Below, piece after piece: positions 1 to 45,899 of a stretch of DNA of 45,899 bases; positions within the stretch are counted from its first letter, which is position 1; each line of letters begins with the position of its first letter. The notes beneath the pieces were generated by a model. The model was not told the DNA's origin. It worked only from the letters and a program-made list of their open reading frames with translations, and did not search any database. The DNA is from an uncultured Enterorhabdus sp. (lineage in GTDB: Bacteria > Actinomycetota > Coriobacteriia > Coriobacteriales > Eggerthellaceae), in contig CANPHS010000005.1 in the NCBI GenBank assembly GCA_947573925.1, positions 1-45,899 of the forward strand, written 5' to 3'. A program made the position numbers and the translations under genes.

Positions 1-432
1 CTCGTAGGCGAAGAACTCGCGGATGCAGCGGTCGTCGGCGCCGTGCTTCAGGATGGACATCTCGAAGGAGCCGTCGGGGTTCACGACGGCCGAGATGCGC
101 GGGGTGAAGTTGGGGGCGTCGGGCTCGTACTCGCGCTGCATGCAGCCGGCGCGGAAGTCGTCCGCCTCCACGATGGTGTCGGTCTGGTCGCCGTTGGTGA
201 CCACGAGCGCGTCGCCCATGGTGCGCACCGGGTGGTAGATGATGAGGCTCGGGTCCTCCAGCAGCGCCGGGTCGTGGGCCTCGGTGCGGATGCCGTCGGG
301 CTCCACGGCGAAGATGCGGTTGCGGCTGTTCTGGCTGCGGCCCATGATGAAGTAGTACACGGTGTCCTTCCCCACCACGATGCCGCGACCCGGGTAGGGG
401 TTGCCCTTCAGCAGTTCGACGAGATCTTGCAT
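1..432 (-). CDS. IMP cyclohydrolase-like protein (PurO family), 3' end outside window
   Basis: PurO-type IMP cyclohydrolases close the ring of FAICAR to give IMP, the last step of purine synthesis. I read 144 codons from ATG at 432 and the frame is still open at base 1, so the C-terminus is missing. The N-terminus carries NPYPGRGIVVGKD and YYFIMGRSQNSRNRIF, which I recognise as the conserved start of bacterial PurO-like proteins. The start is supported by GAAAGGGA six bases upstream. A ZTP riboswitch with a terminator lies directly upstream on the same strand, which independently argues for a role next to the ZMP/AICAR step. The enzymatic role is inferred from family and riboswitch; some bacterial members have not been tested. 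Confidence 0.85.
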   Translation of the reverse strand, partial: MQDLVELLKGNPYPGRGIVVGKDTVYYFIMGRSQNSRNRIFAVEPDGIRTEAHDPALLEDPSLIIYHPVRTMGDALVVTNGDQTDTIVEADDFRAGCMQREYEPDAPNFTPRISAVVNPDGSFEMSILKHGADDRCIREFFAYE

Positions 433-565
433 GCACGTCCCTTTCTTCTCGCTGTGCGCGAACGACGCCTGGCGCCCTCCGCGCTGCCTCACGCGTTGCA
501 CGGCCCGGGCCTCGCGCTTCGCTGCCCGGCGCCTTCCGCGTTCCCCGCATCCCGCCCACGAAAAA

Positions 566-597
566 GGGCAGGCCTCCCCTTCCGAGGAAGCCTGCCC
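566..597 (-). terminator. Riboswitch-controlled intrinsic terminator
   Basis: On the minus strand GGGCAGGC and GCCTGCCC form a strong stem (with an inner CTTCC/GGAGG part), followed by TTTTT at 565-561. Its left arm overlaps the GGGCA end of the ZTP aptamer. It sits about 130 bases before the ATG of the PurO-like gene, in the leader and not after a gene, so it is best read as the expression platform. Confidence 0.85.
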
Positions 598-668
598 AGA
601 CGGTCGGCGGGAATGGCGCGCTGCTCCCCCGCGGTTCCCCGCGATTACCCGTCAGTCACAGCGCGCTT
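591..668 (-). promoter_or_regulatory. ZTP (pfl) riboswitch aptamer
   Basis: Read on the minus strand, the segment has the ZTP/pfl hallmarks in order: a P1 stem GCGCGC/GCGCGC, the motif GUGACUGACGG, a P2 hairpin CGCGG-GGAA-CCGCG, GGGGAGC, then the second domain CCGCCGACCGUCUGGGCA. GACGG of the first domain can pair with CCGUC of the second, the expected pseudoknot. The class binds ZTP or ZMP and turns on purine and one-carbon genes. The 3' GGGCA is shared with the terminator stem that follows, so an ON switch by anti-termination is the natural reading. Confidence 0.9.
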
Positions 669-680
669 GCTTCACGGTGC

Positions 681-689
681 AGGGTACCA
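681..689 (-). promoter_or_regulatory. Candidate extended -10 promoter for the riboswitch leader
   Basis: On the minus strand TGGTACCCT resembles an extended -10 (TGnTAxxxT) ending about 13 bases before the aptamer P1 stem. I see no good -35 hexamer. The position just ahead of the riboswitch is the main support. Confidence 0.45.
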
Positions 690-967
690 CGATTTGACGG
701 ATCGCGCCGCCCGCACCCGCCCTTTGCGCGGAAAACCCCCGCTTTCGGTAACCCTCCCCGGCAACGCTCCGGCAACGGTGAGTTGAAGGCTCGGGAATGG
801 CGCGGGAGGGGCGGCCAGAAACCTCCGTCCGGGGAGTACTCTGAATCCATTGACCGCACGAGACGAAGAAGCTCCCCAGGGCATTCCTCAGGATTCGCAA
901 GCTCACCGAGAAAGACGAGATCGGCTATTTCGCGCCCAGAACCTGGCAGTTCTGGCGTGCCCTGGCC

Positions 968-1528
968 GTGTGCTTCTGCCTGTGCTGCATCCTGGGGCAC
1001 TGGCTAGAGATGCCCTACTGCTGGCTCATGGACAACCTCTTCGGCATCGTGGCCGACGACTACGCCGTGTGGACCGACCCCTGGTACCACCCCTACTGGG
1101 TCTACGGCTTCGGCGCCGTGTTCATGACGCTGCTCATCGAGCCGCTGAAGGAGCGCCTGATCCTGCATCGCAAGACGCTCTGGGGCGCGTTTCTGGAGTC
1201 GCTCGTGGTGGCCATCCTCATCGCCATGGTGCTGGAACTGGTCATGGGCTGGCTCATCAACCAGCCCGACCCCACGACCGGCGAGTACCCCTTCTGGGAC
1301 AACTCCCAACTCCCCGGCAACGTGTTCGGCCAGGCCTGGCTCGTGAACGACTTCTTCATCGGGCTGGCGGCCATGCTGTACGTGTGGCTCATCTTCCCGC
1401 TCGTGTGCGAAGGCTTCGCGCTGTTGCGCCCCCGGGCCGCCAACATCGTCTTCGCCGTCATCATCATCGGCTTTATCGCCTGCGTCACCGCCTCCTACCT
1501 GGAACTGAAGCTTTGGGAGAAGTACTGA
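968..1528 (+). CDS. CmpB-like putative ABC transporter permease (membrane protein)
   Basis: An integral membrane protein with about four to five hydrophobic segments. The stretches YGFGAVFMTLLIEPLKERL and QAWLVNDFFIGLAA resemble the CmpB 'putative ABC-transporter type IV' family, whose biochemical role is not established. The first standard start is GTG at 968, but this falls inside the first membrane segment. The frame is open back to a stop at 851-853 and encodes a plausible cytosolic N-terminus (KLTEKDEIGYFAPRTWQFW) with no ATG, GTG or TTG. The true start may be a rare codon such as ATT at 893, or the 5' end may be damaged. The gene lies 19 bases before the aspartate decarboxylase and is probably co-transcribed. 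Confidence 0.65.
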   Translation: MCFCLCCILGHWLEMPYCWLMDNLFGIVADDYAVWTDPWYHPYWVYGFGAVFMTLLIEPLKERLILHRKTLWGAFLESLVVAILIAMVLELVMGWLINQPDPTTGEYPFWDNSQLPGNVFGQAWLVNDFFIGLAAMLYVWLIFPLVCEGFALLRPRAANIVFAVIIIGFIACVTASYLELKLWEKY

Positions 1529-1547
1529 CAGGAAGAAAGGAACTTGC

Positions 1548-3269
1548 ATGTCCACTGAAACCAACCGCGCCGCCGTCCCGCAGGATGCCGCCTCGGCCTC
1601 CACCGCTGCCAATCGGGAGCGGATCGAGCGGGCCATCCTGGCCAACGACCAGCACGCCTTCGAGGAGTCGCTGGCGGCCATGTCGCCCTTCGAGGTGAAG
1701 AACCTGCTGGTGTCCTACGCCAAAGAGGGCACCGAGGACACCTCGCGCACCCTGCTGAACGCCGGGCGCGGCAACCCCAACTGGATCAACACGCTGCCCC
1801 GCGAGGCCTTCTTCCTGCTCGGCACCTTCGCCATGGACGAGGCGCGGCGCACCGCGAGCATCCCCGCCTACGACCTGGCGGGCATGCCGGCCCAACCCGG
1901 CTGCGGCGAGCGCTTCCTCACGTTTTTGGAGGCGCACAAGGCCGAGAAGCCGGCCCAGTTTTTGCGCCGCTGCTACGACTACCTCGTGTCCGAGGGCTTC
2001 GCGCCCGACGAGTTCGTCCACGAGTGGACGAGCGGCATCTCGGGCGACTTGTATCCCTACCCCGACCGCATCCTGCCCTATACCCAGAAGATCGTGAACC
2101 GCTACCTCGTGAAGGCCCTGGACGACGGCGACGCCCCGGCGGCCCCCTACGACCTGTTCGCCACCGAGGGCGGCACGGCGGCCATGTGCTACCTGTTCTA
2201 CTGCCTGAAGTGCAACTACCTCGTGAACCCCGGCGACCGCATCGCGCTCATGACCCCCATCTTCACCCCCTACCTGAACATCCCCACGCTGAACGACTAC
2301 GACCTGGACGTCACCTACATCAACGCCACCACCCGCAACGCCGACGGGCTGCACACCTGGCAGTACCCCGACGAGGAGCTAGAGAAGCTGGCCGACCCCG
2401 CCGTGAAGCTGCTGTGCCTGGTGAACCCGTCGAATCCGCCGTCGGTAGCCATGGACGAGGCCTCGCGCCAAAAACTCGTCGCCATCGTGAGCGAGAAGAA
2501 CCCGAACCTGCTCATCATCACCGACGACGTCTACGGCACCTTCGTGCCCCACTACCGGTCGCTTCTGGCCGATTTGCCCTACAACACCGCCTCGGTGTAC
2601 TCGTTCTCGAAGTACTTCGGGGCCACGGGCTGGCGTCTGGCCGTCATCGCCACGGCCCCGAAGAACGTGTTCGACGACCGCATCGCCGCCCTGCCCGCCG
2701 ACAAGAAGCAGGCCCTCGTAAAGCGCTACGCGTGCCTGACCGATCATATCGAGTCGGTGAAGTTCACCGACCGCATGGTGGCCGACTCCCGACTCGTGGC
2801 CCTGAACGGCACCGCCGGCCTCGGTACGCCGCAGCAGGTGATGATGAGCCTGTTCGCCCTGTACTGCCTACTGGACACCGAGGACGCCTACCGCGCCGAA
2901 ATGCAGCGCCTCGTGCAGGGACGGCTGGGCCTTCTGTGGAAGAGCCTGGGCTGGACCTTGGAGCCCGACCCCCTGCGGGCCGGCTACTATTCCGTCATCG
3001 ACCTGGAAATTTGGGCCACGCGCCTCTACGGCGCCGACTTCTTCGCGTGGCTGAAGAAGAACTACGACTCCCTGGACATCGTGGTGCGCCTGGCCCGCGA
3101 CACCGGCGTGGTGCTCATGGACGGCGCCGGCTTCGACGCCCCGGAGTGGTCGGTGCGCGTGTCGCTGGCGAACCTGGACACCAAGGACTACGCCGCCATC
3201 GGAGCCGCCATCGGAGCCATGTTGGACGACTACGCCCAGGCTTGGAAGGCGGAGACGGCGCAGTCATAG
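1548..3269 (+). CDS. asdA: Aspartate 4-decarboxylase (bifunctional with aspartate aminotransferase)
   Basis: A PLP enzyme that removes the beta-carboxyl of L-aspartate to give L-alanine and CO2; family members also transaminate. The 573-residue product is a little longer than usual because of a low-complexity N-terminus of about 20 residues. It shows the fold-type I aminotransferase core: NAGRGNPNW near 71-79, NPSNPP near 293-298, the TDDVYG segment near 325-330 and SFSKYFGATGWR with the PLP lysine at K355. ATG 1548 follows AGGAAGAAAGGAAC. In other bacteria asdA can pair with an aspartate/alanine antiporter to make a proton-motive cycle; no AspT homologue is visible here, the upstream partner being the CmpB-like protein. 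Confidence 0.92.
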   Translation: MSTETNRAAVPQDAASASTAANRERIERAILANDQHAFEESLAAMSPFEVKNLLVSYAKEGTEDTSRTLLNAGRGNPNWINTLPREAFFLLGTFAMDEARRTASIPAYDLAGMPAQPGCGERFLTFLEAHKAEKPAQFLRRCYDYLVSEGFAPDEFVHEWTSGISGDLYPYPDRILPYTQKIVNRYLVKALDDGDAPAAPYDLFATEGGTAAMCYLFYCLKCNYLVNPGDRIALMTPIFTPYLNIPTLNDYDLDVTYINATTRNADGLHTWQYPDEELEKLADPAVKLLCLVNPSNPPSVAMDEASRQKLVAIVSEKNPNLLIITDDVYGTFVPHYRSLLADLPYNTASVYSFSKYFGATGWRLAVIATAPKNVFDDRIAALPADKKQALVKRYACLTDHIESVKFTDRMVADSRLVALNGTAGLGTPQQVMMSLFALYCLLDTEDAYRAEMQRLVQGRLGLLWKSLGWTLEPDPLRAGYYSVIDLEIWATRLYGADFFAWLKKNYDSLDIVVRLARDTGVVLMDGAGFDAPEWSVRVSLANLDTKDYAAIGAAIGAMLDDYAQAWKAETAQS

Positions 3270-3304
3270 GCCGAAGCCCGGCGGCTGTGGGCGACCCGGT
3301 AGGC

Positions 3305-3310
3305 TACAAT
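3305..3310 (+). promoter_or_regulatory. Candidate -10 element for fbp
   Basis: TACAAT followed by GG lies about 95 bases before the fbp start. No convincing -35 is present. The same TACAATGG-like shape recurs before other genes in the window, which is the reason for noting it. Confidence 0.35.
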
Positions 3311-3405
3311 GGCCCCAGAGAATTTTGAAGGGAAGAGGAGCCCGGCCGCGGCGCCTCTTCCGTGACGCGACGGGGCCGATGGCGGCCCTGCAAGGAGGCT
3401 GCTGC

Positions 3406-5340
3406 ATGGAGCGAACCGAACTGGCGTGCCTGGAGGCGCTGGCCGAGCTGTACCCCACCGCCGAGGAAGCGGCGGCGGAAATCGCGCTCTTGGAAGGGGC
3501 GCTCGCCCTGCCGCGGGGCACCGAGCTGTTCGCCTCGGACATCCACGGCGAGTACAACGCGTTCTCCCACCTGCTGCGCAACGGCTCCGGCGCCGTGCGC
3601 GGGCTCGTGGCCGCCGCCTTCCCCGACCTTGACGCCGACGGGCGGGCCGCCCTGGCCTGCGCCGTGTGCTACCCGGCGGAGAAGGCCGAGCTCGTGCTCG
3701 CCGACGGGGGCGAGGAGGCCCTGGCCGACCTCATCGAGGACCTGGCCGCCGTGGCCCTCGCCGCATCCGAGCGGCACCTCTTGGCCGAGACCGACGCCCT
3801 CGTGCCCGAGGACTTCGCCGTGCTCGTCCAGGAGCTTCTGGCCGCCAGCCCGGCCAAGCGCCCCTGCGCCCGCGCCCTCATCGAGGGGGCCGTGTACGCC
3901 GGCGCCGGCATCGCTCTGGCCGAGACGGTGGGCGAACTTGTGCAGCACCTCACCGTGGACCGCCTGCACCTGGTGGGCGACGTGTACGACCGGGGGCCGG
4001 CGCCCCAGGCCATCATGGACGAGCTTCTGGTGTGCCCCTCGGTGGACGTGCAGTGGGGCAACCACGACATCCTGTGGATGGGCGCGGCCTTAGGCCAGCC
4101 CGGATCCGTGGCCAACGTGGTGCGCATCTGTGCCCGCTACGGCAACCTCTCCATCCTGGAGGACGCCTACGGCATCAACCTGCGCCCCTTGGCCACTTTC
4201 GCCGCCGAGGCCTACGCCGACGATCCCTGCGCCGCCTTCGCCCTCAAGGGCAACCCCGGGCTCTCCGAAGCGGAGACGCGCCTGACCGAGCAGATTCAGA
4301 AGGCCATGGCCATCATCCAGTTCAAAGTGGAGGCGCGCCTCATCGCCGAGAATCCCTCCTTCGGCCTGGACGACCGCAACCTGCTGCACCGGGTGGACCG
4401 CGAGCGCGGCACCGTGGTGGTGGACGGCGTGGAATACGAGCTTACCGACACCGTCTTCCCCACCGTGGACTGGGACGACCCCTACCGCCTCACCCCGGGC
4501 GAGGAGGCCGTCATGGAGCAGCTGTGCGCCGCCTTCACCGGCAGCGAGCGGCTGCAGCGCCACATGGGCTTCTTCCTGGACCACGGCAGCCTGTACAAGA
4601 TTGCGAACGGCAACCTGCTGCTGCACGCCTGCGTGCCCCTGGCCGCCGACGGCAGCCTCCTGGACGTCACCCTGTTCGGCGAGACCTACCGCGGCAAGAG
4701 CCTTTACGACATGGTGGACGCCTCGGTGCGGGCCGCCTACCTGGCCGCCGACGAGGCCGAGCGCAAGCGCGGGCTCGATATGCTGTGGTATTTGTGGCTC
4801 GGTCCCGGCTCGCCCCTGTTCGCCAAGAGCAAGATGGCCACCTTCGAGCTGTACCTCATCGCCGACAAAGCGGCCCGCAAGGAAGTGAAGAACCCGTTCT
4901 ACTCGCTGCTGGACGACGGGGCCGTCATCGACCGCATCTTCGAGGACTTCGGCATGGACCCAACCGCAAGCCGCATCATCTGCGGCCACGTGCCGGTGAA
5001 GGTGAAGGACGGCGAGGACCCGGTGAAGGCCGGCGGCCGCGTGCTCTGCATCGACGGCGGCTTCTCGAGCGCCTACCAGAAGACCACGGGCCTGGCCGGG
5101 TTCACCCTGGTGTCCAACGCCGAGGGGCTGTTCCTGGACGCCAACGAGCCCCTGGCCAGCCGCGAGGCCGCCATTGAGGCCAACGCCGACATTGCGGCCG
5201 CCCGCCGGGTACTCGCCCGCTACGACGAGCCGCGCACCGTGGCCGACACCGACGAGGGGGCGGCCCTGCGGGCGCGGGCCGTGGAATTGACGCGGCTCAT
5301 TGAAGCGTACAACAGTGGTCTCATCGCCGAGGGACAGTAG
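3406..5340 (+). CDS. fbp: Fructose-1,6-bisphosphatase, class III
   Basis: Gluconeogenic enzyme that hydrolyses fructose 1,6-bisphosphate to fructose 6-phosphate; class III is the long metallophosphatase-type form found in Firmicutes and Coriobacteria. The 644-residue length is typical. Metal-binding motifs are all present: SDIHGEYNAF (D45, H47), GDVYDRGP, WGNHDILWMGAA and, near the C-terminus, GHVPVK. The open frame extends upstream to 3325, but ATG 3406 has AAGGAGG eight bases ahead and begins where family similarity begins. A strong terminator follows, so this is probably a single-gene unit. Confidence 0.95.
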   Translation: MERTELACLEALAELYPTAEEAAAEIALLEGALALPRGTELFASDIHGEYNAFSHLLRNGSGAVRGLVAAAFPDLDADGRAALACAVCYPAEKAELVLADGGEEALADLIEDLAAVALAASERHLLAETDALVPEDFAVLVQELLAASPAKRPCARALIEGAVYAGAGIALAETVGELVQHLTVDRLHLVGDVYDRGPAPQAIMDELLVCPSVDVQWGNHDILWMGAALGQPGSVANVVRICARYGNLSILEDAYGINLRPLATFAAEAYADDPCAAFALKGNPGLSEAETRLTEQIQKAMAIIQFKVEARLIAENPSFGLDDRNLLHRVDRERGTVVVDGVEYELTDTVFPTVDWDDPYRLTPGEEAVMEQLCAAFTGSERLQRHMGFFLDHGSLYKIANGNLLLHACVPLAADGSLLDVTLFGETYRGKSLYDMVDASVRAAYLAADEAERKRGLDMLWYLWLGPGSPLFAKSKMATFELYLIADKAARKEVKNPFYSLLDDGAVIDRIFEDFGMDPTASRIICGHVPVKVKDGEDPVKAGGRVLCIDGGFSSAYQKTTGLAGFTLVSNAEGLFLDANEPLASREAAIEANADIAAARRVLARYDEPRTVADTDEGAALRARAVELTRLIEAYNSGLIAEGQ

Positions 5341-5370
5341 TCCCATTACGGTATCTACCGGGTGTATTAC

Positions 5371-5402
5371 GGGCCTCCGCTCCCCCACGGAGGCCCTTTT
5401 TC
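5371..5402 (+). terminator. Intrinsic terminator of fbp
   Basis: GGGCCTCCG and CGGAGGCCC form a nine-base-pair stem around a CTCCCCCA loop, followed by a run of six T. It lies 30 bases after the fbp stop. Confidence 0.9.
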
Positions 5403-5554
5403 ATGGGGAAAGACCTATCGAAAATCGGACTAATGCGACTATAGATTCCGCCGGCTCGGTGCGCTATGGTGAACCCACAACGCTATCGGGGCCGCGCCAC
5501 GGCGCCCGCCCCGGAGCCTCCGCCTTCGCCCGCCTTTCATTCCAAGGAGCAGCC

Positions 5555-6127
5555 ATGAGCCACAGCGACGTTTTCAACTGGCCCCCCTTCGCCGTCCCGC
5601 CCGACGCTCCCCAGCTGGCCCTGTACCTCAAGCGTACCGGCGGCTGCCTGGACGCCGCGGGATGGGCGTGCGCTGGGGCCGACGGCACCGGTTACCTCAG
5701 CGCCGCCGTGTACTTCGGAGCACTCGCCCTGCGCCCCGTTGGCGCCACCGAGCGCGAACGGCACCTGCGCGAGGTCCTCGTCCTGCCGCCGGACGTCACC
5801 GTGCGCCTCGACTACGCCTGCACCGCCGAGCGCACCTTGCTGCTGCGCTTCGGCATCCCGGGGCAGGCGCCGTGCCCCTTCGCCGCTGCCGCCGACGAGG
5901 CCCTGGCGAAAGCCGAGGGCTTCATCGACGACTTCCTGGCCCGCGACTTCCGCAGCATCCTGCTGTGCCGGAGCACCGAGCCAGTGGGCGAAGACCTGCT
6001 CTTTGCCGGGGAAACCGAATTCTACGAGGGCTTTTTGGGCCGCGAAGGGCTGCCGCTGGCCGTGACGGACCGCAACGGCGACGGCAGCTGCGTGCTGGAA
6101 GGCAGCCTGCGGGCCCTCATCGGCTGA
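5555..6127 (+). CDS. Hypothetical protein, 190 aa
   Basis: I do not recognise this protein. ATG 5555 follows CCAAGGAGCAGCC, a good ribosome site, so I reject the longer open frame that starts inside the fbp 3' end. The product is soluble, with no signal peptide or membrane segment. The first half has a compact hydrophobic pattern (GYLSAAVYFGALAL, VRLDYACTAERTLLLRFGIPG) and the C-terminal half a helical segment (AAADEALAKAEGFIDDFLA). It stands between the fbp terminator and an amino-acid permease on the same strand, 124 bases before the latter. Codon use matches the flanking chromosome. Confidence 0.75.
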   Translation: MSHSDVFNWPPFAVPPDAPQLALYLKRTGGCLDAAGWACAGADGTGYLSAAVYFGALALRPVGATERERHLREVLVLPPDVTVRLDYACTAERTLLLRFGIPGQAPCPFAAAADEALAKAEGFIDDFLARDFRSILLCRSTEPVGEDLLFAGETEFYEGFLGREGLPLAVTDRNGDGSCVLEGSLRALIG

Positions 6128-6251
6128 GACGGGCCCCACCGCCCCAGGTGTCCGTTTGCCGTCGGGGGCGGCGTCCCCGCGCCGCTTTCCGGCCAATGGG
6201 ATACACTGCGAAACGCATCTGTCGCCGAACCTGCGAGGGGGTGGTTCGTCC

Positions 6252-7793
6252 GTGTCCAAAAACACGCTGCCTGCGGGGAAGCAGGAATTCTTCCCGCCGA
6301 CACCGCCGGAGGGCTCCATCGGCAATCTGAGGAAGACGAACATCAGCGCCCTCGGCATCGCGTTCATGCTGTTCTGCCTGGTGTCGGCCGGCGCCTTCGG
6401 CATCGAGGAGATCATCCCCGCCGCCGGCCCGGGCCTCACGCTCATCATTCTCATGGTGCTGCCCTTCATTTGGGCGCGGCCCATCAGCCGGCTCGTGGCC
6501 GAGGCCAACGCCATCCTGCCCCGGGAGGGCGGCATCTACGCCTGGGCCAAGGAAACCTTCGGGGAATTCTGGGGCTTCCAGGCGGGCTGGTGGACCTCCA
6601 TGGACACCTACATTTCCTCGGGCGCCTACATCGCCATGGTGGGCGGCTACACCTCCCAGCTGCTCATGCTGGACGCCGAAGGCACCTTCGTGGTGAAGCT
6701 GCTCGTGGTGGGCTGCTTCACCGTGGTGAACCTCGTGGGGCTGCTTGAAGTGGAGCGCATCAGCTCGTTCTTCTCGGTGCTCATCCTCATCGTCTTCGGC
6801 ATGGCCGTGGTGTTCGGCCTCGTCAACTGGCAGACGAACCCCTTCGACCCCATCTTCGCCACCCCGGAGGCCCCCATGGGCTGTTTGGTGGACTCGCTGT
6901 CCATCGGCATCTGGATGTACTGCGGCTACGAGTGCATCGCCGCCATGTCCGGCGAGTACGAGGACTCCTCCCACAACGTGGCCCGGGGCTTCCGTATCGC
7001 CCTGCCGCTCATCGCCCTGTCCTACGTGCTGCCCACCCTGGCGTGCCTGGCCGCCTACCCGGCCGGCTCCTGGACCCAGTGGGGCATCGACGGCGGCTTC
7101 TCGTCCGACGTGCTCGGCTACGGCACCATCTTCTCCATGGTGCTCGGCCACTCCGGCGTGGTGCTGTTCCTGGTCATCGCCATCATGAGCCAGTGCACCA
7201 TCTACAACACCTACCTGGCCTCGGGCTCCCGCAGCTTCTGGGTGCTGTCCGAGGACAACCTCTTCCCCCGGTTCATCCGCAAGGTGGACAAATCGGGCCG
7301 CAGCCCCTACGTGGGCGTGCTCACCATCGCCGCCTCGTCGTTTCTGTTCTCGCAGTTCGACTTCACCACCAACATCGAGATGAACATCATCTTCATCCTG
7401 GCCCGTTACATGTTCCTCGGCTTCATCGTGCTGCGTCTGCGGAAGATGTACCCGGTGGAGAGCCGCCCCGCCGACATGTACGTCATCGGCGGCGGCAAGG
7501 TGGGCGTGCGCCTGTACGCGGCCCTGGCCTTCGGCATCGCCACCTTCACCCTGTGTTTGAACCCCGTGGGGAACTTTTTCGCCACCGTGGCGTTCCTGGC
7601 CTCGGGCGTGGTGGCCTACGTTATCTTTAAGAAGGTGTACGGGGGCCTCACCTGCGAGAACCCCGAGGCGCATCCGCGCGACCCCCGCACGGGCCTGGCC
7701 GTGGGCGATACGCGCCGCATCGGCTTGTTCTGCCTCATCATCGCCGGCCTGTTCGTGTTGAACGTGCTGATGAACCTGCTGTTCTTAGGGTAA
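6252..7793 (+). CDS. APC family amino acid permease
   Basis: A secondary transporter of the amino acid-polyamine-organocation superfamily, 513 residues with about 12 hydrophobic segments. The first helix motif SAGAFGIEEIIPAAGPG fits the substrate-binding unwound helix of APC carriers, and ILPREGGIYAWAKETFGEFWGFQAGWW is the typical helix 2-3 region. GTG 6252 with GAGGGGG upstream is chosen because the frame before it has no hydrophobic or conserved content. The substrate cannot be read from the sequence. A hairpin with its T-run on the other strand follows, so termination on this strand is unclear. Confidence 0.88.
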   Translation: MSKNTLPAGKQEFFPPTPPEGSIGNLRKTNISALGIAFMLFCLVSAGAFGIEEIIPAAGPGLTLIILMVLPFIWARPISRLVAEANAILPREGGIYAWAKETFGEFWGFQAGWWTSMDTYISSGAYIAMVGGYTSQLLMLDAEGTFVVKLLVVGCFTVVNLVGLLEVERISSFFSVLILIVFGMAVVFGLVNWQTNPFDPIFATPEAPMGCLVDSLSIGIWMYCGYECIAAMSGEYEDSSHNVARGFRIALPLIALSYVLPTLACLAAYPAGSWTQWGIDGGFSSDVLGYGTIFSMVLGHSGVVLFLVIAIMSQCTIYNTYLASGSRSFWVLSEDNLFPRFIRKVDKSGRSPYVGVLTIAASSFLFSQFDFTTNIEMNIIFILARYMFLGFIVLRLRKMYPVESRPADMYVIGGGKVGVRLYAALAFGIATFTLCLNPVGNFFATVAFLASGVVAYVIFKKVYGGLTCENPEAHPRDPRTGLAVGDTRRIGLFCLIIAGLFVLNVLMNLLFLG

Positions 7794-7844
7794 ACGACCG
7801 GCAGCCGAGGCCATGGCGCGGGAGCGAATCCTGCCCACGCAAAA

Positions 7845-7874
7845 CGCCCCCGCCGGATGGCCGACGGGGGCGTT
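7845..7874 (-). terminator. Intrinsic terminator for the ferritin-like gene
   Basis: GCCCCCGCCGG / CCGACGGGGGC form a near-perfect stem with an ATGG loop. On the minus strand it is followed by TTTT, and it lies 22 bases after the stop of the leftward gene. It separates that gene from the convergent permease. Confidence 0.75.
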
Positions 7875-7895
7875 GCAGTCTGAGAAGGGGTCGGC

Positions 7896-8204
7896 CTAGC
7901 GCGGCTTTTTCTTGCCGTCGAGCATCTCGCGCACTTCCTCGCGGCCCTCGTCGTGCAGGCCGCGCTCGTCGGGGCACAACCGCTCCAGCAGCTCCAGCAG
8001 CTCGCCCATATGCTCGCGCTCCTCGTCGCGAATGTCGGAGAGCACCTTGATGGCGTCCTTGTTGTCCGTGGCCTCGATGTGCGCGTCGTACTCGTGGATG
8101 GCCTCCAGCTCGCCCACCAGGTCCTGGCGGATAGCGTTGGCCAACTCGCGGTCGGTCAGCTTGCGCGGAACTTCCATCACGAAGGGGTTCGACAGAATTG
8201 CCAT
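7896..8204 (-). CDS. Encapsulated ferritin-like protein (EncFtn family)
   Basis: A 102-residue, mostly helical protein. The residues that form the iron ferroxidase centre between two subunits in Rhodospirillum rubrum EncFtn (E32, E34, Y39, E62, H65) occur here at the same numbers: GELEAIHEYD at 31-40 and DEEREH at 60-65. EncFtn proteins oxidise iron and are normally packed in an encapsulin shell. The C-terminus (DGKKKPR) is charged and shows no hydrophobic encapsulin-loading peptide, and no encapsulin gene is in the window. ATG 8204 has AAAGGAGT ahead. A rubrerythrin-like or COQ7-like label is an alternative, but residue spacing favours EncFtn. Confidence 0.8.
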   Translation of the reverse strand: MAILSNPFVMEVPRKLTDRELANAIRQDLVGELEAIHEYDAHIEATDNKDAIKVLSDIRDEEREHMGELLELLERLCPDERGLHDEGREEVREMLDGKKKPR

Positions 8205-8438
8205 GATGCACCACTCCTTTGCTCGGGTCGCTCGGTCGCGGGACGGCACCGCGCCGTCTCGATTGGGCCATGGTAGCGGAGCCCGCAGCCGACGGGCCCC
8301 GGCCGTGCCCAACGTCAACCGACCTGTTGGCGCCCCGTCACCGCCCGTTCACGTGCGGCGGGAACGGGTTGGCAAAGGCGGGCGGAACCGCAGTCGGCAG
8401 CCGGGAGCGTTCTGCCGCCGCAACCGCGATGGTCGCCG

Positions 8439-8966
8439 CTAATCCACCGTGACCAGCGAGACCACCGGGGCGTCGGTGGCTTCGGCGATCACCGCGCGGG
8501 GCCGCAGGAAGGCCAGCTCCATGACGAAGCCGAGGCCGACGAGCTGCGCCCGGCTCGCTTTCACGAGCCGCACCATGGCCGTGGTTGTGCCGCCGGTGGC
8601 CACCAGGTCGTCCACGATGAGCACCTTGTCGTCGGGCCCGAGGGCGTCGGCGTGAATCTCCAGGGTGTCGGTACCGTATTCCAGCGCGTAGGACTCGGCC
8701 AGCACCGTGCGGGGCAGCTTCCCCGGTTTGCGGCAGGGCACGAACCCCGCCCCCAACCGCAGGGCCACGGCCGCGCCGATGATGAATCCGCGGGCCTCGG
8801 CCCCCACCACCTTGGTGATGCCGGCATCGGCAAAGGGGGCGGCCAAATCGTCGGCCATGGCCGCCAGGGACGGCCCGTCGGCGAAGGCCGGCGTGAGGTC
8901 CTGGAACACAATGCCCGGCTTCGGATAATCGGGAATGGCCACGATGAGCTCTTCGTAGGGACGCAT
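8439..8966 (-). CDS. apt: Adenine phosphoribosyltransferase
   Basis: Purine salvage enzyme that joins adenine and PRPP to give AMP. At 175 residues it has the family length. Visible motifs are IPDYPKPGIVFQDLTP near the N-terminus, the flexible-loop region ESYALEYGTD near 91-100 and the PRPP-binding loop VLIVDDLVATGGTT at 115-128. ATG 8966 has GAAAGGAAG upstream, and the longer open frame before it is not family-like. It is a single leftward gene between the ferritin-like gene and the acetyltransferase. Confidence 0.96.
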   Translation of the reverse strand: MRPYEELIVAIPDYPKPGIVFQDLTPAFADGPSLAAMADDLAAPFADAGITKVVGAEARGFIIGAAVALRLGAGFVPCRKPGKLPRTVLAESYALEYGTDTLEIHADALGPDDKVLIVDDLVATGGTTTAMVRLVKASRAQLVGLGFVMELAFLRPRAVIAEATDAPVVSLVTVD

Positions 8967-9186
8967 AGGGACTTCCTTTCTCGCACGCCTCGGCCACCCA
9001 TTGTCGCGCACCGCGCCCGCCCCGCGCCCTCGCATCCGAAACCTGTAACGCAAACGAGTATCGGGCACCGGCACAGCCGCCCTGTTCCGCGACGCCATCC
9101 GCCGCCGTCACGAACTGGAACGGGAACTGGAAGAGTAGCGGGCGCGACGGGAAGGGGCGCTTTCCGTCACCGCCCGCACCGTCGGC

Positions 9187-9627
9187 CTAGCGGCGGCGCT
9201 GCATTTCAATGTGGGGGATGCCGCCGTCGTCGAACTCGTCGGAGGTCTGCACGAAGCCGAGCTTCTCGTAGAAGCCGCGGGCCTGCACCTGGGCCTCGAT
9301 GGTGATGACGTCGGCCCCCAGCTCCTCCTCGGCCACCCGGATGGCCTCCTCCATGATGCGGCGGCCGTCGCCCTGGCCCCGCCGTGCGGCAATAACACGG
9401 CCGATGGAGACCGCGGGGTGCGTCACCCCGGCCGGCAGCACCCGGGCGTAGGCGGCTAGTTCGCCCGCCTCGTCGCGGAAGTACAGGTGAAGCGCCTCCT
9501 TGTCGGCGTCATCCACCTCCTGGTAGGGGCTCTGCTGCTCCACCACGAACACCGCGCAGCGCAGTTTTAGCAGTTCGTGGTATTCGGGCAGTCCCAACTC
9601 GTCGAAGCGCTTCACCGTTAGTTCCAT
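9187..9627 (-). CDS. GNAT family N-acetyltransferase, ElaA type
   Basis: Small acetyl-CoA-dependent acetyltransferase of 146 residues. Features of the ElaA group are LLKLRCAVFVVEQQSPYQEVD near 20-40 and the acetyl-CoA loop RVIAARRGQGDGRRIMEEA near 77-95, followed by ARGFYEKLGF. Its acceptor is unknown. ATG 9627 is preceded by AAGGAGACTGGC, and it starts 30 bases after the CoA-disulfide reductase-like gene, so it is probably the last gene of that operon. Confidence 0.88.
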   Translation of the reverse strand: MELTVKRFDELGLPEYHELLKLRCAVFVVEQQSPYQEVDDADKEALHLYFRDEAGELAAYARVLPAGVTHPAVSIGRVIAARRGQGDGRRIMEEAIRVAEEELGADVITIEAQVQARGFYEKLGFVQTSDEFDDGGIPHIEMQRRR

Positions 9628-9657
9628 GCCAGTCTCCTTGGTTTCCGCAGGATCGTT

Positions 9658-11346
9658 CTATCGTTCGGCGCCGCAGGGGAAAGTGCTGCGGGCCGGGGCC
9701 CCGTCGGCGGCCACCACGCGGTAGAAACCGTAGCCGCCGCGGAAGTTGTAGGCGTCGAAACCGTGCTGGGCCAGGATGCGGCAGGCCAGGTAGCTGCGCA
9801 GGCCCGACTGGCAGGTCACGTACACCGGCGCGTCCGGCGGCAGCTCGCCCAAGCGGTCGCGCAGCTCGTCCAAGGGAATGTGGGTGAAGCCCTCGATATG
9901 GCCGCGCTCCCATTCCGCCTGAGTGCGCACGTCCAGCAGCGTGGCGCCGGCTTCGCGCAGGGCGGGAATCTCGTCGTAGCTCGCCTGCTTCACGAGGCCC
10001 GCGGCCACGTTCTCGATCATGAAGCCGGCCATGTTCACCGGGTCCTTCGCCGAGGAATAGGGCGGCGCGTAGGCCAGATCCAGGTCCTTCAGGCGCACGC
10101 CGTCGGCCCCCAGCTGCATGGCGCAGGCCAGAACATCGATGCGCTTGTCCACCCCCTCGGCGCCCACGATCTGGGCGCCCAGCAGCCGCAGCGTGCCCTT
10201 CTCGAAGACCACCTTCATGGTGAGCGGCCGGGCCCCGGGGTAATAGCCGGCATGGGAGCCGGGCGTGAGGATGACCGTGTCGCAGTCGTAGCCCTGGGCG
10301 CGGGCGGCGGCCTCGTTCAGGCCGGTGGACGCCGCCGTGAGATCGAACACCTTGATGACCGACGAGCCCCAGGAGCCGCCGTAGCGGCTGTCGAGGCCGC
10401 AGATGACGTCGGCGGCGATGCGCCCCTGCTTGTTGGCGGGGCCGGCCAGGGCCACGAGCGCCTTGGTGCCGGTCACCCCGTGGGTCACCTCCACGGCATC
10501 GCCCACGGCGAGGATGTCCAGGTCGGAGGTGACCATGGACGCGTCGGTGACGATGGAGCCGCGCTGGCCCAGATCAAGCCCCGCCTCGGCGGCCAGATGG
10601 GCCTCGGGCGCCACGCCGATGGCGAGCACCACCAGGTCGGCCGGCAGCACTTCCCCGTCGCCGAGGTGCACGGTGAGGCCACAGGGCCCCTCTTCCACCG
10701 CCTCCAGCGAGCCGCCGAGCACGAGGCGCACCCCGTGGGCCCGCATCTCGGCGTGCACGAAGGCGGCCATGTCGACGTCCAGGGGCTTCAGCAACTGTCG
10801 CGGGCGCTGCACGAGCGTGGTCTCCACACCCAGCTCCACCAGGTTCTCGGCCGCCTCGATACCGATGAAGCCGCCGCCCACCACCACGGCCCGGCGCGGC
10901 GCCGTCTCCTCCGCGAAGGCCCGCAGGGCCAGGGCGTCTTCCACCGTGCGCAGGGTGAACACCCGCGGCGAGTCCAACGGCACCCCCGCGGGCACCACGG
11001 GCGCGGCCCCCGGGGCCAGGATGAGCTTGTCGTAGGGCTCCTCGTAGGTGCGGCCCGTCTCCAACTCGCGCACCGTGACCGTCTTGGCCGCGCGGTCGAT
11101 GGCGAGCGCCTCGTGGCCCACCCGGGCATCGATGTTGAAGCGCTCGCGGAAGCGCTCCGGCGTCTGCAGGGTGAGTGCGGCCTTGTCGGCGATGGACCCG
11201 CCCACGTAGTAGGGCAGCCCGCAGTTCGCGTAGGACACGTACCCGCTGCGCTCCAGCATGACGATCTCGGCGCCCTCGTCCAGGCGCCGCAGCCGGGCCG
11301 CCGCGCTCGCGCCGCCGGCCACGCCCCCGATGATGACGACCTTCAT
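9658..11346 (-). CDS. CoA-disulfide reductase-like flavoprotein with C-terminal rhodanese domain
   Basis: A 562-residue fusion. Residues 1 to about 450 are a pyridine nucleotide-disulfide oxidoreductase: FAD-binding VVIIGGVAGGASAAARLRR at the start, a single redox cysteine in SYANCGLPYYVGG (C42) as in CoA-disulfide reductases and NADH oxidases, and an NAD-binding VVVGGGFIGIEAAENL in the middle. The last 110 residues are a rhodanese domain with active loop CQSGLRS (C512). Such CoADR-rhodanese proteins are known to act on CoA disulfides, persulfides or polysulfide. The gene starts directly after the stop of a free rhodanese gene, which supports a sulfane-sulfur role. Confidence 0.93.
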   Translation of the reverse strand: MKVVIIGGVAGGASAAARLRRLDEGAEIVMLERSGYVSYANCGLPYYVGGSIADKAALTLQTPERFRERFNIDARVGHEALAIDRAAKTVTVRELETGRTYEEPYDKLILAPGAAPVVPAGVPLDSPRVFTLRTVEDALALRAFAEETAPRRAVVVGGGFIGIEAAENLVELGVETTLVQRPRQLLKPLDVDMAAFVHAEMRAHGVRLVLGGSLEAVEEGPCGLTVHLGDGEVLPADLVVLAIGVAPEAHLAAEAGLDLGQRGSIVTDASMVTSDLDILAVGDAVEVTHGVTGTKALVALAGPANKQGRIAADVICGLDSRYGGSWGSSVIKVFDLTAASTGLNEAAARAQGYDCDTVILTPGSHAGYYPGARPLTMKVVFEKGTLRLLGAQIVGAEGVDKRIDVLACAMQLGADGVRLKDLDLAYAPPYSSAKDPVNMAGFMIENVAAGLVKQASYDEIPALREAGATLLDVRTQAEWERGHIEGFTHIPLDELRDRLGELPPDAPVYVTCQSGLRSYLACRILAQHGFDAYNFRGGYGFYRVVAADGAPARSTFPCGAER

Positions 11347-11667
11347 CTAGCGTTCCACCTCCCCGCGCCACGCGTTGATGCCGCCGATGTTGCGCACATC
11401 GGTGTAGCCCGCCCGCTTCAGGGCAGCCACGGCCTGGGAGCTGCGGCCGCCGCTCAGGCAGTACACGAACAGCGGGGTGGATGCCTCGGGCGCCACCGCC
11501 GTGATGGAGCCGAGCTGCTGCAACGGCACATTCGCCGCGCCGGGAATATGGCCTTCCGCGAACTCCGCCGGCGTGCGCACGTCGATGAGCTTCGCCCCCG
11601 GCGTCTCACGGAACTCCTGCACCCCGGCGTTGATGTCCGCCGGCCTGAAACTGTCGAACAATCCCAT
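11347..11667 (-). CDS. Rhodanese-like domain protein
   Basis: Single-domain sulfurtransferase of 106 residues. The active-site loop is CLSGGRS with the catalytic cysteine at C70, preceded by LIDVRTPAEFAEGHIPGAANVP, the standard rhodanese core. ATG 11667 has AAAGGAGAAGCC upstream; a longer in-frame start has no ribosome site. Its stop codon is immediately followed by the start of the CoADR-rhodanese gene, so the two are one transcript and likely hand sulfur to each other. Confidence 0.92.
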   Translation of the reverse strand: MGLFDSFRPADINAGVQEFRETPGAKLIDVRTPAEFAEGHIPGAANVPLQQLGSITAVAPEASTPLFVYCLSGGRSSQAVAALKRAGYTDVRNIGGINAWRGEVER

Positions 11668-11779
11668 GGCTTCTCCTTTTCCAGAGCATTCGCTTGCCGC
11701 CATTGTCTCACGAAACACCGTTCCATGAGGGCGAAACTCGCACAGCCGATCATCTGCAAAAGGAGAACGGGCGCGCCTC

Positions 11780-12424
11780 CTATGCGCGCGGCTTCACGGG
11801 GTGGCGGATGACGGTCTTCAGTTTCTCGGGCGCGGTGCGACGGGGGTCGGACAGGTAGATCTCGTGGTGGTGGCGCCCCGCGGCCGTGTCGGACATGTCG
11901 TTTTCCAAGCCCTGCTCGGCCACAAAGGTGTCCAGGAGCGCCACGGTGGCCGGCTCGTCGTCGTAGGGGCCGAGGTGCATGATCTGGGCGCACAGCCCCT
12001 CGTCGATGACCAGGCGCTCGGCCGGGGCCGCGTCCAGCTTCTTCTTCCGCTCCACCTCGCCTTGGGCCCAGGCGAATTCCTCGAGCGTGACGAAGTCGGG
12101 CAGGCGGATGGCGGAAATCCAGTGGAAGTCGGCCTTGTGGGCGTAGTCGACGCCCGCCACGCCGGGCTGCCACCAGAAGCCCTCCAGCGGCGGCACCACG
12201 AAGTCGAAGTAGCCCGGGATGGCGTGGTCGCCCATCTTCGCCATCTTGATGGTGTAGGCCATGGCGTACAGCAGCCCCACGGCCTCCTTGTAGGCGCCGT
12301 CTTCCATATTCGGGTCGCCCTCGCCCCGCACCGCCACGTACACCATCGGCGGCACCGTCACCAGCTCCGGCTTCCGCTTCGGCAGGTAGAATTCCTTGTA
12401 TTCCTTCTTGAAGTCAAACGCCAT
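11780..12424 (-). CDS. GyrI-like small-molecule-binding domain protein
   Basis: A 214-residue protein with the SOUL/GyrI-like layout seen in stand-alone members from Clostridia and Coriobacteria: LVTVPPMVYVAVRGEGDPN near the start, GYFDFVVPPLEGFWW in the middle and IMHLGPYDDEPATVALLDTF near 150-170. These proteins bind amphipathic small molecules; some hydrolyse cyclopropanoid toxins, but I cannot assign a substrate. There is no DNA-binding domain. ATG 12424 has AGGAGTG ahead, nine bases after the GIY-YIG gene, so the two are co-transcribed. Confidence 0.87.
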   Translation of the reverse strand: MAFDFKKEYKEFYLPKRKPELVTVPPMVYVAVRGEGDPNMEDGAYKEAVGLLYAMAYTIKMAKMGDHAIPGYFDFVVPPLEGFWWQPGVAGVDYAHKADFHWISAIRLPDFVTLEEFAWAQGEVERKKKLDAAPAERLVIDEGLCAQIMHLGPYDDEPATVALLDTFVAEQGLENDMSDTAAGRHHHEIYLSDPRRTAPEKLKTVIRHPVKPRA

Positions 12425-12433
12425 GGGGCACTC

Positions 12434-12778
12434 CTATCGCCAGATTTTCTGGGCTTGGGGGTCGGCGGCGAGGAGGAGCTCGCGCATCTCTTCCAGTTCG
12501 GGGCCGTAGTCCTTGGTGGGGTCCTTGCATTCCAAAGATTCCAGCACCACGAAGTCGAAGCCCTCTTCGCCGTACTCCTCCCACAGGGCGCTCAGGCGCT
12601 TGTTGGGGTGGCCGCCCAGGCCCAACTTCGCCCGGGCGCTGTTGAAGTCGGCCGGCACGTCCCGCGAGGCACCGAGGAACGACTCGCCGGTCTCGCGGCA
12701 GCGAATGGCGATGACGCCCATCTCCGGGCACCGGTTCTTGTAGGCCTCGATGAGTTCCTTCTTGCGCGTCTTGTCCAC
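12434..12778 (-). CDS. GIY-YIG nuclease family protein
   Basis: A 114-residue protein. MGVIAIRCRETGESFLGAS and the HPNKRLSALWEEYGEEGFDF block are characteristic of a small GIY-YIG-like group found beside GyrI-like genes. The canonical GIY and YIG triplets are replaced (GVIAI, and SFLG in the second strand), so nuclease activity is not assured. The GTG start at 12778 has GAAAGGGCG ahead. It lies upstream of and in one unit with the GyrI-like gene. Confidence 0.75.
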   Translation of the reverse strand: MDKTRKKELIEAYKNRCPEMGVIAIRCRETGESFLGASRDVPADFNSARAKLGLGGHPNKRLSALWEEYGEEGFDFVVLESLECKDPTKDYGPELEEMRELLLAADPQAQKIWR

Positions 12779-12891
12779 CGTTCACGCCCTTTCGCTGCGG
12801 TTTTCCGTCCATGGGGCCGTTCATTATAGCACCGGAAGCAGGCTCCCTTCGCAGTCGCCGGCCCATCACGCCGGGAAGTCGGCAGGACCAC

Positions 12892-13122
12892 GCTGCCCCA
12901 AATCGCCGACGTGACTGAGCGTATCGCACATTTGAGACTGAATCAGCATGACGGCAGGCCTTTTCGAAAACGATTGTGTCTGAAAATGCCGATGTGACTG
13001 CGCACACCGTCCGTTTGCGGCAGAGTTGTTCCGATGACAGTCTCTTTCGGAGGTGTTGCTGCCTCAAATCGCCGATACGACGGTTCACATCGACGATTTG
13101 GGGCAGCGCCGATTGGGGCACA
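12892..13122. repeat. Cluster of related intergenic repeat units with a 50-nt palindrome
   Basis: The 354-base gap between the GIY-YIG and SulP genes holds several copies of one unit. Forward copies are at 12892-12917 (GCTGCCCCAAATCGCCGAC), 13058-13081 (GCTGCCTCAAATCGCCGAT) and a partial one at 12979-13002 (ATGCCGATGTGACTG). An inverted copy is at 13083-13107, and a fragment at about 13109-13122. The copies at 13058 and 13083 face each other and form an imperfect hairpin over 13058-13107. I see no gene; an open frame across the gap on the minus strand is the repeat read as codons. Confidence 0.7.
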
Positions 13123-13132
13123 GCCCTATTCC

Positions 13133-15346
13133 CTATCGCGCCAAGGCGAATTCGCGGATGGTGCGGTCGATGGGCTCCATGAGGGCGGCGGCCTCTTCCT
13201 CGCTGCGGCAGTGACGCAGGGCGCCCCGGCGGTAGTCGAGCACCACTTCCTCGGTTTTATCGTCCCATACCAGCAGCTTCGAGAAACCGTGAGAGTCGCC
13301 GACCGACCTCGCGCCTACATTGCTTCCGGCACCTTCGCCGCCTTCACCGGCCGCGCCTTCCGAAGCCGCGACGCCTGCTCCGCCGCCCGACAAGGCCCGC
13401 GAGGCACCGCCGCGAACGTCGGCGGCCCCTTCCGCGAAATCCGCCGCGAACTGGAAGGCGCGGCGGGACTGCATGAATGACAGCTTCCCGCGCACATCTT
13501 CCAGGAAGGGTTCGCCCTCGTCGATGAGCACCGCGCCGGCCCCATCGCGCAGGCCGGAGATGGCCACCACGGGGCGATCGCCGGGAATGATGGGGTTTTC
13601 CACCGCGGCCGCCTTGCGCCGGAGCAGCCGCTCGGTCACCGGCGCCGGTGCCGGCGGCTCCTCGGCCAGCCACGCCTCCGGGGTGCGCGGGCCCGCATCG
13701 GCCGCGTAGGCCTCGGCCAGGGAGGCCATGGCCGTGCGCACCGAGGGGTAGAACTTGAAGTCGGCCATGAGGCGTCGCAGCTCATAACGGGTGTAGTGGT
13801 CGGCGGTCTCCCGCAAAGGGCGCACGAGCTTCACGTGAATGCCGCGCTCCATGAGGGCGTGCAGCGTCTCTTCCAGCTTGTCGGCGGCCGTGGTGTCCAT
13901 GGTGTTCAGCTTCGATAGCTTCACGATGAGGGCCTCGTTGCCCGCCGCGGCCGCCTCGACGGATTCCAAGGCCGGGGCGATGTTCATGAAGGACAGGTCG
14001 CCGGCCAGCTTCGCCACACCGAGCCGATAGCCCACGTCAATGTCCTTCTTGGGCGGCAAATCAGCCGGCTTGTAGGGCACTGCGCCGAGCAATTCCGGCC
14101 CCGACGTGGTAATTTTCTCGCGGGCCGAGCGCAGGGCCAGCGACAGGATGAAGCCGCCCAAGATGCCGGCCACCGCCCCGAGCAGCACCACCAGGGCTGC
14201 CGACAGCGCGAACACGACGAACTCCCGCCGCGTTTTCAGGGCGTAGCTGGTGATCTTCCGGAAATCGACGATGTCGAGCAGGGCCACCACCACGATGGCC
14301 GCCAGGGCGCAGCGCGGCAGCAGGTTCATGAAGGAGCCGGCGGCCACGGTCACCACGGCCACGATAAGGGCCGCCCACAAGCTGGCCATCTGCGAGACTG
14401 ACCCCGAGGCGATGCCGGCGGCCGTGCGGGACATGGAAGCCGAGCACGGCGGACAGCCGAACAGGCCCGCGCAGGCGTTGGCCGCTCCGAAGGCGCGCAT
14501 CTCGTCGTCGGGGGACGGGGCGGGCATCTCGCCGGCCGAGAAGGTTTCCACGCACAGCAGCGACTCCAGCGACACCACCACGGCGATGGCGAAGGCGGCC
14601 AGCAGCAGCGCCGGCACATCGAGGCCCGCAGGCCACAGGGACGCCAACGCGGGCAGCGTGCCCGACACCGCGGGCAGAAACGCCACCGAGGCGCCGGCCG
14701 CCGCCAGCAGGTTGGCCGCCGCGGAAGCCGCCGCAAGCACCACGATGGCCGCGGGCACCCGGGGCGCGAGGCGCCTCAGCAGCACCAGGGCCGCAATGCT
14801 CGCCGCCGATATCGCCGCGCAGGCCGGCGACGCAGCGGGCAGGCAGGCGGCCAGGGCCTGGAACTTGTCGACGATGCTCCCCGCCATGTGGGCCGTGGTG
14901 CCCAGAAGCAGCGGCACCTGGCCGATGATCACGGTGACGGCAATGCCGAAGATGAAGCCGTGGATGACCGGCAGCGGCATGCGGCGGATGAACCGGCCGG
15001 CCCGCGCCCAGGCGAGCAGCAGCAGGAACAACGCCGTGAACAGAGTGAGCAGGGGCATGGCGGCCACGATGTCGTCCTGCGAGGCAATGCCGGCGGTGGC
15101 CAGCATGGAGGCGGTCATGGCAGCAGCGGCGGAATCCATGCCGAATACCACGCGACGCGTGGCTGTGAACAGGGCGAAGGCCACCGGCGCGATGATGGAG
15201 GCCCACAGCCCGTAGATGGCCGGAAGCCCCACCAATTCCGCATAGCCCATGGCGATGGGAATGGACAGGGCCGCCACCACGAGCCCCGCCACGAGGTCGC
15301 GGGGCACGTCGGCGAGCCGGTAGCCTTTTAGGGACTGCACGGTCAC
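13133..15346 (-). CDS. SulP family anion transporter with STAS domain and long C-terminal extension
   Basis: Secondary anion transporter, 737 residues. The N-terminal 400 residues are the SulP membrane domain: DLVAGLVVAALSIPIAMGYAELVGLPAIYGLWASIIAPV and many hydrophobic helices. A STAS domain follows (about 430-540), with the usual DSSG replaced by MDTTAAD. Then comes a tail of about 180 residues with a glycine/alanine-rich linker and a compact acidic end (LLVWDDKTEEVVLDYRRG) that I do not recognise. GTG 15346 has AGGAGGGGG ahead. It starts 12 bases after the MFS gene and is probably its operon partner. The anion could be sulfate, bicarbonate or dicarboxylate. Confidence 0.9.
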   Translation of the reverse strand: MTVQSLKGYRLADVPRDLVAGLVVAALSIPIAMGYAELVGLPAIYGLWASIIAPVAFALFTATRRVVFGMDSAAAAMTASMLATAGIASQDDIVAAMPLLTLFTALFLLLLAWARAGRFIRRMPLPVIHGFIFGIAVTVIIGQVPLLLGTTAHMAGSIVDKFQALAACLPAASPACAAISAASIAALVLLRRLAPRVPAAIVVLAAASAAANLLAAAGASVAFLPAVSGTLPALASLWPAGLDVPALLLAAFAIAVVVSLESLLCVETFSAGEMPAPSPDDEMRAFGAANACAGLFGCPPCSASMSRTAAGIASGSVSQMASLWAALIVAVVTVAAGSFMNLLPRCALAAIVVVALLDIVDFRKITSYALKTRREFVVFALSAALVVLLGAVAGILGGFILSLALRSAREKITTSGPELLGAVPYKPADLPPKKDIDVGYRLGVAKLAGDLSFMNIAPALESVEAAAAGNEALIVKLSKLNTMDTTAADKLEETLHALMERGIHVKLVRPLRETADHYTRYELRRLMADFKFYPSVRTAMASLAEAYAADAGPRTPEAWLAEEPPAPAPVTERLLRRKAAAVENPIIPGDRPVVAISGLRDGAGAVLIDEGEPFLEDVRGKLSFMQSRRAFQFAADFAEGAADVRGGASRALSGGGAGVAASEGAAGEGGEGAGSNVGARSVGDSHGFSKLLVWDDKTEEVVLDYRRGALRHCRSEEEAAALMEPIDRTIREFALAR

Positions 15347-15358
15347 GGCTGCCCCCTC

Positions 15359-16828
15359 CTACCGGCCGCCGCGGGCGCGGCGGTGCTTGCGGGCGTAGAG
15401 GACGGCCGCTACCAGCATGACGGCTTCAATGGCCAGCGCCATGAGCATGACGTCCTGGAACCCGCCCACGTAGGCGGCGGCTTCCGAGGCGCCGGCGTGG
15501 GTTTGGGCCGCCACCTCGTTGGTGAAGAAGCCCACGAGCAGGGCCGAGGACAGGGCCGAGGCCAGCTGCACGAACACCGAGGAGATGGAGGATCCGGCGG
15601 CCAGAGCCTCGGCGTCCAGGGCCGCCAGGGCCACTTCGCGGTTCGGGGCCGTCTCCGTGCCCACTCCGGCCAAGATGACGAACACCACCACGAGCAGGGC
15701 CGCCACCACCTTGCCCTCGGCCAAGCCCCACAGCGCCGCCAAGCCCGCCACGATAATGGCGAAGCCCGCGGGCACCAAAGGCCAGATGCCGCGCCGGTCG
15801 ACGATTTTGCCCGCCACCATGGCGCTGCCCGCGTAGGCCAGCTGGGGCAGCAGCATGAACAGGCCCGCGGCCGAGGCGGTGAAGCCCGCGGCCCCTTCCA
15901 AATACAGCGGCACCGTGAGCCGCAGGGCGTGCTCGGCGAAGGAGCTGAACATGACGAGCAGCACGCCCACGAGGAAGGTGCGGTTGGCCAAAGGCCGCAG
16001 GTTCAGCAGCGGCACGGCCAGGCCCCGCTGGCGCCAAGCGAACAGGCCCAGCACCGCGGCGCCCACGGCCAGCAGGGGCAGGGCCACCGCCAGGGCGTGG
16101 TTGATCTCCGAGATGCCGAACATAGCGCAACCCAAGCCGACGAAGGCGAGCAGGGCGCTGGGCACATCGATGGGCTTGAGCGCGGCGTCGCGCTCGCCGA
16201 TGGGCTTCACGAACACGACGCTGGCCACCAGGCACCCGAGCCCCATGACCGCCGTGGGCAAAAACATGGCGTTCACGCCGAAGTGGGTGAGCACGAGGCC
16301 CGACAGGAAGGGGCTCGCCGCGAAGCCGATGCCGCCGGCGGCCGTCTTCAGCGAGAGCGAGAAGGTGCGGCGGTCGGACGGCGCCGCCTTCATGATGGAG
16401 GTGCTGGCCGTGGGGTACAGGAGCCCCGCCGCACAAGCGTGCAGCACCCGGGCCGCCATGATGCCGGCATAGTTCACGGCCAGAAAGCCCACGATGCCGC
16501 CGGCGGCCATGCAGCCGCAGGCCACCACCATGAGGCGCTTGAGCCCCCAACGGTGCAGAAGCCGTGCCCCCATGGTAATGACCGTGGCGGCCACGATGGC
16601 GAAGACGAGCACCACCCAGTTGGCCTGGGCCACGGTCACGCCATAGGCGCGGGCCACGGCGGGCAGGGCCACGGACATGAGGGTGACCATGAAGCCGTTG
16701 AACATCATGGCCGCGACGATGACCCCGATCACCGCCCGGCCATCCCGCGGCGACAGCGGTGTCGCGGGGGCAGACGGGCCCGCAGTGCCGCCCGCGCCCG
16801 ATGCGCCCGTCGTCTTCGCTCCGCCCAT
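15359..16828 (-). CDS. MFS transporter (drug efflux-like)
   Basis: Major facilitator superfamily carrier of 489 residues with about 14 hydrophobic helices, the layout of the DHA2-type proton/drug antiporters. Motifs seen are IGVIVAAMMFNGFMVTLMSVALPAVARAYG in helix 1 and GARLLHRWGLKRLM in the loop between helices 2 and 3. ATG 16828 has AAAGGGGATG upstream; the longer frame extends into the divergent regulator's promoter region and is not membrane-like. It is the first gene of a two-gene unit with the SulP transporter. Substrate unknown. Confidence 0.87.
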   Translation of the reverse strand: MGGAKTTGASGAGGTAGPSAPATPLSPRDGRAVIGVIVAAMMFNGFMVTLMSVALPAVARAYGVTVAQANWVVLVFAIVAATVITMGARLLHRWGLKRLMVVACGCMAAGGIVGFLAVNYAGIMAARVLHACAAGLLYPTASTSIMKAAPSDRRTFSLSLKTAAGGIGFAASPFLSGLVLTHFGVNAMFLPTAVMGLGCLVASVVFVKPIGERDAALKPIDVPSALLAFVGLGCAMFGISEINHALAVALPLLAVGAAVLGLFAWRQRGLAVPLLNLRPLANRTFLVGVLLVMFSSFAEHALRLTVPLYLEGAAGFTASAAGLFMLLPQLAYAGSAMVAGKIVDRRGIWPLVPAGFAIIVAGLAALWGLAEGKVVAALLVVVFVILAGVGTETAPNREVALAALDAEALAAGSSISSVFVQLASALSSALLVGFFTNEVAAQTHAGASEAAAYVGGFQDVMLMALAIEAVMLVAAVLYARKHRRARGGR

Positions 16829-17034
16829 GGGACATCCCCTTTCGCCGCCTTCGATAGCCCCCATTGTACGAAGTCCTCCGAGCGTCCGGGCCCGCGCCCC
16901 CAGACCGTTGTCCATTCGAGAAGAACCGGAACACCGATGTCGAGCCTCGCGGGAGTCGCCCGAGACGTCATAGCCGCCCAAGGCACCCGAGACGCCCGAG
17001 ACGCCGCCCCGTGCCTTGCGCAACAGCCCGTTGC

Positions 17035-17063
17035 TTTACGGGGGCGGGGCGCCGTGGTTCAAT
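17035..17063 (+). promoter_or_regulatory. Candidate promoter of the HTH/zinc-ribbon gene
   Basis: TTTACG, 17 bases, then TTCAAT followed by GG, about 70 bases before the ATG. Moderate match to a sigma-70-type promoter. Confidence 0.4.
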
Positions 17064-17130
17064 GGACTTGTGCGGAACCGCGCGGCCATTGTTCGCGCAT
17101 CCGCGTAAACCCCGAGAGAAGGAGGCCGCC

Positions 17131-17610
17131 ATGGCCCTGAAAGACAAGCTGCCCGAACTGCGCGAACGGGCCGGACTCACCCAGCAGGCGCTGGCCGAGA
17201 AGCTGTTCGTGACCCGTCAGGCGGTGTCGCGCTGGGAAACCGGCGAGACCACCCCGGGCATCGACATGACGAAGCTCATCGCCACCACCCTGGGCGCCCC
17301 CATCACCGAGCTGCTGGAAATGCCGCCCGAGGGCTTCTTCTGCCAAAGCTGCGGCATGTACCTGACCGGCGACGACGACCGTGCCCGCGCCGCCGACGGC
17401 ACCCCCGAGGCCGACTGGTGCAAATGGTGCGTGGAAGACGGTGCCATCGTGAACCCCGACGAGACCATGGAGGAGATGATCGAGCGCTGCGCCCCCTACA
17501 TGGTGCAGTCCGGCTCCTTCGCCACCGTAGACGAGGCCGTGTCGCTTTTGGGCGCCGTCCTTCCCCAACTGAAACGCTGGAGGCGTAGAACAACCGCGCG
17601 GCGTTCATGA
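17131..17610 (+). CDS. HTH (XRE-type) regulator with zinc-ribbon domain
   Basis: A 159-residue protein. Residues 5-60 are an XRE helix-turn-helix (LPELRERAGLTQQALAEKL, then VTRQAVSRWETGETTPGID). Residues 70-120 are a zinc ribbon of the type CqSCGMyL...WCkWC...tMEEMIE, with ligands C71, C74, C97 and C100. Such fusions are common in anaerobic Firmicutes and Actinobacteria; the ribbon may sense metal or redox state, but no ligand is known to me. ATG 17131 follows GAAGGAGG. It is divergent from the MFS/SulP unit and may regulate it. Confidence 0.9.
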   Translation: MALKDKLPELRERAGLTQQALAEKLFVTRQAVSRWETGETTPGIDMTKLIATTLGAPITELLEMPPEGFFCQSCGMYLTGDDDRARAADGTPEADWCKWCVEDGAIVNPDETMEEMIERCAPYMVQSGSFATVDEAVSLLGAVLPQLKRWRRRTTARRS

Positions 17611-17707
17611 GCCGGGAGGTCCCGGAGCTCTTCCTTCCTTCACCCCAAAGTGCCAAGTTGCGAACAATGGGGGCGCGGGGCATCCGGAGCGGCGGTTAAG
17701 CCTTACC

Positions 17708-18862
17708 ATGGCAGTCATGGACGAGACGACGAACAGAACGACCGCCGCACCGGCGACTGAGACGGCGACCGAGGCTGAGACCGAGGCTGCGACCGAAGCT
17801 GAGGCCGCGCCGATGGCCGCGGGGGCCGCCAAGCAGACCGTGCACTTCCCCTCCAGCGATGGGAAAAGTATCATTTCGGGCTACCTGTGGATGCCCGACC
17901 TGGCAGACGGCGCCCAGCCCCGGGCCCTGGTGCAGCTCGTGCACGGCATGAGCGAGCACGCCGGACGCTACGACGACTTCGCCCGCTTCCTCACGGGGGC
18001 GGGCTTCGCCGTGTGCGCCAACGACCACATCGGCCACGGGGGCAGCGCCTCCGGCGACGGCTACGGCTACTTGCCGCCCGACACCGGCGTGCAGGTTATG
18101 CTGAAGGATGTGGACGCCATGCGCCGCACGGCCCAGGAGCGGGTGGGCGCGGACGTCCCCTACTTTATCTTCGGCCATTCCATGGGCAGCCTCGTGGTGC
18201 GGGCCTACATCGCCTACTTCGGCGCCGGGGTGGCCGGGGCCGTGGTGTGCGGCACGGCGGACAAGCCGGCCATCGTGCCCCTGTTCGGGCAATGCCTCAT
18301 CGGCGCGGCGGCCCTCTTCCGCGGCTGGCACGCCAAGGCCACCTTCTTCAACAACCTGGCGAACCGCACCTACACCAAGGAATTCCGTCATGAGAACTCG
18401 CCTCTGGCCTGGATATCCCGCAACGCCGAGAACGTGCGGGCCTACATCGCCGACGAGATCACCGGGTTCACCATAACCCTGGGCGCCTCCTACACGCTCA
18501 TGAAGCTGGGGCGCATCGCCATGTCCCACGGCACGGCCCGGCGCGTGCCCCGCAACCTGCCGGTGCTGTTCATCGCCGGGGCCCAGGACCCCGTGGGCGA
18601 CAACGGCCGCGACGTGGAGCGGGCCGAACGGCGCCTGCACCGCGCCGGGGTGGAGAACGTGGGGCTCATCCTCTACGGCGAGATGCGCCACGAGATTCTG
18701 AACGAGACGGGCCACGCCCTCGTGTACGCCGACGTGGCCGCGTGGATCGAGGAAGTGCTGGCGGAAAGTGCCGCACGGGTTGCCGGAGCCGCCGGGGCAA
18801 CCGCCGCGACGGATCCGGGCAACCCGGCCGCCCTCAGCGAAGCGAACGGAAGGGAGGCCTAG
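17708..18862 (+). CDS. Alpha/beta hydrolase (lysophospholipase/monoacylglycerol lipase-like)
   Basis: Serine hydrolase of 384 residues. The nucleophile elbow is FGHSMGS (S158), the oxyanion region LVHGMSEHAGRYDDFA near 78-92, and the late AGAQDPVGDNG and GEMRHEILNE segments supply the likely aspartate and histidine. This is the layout of monoacylglycerol lipases (Hydrolase_4). The first 45 residues are a Thr/Glu/Ala repeat-like tail (TETATEAETEAATEAEA) with no signal peptide. A second ATG lies nine bases in. Only one base separates it from the next gene, so it heads the potassium-uptake operon, an unexplained pairing. Confidence 0.9.
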   Translation: MAVMDETTNRTTAAPATETATEAETEAATEAEAAPMAAGAAKQTVHFPSSDGKSIISGYLWMPDLADGAQPRALVQLVHGMSEHAGRYDDFARFLTGAGFAVCANDHIGHGGSASGDGYGYLPPDTGVQVMLKDVDAMRRTAQERVGADVPYFIFGHSMGSLVVRAYIAYFGAGVAGAVVCGTADKPAIVPLFGQCLIGAAALFRGWHAKATFFNNLANRTYTKEFRHENSPLAWISRNAENVRAYIADEITGFTITLGASYTLMKLGRIAMSHGTARRVPRNLPVLFIAGAQDPVGDNGRDVERAERRLHRAGVENVGLILYGEMRHEILNETGHALVYADVAAWIEEVLAESAARVAGAAGATAATDPGNPAALSEANGREA

Positions 18863-18863
18863 C

Positions 18864-19295
18864 ATGGCGAAGCGGGCCCGCATCATTGTCGTGGGATGCA
18901 GCATGTTCGGCACGGCCGTGGCCCGGGCGCTCTCGGGCGCGGGCCACGACGTCATTGCCGTGGACATGCAGGAAGACGCCCTGGACGCCCTGGGCGACGA
19001 CTTCGACGGCGAGATCATCACCGGCGACGGCAAGAGCGCCCAGGTGCTGGAGGAGTGCGGCGTGCGCGAGGCCACGCACCTGGTGGCCGCCACGAGCGAC
19101 GACGCCGCCAACCTGCTCATCGCCGAGGTGGCCAGCGAGGTATTCGGCGTGCCCCACGTGCTGCCCCTGGTGGAGGACGAGGCCTTCGTGGAAATCCTGG
19201 AGGACCGGGGCATCGAGCCCATCTGCCCCCACCGCATCTGCGAAGCGGAGTTCTTCCGCCTCACCGACCTGACTCGAGGCGGTGAGGCCCGATGA
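18864..19295 (+). CDS. TrkA-type RCK (NAD-binding) subunit, first of two
   Basis: Potassium-channel regulatory subunit with one RCK_N (TrkA-N) domain, 143 residues. The nucleotide-binding start IIVVGCSMFGTAVARALSGAG is intact and is followed by VDMQEDALDAL and ITGDGKSAQVLEECGVREA. No TrkA-C domain is present, whereas classical TrkA has two N plus C pairs in one chain of about 450 residues. ATG 18864 has AGGGAGGCC ahead. Its last four bases overlap the start of the next subunit (ATGA), so translation is coupled and a heteromeric ring is likely. Confidence 0.88.
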   Translation: MAKRARIIVVGCSMFGTAVARALSGAGHDVIAVDMQEDALDALGDDFDGEIITGDGKSAQVLEECGVREATHLVAATSDDAANLLIAEVASEVFGVPHVLPLVEDEAFVEILEDRGIEPICPHRICEAEFFRLTDLTRGGEAR

Positions 19296-19885
19296 AGGTG
19301 GTCATCGTGGGCGGCCGCACCCGGGCCGACTACCTCATGGGAGCGCTCGCCGAGGAGGCCGAGGCCGTGGTGGTCATCAACGACGACCGCCGCTTCTGCG
19401 AGTACCTCTCCAGCCGCCACGACGGCACGGTGATCTGGGGCGACGGCACCAAGCGGTCGGTGTTGGAAGATGCCGGCGTGGCCGGCTTCGACGCCATTGT
19501 GGCCCTCACGGGCTACGACGCCGACAACCTGGCCATCTGCCAGGTGGCCAAGAGCTTCCTCGACATCCGCCTGCAGCTGTGCATCGTCTCCAACCCGGAG
19601 AACACGCGCATCTTCCGCCAGCTGGGCGTGACCGCGGCCATCAGCGCCACGGCCGCCCTCACCCAGGCCATCCGCGAGGCCATCGGGGCCGCGAACCTGG
19701 GAGCCGGCGAAGCGCCTGCGGAAGGCGACGCCCGGCGCGGGCCCGAGCCCGGCGCGACCGCCGGGGCGGACGCCGACGCGGACGCTGACGGGACCGCGGA
19801 CGAGGACGAGGACGAGACCCCGGGCGCCGGCTCGCTCCTGTCGCTTCTGGGCTCCTGGCACCGGATCGGGAAAGACCGGAGGTAG
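19292..19885 (+). CDS. TrkA-type RCK subunit, second of two
   Basis: A second RCK_N protein, 197 residues. The beta strand and loop VVIVGGRTRADYLMGAL replace the usual GxGxxG, so nucleotide binding may be altered, while INDDRRFCEYLSSRHDGTVIWGDGTK and the YDADNLAICQVAK helix follow the family. The last 60 residues are an acidic Asp/Ala-rich linker ending in LLSLLGSWHRIGKDRR, a possible docking helix. It overlaps the upstream subunit by four bases and precedes trkH by five bases. I infer that the two half-proteins together do the job of one TrkA. Confidence 0.85.
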   Translation: MKVVIVGGRTRADYLMGALAEEAEAVVVINDDRRFCEYLSSRHDGTVIWGDGTKRSVLEDAGVAGFDAIVALTGYDADNLAICQVAKSFLDIRLQLCIVSNPENTRIFRQLGVTAAISATAALTQAIREAIGAANLGAGEAPAEGDARRGPEPGATAGADADADADGTADEDEDETPGAGSLLSLLGSWHRIGKDRR

Positions 19886-19890
19886 CCGCC

Positions 19891-21429
19891 ATGGCGAAGC
19901 TCCGGAGCAACGGTGTCTCGCCGAGCGTGGTTCTGGGCGAGGCGAACGAGGGGCGGCCGCACCCCCTGGCGCCACTCGCCCGCTACGTGGGCGTGGCCGT
20001 CATGTTCGTCGGCCTGGCGGGGCTCGTTCCCCTGGCCGTGCTGCCGGCCCATCCCGCCGAGGTGCCCCTGGCCCCCTGCTTCATCTTTCCCGGCCTGGGG
20101 GCGGCGGTGGTGGGCTACCTCGTGTACTTCGCCGTGCCCGACCCCGGCCCCGCCGTGCGCCTGACGCGGGGGCAGACCGCCGCGTGCACGGTGCTCGTCT
20201 GGGTGCTGGCCATCGTCGTGTACGCCGTCCCCTACGTGGCAGCGGGGCTGCTCACCCCCGTGCAGGCCCTCTTCGAATCCACGAGCGGCCTTACCACCAC
20301 GGGCCTCAGCGTCGTGGACGTGGACACGTGCCCCGCCATCTTCCTGTTCCACCGCAGCCTCACCTGCTACCTCGGCGGCGTGGGGTTGGTGCTCATCCTC
20401 ACCTGCGTGGTCAGCCAGACGGGCGGCCTCGGGGTGTACAACGCCGAGGGCCACACCGACCACCTGCTGCCGAGCGCCGCCAAAACCGCCCGGCTCATCC
20501 TGCTCATCTACACGGGGCTCATCCTGGGCGGCGCCGTCGCCTACTGGCTGGCCGGCATGACCCCCTTCGACGCCCTGAACATCTCCATGTGCGCCGTGCC
20601 CACCGGCGGCTTCGCCACCCACAGCGAGAGCATCGCCTACTGGCACAGCCCCCTCATCAACGGCATCACCATCGTGCTCATGATCGCCGGCGGCACAAAC
20701 TTCCTTCTGCTGTTCCTGCTGCTGCGGGGGAAGTTCAAGGCATTTCTCACCCACATCGAGACGCCCCTGTACTTCGGCGCCATCGCCCTTATGACGCCGG
20801 TGGTGGCGGGCCTGTTCCTGGCCCAGGGCATCGCCGCCGACGTGCCCGAGGCGCTGGGCCAGGGCCTGTTCCAGGTGGTGTCGGTGCTCACCTCCACGGG
20901 GTTCCAGACCATTCCCTCCTTCGGCGACTTGGGCCCGGCGCTGCTGTTTCTGCTCGGCCTGCTCATGATCGCGGGGGCCGAGGCCCGGTCCACCTCCGGC
21001 GGCATCAAGCTGTACCGCGTGGCCGTGGCCGCCCGGGGCCTGGCCCACGACCTGTACGGGCGCTACGGCAACAAACGGCACGTGACCAGCATCAAGATCA
21101 ACCGCTTCGGGAAGCGCTCGGTGCTCACCGACGAGGACGTGACCGAGGCCCAGACCTTCGTGGCCCTGTACCTGCTGCTCGTGGCCGTGGGCACCTTCCT
21201 GCTCATCCTGTGCGGCGCCACCCTGCAGGAGGCGCTGTTCGATTTCATCTCCTGTCTGGGCAGCACCGGCGTGGGCACGGGGTTCATCGGCGCCGAGAGC
21301 GGGCCGGCGCCCCTGCTCGTCGGGTGCGCGGGCATGCTGCTCGGCCGTTTGGAGATCATTCCGTTGTTTTTGGGCGTGAAGGCCCTCGCCTCCCTGGCGT
21401 GGAAAGGAGTTCGCCGTGACCGTTCCTAA
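19891..21429 (+). CDS. trkH: TrkH family potassium uptake protein
   Basis: The pore subunit of a Trk/Ktr potassium uptake system in the cytoplasmic membrane, 512 residues. The repeated P-loop motifs are visible: FESTSGLTTTGLS, MCAVPTGGFATHSESI, VVSVLTSTGFQTI and FISCLGSTGVGTG, one per M1-P-M2 unit. ARSTSGGIKLYR marks the conserved loop after helix M2 of the third unit. It follows the two RCK subunits, and its 3' end overlaps the DUF4118 gene by 14 bases. The start has GGAGGTAGCCGCC ahead. Confidence 0.95.
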   Translation: MAKLRSNGVSPSVVLGEANEGRPHPLAPLARYVGVAVMFVGLAGLVPLAVLPAHPAEVPLAPCFIFPGLGAAVVGYLVYFAVPDPGPAVRLTRGQTAACTVLVWVLAIVVYAVPYVAAGLLTPVQALFESTSGLTTTGLSVVDVDTCPAIFLFHRSLTCYLGGVGLVLILTCVVSQTGGLGVYNAEGHTDHLLPSAAKTARLILLIYTGLILGGAVAYWLAGMTPFDALNISMCAVPTGGFATHSESIAYWHSPLINGITIVLMIAGGTNFLLLFLLLRGKFKAFLTHIETPLYFGAIALMTPVVAGLFLAQGIAADVPEALGQGLFQVVSVLTSTGFQTIPSFGDLGPALLFLLGLLMIAGAEARSTSGGIKLYRVAVAARGLAHDLYGRYGNKRHVTSIKINRFGKRSVLTDEDVTEAQTFVALYLLLVAVGTFLLILCGATLQEALFDFISCLGSTGVGTGFIGAESGPAPLLVGCAGMLLGRLEIIPLFLGVKALASLAWKGVRRDRS

Positions 21430-22333
21430 GCAGAGCGACCCCGCCCGGGCGGGCAACGAGCTGGAAGCCGCGAAGGCGCCGGAAGCGAAGGGGCCGGCGG
21501 CCGCGGCTCCGGCGGCCGCCGCCGCGAGCCCGGGGAAGTCGGCGGCCGCCAAGCCGAGCCCCGCCAAAGGGCCTTCCCCGGCGGCCCGGCGGAGGGTGCG
21601 CAACCTTGTCGTATGCGCCATCTTGTACGGGGCGGGGCTGGCCGCCGTGTGGGGGTTCTCGCTCATGGGGGTGAGCACGCTCGTGGTCTTCCCCGTGTTC
21701 GTGCTCGGCGTGCTCATCGCCAGCCTTGAAACCGATTCAGGCCTGTGGGGCGGGGCGCTGGGGCTCGCCTACCTGCTGTCCTACGACTTCCTGTTCACCG
21801 ACCCGGTGCTGGAGCTGAAGGTGCTCAACCGCACCGACGTGGTGGCCCTTATCATCTTCGTGGCCGTGGCGCTCATCATGGGGGTCATCACCCACCGCAT
21901 GAGCCGCCAGGTGCAGGCCGCCGACCGCACCGCCGCGGCCTTAAGCCGCCTGAACCGCCTGAGCGCCGGGCTCTTCGAGAGCGCCACCCCCGAGGAGGCC
22001 TGCCGCTTCTCCCAGGAGTTCCTGGCGAAGATTTTGAAGCGGGGCGTGACCATCGCCCTGGGCGAGCCGGGTCCGGACGCGCCGCCCGCGGCCCGCGACT
22101 GCTACGAGCAGCGCATCCCCACCGGCTACGGCGAGGTGGGCTACCGCGGCGTGCCGGAGAAGTTCCTGCCCCTGGGAATGAAGGGCCGCATCTTCGGCGT
22201 CGTGGCCGTCGACTGCACCGCCGGCGACCTGGATACCGCCAGCCGCGCCCTCATCACCTCGGTGGTGGCCCAAACCCTCGTGGCCGTGGAACGCAACACC
22301 CTGAAAGAGCACCGGGAACCGCCGGAGGAGTGA
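21416..22333 (+). CDS. KdpD-like DUF4118 membrane sensor fragment without kinase
   Basis: A 305-residue protein. After an Ala/Pro/Lys-rich N-terminus of about 60 residues come four short membrane helices matching the DUF4118 region of KdpD, including YDFLFTDPVLELKVLNRTD and LIIFVAVALIMGVITHRM. A GAF-like domain follows (about 180-300). Both the KdpD Usp/ATPase N-terminus and the histidine kinase C-terminus are absent, so it cannot be a classical two-component sensor. Its GTG start overlaps trkH, which ties it to potassium uptake. It may modulate TrkH directly; this is an inference. Confidence 0.82.
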   Translation: MTVPKQSDPARAGNELEAAKAPEAKGPAAAAPAAAAASPGKSAAAKPSPAKGPSPAARRRVRNLVVCAILYGAGLAAVWGFSLMGVSTLVVFPVFVLGVLIASLETDSGLWGGALGLAYLLSYDFLFTDPVLELKVLNRTDVVALIIFVAVALIMGVITHRMSRQVQAADRTAAALSRLNRLSAGLFESATPEEACRFSQEFLAKILKRGVTIALGEPGPDAPPAARDCYEQRIPTGYGEVGYRGVPEKFLPLGMKGRIFGVVAVDCTAGDLDTASRALITSVVAQTLVAVERNTLKEHREPPEE

Positions 22334-22369
22334 GGGACGGCCCCACCCGTTCGACGTCCTCTCAGCCCG

Positions 22370-24055
22370 CTACCCGTTGGTCGCCGGCGCTTCTTCCCCT
22401 ACCAGCTCGCGGGCGTGGGCGATGGCGTCATCGATGCAGCTGCGGAAATGCTCCTCCCCCACCAGTTCCACGAAACCGGCGCGGCGCATGGTCTTCATCG
22501 GCTGCTCGTTCACATGGGAGAAGATGAGGCTCACCCCGTGGGCGTGGCAGTAATCATAGAGGTTCTCCAGCGCGTTCATGCCCGTCGCGTCCAGCGAGGG
22601 CACGCCGCGCATGCGGATGATCAGGTAGCGCGTGAAGTCCTTCACCGAGATGTCGGCGATGCGCTCGGTCATGCCGAAGAACATCGGCCCGTTGATCTCG
22701 TACACGCGCACGCTCTTCGGCAGCTCGCGCAGATGCGTGACCTCCGAGTTCTCGTCGCAGTAGTACTTCCAGCCCTTGACCTCGGTCTCCTCGCTCACCA
22801 TCTTCATGAACAGCACCACCGTGATGAGCATGCCCGCGCCGATGGCCACCACCAGGTCGAACACGATGGTCAGCACGAAGGTGAGCACCAGCGTGCCCAC
22901 GGCGCCCCGCGACGCCGTCTTGCACAGGTGCGCGAAGTTGCGCCAGCCCGACATGCCGTAGGCGACGTACAGCAAGATGGCGGCGATGGTGGGCATGGGG
23001 ATGAGCGCCGCATAGGGCATGAGGAAGGCGAGCACGGCGACGAGCACCAGCGCGTGCACCATGCCGGCGATGGGCGTGCGGCCGCCGGCCTTCACGTTGG
23101 CGGCGGTGCGCGCGATGGCGCCGGTGGCGGGGATGCCGCCGAAGAGCACCGAGGCGATGTTGCCGACGCCCTGGGCCACCAGCTCCATGTTGGCGCGGTG
23201 ATGGCCGCTGATCATGGAGTCGGCCACCACGCAGGAGAGCAGCGACTCGATGGCGGCCAGAATGGCGATGGTGACGCCGTTGGCGAACTGGTCGCGGAAG
23301 AGGGTCAGGTCAAGCTGCGGCATGTGGAGCTCGGGCAGTCCGCTGTTGATGACGTAGAGGTCGCCGATGGTCATCACGTCCAGCCCGAGCCCGCTCACCA
23401 GCGCGATTCCCACGAGCAGGGCCACGAGCGAGCTGGGCACGCGCTCGGTCACGCGCGGCCAGAGGAACAGGACGGCCAGGCAGATCGCGCCCACCGCGCA
23501 CGCCTGCACGTTCACCGTGGCGATGTTGCCGGCCAGCGCGGCCAGCTTCTCCGTCGTCTCCACGGTGGCGGTGCCGGGCGGGTAGGTGAGCCCCAGCAGG
23601 TCCTTCAGCTGGCCGATGGCCAGCGTGACGGCGATGCCCGCCGTGAACCCCGTGGTGATGGTGAAGGGGACGTAGCGGATGATGGCGCCCAGCTTGAACA
23701 GGCCCATGAGAACGAGCAGGATGCCGGCGATGATGGTGGCGGCGACAAGGCCCTCCAGCCCGTCGGTGGCCACGATGCCGGCCACGATGGTGGCGAACGC
23801 CGCCGTGGGACCGGAGATCTGCACGCGGCTGCCGCCGAGGAACGCGATGAGGAACCCGGCGACGATGGCGGTGTAGAGGCCCTGCTCGGGGGACACGCCC
23901 GAGGCGATGCCCAGCGCGATGGAAAGCGGCAGCGCCACCACCGCCACCACGATGCCCGCCACGATGTCCTTGGGAACCTGCTCCTTCAGCTCCTGTTTGC
24001 TGGAATGCTTGATGATGCTGAAAAGGATGGGCTTTAACTTATCGCGCTGCTGCAT
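22370..24055 (-). CDS. SulP family anion transporter with STAS domain
   Basis: A second SulP transporter, 561 residues. KDIVAGIVVAVVALPLSIALGIASGVSPEQGLYTAIV opens the membrane domain, GSRVQISGPTAAFATIVAGIV follows, and the C-terminal 110 residues are a STAS domain with IIRMRGVPSLDATGMNAL. It lacks the long tail of the other SulP protein. ATG 24055 is the first codon after a good promoter leader, with AAGGAG unusually far (15 bases) upstream; GTG 24088 in frame is an alternative. The substrate (sulfate, bicarbonate or dicarboxylates) is not evident. It is convergent with the potassium operon, with no clear terminator between. Confidence 0.92.
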   Translation of the reverse strand: MQQRDKLKPILFSIIKHSSKQELKEQVPKDIVAGIVVAVVALPLSIALGIASGVSPEQGLYTAIVAGFLIAFLGGSRVQISGPTAAFATIVAGIVATDGLEGLVAATIIAGILLVLMGLFKLGAIIRYVPFTITTGFTAGIAVTLAIGQLKDLLGLTYPPGTATVETTEKLAALAGNIATVNVQACAVGAICLAVLFLWPRVTERVPSSLVALLVGIALVSGLGLDVMTIGDLYVINSGLPELHMPQLDLTLFRDQFANGVTIAILAAIESLLSCVVADSMISGHHRANMELVAQGVGNIASVLFGGIPATGAIARTAANVKAGGRTPIAGMVHALVLVAVLAFLMPYAALIPMPTIAAILLYVAYGMSGWRNFAHLCKTASRGAVGTLVLTFVLTIVFDLVVAIGAGMLITVVLFMKMVSEETEVKGWKYYCDENSEVTHLRELPKSVRVYEINGPMFFGMTERIADISVKDFTRYLIIRMRGVPSLDATGMNALENLYDYCHAHGVSLIFSHVNEQPMKTMRRAGFVELVGEEHFRSCIDDAIAHARELVGEEAPATNG

Positions 24056-24108
24056 GGCGGGAAAACTCGGCTCCTTGGGTCGTCGCGGGCGGAAAGACAC
24101 GAGGCCGC

Positions 24109-24137
24109 ATTCTATCGCTGACCAAATCGCCCAGCAA
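24109..24137 (-). promoter_or_regulatory. Promoter of the second SulP gene
   Basis: TTGCTG, 17 bases, TAGAAT on the minus strand, placing the transcript start about 45 bases before the ATG. Good match in both hexamers and spacing. Confidence 0.65.
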
Positions 24138-24183
24138 TAGAGAACCCGCGTTCGGCCGAAAGTCGCCCTTCGACGCATGAAAA

Positions 24184-24211
24184 ACGGCCCCGCATGTTGG
24201 TGCGGGGCCGT
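24184..24211 (-). terminator. Intrinsic terminator of the SDR gene
   Basis: ACGGCCCCGCA / TGCGGGGCCGT form a perfect 11-bp stem with a six-base loop; on the minus strand TTTTT follows directly. It lies 47 bases after the SDR stop. Confidence 0.9.
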
Positions 24212-24258
24212 CGGATGCTGAATACGCTCAGCAGCTCTGCTGCCGCTCGCTCGCCCTG

Positions 24259-25059
24259 CTACCAGGTACGGGAAGCCATGGCGCGGAACTGGGCCACCGT
24301 GGAGACGTGGGAGTTCAGGCCACCGTCCACCGTCACCACCTGACCGGTGAAGTACGAGCTCTCGTCGGAGGCCAGATAGACGCACATGGCGGCGATGTCT
24401 TCGGGCGTGCCGTAGCGGGCGACCTCGATGTTGTCCAGGAAGATGTCCTTCAGCGCCTGGGGCACCTTCGCCTCGTTCTGCGGCGTGACGATGAGGCCGG
24501 GGCGCACGCAGTTGCAGCGGATGTTCTGTTTGCCGTACTGCAGGGCCGTGTACTGGGTCAGCATGTCGACGCCGGCCTTGGCGCAGGCGTAGGCCGTCGA
24601 GCCCAAGTCGCCGCCGCAGGAGGCCATGGAGCCGATGTTGATGATGGAGCCCGCGCCCTGCTCCTGCATGAAGGGCAGCACCGTCTTGGTGCAGTAGAAC
24701 GTGGAGCGCACGTCGCTCGCGAACACGGCGTCCCAGTCTTCCAGGGAGATCTCGTCCACACGGCCGTCTTTCAGCGCCATGCCGGCGGCGTTGTTCACCA
24801 GCACGTCGATGGAGCCCCACTTCTCCTTGGTGTCGGCGAACAGCGCGTCCACCGTTTCGGGACGCGTGATGTCCAGCTTGTGGAACCAGGCGGTGCCACC
24901 CGCCTCGGCGATGGCGTCCACGACGGCCGCGCCGCGCTCCTCGTTGCGGCCGCACACCACCACGCGCGCGCCCTCGGCGCCGAACATCTTCGCGATGCCC
25001 GTGCCGATACCGCTGGTGGAACCGGTGACGATGGCGACTTTGTCCTTCAAACGATCCAT
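24259..25059 (-). CDS. SDR family oxidoreductase
   Basis: Classical short-chain dehydrogenase of 266 residues. The cofactor loop is TGSTSGIG at 12-19 with a following CGRNEERG that fits NADP(H), NNAAG at 89-93, and the catalytic S144, Y157 and K161 (YACAK). Gut Eggerthellaceae carry several hydroxysteroid dehydrogenases of this fold, so a bile-acid or steroid substrate is possible, but nothing in the sequence proves it. A 3-oxoacyl-ACP reductase-like role is the alternative. ATG 25059 follows AGAGGGAAACC. It is a single-gene unit with its own extended -10 promoter and terminator. Confidence 0.92.
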   Translation of the reverse strand: MDRLKDKVAIVTGSTSGIGTGIAKMFGAEGARVVVCGRNEERGAAVVDAIAEAGGTAWFHKLDITRPETVDALFADTKEKWGSIDVLVNNAAGMALKDGRVDEISLEDWDAVFASDVRSTFYCTKTVLPFMQEQGAGSIINIGSMASCGGDLGSTAYACAKAGVDMLTQYTALQYGKQNIRCNCVRPGLIVTPQNEAKVPQALKDIFLDNIEVARYGTPEDIAAMCVYLASDESSYFTGQVVTVDGGLNSHVSTVAQFRAMASRTW

Positions 25060-25101
25060 GGTTTCCCTCTTTCTACGCACTATGGCCAGCCAGCCTCGAT
25101 G

Positions 25102-25110
25102 ATTCTAGCA
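25102..25110 (-). promoter_or_regulatory. Extended -10 promoter of the SDR gene
   Basis: TGCTAGAAT on the minus strand, an extended -10, about 40 bases before the ATG. No clear -35. Confidence 0.5.
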
Positions 25111-25285
25111 GTAATGGAATGCGACGGTGCGTCCCGTCCGGCCCGCGCGCCCGATCTCCCTTGGCAATGGCGCAGCCGGGGCGTCGGTATCGGATTGGCG
25201 GCGCATGCGAGCCGCCAAAGCCAGCGGGGCGCCCTTGCGCTACTATGGCAGCAAGACGGCCGAAGCAGACGAGAAAAGAGGCGTC

Positions 25286-26188
25286 GTGGAAGATACCGAA
25301 GGCAGAGTCGCAGCGCAGGATTTTTCAGGGGAAGAGCCCCGCGACTTTGGCGCAGACCGCGCTGTATGCCCGATCTGCCCACACGCCTGCGCGCTGGCCG
25401 AGGGGCAGACGGGGCTCTGCCGTGCGCGCGTCGCCGAGGGCGGACAGGTGGTGGACGCCAACTACGGACGCATCACATCGCTGGCGCTGGATCCCATCGA
25501 GAAGAAGCCGCTGGCCCGCTTTCGCCCCGGAAGCAAAGTGCTCTCCGTAGGTTCCTACGGCTGCAACCTGCGCTGCCCGTTCTGCCAGAACGCCTCCATC
25601 GCCTGCGCCGGCGAAAGCGACGTGCCCTGGCGCGAGATCGCACCGGCCGAGCTGGTGAATGCGGCCGCGTCGCTTGCGCCCGAGGGCAACATCGGGCTCG
25701 CCTTCACCTACAACGAGCCGCTCGTGGGCCTCGAGTTCGTCCGCGACACCGCGCGCCTTGCCCACGAGCGCGGCCTGGCGAACGTGCTGGTGTCCAACGG
25801 CTACGTGAACGACGGCCCGCTACATGAGGTGGCACCATTCATCGATGCCGCGAACATCGACCTGAAGGGCTTCACCCAGAGCTTCTACGACCTCGTCGGC
25901 GGCGACTTGGCCACCGTGAAGCGCACCATAGAAGTGCTGGCCGCCACGTCCACCTGTCACTTGGAAGTGACGACCCTCGTCATCCCTGGCCTGAACGACA
26001 GCGATCAGGAAATCGCCGAGGCAGCCCAATGGCTCGCCTCGCTGGATCCGTCGACCCCCTACCACCTGACCCGCTTCTTCCCCTGCCACCGCCTTATCGA
26101 CCGCCCCGCCACCCCACCCGAAACCGTACACCACCTGGCCAACGTAGCGAGGCGCTATTTGAAGCACGTCTACGTAGGAAATTGCTAA
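25286..26188 (+). CDS. Radical SAM enzyme of the AmmeMemoRadiSam type
   Basis: A 300-residue radical SAM protein related to pyruvate formate-lyase activases. The 4Fe-4S motif is YGCNLRCPFC (C93, C97, C100), and an N-terminal cysteine set (C28, C31, C35, C45) in CPICPHACALAEGQTGLC is typical of the AmmeMemoRadiSam radical SAM component. FTYNEPLVGLEF and DLKGF follow in family order. The usual Memo and AMMECR1 partners are not adjacent. The frame is open to 25127, but GTG 25286 has AAGAGG ahead and a TACTAT -10 near 25243 lies within the longer version, so I prefer the shorter start. Confidence 0.85.
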   Translation: MEDTEGRVAAQDFSGEEPRDFGADRAVCPICPHACALAEGQTGLCRARVAEGGQVVDANYGRITSLALDPIEKKPLARFRPGSKVLSVGSYGCNLRCPFCQNASIACAGESDVPWREIAPAELVNAAASLAPEGNIGLAFTYNEPLVGLEFVRDTARLAHERGLANVLVSNGYVNDGPLHEVAPFIDAANIDLKGFTQSFYDLVGGDLATVKRTIEVLAATSTCHLEVTTLVIPGLNDSDQEIAEAAQWLASLDPSTPYHLTRFFPCHRLIDRPATPPETVHHLANVARRYLKHVYVGNC

Positions 26189-26226
26189 CGATCAAAACTT
26201 AAGGGCCGCGCCACTAAAAGCACCGA

Positions 26227-27345
26227 CTACCCCTGTCGCCGCTCGACATACTCCTTGAAGCCGGGCAATGCGAAGTAGAAGTCGCCATCGAGAGTTTCGC
26301 CAATAACGCCACTTTGCACGAGCCGCTTCTTGTAGGTGGAAATATGCCCCGAGGGCTTACCCAGCCGTTCCATCAGATCGATGCGGCGGCTTGTTTTCCC
26401 ATCTTGAGCCATTGCCGCAAGAAATGCCCTGTCCGCTCGGGAGAGTTCCGCATAGGTGACATCGAAGATGCGATCCTCTAACTCGCGCTGAGCCCTCTGC
26501 GCACCGGCACGGACATCGTCAACGCTCAGGAAGGCGTCATCGGGATGCATTCGCCACGCCCGGTAGCCCAGAAGCTGCAGCATGAAGGGAAACCCGTCGA
26601 TGGCTTCAACGGCTTCGCCCAAGGCCTCTTCGCTGATGAGCCTACCGCCCTCTTCCACGGTCAGACGGAAAGCCTCCTCAACTTCATAGGGGGCCAACGG
26701 GCCCAACTCGAACCGCTGAGCCCGGCGCAAAAACGACGTGTTCTTTCCGCTCAGAAGCGAGCTTATATGGAAGGGAAGCCCCGCCATGACAAGAGCGACC
26801 TTACGATTCTCGCGCACGAAATGCTGGTACGTTGAAACCAGGTGGCTCATCTCGTCGAGAGACACGTCCACTTCGTCAACGGTTATCAGCAGGCCAATAT
26901 CCGCTTCGCCGAGACGCTCCAAAAGGTTGTTCATGCGGGTGCGCCAATTCGCTTTCGTGTTGCTTTTCGCGTCCCAAGTCGCTCCTCCTATACCCGCTAT
27001 GTTCACGCCCGTGAGACGTTTTTCGGACGAGGCCGCAATGAGGTGCGAAGCCGACTCCTCGGTGCGCTGGACAATATCTTCGAGCATACCCGAAGTTGCC
27101 GAAACGTTGGCCACTACCCATCCGAGCCGAGACGCCTCGTTGCCGAGATAGGTAAGGAGCGCCGTTTTGCCACATCCGCGCGGACCAACAAATAATGCGC
27201 AGAGATTCATCGTCTGCTCTTCGAAGGCACTCAAGATATCCGAGAGCACCTGTTCGCGACCAGCGAAATAAGCGGGCACTTTTCCGAATTCCGGCGTAAA
27301 TGGGTTGAAGGTCTCTTGCTGCACCTTCGCAATCTTGTCTGCCAC
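26227..27345 (-). CDS. AAA ATPase with C-terminal winged helix (Orc1/Cdc6-like)
   Basis: A 372-residue P-loop ATPase. An FNPFTPEFGKVPAYFAGRE start precedes Walker A GPRGCGKT at 54-61 and Walker B LLITVDEVD at 152-160; AGLPFHISSLL acts as a sensor-like region. The C-terminal 80 residues look like a winged helix (LSRADRAFLAAMAQDG, then SGHISTYKKRLVQSGVI). The layout is that of archaeal-type/STAND-like DNA-binding ATPases common in Coriobacteria; the role is unknown. GTG 27345 has AGGAGG five bases ahead, better than the longer frame. Its promoter overlaps four tandem 19-bp repeats, so it may bind its own control region. Confidence 0.85.
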   Translation of the reverse strand: MADKIAKVQQETFNPFTPEFGKVPAYFAGREQVLSDILSAFEEQTMNLCALFVGPRGCGKTALLTYLGNEASRLGWVVANVSATSGMLEDIVQRTEESASHLIAASSEKRLTGVNIAGIGGATWDAKSNTKANWRTRMNNLLERLGEADIGLLITVDEVDVSLDEMSHLVSTYQHFVRENRKVALVMAGLPFHISSLLSGKNTSFLRRAQRFELGPLAPYEVEEAFRLTVEEGGRLISEEALGEAVEAIDGFPFMLQLLGYRAWRMHPDDAFLSVDDVRAGAQRAQRELEDRIFDVTYAELSRADRAFLAAMAQDGKTSRRIDLMERLGKPSGHISTYKKRLVQSGVIGETLDGDFYFALPGFKEYVERRQG

Positions 27346-27381
27346 GGAAACCTCCTGCCATCTGCCCACCGCAACAGGAAG

Positions 27382-27410
27382 ATCGTAACATTCTTGATTT
27401 CTTTTAGCAA
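27382..27410 (-). promoter_or_regulatory. Promoter of the AAA ATPase gene
   Basis: TTGCTA, 17 bases, TACGAT on the minus strand. The -35 lies inside the gene-proximal repeat unit of the array, so a protein bound to the repeats would touch the promoter. Confidence 0.55.
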
Positions 27411-27468
27411 TCTTGATTTGTTTTAGCGCCCTTGATTTGTTTTAGCGATCTTGAGCGCCTTTAGCACG
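27393..27468. repeat. Four tandem 19-bp repeats upstream of the AAA ATPase
   Basis: Units begin at 27393, 27412, 27431 and 27450. The two central units read CTTGATTTGTTTTAGCGAT and the same with GCC at the end; the first differs by a C for G and AA, and the fourth is diverged (CTTGAGCGCCTTTAGCACG). The exact 19-bp period, close to two helical turns, would put bound proteins on one face. There are no spacers, so this is not CRISPR. It looks like an operator or iteron array. Confidence 0.85.
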
Positions 27469-27610
27469 CGCAGATAGCCGATGCTCCACTCGCTTCTCTT
27501 CGAGTTTTCGCGAGCCCATAGTAGCTACTCGCTCCCCACGCCGCTAGCAACGGGAATTAACATCGCAGGCCAGCGCGGAAAACGAGTATACCAATACCCG
27601 GCCCTCCCTC

Positions 27611-27640
27611 TTGCGCGGTTGGCCCTTCTGCTGCTAGACT
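27611..27640 (+). promoter_or_regulatory. Promoter of the 149-aa hypothetical gene
   Basis: TTGCGC, 18 bases, TAGACT, with TGC before the -10 giving an extended -10 (TGCTAGACT). About 130 bases before the ATG. The rest of the 27469-27769 gap holds nothing else I can identify. Confidence 0.5.
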
Positions 27641-27769
27641 GCACTTCCGTCAGCGAGAGTGCTGGCGCATTTTATCCAGAGTCGGGGTAGAGAGTTGGCT
27701 CGACGATCCCGGCACCAACCGGCCGCGCGGCACGGTGGTCCCGCCAACATCGATGAAAGGAGTCCTGCC

Positions 27770-28219
27770 ATGGACAACGTCTCTGTGCGCGATGCGCGCG
27801 AATTCCTTAACCTGAGCGTCGAGCAGCCGAGGATGCACCTCCTCGATGAGCCCACGGGCTACATTTCGGCCACGGGAAAGTCCAACTTGGGCCACCAGAT
27901 GCGCTACAGCGTGGAACGTCTGGAAGCCGAACTGGCCGATGACGGCGAGCCGCGGGTGCTCCAGCTGGCCTGCGAAGGCGACGAGCGCGAGCCCCAGTCG
28001 TGGACGCTTTACGCCGACGGTCTCAAGTGTGCCCATGGAACCAGCGAGTTCGCTCGCACGTGCTTCTGCGAAGCAGCCGACGCGTTCATGGACGTCTGCC
28101 GTGAAGCCGTGCGCGCCGCCGCCCTCCCCTCCCGCAGCGCGCATGACTACGACCTGCTGCGCACCGCCCGAAGGATAGCGGCGGTGGAAGCGGGCGCCTC
28201 TCGTCCAGCAAATCGATAA
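27770..28219 (+). CDS. Hypothetical protein, 149 aa
   Basis: Not recognised. ATG 27770 has AAAGGAGTCCTGCC ahead, and codon use is like the chromosome. The product is soluble and mixed alpha/beta: an N-terminal part with VSVRDAREFLNLSVEQPRMHLLDEP, a central WTLYADGLKCAHGTSEFARTCFCEAADAFMDVC with four cysteines and a helical, Arg/Ala-rich C-terminus. Its stop codon TAA lies inside the first unit of a tandem decamer repeat. It precedes the AlbA_2 gene on the same strand with 84 bases between, and may be a separate transcript. Confidence 0.65.
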   Translation: MDNVSVRDAREFLNLSVEQPRMHLLDEPTGYISATGKSNLGHQMRYSVERLEAELADDGEPRVLQLACEGDEREPQSWTLYADGLKCAHGTSEFARTCFCEAADAFMDVCREAVRAAALPSRSAHDYDLLRTARRIAAVEAGASRPANR

Positions 28220-28273
28220 CGACCGATAACGACCGATAACGACCGATAACGACCGATAACGACCGATAATGCC
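28214..28273. repeat. Six tandem copies of a 10-bp repeat
   Basis: CGATAACGAC is repeated at 28214, 28224, 28234, 28244 and 28254; a sixth copy at 28264 ends differently (CGATAATGCC). The first unit contains the TAA stop of the upstream gene, and the array ends 30 bases before the AlbA_2 start. Perfect units suggest recent slippage expansion, so copy number may vary between strains. Confidence 0.9.
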
Positions 28274-28303
28274 ATCGAAACTTTAACTAAGAGATGGGGC
28301 AAC

Positions 28304-29824
28304 ATGAAAGATGGCACCGTAATGACATTGCGCGAGAATGGTCAGCTGGAAGCAAAACGCGCCAAAGGCGGTGTGCCCGAGAGCATCTGGGAAACCTATT
28401 CCGCTTTCGCGAACACCAACGGCGGGCTGATCATCCTCGGCGCAGAAGAAGGCCCAAAAGGAGAGGTAGAGTACGTCGGAGTCCCGAACCCTGAACAGCT
28501 CGTTAAGAAATTCTGGGACGGAGTGCACAATCCCTCGAAAGTCAGCGCCAACATTCTCACAAATGATTCGATCACCATTGAGACAATTAACGACTGCGAC
28601 ATTATCCGCATTCAAGTTCCTCGCGCCAACCGTCATTTGAGACCTATCTACATCTGCGGCAATCGGGAAAAGGGAACCTACCGCCGAGATGGCGAGGGAG
28701 ATTATCGCTGCTCATCCGAAGAAATCGTTGCCATGATTCGCGATGCGAGCAACGAGCCGCTCGACGACACCGTGCTTGAAGAGTTCCCGTTAGATGCTCT
28801 TTCGTGGGACACGGTAAGCCGATATCGAGCCGTGGTGTCAGCTGCCCGACCGAATCATCCGTGGCTCAAGCTCGATGATGAGGAGTTCCTCGTGAAGCTG
28901 AATGCCATTGGACGAACAAATGGAGAGGGAGAATTTCATCCAACACGTGCCGGTCTTCTCATGTTCGGTTTCGAGTACGAAATCGCAAAGGAATATGCGA
29001 ACTACTTCCTAGACTATCGCGAAGCAGATCAAGAACGCCGATGGGCAGACCGCATCACATCGCAAGACGGAACATGGACGGGAAACCTTTTCGATTTTTG
29101 GACGGAAGCGCTACCGCGACTGACAAGCGGCCTTAAGAAGCCGTTTGCGCTCGACAACAATCTCCAGCGCATCGAAGACACCGAAATGCACGCCGCAATA
29201 AGAGAGGCACTCGCGAACGCACTCGTTCATTCGGACTACTATGGAAGAAGAGGCATCGTCGCTCTGAGATATTCTGACCGAATCGAAATAGCCAATCCCG
29301 GCAATTCGCGCGTAGCGCTCGATGTGGTGAGAGCGGGCGGAATTTCTGATGCGCGCAATCCGACTCTGATGCGAATGTTCGGGCTTATCAGCGCTTGTGA
29401 GCGAATGGGAAGCGGATTCGACGTAATGAGCAACGCTGCGAAAGCGGCAAGCGCTCCCCCGCCCGAAATCGAGGAGCTTTTCAACCCAGACCGCGTAATG
29501 GTAAAAGTCTACACAGGGAAGCTGTCTGCGTTCTATCTTGACACCGACGCACCCAGCAATAGCTCTCCCTCCGAGACAAACCACACGCCGGCTTCTTCCA
29601 GCTCTGCCCAGCCATCCGTGCCCGCTCCACAACTTGCCCTCTCCCACGATCTCGCAAAAATCGTAGAAGTCGCCCAAGAAAAGGGAGGTTTCACACGTAG
29701 AGATGTTGAATCCGCATTGAACTGCGGGGCGACCAAGGCCAAGGGGCTCATCGCCGAATTGCTGGGCATGGGCATTATTGCGTCCGAAGGCTCAGCGCGC
29801 GGGACAAGGTACCGCTTACGCTAA
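28304..29824 (+). CDS. AlbA_2 (Schlafen) domain / RecG-like ATP-binding protein
   Basis: A 506-residue protein of the 'divergent AAA-4/AlbA_2' group, often annotated as a RecG-like helicase or putative transcriptional regulator. Residues 10-150 are the AlbA_2 domain (ENGQLEAKRAKGGVPESIWETYSAFANTNGG). EMHAAIREALANALVHSDY followed by IEIANPGN is a GHKL-type ATP-binding N-box region. The last 60 residues form a winged helix (KGGFTRRDVESALNCGATKAKGLIAELL). Such proteins are common in defence islands and as stand-alone regulators. Codon use is less GC-rich than upstream genes. ATG 28304 follows GAGATGGGGC. Confidence 0.85.
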   Translation: MKDGTVMTLRENGQLEAKRAKGGVPESIWETYSAFANTNGGLIILGAEEGPKGEVEYVGVPNPEQLVKKFWDGVHNPSKVSANILTNDSITIETINDCDIIRIQVPRANRHLRPIYICGNREKGTYRRDGEGDYRCSSEEIVAMIRDASNEPLDDTVLEEFPLDALSWDTVSRYRAVVSAARPNHPWLKLDDEEFLVKLNAIGRTNGEGEFHPTRAGLLMFGFEYEIAKEYANYFLDYREADQERRWADRITSQDGTWTGNLFDFWTEALPRLTSGLKKPFALDNNLQRIEDTEMHAAIREALANALVHSDYYGRRGIVALRYSDRIEIANPGNSRVALDVVRAGGISDARNPTLMRMFGLISACERMGSGFDVMSNAAKAASAPPPEIEELFNPDRVMVKVYTGKLSAFYLDTDAPSNSSPSETNHTPASSSSAQPSVPAPQLALSHDLAKIVEVAQEKGGFTRRDVESALNCGATKAKGLIAELLGMGIIASEGSARGTRYRLR

Positions 29825-30138
29825 AACAGGGGGCGGCTCGCCGCCCCTACAACTCGACGCGGCCGAACTCAGCCGAGATCTCGCTAGCCGCCACGAGCCG
29901 TTGCGGAAAGTGATGCCTATGACCGTGCTTCGGCATCGCGGGCGACCTCGCGAGGAGGCGCCCGAAGCTTTCGATCTGCGGCGGAATGGGTGGAGGCCAG
30001 AATTACCGGCAAGATGCCAACGCTCAAACCGCACGGCACTGCCGACAACGAACTACCCGACAACTCCAACGCGAAACCGCAACGTTCCAAAGTATCCTTT
30101 GCGGGGAAAAGCCGCAGATCCGGAAAGCAGGCGAGCCC
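29825..30138. other. Gap between convergent genes with one hairpin
   Basis: GGGGCGGC-TC-GCCGCCCC at 29830-29847 makes a strong stem just after the AlbA_2 stop, but no T-run follows, so a terminator role is uncertain. I see no supported gene in the rest. Confidence 0.4.
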
Positions 30139-30645
30139 CTACAGCTCGACCGAGAAGACCTCCGTCTGGTTGACTAGGTCCAGCTCAAGCTGCAGCGCGG
30201 CAATCTCGTCCGCGACGGCGCGATAGTCCGCCTCCGCCCGAGCGACGTCGTAGTTCGCGTACCGATACTCGATGGGCCCGTTGCTGCTGCCGAAGTACCG
30301 GTTGCCCAGTCGCTCCTGGGGCTGACGCGAAGCGAGCGAGTTCAGGCGATCCTTGCGCCCCGACAGCTGCGCGAGCAGGATAAGGGCCTCGTCGATAGTG
30401 ATGCCCCGCTCGGGCAGAACCGTCTGCATGTTGAATCGGTGCAGGGCGTGGCGAATGGCCCGCGCCTGCCCGTCGATCTGCGCGACCTTCTCACGCACGG
30501 CCCCGTAGTCGTAAGCAGGAGGCTCGGCTGCCTCCCCTTCCGCGAGCACGTAGGTGCTCACCTCCTGCTCGGTCCGCAGGAGCCGATCCTTCTCGTCCTG
30601 CAGCCTCCGCAGGTATTTGTTGGCACTAGCCGATGTGAATTCCAC
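30139..30645 (-). CDS. DIP1984 family protein (septicolysin-like)
   Basis: A 168-residue, largely helical protein matching the DIP1984/septicolysin family: EKDRLLRTEQEVSTYV near the N-terminus, the RAIRHALHRFNMQTVLP segment near 62-78, DEALILLAQLSGRKDRL near 85-101 and a C-terminal coiled-coil-like EADYRAVADEIAALQLELD. The family has been tied to a septicolysin name, but no activity is established and I see no secretion signal. GTG 30645 has AAGAGGTGG ahead. It lies downstream of the kinase on the same strand, with 120 bases between. Confidence 0.85.
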   Translation of the reverse strand: MEFTSASANKYLRRLQDEKDRLLRTEQEVSTYVLAEGEAAEPPAYDYGAVREKVAQIDGQARAIRHALHRFNMQTVLPERGITIDEALILLAQLSGRKDRLNSLASRQPQERLGNRYFGSSNGPIEYRYANYDVARAEADYRAVADEIAALQLELDLVNQTEVFSVEL

Positions 30646-30765
30646 GCGACCACCTCTTTCTCGCGCCGATCATTCGATGGCCTCCACCATACCAGGCGCC
30701 AGCAGTCGCATTCAACAGTTCCACTAGTCCGATTTGAGATTGATACTTTCTTAACCAACAGCCAT

Positions 30766-32316
30766 TTAAAGCGTACTCAAAAAGCTATTGATATCGGCAC
30801 TGCTTTCTTGCCTTCTGATTTCATCCTCTCTCGCACGCACCAAAGCTTCGTGGGTCTCTCGCCTCTCTTTTTCGAGACGCTTCCTCATAACCTCATTTGC
30901 CCAATCAATAAAACGAGGCATCTCCTTGCAAGCATCTGCCAAATGCCCCCTATCTCCATGCGTATTTGGAACCAGAATCTTATCGCCATTCACCGTAAAC
31001 CGCTGAGGGTCTAAGAAAAACCCATCTGTGGAAAAACTCGTAACGCCCATGTATGATCTAAAAGCTTGTTCCCAATCTGCGCCGGGACTCATGTTCAATT
31101 TGAAAACCAAGTTGGGCTCAATCCATTCCTTGCTCACAATTGAAATCTCAAATGGCTCCGGAACGCAAGCCTCAAATTCCAAAACTTCATCCTCTATCTT
31201 TTCAATATTCTTTCGCGCTTCAATATCCGCAAGCAGAATCGGAATACCTTCGTAACGACTGTCTTGATTTTGAGAAATCATTCTTGCAACGATGGGATCA
31301 AGATACGAAAACCGCTCCGATGCACCTGCGATTTCGGCATAGCCAGTTCCTTGAGGAACTGCACCGGTAAACAATTCATTGATTATTAATCCGAACGCAT
31401 ATTGGTCTGCGCGGTGATCAATCACACCATCGGCGATGCGTTGCTCGGGTGCAGCATATTTGAAGTTGGCAAGCCTTTCTGCGCGAGTTGTTTGCAGCGT
31501 TAAACCGGGCAGATCTTGATTGATATGGGCAACACCAAAATCAGCTAGCACTAATCGATTTGCATCCTTGTCTAAAAGAATGTTCTCCGGCTTTATGTCC
31601 CTGTGAACATGACCGTCGTTATAAAAGCTCTCCAATGAACTGAGAAGCGCGAGAAGCATACGTAAAATGGAAGCACGCTCAATTTTGGGGCTTTCCATCA
31701 GCTTTCTTAGGCTATTGTCATAAAGGGGCATCACATAAAACGGCCTCTTAAGTTCACCCTCCTGCTTGAATCCTTGATCAACAACCTTCACCAATGGCGC
31801 ATCAGTAACTCGTTCGCAGAACGCCATCTCCCTAAGAAAGCGCTTCATCTTCTTGCCATTAGCGCAAGACTGACTATTCAGTATCTTGAGCGCAAAAGAC
31901 TCGCCATCGTCGCGCTCAACAAGAAACACATTCCCCGCTCCGCCGTTTCCCAGAGAGTGCTTCTTCTCGTATGAATGCCTAGTTGTTTCAAAGCGACGCA
32001 ACGAGTTTGAAGCGCCTGTCTCCTGACCGGCCATACGCACATCGTCTTCCACCAAATACGCAATCGCATGAATTCGCTCTATCGCCGCGCTAACCGAGAT
32101 CCAATCATCCCAGTCGAAATCAACACCCTTGATCGCCTCGTTTGTAGAAAGACTAAGTTTTGCTCCAAGCGCAAGAAGCCTCTCTCTTGTACCCAGGATC
32201 CACGAGCACCAATCTACATATTCTTGCGAGTTTTTCTGGCAATTTCCGAAGTGGCCTTTGCCTCGTATTTCTTGCACTATTTCCCCAAGCGCCGTCAAAG
32301 TTGCCGATTGAGCCAT
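30766..32316 (-). CDS. Serine/threonine protein kinase
   Basis: A 516-residue cytoplasmic kinase. The catalytic domain runs about 115-370: glycine loop GNGGAGNV 123-130, ATP lysine K144, catalytic HRDIKPENILL (D240), DFG 259-261 and APEQ 289-292, all intact. The first 110 residues are a helical extension, and the last 140 hold a compact unknown domain plus a charged helix ending in a run of Arg/Glu. There is no transmembrane segment or PASTA repeat, unlike housekeeping PknB. A+T-rich codons and the position between a restriction system and the DIP1984 gene suggest horizontal origin. ATG 32316 has GGAAGG ahead. Confidence 0.93.
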   Translation of the reverse strand: MAQSATLTALGEIVQEIRGKGHFGNCQKNSQEYVDWCSWILGTRERLLALGAKLSLSTNEAIKGVDFDWDDWISVSAAIERIHAIAYLVEDDVRMAGQETGASNSLRRFETTRHSYEKKHSLGNGGAGNVFLVERDDGESFALKILNSQSCANGKKMKRFLREMAFCERVTDAPLVKVVDQGFKQEGELKRPFYVMPLYDNSLRKLMESPKIERASILRMLLALLSSLESFYNDGHVHRDIKPENILLDKDANRLVLADFGVAHINQDLPGLTLQTTRAERLANFKYAAPEQRIADGVIDHRADQYAFGLIINELFTGAVPQGTGYAEIAGASERFSYLDPIVARMISQNQDSRYEGIPILLADIEARKNIEKIEDEVLEFEACVPEPFEISIVSKEWIEPNLVFKLNMSPGADWEQAFRSYMGVTSFSTDGFFLDPQRFTVNGDKILVPNTHGDRGHLADACKEMPRFIDWANEVMRKRLEKERRETHEALVRAREDEIRRQESSADINSFLSTL

Positions 32317-32566
32317 CGCCTTCCACCCTTCCAGAAAGCCACCCGTCTTGAAATCATCTTCTTCTCTTCGCCACCCATACAGGCGAACGAGCGGGTTGTG
32401 CCCTCGTTTCCCCTGCGGTATCTACCGAATGGCCGCCGAACGTCTCTGCTCATTGCTCTTGTCATTATGATCTATTTAGCTCGAAGGAGTTTTCTTTTTC
32501 GCATATCTTGCTGCGCCCACTTACCACGTCGTCTCATCATTTTTCCATGATCGCAAAGATCTTTTT

Positions 32567-34585
32567 TCAATAATATAAGCGGACTGCTGACAGCAGATCT
32601 TCTCTCTTCATATACCACAGCTTATCGCCGAACGCGACCTGGTAGGCGACCACATCCATCAGCCCCTTGTCCGCATGCTCGAGGCGCATCCCATCGGGCA
32701 ATATCCTGATTTCATCAGGCAGTTGGCCAGCGAAAGGTATAGTTGCGAGAGAATTACCCTTATCTCTACAGATCACTTCGGCGAGAAGAACTTGCCCCGT
32801 TCCGAGCACAGGGTGATCAACCGTCATGCCTGGCAAAACGATCAAATTGTCAGAGTTGCCCTCCTCGAGTCTCCCCTCCCTAATGAGATGCGTCCTATTC
32901 TGGACTGTCCGTTCTATATATAACTTCCATTCAGGCCCATCTAAAGCATCGCGTCTTATTGCACATTCGCGAATAAGATCTCTCAATTTTTCCGGACTGA
33001 CATTTTTCGACTCAAACATCGCTACAAAATGCTCTCTAAACTGAGCCAGCGTCAGCGGAACGATGTCCAATCTCCGCTTGTTATCGCGTTTGTCATACCA
33101 AATGCCATGCCTAAAAGTTTCTGCTGTATTAGTGTCAATCTTTATTGCGACAAACAGACCGTAGACAGGGCAATTTGAGCTATCTATCGCATCTGACACG
33201 TGCCTTCTTACAGGTTCACCTTCCATTGCTTCCTGCCTCGACGAGGTAGACATCGAAACCTCTGTCACCAGCATAAAGTCCTGGTACTCGCAGCAAAGAT
33301 CACCCCTGCCGCCTCCGGCCGTGCTCACAGGCAAAAAATCTGAGTCGATCTTGAATCCTCTGACTTCATTTGGCTCCGTGATCATATGGTCTATGGCAAG
33401 CTCCGCTCTCCAAAGAATCCACTCAAGATAAGCTGGAAGTTCATCTTTTGGAACTTCTATTCTTGAATCTTCATCCTCTTCGCGACTCACACCGCCGCCT
33501 CTTTCGATAAGTCTCATATACTCAGCAATTTCTCGCCATTGATCGCGCTGCTTGTCGGCATATGCTATTTCGTTGGTTAGCTGGAGCGCCTCTTCCACGC
33601 GATACCGCGCAATGTTGACGGCCGCAGTATCGTTCACATCTAGATCGCTTATGTCGTAATAAACGCTCTGATCTTTAGCCATCCCTTCTACGCTGGCAAG
33701 TAGTTCTTTTGCGATCGCCAAGTCATCACTCGGCAGCGGTGCACCATTTGCAAGGATTGTCTTTGCGTTAAATAGCGATTTGCTGCCTATGGTGGCTTTG
33801 GCCATTTTATCAGCAACGACATGCTTCATGGGCGCAATAATCAGACCGCGTCCTTTTCTTTGCACGACTCCGGTTATCCGGAGATAACGCATGTTCATAT
33901 CTGCATAGTCGAAAAAGTTGCCTTTATTCTTCGAGTACTGCTTGCTGCGCTCGTTTATCTCGTTATGATCGAAAACGCGTTTCGAGGGCGCAACCGCCCT
34001 TCTTCTCCGTAAATCTAAGATATTATCCACTACGTACTGCAGATCATAGGTTGGATCTGTCGTATGGCCCCACAACGCAAACTCGGTTCTTGTGATCTCG
34101 CTAGAGCCAGTGCGCTTCTCCAATTCGAGCATCACAGCAAGGATCCAACGCAATGGCGAGAACAACTTACCGTTATCAGTCGTGGTCGGAATCTGTTCGA
34201 CGCTCATTGCCCGCAGGAAGCATTCTTGTTCAGCAGGATATGTGTCGGCTTGGAGAAACATGTACCCGAAAGGCGTTATTTGGCCAATCGGGCCTAATTC
34301 TTCTTGCCTACACCCGATCCGTCTGACATCGGGATAAATCAAGCCGTTTCGCTCAAACATCAAACGCCATTTCCTCGCATGGCTTCCAGTCGTATCTTTA
34401 CCCTGTTTGTTGTTGATTATCCCATTTTCCGAAAGATATTTCGTAAACGCTACGTCGTTTTTTCCTCCAATCAACTGGCCCACAAAAGGAGACTGAGCAT
34501 ATAGCTTGAAACCGTCCGAAATACGTGCGGGATTCCTAAGGCCGGTATTTCCAACCAGCCAGATATCTATCTGTTTTTCTTTCAT
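32567..34585 (-). CDS. AlwI family type IIS restriction endonuclease
   Basis: A 672-residue protein of the AlwI/PleI/MlyI endonuclease family (RE_AlwI). AlwI-type enzymes recognise GGATC and cut a few bases away. The start MKEKQIDIWLVGNTGLRNPARI and the LFSPLRWILAVMLELEK block are family features. The PD-(D/E)xK-like catalytic region is GGGRGDLCCEYQDFMLVTEVS, with D429 and E442 as likely metal ligands and E452 following. The actual recognition sequence is inferred, not proven. It starts two bases after the methyltransferase stop and is translated from the same transcript. Clearly A+T-richer than the chromosome. Confidence 0.92.
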   Translation of the reverse strand: MKEKQIDIWLVGNTGLRNPARISDGFKLYAQSPFVGQLIGGKNDVAFTKYLSENGIINNKQGKDTTGSHARKWRLMFERNGLIYPDVRRIGCRQEELGPIGQITPFGYMFLQADTYPAEQECFLRAMSVEQIPTTTDNGKLFSPLRWILAVMLELEKRTGSSEITRTEFALWGHTTDPTYDLQYVVDNILDLRRRRAVAPSKRVFDHNEINERSKQYSKNKGNFFDYADMNMRYLRITGVVQRKGRGLIIAPMKHVVADKMAKATIGSKSLFNAKTILANGAPLPSDDLAIAKELLASVEGMAKDQSVYYDISDLDVNDTAAVNIARYRVEEALQLTNEIAYADKQRDQWREIAEYMRLIERGGGVSREEDEDSRIEVPKDELPAYLEWILWRAELAIDHMITEPNEVRGFKIDSDFLPVSTAGGGRGDLCCEYQDFMLVTEVSMSTSSRQEAMEGEPVRRHVSDAIDSSNCPVYGLFVAIKIDTNTAETFRHGIWYDKRDNKRRLDIVPLTLAQFREHFVAMFESKNVSPEKLRDLIRECAIRRDALDGPEWKLYIERTVQNRTHLIREGRLEEGNSDNLIVLPGMTVDHPVLGTGQVLLAEVICRDKGNSLATIPFAGQLPDEIRILPDGMRLEHADKGLMDVVAYQVAFGDKLWYMKREDLLSAVRLYY

Positions 34586-34587
34586 GC

Positions 34588-36468
34588 TTAGTATCCTATG
34601 AATAAATACTCTTTGACTCTATTCCGATGAGTTTTCGCGGATGCCTGGTTCCCGAATCCGTAGGTATAATCTATGGGTATCACCTCTACATGCTTTTTAT
34701 GACGGGCCAGCAGCTCAATCATCCTTTCACGATCAGGCAAGCAGTTAGAGGAATACGAGACAACGATTATCGAATCGCTGTACTTGTCAAACATGGCCTC
34801 GAAAGCTCCCTCAGCACCCAACTCCGTGCTGAATGGAGTTGGGTAGGACTTGAACTTCTTTGTTTTGGTGTGCTCCTGAATTTCAACACCATCCCAATCT
34901 CTCGCAAGACCCTCCACGAAATGGTACCGACGCACATATTCGTTATCTGAGTTTTTTGAATAATAAGGAGGATCTATATAGACCAAGTCAGGGGTTTGGG
35001 CGTCAAGTTCTAAGGCATCTCCGTTCACTGAAGCATTCTGCCTGCCGTTATCAAAAACAGCGCGGTCGATTAGCTCGACGGCTTCCATGAACTGCTCTTC
35101 AACACTCTTCCGAAGATCCTTTCTCCCGTCGTCATATCGATGTCCCGTATAGGTGAATATGCCCCTTGGTCTCTTTTTCGTGCATGCCCTGATGAGAGCC
35201 ATCATGGCAATGGCCCTCTCATATTCATTCTCTATCTTTTTGATATTGGCACGCAAGGTATCGATCATTTCGTTCTCCTCGTCCTCGTAGTAAAGTCCCT
35301 TGAATTTAGTGGCCACGAAATGATCGTTGTCGTCTGAGGGCTTTAAGAGACGTAACGACGCCTCCTTGCCAAGGGTGGTATCGTTGTTTTCCACGAGAGC
35401 TTTGGTAAAGGTTGACGACATCCACATATAATCGTTACTAAGCACCTGGATACCTAGCGCTTTTAACATGTAGCTCACAATTCCTGATCCTGCGAACAAA
35501 TCGATTGCCGTACTCGGTCCAAACCTCTTTACAACTTCACCGATGGGACCGAGCATCTTCTGCTTTGAGCCCATATATCTAGTTTGGGGGTACTTATCTA
35601 TCTGCTGACACACATCGGTCTTGACCTTTGGCTCGCCTATATCGACAATAACATCTTCTCCACTTCTGCTGTCTCCCCTACATGAAACATGTCGTCGTGT
35701 TTGGACGATCGTCATGGGATAGTCACGATAGAGTTCCATCACGACAGGATGATTCGAGTTAGTAAGGACAACGCGACAACCCTTTTCTTCAAGATCCTTA
35801 ATTGTCTCAGCCAATACCCTATGATCATCCTCGTGAAACTGCTCCTTCGTATATCGTTTGAAATCACCTGACGGCGTTACAGGAAGATACGGCGGATCGA
35901 GAAAAACGAAATCCCCCTCAGCGGCATACTCCCTCAACACGTCTTGGTAGTCTCCACAAACTATGATCGCTTTTCGCAACGCCTCTGATGCCGCCCGCAA
36001 CGCTGTCTCATCGCAAATGTTAGGCTTCTTGTACCCACCGAAAGGCGTATTGAACTTTCCGCTCTTGTTTACGCGATACAATCCGTTGTAGCAGGTATGA
36101 TTGAGGTAAAGAGTTCGCGCAGCGGCTTCGAACTTTGGCAGCTCTTCCCAGCTTTGGTCGCGTACGGCATAATAGGCATCTCTTTCATTTTTATACTCTT
36201 TAAGACGTTCGATTACCTTCTCTACATTTGATGCCACCTGCTCATACATGTTGATAATTTCCGGATTGCTGTCAGCAATAACAGCACTCTCCGGCCGCAG
36301 TGCAAAGAACAATGCACCTCCCCCGAAAAACGGTTCAATGTATTTGCCGTAGCCGTCAGGGATTCGTGGCAAAAGCTCGTCGAGAAGCTGAGTTTTGCCT
36401 CCCGCCCATTTCAAGATCGGCTTTATTCTTTTCGAAGAAGTTTTAGCTGCCATACCTAAAGATCCCAT
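34588..36468 (-). CDS. Fused double Dam-type adenine methyltransferase of the AlwI-like system
   Basis: Two N6-adenine methyltransferases in one 626-residue chain. The N-terminal unit has ILKWAGGKTQLL, EPFFGGGA (45-52) and DPPY (191-194). The C-terminal unit begins near 297 with RYMGSKQKMLGPIG, then DLFAGSG (324-329) and DPPY (499-502). An asymmetric site such as GGATC/GATCC needs one methylation per strand, so each half probably modifies one strand, as in M.FokI. ATG 36468 overlaps the upstream gene; ATG 36453 (MAAKTSS) is an alternative start. It sits between controller and nuclease, so methylation is made before cutting. Confidence 0.93.
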   Translation of the reverse strand: MGSLGMAAKTSSKRIKPILKWAGGKTQLLDELLPRIPDGYGKYIEPFFGGGALFFALRPESAVIADSNPEIINMYEQVASNVEKVIERLKEYKNERDAYYAVRDQSWEELPKFEAAARTLYLNHTCYNGLYRVNKSGKFNTPFGGYKKPNICDETALRAASEALRKAIIVCGDYQDVLREYAAEGDFVFLDPPYLPVTPSGDFKRYTKEQFHEDDHRVLAETIKDLEEKGCRVVLTNSNHPVVMELYRDYPMTIVQTRRHVSCRGDSRSGEDVIVDIGEPKVKTDVCQQIDKYPQTRYMGSKQKMLGPIGEVVKRFGPSTAIDLFAGSGIVSYMLKALGIQVLSNDYMWMSSTFTKALVENNDTTLGKEASLRLLKPSDDNDHFVATKFKGLYYEDEENEMIDTLRANIKKIENEYERAIAMMALIRACTKKRPRGIFTYTGHRYDDGRKDLRKSVEEQFMEAVELIDRAVFDNGRQNASVNGDALELDAQTPDLVYIDPPYYSKNSDNEYVRRYHFVEGLARDWDGVEIQEHTKTKKFKSYPTPFSTELGAEGAFEAMFDKYSDSIIVVSYSSNCLPDRERMIELLARHKKHVEVIPIDYTYGFGNQASAKTHRNRVKEYLFIGY

Positions 36469-36677
36469 CCGATTTCTTCAACCTGATGCGCTTTTGCTAA
36501 AACTTCTGGATACTGGTTTTCTAGCATTGAGGTTATCAGCTCTGCATAGGTCATCTGTCGTTCTTTTGCCACTTTCTTTAAGGTGGCTCTAACGGCAGGT
36601 TCAAGCTGTAGCTGAATCGGAACAGTCGTAACTTTTGCTTGAACTTCGTCTATTCCTTGACCTGATCTTTTCCCCAT
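36456..36677 (-). CDS. Small ribbon-helix-helix-like controller of the R-M operon
   Basis: A 73-residue protein. VTTVPIQLQLEPAVRATLKKVAKERQMTYAELITSMLEN has the pattern of a ribbon-helix-helix (Arc/MetJ/CopG) DNA-binding domain: one beta strand, then two helices. ATG 36677 has AAGGA eight bases ahead; an upstream in-frame TTG at 36716 would fall in the -10 and is rejected. Its 3' end overlaps the methyltransferase start. By position it is a control protein for the restriction operon, acting on the inverted repeats around the -10. This role is inferred; an orphan antitoxin is another option. Confidence 0.75.
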   Translation of the reverse strand: MGKRSGQGIDEVQAKVTTVPIQLQLEPAVRATLKKVAKERQMTYAELITSMLENQYPEVLAKAHQVEEIGWDL

Positions 36678-36715
36678 GCACGTATCCTTAGGTCGAAACG
36701 TATTCACACTTCTCA

Positions 36716-36755
36716 ATTATAGACGTTACAATCTATGTTTGTTAGTTGCATAGAT
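36716..36755 (-). promoter_or_regulatory. Promoter -10 and candidate operator of the R-M operon
   Basis: Minus strand TATAAT lies at 36721-36716, with no good -35. Around it are three short inverted half-sites: ATAGA and TCTAT at 36719-36736 spanning the -10, and ATCTATG (36731-36737) facing CATAGAT (36749-36755). They are suitable for a ribbon-helix-helix dimer pair. Confidence 0.55.
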
Positions 36756-37688
36756 TATGATCTCGTAAGTTTCTACTTTATACATTTTTCAGGTTGATTT
36801 GCGAGCCGTTCCACGCACCCTCCTTTTTTCCAAAACTCAACTGGACGCGTGCGGCCGAGGGCGGGGGGCTGCCCCAGCATTGGCACCGAAAAGGTGCCTC
36901 GCGAGCGGAAGGAGATTCCTGCCGAGAGAAAACAGAAGCTCTACGGGAGGCCCAACCGCGCTGAGAAGGTCGCGATAGAGCAGAGGTTCGACAAGAACGA
37001 ATCCTTCAGCAGTCACAACCGCTCTATCAATCCGGTTCGCCGATGAGTCGAATCGGAGGCCTGTGAGGACACGCGCCGCTGGAGGCTGGGGCGACCGCAG
37101 ACGCACGATGGAACCACAGCCGATCATACCGCGTCGCCGCACATCATCGGCGATGTGATAGCCGAGGGAGAGCGCCCGGGAAGGCGGCGTGATCCCATGG
37201 TTCAAAATGATGGTATTCTAGGGATGACTTGATCTCCTCGGACGGCTTGCAGCCGTCCGAGGAGATCAAGGGCACCTGAGACGTCCATCGGCAGCATACG
37301 TCCATCAGAATTGCATCAAAGCCCAACGACCCAGAGCCTAGCGGTAGGGTCGTGCGCCGCAGACCCTAGGAGGGGGCCAATGATTATTGCAGATGAAATG
37401 CCCCGCCGTTCCGCGCTGCGCTGACACACGCTAGCTGCCCGACTCGTCGCGCTTGCCTCTTTGGGTTTCTTTGTTCTGATAAGTGTTGACACTCCAATGC
37501 ACCTCGGGAGGGCACGCTCCATAGTCAGGATCGACGCCGGTACCAGCGACCGCCATGTTCGAGGCTACCGATGCACAGCATGAGATGGCAAAGACAATGG
37601 TCGTGCTCGGCAAGGTGTCAAACCTCGAACGAATTCAGTGTTATTGCTGGAATCAGTTCTCTGCAGCATGATTGCGCCTGAAGCGGAG
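36756..37688. other. Long gap without a supported gene
   Basis: About 930 bases of mixed composition: A+T-rich at the left, then GC-rich. It contains a perfect inverted repeat (37228-37270), a 14-codon frame with a strong ribosome site (37380-37424) and a 60-codon minus-strand frame with a hydrophobic start (37431-37613). None matches a family I know. The patchwork suggests decayed or recombined DNA. Confidence 0.5.
37228..37270. repeat. Perfect inverted repeat, 20-bp arms, 3-base loop
   Basis: The arm CTTGATCTCCTCGGACGGCT (37228-37247) is followed by TGC and then its exact reverse complement (37251-37270). No T-run follows on either strand, so a terminator is unlikely. Perfect arms in a degenerate region suggest selection or recent origin. 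Confidence 0.95.
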
Positions 37689-38015
37689 TCACTTGTCCTC
37701 ACCTTTCAATGCAGCAATGAACTCGTCGATTGCGCTCTCACGTTGCGCGCTCGTTAGCGATGCCCCGAGCTGTTCAAGCTTGATTGCCCTCCGCTGCGCG
37801 AAGTCTTTCAGAAACTCGGAGTATCGTGTCGCCTTTGCCGCAAGATCACCATGCAAGTCCAACTCAACTTCGAATGCGCTGACGGGCACGGCGTTTGCTT
37901 CGTTGGGCGATGTGATCCACATCAGGAAAGCCGTATACGACTCCGCGTTCGACAAATTATAAGTTGTTCCGTTGGCCTCAACGACAATTCCGCCGTCTGC
38001 GTCAGTCTTTATCAT
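37689..38015 (-). CDS. Small hypothetical partner of the PHP-ATPase
   Basis: A 108-residue acidic protein that I do not recognise. It begins MIKTDADGGIVVEANGTTYNLSNAESYTAFLMW, likely a short beta sheet, and ends in a helix-rich half (YSEFLKDFAQRRAIKLEQLG and ESAIDEFIAALKGEDK). The start overlaps the stop of the PHP-ATPase gene by ATGA, so the two are translationally coupled. Such tight coupling to a large ATPase suggests a binding partner, sensor or antitoxin-like subunit. No signal or membrane segment. Confidence 0.75.
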   Translation of the reverse strand: MIKTDADGGIVVEANGTTYNLSNAESYTAFLMWITSPNEANAVPVSAFEVELDLHGDLAAKATRYSEFLKDFAQRRAIKLEQLGASLTSAQRESAIDEFIAALKGEDK

Positions 38016-40564
38016 CGCTCGTCACCTATCTGGAAGTTGTATTTGTTTAAGCGCATCTTCAAGTACCTCTCTCCGCCATCGAGCACATCCGCTATCGATT
38101 GCTTGACGGACACCTCGTTCATTGCGCCGTGGGTATAACTGATTGTACCATCGTCGTTTTCGCAGACGATGACCGTGCGAGCGTCACCGTTCACGATGAC
38201 GGGAGCGGAATGGCTCACAACGAAGAACTGGATGTCGAGCTTTAGCTTCTTCAAACGGTCGATAAGAAAGTCTTTGATGGTCGCAACATCGAGGTTGTCT
38301 TCCGGCTGGTCTAGCACGATATATGCCCATTCGCCAGACGTGACCCCGTCGTTAAGGAACAGCTTGAGGAGCGCTTGCGCCTTCATGCCCGGCGACATGC
38401 TGGCTATCGGCTTACCGTCTATCGTAATTTCGGTCTCTAGTCCACTAGAGCCGCTTATCGACTCTTCAAGTAGCTCAAAAAACTTGGCATGATGTGCTGA
38501 ATAATCTTTATTCTTGCAAGTCTTGAACTTCGTGCCGTTGAACAATCCGTGCAGCCGCATTTTGTCATTCTGACAGAGCAGGCCTTCGGCGAGAGCCTGC
38601 TGGCTCCTGCAAGAAGAGGCGCTCAGCAACGCGGCGACCTTATCCTCGAAGGAGTCGCCCTCGCTGTGCACGAGGCCAATGACGATTGACTCCTCGCCAT
38701 TGCTCAGCTCGAGCGGGTTGATTGGCCTGTGCATCTTTTCGTAGGCGACCTTAGCCTCGTCGTTCAGGTATGCCAAAAACCACCGTAGCTCCAGAAGATC
38801 GTCTAAGAACGATGCGGCCTCCACTGCCTGCTGGCTATACTGGGTAAGCGTGGTCGCATCGCTAGCCCTGTTATGCACGTTGAGAGTGGCGACGAACATC
38901 GACACCAGCTGCTCGCGCCCATAGAACCACCCCTCATTGACCGCTCTAAGAAGAAGAGCGAGTCGGCTTGCTCTGGCTGTGGCGGCATGCATAACCGCCT
39001 CTGTTGCCCGGATTTCGCCTTCCAGGGCACCAAAAAGTGTCGCGTTCTCTGGGTAGCTACTCTTCAGAGCAGCTGCACCGACAGCAGTTTCGGCGGTTTG
39101 AAGCGACTTCACGGCCCTATCTATAGCCTCTTTTGCCTGTTCTACCTTGGGAAAATCCTTTTGTGGGATTATCGGTGATGTTATCGTGATGCCAGACGGC
39201 ATCTCCATTTCAAGGTAATCCAGGCGAACAAGACCAGAACCGTATTTTTCGCGGAATGCCGTAAGCAGCTTCTTCTCGAGTTCGAATATCTGAGACAATC
39301 GTTCCCTCGCCGAGGCCGTTTCCTCTTCGGCGATCTCTCTCAATGGAGTAACATGCTCTCTTAGAAACGGTATTTCCTCGTAGCTGCCGTCCGCGTAGAT
39401 TCTCTCAAGCTCTCCCTGAGCCAGGTACAGACATTTAGGATGGTTACCGGTTGGAATGCCGCCACACGTCTTGAACTTCACGCTGTCTTTATCCACAAGC
39501 TGGGTATATGTGTCCAAGCCCCTTCCCGCAAGCAGGCACGCGAGTAATGACTTGCCGCTACCCCTTGAGCCAACGATGCCGTTATACCCAGGCGAAAACT
39601 GTAGTGTTATTTCACGCCCGCCCTCCGTCTTGTCAGCACCGAGCGTGTTGAACGTGACGGACTCGAGAAACATCGTGGTATTTGACTGTGGCAGGGTCGA
39701 GTGTTCGTCAGAGGTCTTGATACGACTTTCAGGATCGCTGATTGCGAGCAGTAGTGAATCGAGATCACCGTCGAAATCTATCCACGTGTACTTCGAACCA
39801 ATTTCCTTGGCGATCTGTGCATCACTGAACAGAAGAGACGCAACCGTAGTATTAAGCTCTTGCGCCAGGCCTTCCGTAATGTGCTTTCGGCTCTTCTCTC
39901 CTCCCTCGACCGCCATGGCATGACTGTAGTAGAAGAGCCTGTCCTTGTATATCTGATTCGCATGCAGCGGGCTCGAACGAGATCCATTCGGCAGATAATC
40001 CGATAAGCTCCTGTCCTTGTTCTCGTGCGGAATGAAGAAATGCGGTATAGACGCTGCTTTCTCCTGGAAGTCCTCAAGATAGATTGCTATCCCACTGGTC
40101 TTCTCTGAGAATTGCTTTCGCGGTAGGATTCGAAGATCCTCCTCATTCAAGCCGTCGTGATTATCTGCAGATAGTATCGCCGCAATGAACAGCTCGTCTA
40201 TGATTTCAGACATATCGACTGCATTATCAAGCGCATACCAGACTATTGCATGAAAGTATTCGCCCTTCTTGCCGTCGCCAAGAACTAAATGGAATGCGTC
40301 AATCGTCTCCCGTTTGAGTTTGACATTAATTTCAACGCCACCTATAAGAACCTTGCCCTTCTCAGCTAAAGCCGGACGCAACTTCGTTAGCAGTTCGACA
40401 TCGATGCTGTTGTGATCCGTCACCGCTAGGACGTCAAGGTCGCAATTCAGCACGCTTGAAAGAAAAGCGCTCTCATCATAGCTCCTGCTGTAACACGAAC
40501 TCGAATGGACATGCATGTCGCACTTTTTGAATGTTCCCTCTGTCAATCTCTCGCTTGCCACAAA
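38012..40564 (-). CDS. PHP domain plus SMC/ABC-like ATPase (TrlF type)
   Basis: An 850-residue protein with two parts. Residues 10 to about 280 are a PHP phosphoesterase: DMHVHSS (D16, H18, H20) and TDHNS (D50, H51) are metal ligands. From about 330 on it is an SMC/Rad50-like ABC ATPase: Walker A GSRGSGKS near 340, a coiled-coil middle, signature SMSPGMKAQ near 722, Walker B YIVLDQPEDNLD near 748, and a switch histidine in VVSHS. This fits the TrlF-like group and recalls defence ATPases joined to nucleases. GTG 40564 has GGAGGG eight bases ahead. The PHP half may cut nucleic acid; that is inferred. Confidence 0.85.
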   Translation of the reverse strand, partial: FVASERLTEGTFKKCDMHVHSSSCYSRSYDESAFLSSVLNCDLDVLAVTDHNSIDVELLTKLRPALAEKGKVLIGGVEINVKLKRETIDAFHLVLGDGKKGEYFHAIVWYALDNAVDMSEIIDELFIAAILSADNHDGLNEEDLRILPRKQFSEKTSGIAIYLEDFQEKAASIPHFFIPHENKDRSLSDYLPNGSRSSPLHANQIYKDRLFYYSHAMAVEGGEKSRKHITEGLAQELNTTVASLLFSDAQIAKEIGSKYTWIDFDGDLDSLLLAISDPESRIKTSDEHSTLPQSNTTMFLESVTFNTLGADKTEGGREITLQFSPGYNGIVGSRGSGKSLLACLLAGRGLDTYTQLVDKDSVKFKTCGGIPTGNHPKCLYLAQGELERIYADGSYEEIPFLREHVTPLREIAEEETASARERLSQIFELEKKLLTAFREKYGSGLVRLDYLEMEMPSGITITSPIIPQKDFPKVEQAKEAIDRAVKSLQTAETAVGAAALKSSYPENATLFGALEGEIRATEAVMHAATARASRLALLLRAVNEGWFYGREQLVSMFVATLNVHNRASDATTLTQYSQQAVEAASFLDDLLELRWFLAYLNDEAKVAYEKMHRPINPLELSNGEESIVIGLVHSEGDSFEDKVAALLSASSCRSQQALAEGLLCQNDKMRLHGLFNGTKFKTCKNKDYSAHHAKFFELLEESISGSSGLETEITIDGKPIASMSPGMKAQALLKLFLNDGVTSGEWAYIVLDQPEDNLDVATIKDFLIDRLKKLKLDIQFFVVSHSAPVIVNGDARTVIVCENDDGTISYTHGAMNEVSVKQSIADVLDGGERYLKMRLNKYNFQIGDER

Positions 40565-40669
40565 CGCAACCCTCCGCAACAAAACGCAATAATTTGCCCA
40601 TACCGCATTCTCCCATGCGTGCAGAGCAAAAACAACGCCTCAATTTCCATTCGCGGTCGACCACGTACA

Positions 40670-40930
40670 TCAGCCTAACCTCCACAGCGTGAGCGCGCTC
40701 TTGTCGTCCAGAAAGGTGTCGACCACGAAGATGCAGCTCTGATCTCCCAGTTCAGGATCTCGTCGACATTGTTGACGCGGATCCACCACCAGCGCCCCAT
40801 GGGAAGCCCAATGCAGGCCAGCGTCTCCGCGGCCCCGTCGCACGCGCTTGGCTCCCTCCTCGAACCCAGCTTGGCCACTATTGTGTCGACCCTCCCCATG
40901 CTTGCGTCCGTGGACTTCTGCACATGCACC
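40670..40930 (-). pseudogene. Remnant of an IS256-family (mutator) transposase
   Basis: One frame reads AAETLACIGLPMGRWWWIRVNNVDEILNWEIR, matching the IS256 C-terminal pattern (fP..HWr.IrtnN..Er.NrEIRrr). After a frameshift near 40740 the neighbouring frame continues VVDTFLDDKSALTLWRLG and stops at 40670, as in the conserved end (VVgtFPd..SAL.L). The N-terminal two thirds, including the DDE core, are missing and I see no terminal inverted repeats. It marks past IS insertion between the PHP-ATPase and TetR genes. The remaining bases of the 40565-41209 gap show no other supported gene. Confidence 0.75.
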
Positions 40931-41209
40931 GCTCCTTGTTTGAACGCTAGGGCTCGGGGGCCTCGGCTAACACGTTTCGATAAGGGCAGACCGGGCACTC
41001 ATGCCGATAAAATTGCTCAACCTCGGTCAGTTCGTTCGCCTTACCGCAGACAACTACGACAATGCCGACATGGACACAAGAGCAATCCTGCCCCTCGTTC
41101 GCATCTATTGACCAGCCTAGAGAAAGCAACTGAAGCTAAACGCCGAATCATAAAAGCGAAGACGACACACGCAGACGATCTACTTTGTCTGCGGATACTC
41201 GTAGAGCTC

Positions 41210-41875
41210 TCACCCCTCCCACTTCCCAATCGGCACCATGTCGAGGCGCAGGGTCTGCTCTATCACCTTCATGAGGACGTCGTCTTCTATCCGGGGGTTC
41301 ATCTTCACGAGGCCCACCAGGCCGAATATCACGACGCAGAACATTTCGTGCACCAGCTCGATCTCGATCCGATGGTAGGCCGCGTACTCTTTCGCGATGT
41401 GGTTCGCCAGGCAGTCCGCTGTCTCTCGCGTGGCGCGCACGTCGAAGGCGTCCCGCACGCCCAGCTCCTCCAACACGCCTATCATCGGGCGCGGGCGCCC
41501 CGTCCCGTCGTAGAGCGAGTACCGAAACGTCCGGATGCACTTTTTGAGCGACCCCGGCGTGTCGCCGAAGACCCTCGCCTCGTTCCACACGATCACGCTT
41601 TCGACCAAGTCTTCCACATAGTCGTCGATGACCGCCTCAATCAGCCCGTTGCGGTTCGCGAAGTGGTAGTAGATAAGCTCGCGGGTGACGTTCGCCTCAT
41701 TCGCGATGGCCGCGATGGAGGTCGCCCGCACCCCTCTCAGCTCGAAGAGCTTCCGCGCCGTGGCCACAATCGCACCCGGCGTGTCGGTCAGGCGCCGCGA
41801 CTCTCTCAGATCGCGGCGTCTCTCCCGCACGCAACCGGCCGCCTGCAGCGGCGTCATCTTCCCATAATCGTGCAT
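41210..41875 (-). CDS. TetR/AcrR family transcriptional regulator
   Basis: A regulator of about 221 residues. The N-terminal helix-turn-helix is TPGAIVATARKLFELRGVRATSIAAIANEANVTRELIYYHFANRNGLIEAVI; the C-terminal domain is helical, as in ligand-binding TetR proteins. The frame opens at GTG 41926, but that codon has no ribosome site; ATG 41884 and 41875 follow, the latter with AGGGG nine bases ahead, which I prefer. It is divergent from the DUF5692 gene, with an ATAGCGCTAT palindrome between, so it very likely represses that gene and itself. Confidence 0.92.
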   Translation of the reverse strand: MHDYGKMTPLQAAGCVRERRRDLRESRRLTDTPGAIVATARKLFELRGVRATSIAAIANEANVTRELIYYHFANRNGLIEAVIDDYVEDLVESVIVWNEARVFGDTPGSLKKCIRTFRYSLYDGTGRPRPMIGVLEELGVRDAFDVRATRETADCLANHIAKEYAAYHRIEIELVHEMFCVVIFGLVGLVKMNPRIEDDVLMKVIEQTLRLDMVPIGKWEG

Positions 41876-41954
41876 CGTCGTCATCCCCTGGAACGCCCCG
41901 TCTCTCCTCCGCGAAATGTCCTTCACAAATCATAGCCTTTTGTGAAATATTGCG

Positions 41955-41975
41955 ATAGCGCTATTTGCTAGACTG
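41955..41975 (+). promoter_or_regulatory. Extended -10 promoter and palindromic operator between TetR and DUF5692 genes
   Basis: ATAGCGCTAT (41955-41964) is a perfect 10-bp palindrome lying directly before TGCTAGACT (41967-41975), an extended -10 for the rightward gene. The placement fits TetR repression by blocking polymerase. Confidence 0.55.
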
Positions 41976-42062
41976 CATGCGAACCGGCCCGTACGCGGGC
42001 GCATCGCAAGCCGCATTCCCGCTTCTGAAACGCGCGGGCACATGCCGACGAAAGGAGACCTC

Positions 42063-43025
42063 ATGGGCATCCTCTACCAGGCAGCCGATCCGATTTACTG
42101 GGTCATTTGGCTGTTCGTCCTTTTCGCTTTGATGGCTTTCAACGAGCTGGGGCGCGTCAAGCTGTGGTGCGGGCTCGTCCTATTCGCGCTTGTGCCGATC
42201 GCGCTCACGCTCTTCGTGTGGCCCGAAACCGCCGCACCTGGCAACGAATACGGCACAGGCACCTGGTTCAACTGGGTGAAGACCTATTCCGCACTGGCGG
42301 GGTGCCTCGGGTTCATAGCCCTGCGCTTCGTGAAATGGCGTGGCAAGGACGGCAAGACCCACTACCTGTACGAGAAGCGCTGGGCGCTGTGCTTCCCACC
42401 GCTCATCCTGGCGATCAACATCGCCGAGGCGGTCATCCGCGACTTCCAGGTGTTCGGCTTCGCGCTGTGGGAGGGCGGCGTCGTCGAGAACCTCTGGACC
42501 ATTTCGGGTCCGTGGAACATCATGAACGGCATCGCGGGCATCTTGAACATCATTACGATCTGCGGCTGGTTTGGCATTTTCATCTCGAAGGACTCCTCGA
42601 AGGACATGATCTGGCCGGACATGATCTGGGCCTGGGTCATCGCCTACGATCTTTGGAACTTCGCCTACACCTACAACTGCATCTCGGATCACTCCGCCTA
42701 CTGCGGGCTGGCGCTGCTTCTGGCGTGCACCATCCCGACGTTCTTCATCAAGCGCGGCGCATGGCTGCAGCACCGGGCGCAGACGCTGGCCCTCTGGATC
42801 ATGTTCGTGATGACGGTACCCCAGTTCGCCGACGTGCTCGCCCCCATTCCGACCACGCACAACCCCACGGCGTTCTTCGTGGTGAGCCTGATCGCGCTGG
42901 CGTCGAACGTGGCGCTGGCGGCCTATCAGCTCTACCGCATCCGCAAGCTGAAGCTGAACCCGCTGAAGGACCAGATCTACGCCGACACGAAGCCCTACCA
43001 GCGCATCGTGGAGGAGAACGAGTAG
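42063..43025 (+). CDS. DUF5692 family membrane protein
   Basis: A 320-residue integral membrane protein with about eight hydrophobic helices and Trp/Tyr-rich loops. LMAFNELGRVKLWCGL, GTWFNWVKTYSALAG, NIAEAVIRDFQVF and the DMIWAWVIAYDLWNFAYTYNCISDHSAYCG segment are the features I associate with DUF5692. Function is unknown. ATG 42063 has AAAGGAGACC ahead; a start 21 bases upstream is weaker. Control by the divergent TetR gene suggests induction by a small molecule and hence a transport or resistance role; that is an inference from context only. Confidence 0.83.
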   Translation: MGILYQAADPIYWVIWLFVLFALMAFNELGRVKLWCGLVLFALVPIALTLFVWPETAAPGNEYGTGTWFNWVKTYSALAGCLGFIALRFVKWRGKDGKTHYLYEKRWALCFPPLILAINIAEAVIRDFQVFGFALWEGGVVENLWTISGPWNIMNGIAGILNIITICGWFGIFISKDSSKDMIWPDMIWAWVIAYDLWNFAYTYNCISDHSAYCGLALLLACTIPTFFIKRGAWLQHRAQTLALWIMFVMTVPQFADVLAPIPTTHNPTAFFVVSLIALASNVALAAYQLYRIRKLKLNPLKDQIYADTKPYQRIVEENE

Positions 43026-43210
43026 CTACTCCTGCGATACCCCAGGCGCTCATGCTCAGGCCTTCTGGAAGAGTGACCCACCCGCGGTTTTGCCGACGGC
43101 CTAGCGACGCTTTAACGCGATAATGAGCTGCTAGGAAGCTGACGGCGGGGCTGGCGACGCATCCTGTCGTTAGTCAGCTGGCGTGCTCGTGAACTCCAGG
43201 AGGCCAACGT

Positions 43211-43786
43211 ATGCAGACAATCTACTTTGCCGGTGGGTGCCTGTGGGGCGTGCAGGCGTTCGTCAAGACGCTGCCCGGGGTCGTCGCCACCGAGGCGGGG
43301 CGGGCGAACGGGGCCACCGGCAGCCTCGAGGGGCCCAACGACGGGTACGCCGAGTGCGTCAAGGCGACGTTTGACGAGGGCCGCGTGACCGTGGCCGAGC
43401 TGATGGGCTACTTCTTCGAGATCATCGACCCCTACAGCGTGAACCGGCAGGGCGCCGACGTCGGCGAGAAGTACCGCACCGGCGTCTACAGCGAGGACCC
43501 CTCCCACCTGCGCGACGCGAAGGCCTACATCCGGGCGAGGCCCGACCGCGACCGGATCCGCGTCGAGGTGCTGCCGCTTGCCCGCTATGTCCCGAGCGCC
43601 GAGGAGCACCAGAACCGCCTGGACAAGTTCCCCAACGACTACTGCCACATCCCCAGGGAACTCATGAGGAAATACCTTCCGAAAGAGCAATCCCGAAATA
43701 GCGCTTATTCGAGCGATAGCCGATGGTGGTCTCAGTCCAAGCGGAGCAAAGGATCGTCGCATAGAAATCCAATCTTCGGCAAATAA
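43211..43786 (+). CDS. msrA: Peptide-methionine (S)-S-oxide reductase
   Basis: Repairs oxidised methionine. TIYFAGGCLWGVQ contains the catalytic cysteine C10 (usual form GCFWG, here Leu for Phe). GYAECVKATFDEGRVTVAELMGYFFEIIDPYSVNRQGADVGEKYRTGVY and the EEHQNRLDKFPNDYCHIP end are family features. The enzyme core ends near residue 157; a further 34 residues rich in Ser, Lys and Arg with A+T-richer codons follow and have no family match, so the 3' end probably reads through into acquired DNA. ATG 43211 follows AGGAGG. Confidence 0.92.
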   Translation: MQTIYFAGGCLWGVQAFVKTLPGVVATEAGRANGATGSLEGPNDGYAECVKATFDEGRVTVAELMGYFFEIIDPYSVNRQGADVGEKYRTGVYSEDPSHLRDAKAYIRARPDRDRIRVEVLPLARYVPSAEEHQNRLDKFPNDYCHIPRELMRKYLPKEQSRNSAYSSDSRWWSQSKRSKGSSHRNPIFGK

Positions 43787-43849
43787 ACTGACTACAAAAG
43801 AATAGCTCCGCTGAGCATGTCGATACGCCAGAGGCACATTAGGGGAACG

Positions 43850-45124
43850 CTATGCAAACATTATAGAGCAGAAAACCGTTGCAGCTATTCCGAGAATCGT
43901 AGCCACTAATGTCAGGGAGGCAATCGTGGTAACAATCGAAGAATTTTGTAGGCCGCCGATTGCTTCGATGTAACTCAGGTTTTCCTGATAGATGTTTTCA
44001 AATTTGTCAGAGTAGCGAGGAAACGAGAACACCGGGAACCTTGGATCGTCTTTCCACTGTCTAACAGGACATTCTTGCTGATTTTGCTCCCATTCGGCAA
44101 TCATATTCCGCCTATTGCGGACATCATGTAACCTGCGGATTAGCCATCTAAGGTCTTTCCTTCTCACTCTTTTTTTAGAGCCGTTGTAGTACGGTGCAAA
44201 TCGCACTTCTACTTCTTCCGACTCATAGCGCGAGAACAAGGTCAGGTAGAACTCAAATCCATAGTAGGACGCGTAACTCAATATCGGAGAATCCTCGATT
44301 CGTCTTCCAATGCTGAAAACTTCGCAAATGGTTCGAGGCATCAACAACTCTATGCTCAGGACGCTTGACCCATCTCGCTTATGTAATGCCGATCGAAAAG
44401 GCAGCTTCTCTATTCTTTGCAATACTTTTCGATTACTTCGGAGCAAGAAATGGCCTAGGGTGATTGGCAGACCATTTCGATATCCAATAGACGAATACGA
44501 ATACGTGCATACGAGTCCTTGGAACACATCGAAAAATATCTCTGAATCCAATCGGAGAAGATCTCGATTTGACATTTCAGACCTTATTATCTTCTTATCT
44601 GCGTAAGTAACAAAAGAAGGATTGAGCCGAATCCTATCAATCCACTCGTTAACCACTTCAACCATATCGGCATGAGTTCTTAAGACTTTTCGAAAATAGA
44701 ACTTATATGTAACGAAAAGAAGAGAATCGCTTATTGGAGTATATGAGACGATAACTTCTCTAATACTTCCTTCTGACAGAGAAAACTCGCATAAGAGGCC
44801 GGTGCTAGTTCCAAATAAATTCGATCTAATGTAGTCAAATTTTCCAATCTTCCTAACCCTAAATGACATGTGAAAATCTCGCACATTGTCATATCGTTCT
44901 ATCTTTTTCAAACGCTTAAGAGCACGATTCAACGATTTGTTATCTAGCACATCAGACACTTCAACATAATGCATTGCAGTCTTAATGCAGTTCTTCTTTT
45001 CAAGATGCCGAGCATATAGAAAACGTTCTGGATGGTTAACGCTTTTCTGCTTATAAAGCTTCCGAAAGCGCTGCCTCTCGCGCCACCACCTCAAACGATG
45101 TGCACACTTTACGACATATCTCAT
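43850..45124 (-). CDS. Orphan protein with C-terminal membrane anchor
   Basis: A 424-residue protein that I do not recognise, encoded in strikingly A+T-rich DNA. The first 60 residues are Arg/Lys-rich (RLRWWRERQRFRKLYKQK), the middle is a mixed alpha/beta region, and the last 30 residues form one hydrophobic helix (SSIVTTIASLTLVATILGIAATVF), a tail anchor. No signal peptide. ATG 45124 has only a weak ribosome site. It lies 63 bases after the guaA stop on the same strand and is a single gene. Composition and a membrane tail recall effectors of abortive-infection systems, but nothing proves it. Confidence 0.75.
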   Translation of the reverse strand: MRYVVKCAHRLRWWRERQRFRKLYKQKSVNHPERFLYARHLEKKNCIKTAMHYVEVSDVLDNKSLNRALKRLKKIERYDNVRDFHMSFRVRKIGKFDYIRSNLFGTSTGLLCEFSLSEGSIREVIVSYTPISDSLLFVTYKFYFRKVLRTHADMVEVVNEWIDRIRLNPSFVTYADKKIIRSEMSNRDLLRLDSEIFFDVFQGLVCTYSYSSIGYRNGLPITLGHFLLRSNRKVLQRIEKLPFRSALHKRDGSSVLSIELLMPRTICEVFSIGRRIEDSPILSYASYYGFEFYLTLFSRYESEEVEVRFAPYYNGSKKRVRRKDLRWLIRRLHDVRNRRNMIAEWEQNQQECPVRQWKDDPRFPVFSFPRYSDKFENIYQENLSYIEAIGGLQNSSIVTTIASLTLVATILGIAATVFCSIMFA

Positions 45125-45187
45125 TAGCTCATTACCAGCTACATACCTTACGATAGTGCAAAAACATCATTCTCAACTGCGATATTC

Positions 45188-45899
45188 TCATTCCCACTCG
45201 ATAGTCGCAGGCGGTTTGCTGGTGATATCGTACACCACTCGGTTCACGCCGGGGACTTCGGCTACGATGCGGCCGGAGATGCGGGCCAGGACGTCATAGG
45301 GCAGGCGGGCCCAGTCGGCGGTCATGGCATCCGAGCTTTCTACGGCGCGCAGGATCACCGGGCGCGCGTAGGTGCGCTCGTCGCCCATGACGCCAACGGA
45401 CTTGATGTCGGGCAGCACGGCGAAGTACTGCCAGACGCTGTGCTCGCTGTTGCGCTCGCCCGTCTCGGCGAACAGGCGCTCGTTGTAAGCGTCCAGTTCC
45501 TCGCGGACGATGGCGTCGGCGTTTTTCAGGATGCTCAGCTTCTCGGCGTCCACGTCGCCGATGATACGGATGGCCAGGCCCGGCCCCGGGAAGGGCTGGC
45601 GGTGCACGATGTAGTCGGGCAGCCCGAGCGCCGTACCCAGCGCGCGCACCTCGTCCTTGAAGAAGTGGTCCAGAGGCTCAATCAAATCGAAATGCACGCC
45701 CTCGGGGAACGGAATCAAGTTGTGGTGCGACTTAATCGTGCTCGCCTTCCCGCCGGTCTTCCGCGCGCCGCTCTCGATGATGTCGGGGTAGATGGTGCCC
45801 TGAGCCAGGTACTTCACCGGGCGCCCGTCCTGAGCCAGATCCTCCGCCACGGCGAAGAACTCCTTCCAGAACTGCGTGCCGATGATGCGGCGCTTCTCC
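45188..45899 (-). CDS. guaA: GMP synthase (glutamine-hydrolysing), 5' part outside window
   Basis: C-terminal half of GMP synthase, which aminates XMP to GMP using glutamine and ATP. Visible are the end of the ATP-pyrophosphatase domain ([38 protein letters not shown]) and the full dimerisation domain ([30 protein letters not shown], and the terminal [12 protein letters not shown]). GC-rich, chromosome-like codons contrast with the A+T-rich gene just downstream. The extreme 3' end of guaA is a known integration site for genomic islands. Confidence 0.97.

Follow-up and report, generated by a model that had tools for sequence, protein, structure and literature searches.

The locus considered here raises the question of whether a large gene encoding an ATPase with a PHP domain and the short gene overlapping its end constitute a single functional unit and, if so, what that unit does for its host. 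Both genes lie in the window, i.e., the whole stretch of 45,899 nucleotides from an uncultured Enterorhabdus sp. that was analysed (Table 1). The answer favoured here, with slightly better than even confidence, is a horizontally exchanged two-gene anti-phage module in which a small acidic subunit would regulate a sensor-effector ATPase.

Table 1. Features of the two-gene module and its surroundings, in window coordinates.
Feature	Position	Strand	Description
Small acidic partner	37689..38015	(-)	108 aa, pI 4.57; ORF call and AlphaFold2 model
Stop/start overlap	38012..38015	(-)	4-bp ATGA; kept in the subfamily, 1-bp TGATG in L034
Large gene	38012..40582	(-)	PHP + SMC/ABC-type ATPase; 856 aa from TTG 40582
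Type IIS AlwI-like restriction endonuclease (672 aa) and D12-type methyltransferase (626 aa)	32567..36468	(-)	Profile matches
IS256/Mutator-family transposase remnant	37034..37267		Adjoins the module; Transposase_mut
Segment swapped in G001	36790..41209		blastn identity stops at 36790 and restarts at 41209

The large gene has two candidate starts, either of which may be used judging from alignment and sequence context. TTG 40582 lines up with the ATG starts of L002/L035 and L003, while GTG 40561, which would give a protein of 849 aa, carries GGAGGG just 5' and lines up with the sole early start possible in L036. The start at 40564 given by an earlier, sequence-only reading of this DNA falls on TTT, which is no start codon. 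The protein ends in ...GDER, and its TGA stop forms part of the ATGA that also holds the ATG of the small gene; both ORFs are real, and the translational coupling described in that reading stands. With residues numbered from TTG 40582, the PHP motifs comprise HxH as HVH (H24/H26, formerly numbered H18/H20), TDHN, E84, H111, H186 and D254. The final His of motif IV (DxH) is replaced by Q in the window protein (SDAQ), and each of the seven remaining subfamily members has L, K or E there; it is thus absent in 8/8 of them but kept in Ppl and many other relatives. Because this last PHP ligand is replaced, the predicted metal centre is nearly, though not fully, canonical: the earlier description of it as intact holds for the remaining motifs and fails at this position, and PHP catalysis may therefore be weakened, altered or absent. 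The ATPase is as complete as had been claimed, with Walker A (GSRGSGKS), a signature-like SPG, Walker B (DQPED) and the switch His (H791) all found. Its AlphaFold2 model (pLDDT 59) is too poor for fold search or interface inference.

The small partner had been called undescribed, which is true for Pfam, NCBIfam and PADLOC, where it has no match; its only PHROGs match is marginal (tape-measure, E 0.004), and a PDB sequence search returned none. The AlphaFold2 model (pLDDT 86.7) consists of a beta-hairpin followed by helices. Foldseek gave no match at E < 0.001 and the best VIA Z was 2.5, so that no hit was good enough to assign a fold. The residues invariant in the small family are M1, G8, L21, Y27, T35, S36, P37, F48, K61, R64, Y65, F68, R76, R92, I96, F99, I100 and L103. 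Among relatives, the small proteins share 30-42% identity, compared with 44-65% for the ATPases, and this faster divergence might fit a part that faces the trigger. Purifying selection acts on the small frame (dN/dS about 0.26 and 0.07 for the closest pairs), with third positions varying most; together with the co-occurrence of the two genes across 398 genomes, this rules out a chance ORF.

Close relatives of the pair occur in Collinsella stercoris, C. phocaeensis, an uncultured Collinsella, two Olsenella strains, Curtanaerobium respiraculi and two IMG/VR contigs. The contigs are not independent occurrences, because the ATPase of one is identical to that of Olsenella An270 and that of the other nearly identical to that of C. 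stercoris. In all complete copies the small gene lies directly 3' of the ATPase gene, overlapping it by 4 bp or, in L034, by 1 bp. Among the 398 Coriobacteriia genomes sampled, both genes are present in the same seven, which are spread over three families, and neither an orphan ATPase (as a close homologue) nor an orphan small gene was found. G244, which is among these seven, has its ATPase split across two contigs, and an eighth, weak match (G164) belongs to another branch with its own small gene. The check proposed in the sequence-only reading, a search for lone homologues, has therefore returned 7/7 paired and none single, with distant TrlF and Ppl proteins lacking the small gene. The two genes are a real, conserved module. 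It is very improbable indeed that this is a plain TrlF/Ppl-type single-protein system whose downstream ORF is an accessory without needed function: such a reading draws on the fact that the TrlF and Ppl members examined are lone genes, but perfect co-occurrence, purifying selection and the tree split between proteins with and without a small gene (described below) all argue against it. The obligatory partner across the 398 genomes can also be taken to mean that the large protein is a sensor/antitoxin and the small protein the freed effector, in the way AriA holds AriB, and AriA is indeed the closest solved ATPase. This arrangement is quite improbable, as the invariant residues of the small family include no catalytic-looking set and the PHP domain is the better effector candidate.

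Coupling of this kind extends well beyond the subfamily. An ORF of 75-135 aa is coupled to the end of 30 of the 32 PHP-ATPase loci scored (a set that includes a few near-duplicates), compared with 9/150 control ORFs in the same DNA, and the two loci without one are true TrlF. These two excepted, each of the divergent PHP-ATPases examined in the class is followed by an acidic ORF of 75-130 aa that begins at most ~25 bases from the stop and mostly overlaps it. A coupled small gene is absent from the true TrlF loci of Klebsiella, Pseudomonas, Lactococcus and two class members, and from the Ppl locus of Klebsiella. In a tree of 43 proteins, a single branch with 99/99 support parts 33 proteins with a coupled ORF from 10 without (TrlF, Ppl); the tree is unrooted and has several long branches, and its "with" rows are mostly from Coriobacteriia and its "without" rows mostly from other bacteria or phages. 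Acidity is common to the 29 small partners for which pI was computed (4.07-5.17). Homology between the partners of different branches is mostly not demonstrable: profiles match only for B-C1 and C1-C2, the window group matches none, and a search for homology of the window protein to the partners of other branches did not show it (hhalign probability <= 2.9%, not exceeding reversed controls). For these divergent partners the family-model scan covered Pfam, and a scan of viral contigs with branch D found nothing.

Two further observations concern these other branches. L118 and L120, IMG/VR contigs with unassigned hosts, encode PHP-ATPases with a 93-aa coupled ORF beginning 20 nt before the stop, which suggests from sequence that the pairing may reach beyond Coriobacteriia. 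In one sister branch, 5/7 small partners have an acidic ...IPF tip at the C-terminus: DWGDIPF, GDDEIPF, EDDAIPF, ADEDIPF and DEEDIPF (L075, L085, L087, L089 and L094). The C-terminal tip of SSB resembles such an acidic ...IPF.

The module lies in a defence hotspot of the genus, bordered by a PflA-like radical SAM gene and a TetR gene (window 25127-26188 to 41210-41926) with a variable interior. Conserved borders enclosing interchangeable defence systems were confirmed across the window, G001, G003, G005 and G008. Among these sister species, the interior of G005 has an R-M system of type III, a CBASS cyclase paired with a 2TM effector and an HKD-Snf2 protein; that of G003 has Gabija and a PDC-S20 candidate; and that of G008 combines a type IV enzyme and a type II methyltransferase. 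In the sister species G001, the DNA carrying the kinase and AlwI R-M genes (window 30193-36790) is 95% identical, and the counterpart of 36790-41209 is an unrelated segment with a different PHP-ATPase and its own coupled small gene. Since the same 95%-identical AlwI region flanks different cassettes, one PHP-ATPase cassette has replaced another there. This natural swap at one locus makes the two systems comparable within the same host background. At the G001 locus (L159, C1:1528500-1545300), a Mutator-type IS interrupts TetR, and the cassette has a UPF0236 protein as its neighbour.

The restriction system and IS remnant that had been reported beside the module are both real. The R-M genes score 339 bits (RE_AlwI) and 275 bits (MethyltransfD12) and are called REase_II and MTase_II by PADLOC; L156 has an intact transposase gene whose end is 75% identical, at the nucleotide level, to the IS256/Mutator-type remnant. 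A search for a second copy in its own genome found none, only a self-complementary hairpin, and tblastn did not confirm a second IS256 remnant guessed by eye upstream (about 40.67-40.9 kb). An imperfect 39-nt inverted repeat at 37209-37289, with a near-perfect core at about 37228-37270, adjoins the remnant and is perhaps a terminator or an IS end. Elsewhere in the region, a Ser/Thr kinase-domain protein (30766-32316, minus strand) sits beside the R-M genes, its best PADLOC match being PD-T4-6 at 126.9 bits. A short ORF with a sub-threshold ribbon-helix-helix match (36456-36716, minus strand) lies 5' of the methyltransferase gene and overlaps its start, and is a possible R-M controller on sequence grounds. 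Schlafen/AlbA_2-domain proteins are encoded near the module both in the window (28304-29824, plus strand) and in L035 (12084-13472). A 424-aa ORF between msrA-like and guaA-like genes (43850-45124, minus strand) has marginal PHROGs matches only and no match in Pfam or PADLOC.

R-M genes occur within a few kb of the module at 5/6 independent subfamily loci. Their kinds differ: AlwI in the window, Alw26I with N6 and C5 methyltransferases in L031/L039, MmeI in L033, and N4/N6 and C5 methyltransferases in L034 and L036, respectively. Prophage tail genes lie near L034 and L039. The R-M clustering could reflect hitch-hiking within the hotspot, which is counted against a defence reading. Similarity to SMC/Rad50/SbcC would also allow a DNA/RNA repair or housekeeping ATPase that merely rides in mobile regions. 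This is improbable for a module that is rare (7/398 class genomes) yet spread across three families, is found in a defence hotspot and in prophages, and is kin to Ppl. The antiviral pattern proposed in the sequence-only reading thus gains genomic support from the presence of the anti-phage Ppl among the nearest curated families, the genus defence hotspot and the R-M genes at 5/6 loci. Very probably, the module is an antiviral defence system of gut bacteria.

From these patterns we infer the defence function, the activity of the PHP domain and the role of the small protein. In the favoured mechanism, ATP would pair the ABC heads, which would sense an infection cue; this might be nucleic acid or a protein of the phage, for example an anti-restriction factor. 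Sensing would switch the PHP domain on as a nuclease or phosphoesterase, bringing phage growth to a halt, perhaps through self-sacrifice. The small acidic protein would act as an equimolar regulatory subunit seated on a basic ATPase surface, keeping the effector off until it gives way to the trigger. Given the R-M systems next to it, the module may serve as a second line or a guard, in the manner of PARIS.

The main rival assigns the small protein the opposite sign, namely an activator that senses the trigger or confers target specificity and without which the ATPase is inert. Faster divergence of the small protein than of the ATPase, the exchange of whole cassettes at the hotspot and the branch-specific, mutually unalignable nature of the small proteins are all consistent with it. 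Structure searches, however, revealed no recognition fold, and the uniform acidity fits a charge-based inhibitor or mimic equally well; the activator is accordingly regarded as rather unlikely. A bolder proposal, put forward tentatively and held to be doubtful, is that these systems form an unrecognised large two-gene branch whose fast-evolving acidic partner is a decoy, mimicking DNA or the SSB tail, that phage proteins or nucleic acids displace, thereby firing the nuclease. Were this true, SSB or the proteins that bind its tail would be the sensed object in the sister branch with ...IPF tips.

Whichever role the small protein plays, the module matters because all relatives examined on its branch carry the partner, whereas the best-known single-gene relatives do not. 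Current annotation treats Ppl- and TrlF-type PHP-ATPases as single-protein systems. Should one deep branch depend throughout on a small acidic subunit, its members would be overlooked or misread in screens that clone single genes, and defence-finding tools would not call them. The small partner also offers a handle on how sensor-nucleases are silenced or triggered.

Among named families, the window protein is kin to TrlF, Ppl and Spaf_1101, and this kinship, as judged by profile scores, is weak but clear. TrlF (NF045780) is the best-scoring family, at 226.9 bits against a cut-off of 350, and shares the architecture of a PHP domain joined to an AAA-like ATPase. The TrlF members examined lack a coupled small gene, unlike the window protein, which falls outside TrlF in the unrooted tree, with TrlF and Ppl across the 99/99 branch. 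Ppl (NF042955, PADLOC PDLC02208) is likewise one large chain with PHP followed by an SMC/ABC-type ATPase in a mobile-element context, and the window protein reaches 125.7 bits against its cut-off of 1000 (116 bits with the PADLOC Ppl model). Ppl nevertheless keeps the motif IV His (GSDAH, compared with SDAQ in the window), and in the Klebsiella record it stands without a coupled small gene. Spaf_1101 (NF045781) has the architecture in common as well, although the score of 116.6 bits is far below the cut-off of 475. PDC-M49, a multi-gene PADLOC candidate, matches weakly: PDC-M49A aligns with the PHP and ATPase ends at 27.5 bits, or at 43.4 bits when the G001 protein is compared, and the 108-aa partner matched no PADLOC model. 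No description of a coupled small partner for PHP-ATPases was found in the literature searched, most subscription journals lying outside its scope.

PARIS offers the closest structural comparison. A profile built from 35 relatives has AriA as its nearest solved structure (E 2.9e-15) and also finds a PHP-family structure (3e-7); the window ATPase scores 23 bits against the PADLOC AriA model. AriB is a Toprim/OLD-family nuclease and AriA an ABC ATPase without a PHP domain, whereas the module here joins PHP to the ATPase and pairs it with an acidic 108-aa protein; this coupled partner gave no Toprim match, and no AriB-type neighbour is seen in its place. The likeness lies in AriA being the nearest solved ATPase, in the two-gene organisation and in the association with restriction systems (PMC11455837). 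In PARIS, AriA recognises acidic anti-restriction proteins and then frees its effector (PMC11455837). Judged against these systems on present sequence comparisons, the module represents a new, two-gene form of PHP-ATPase system, akin to TrlF and Ppl but a member of neither family.
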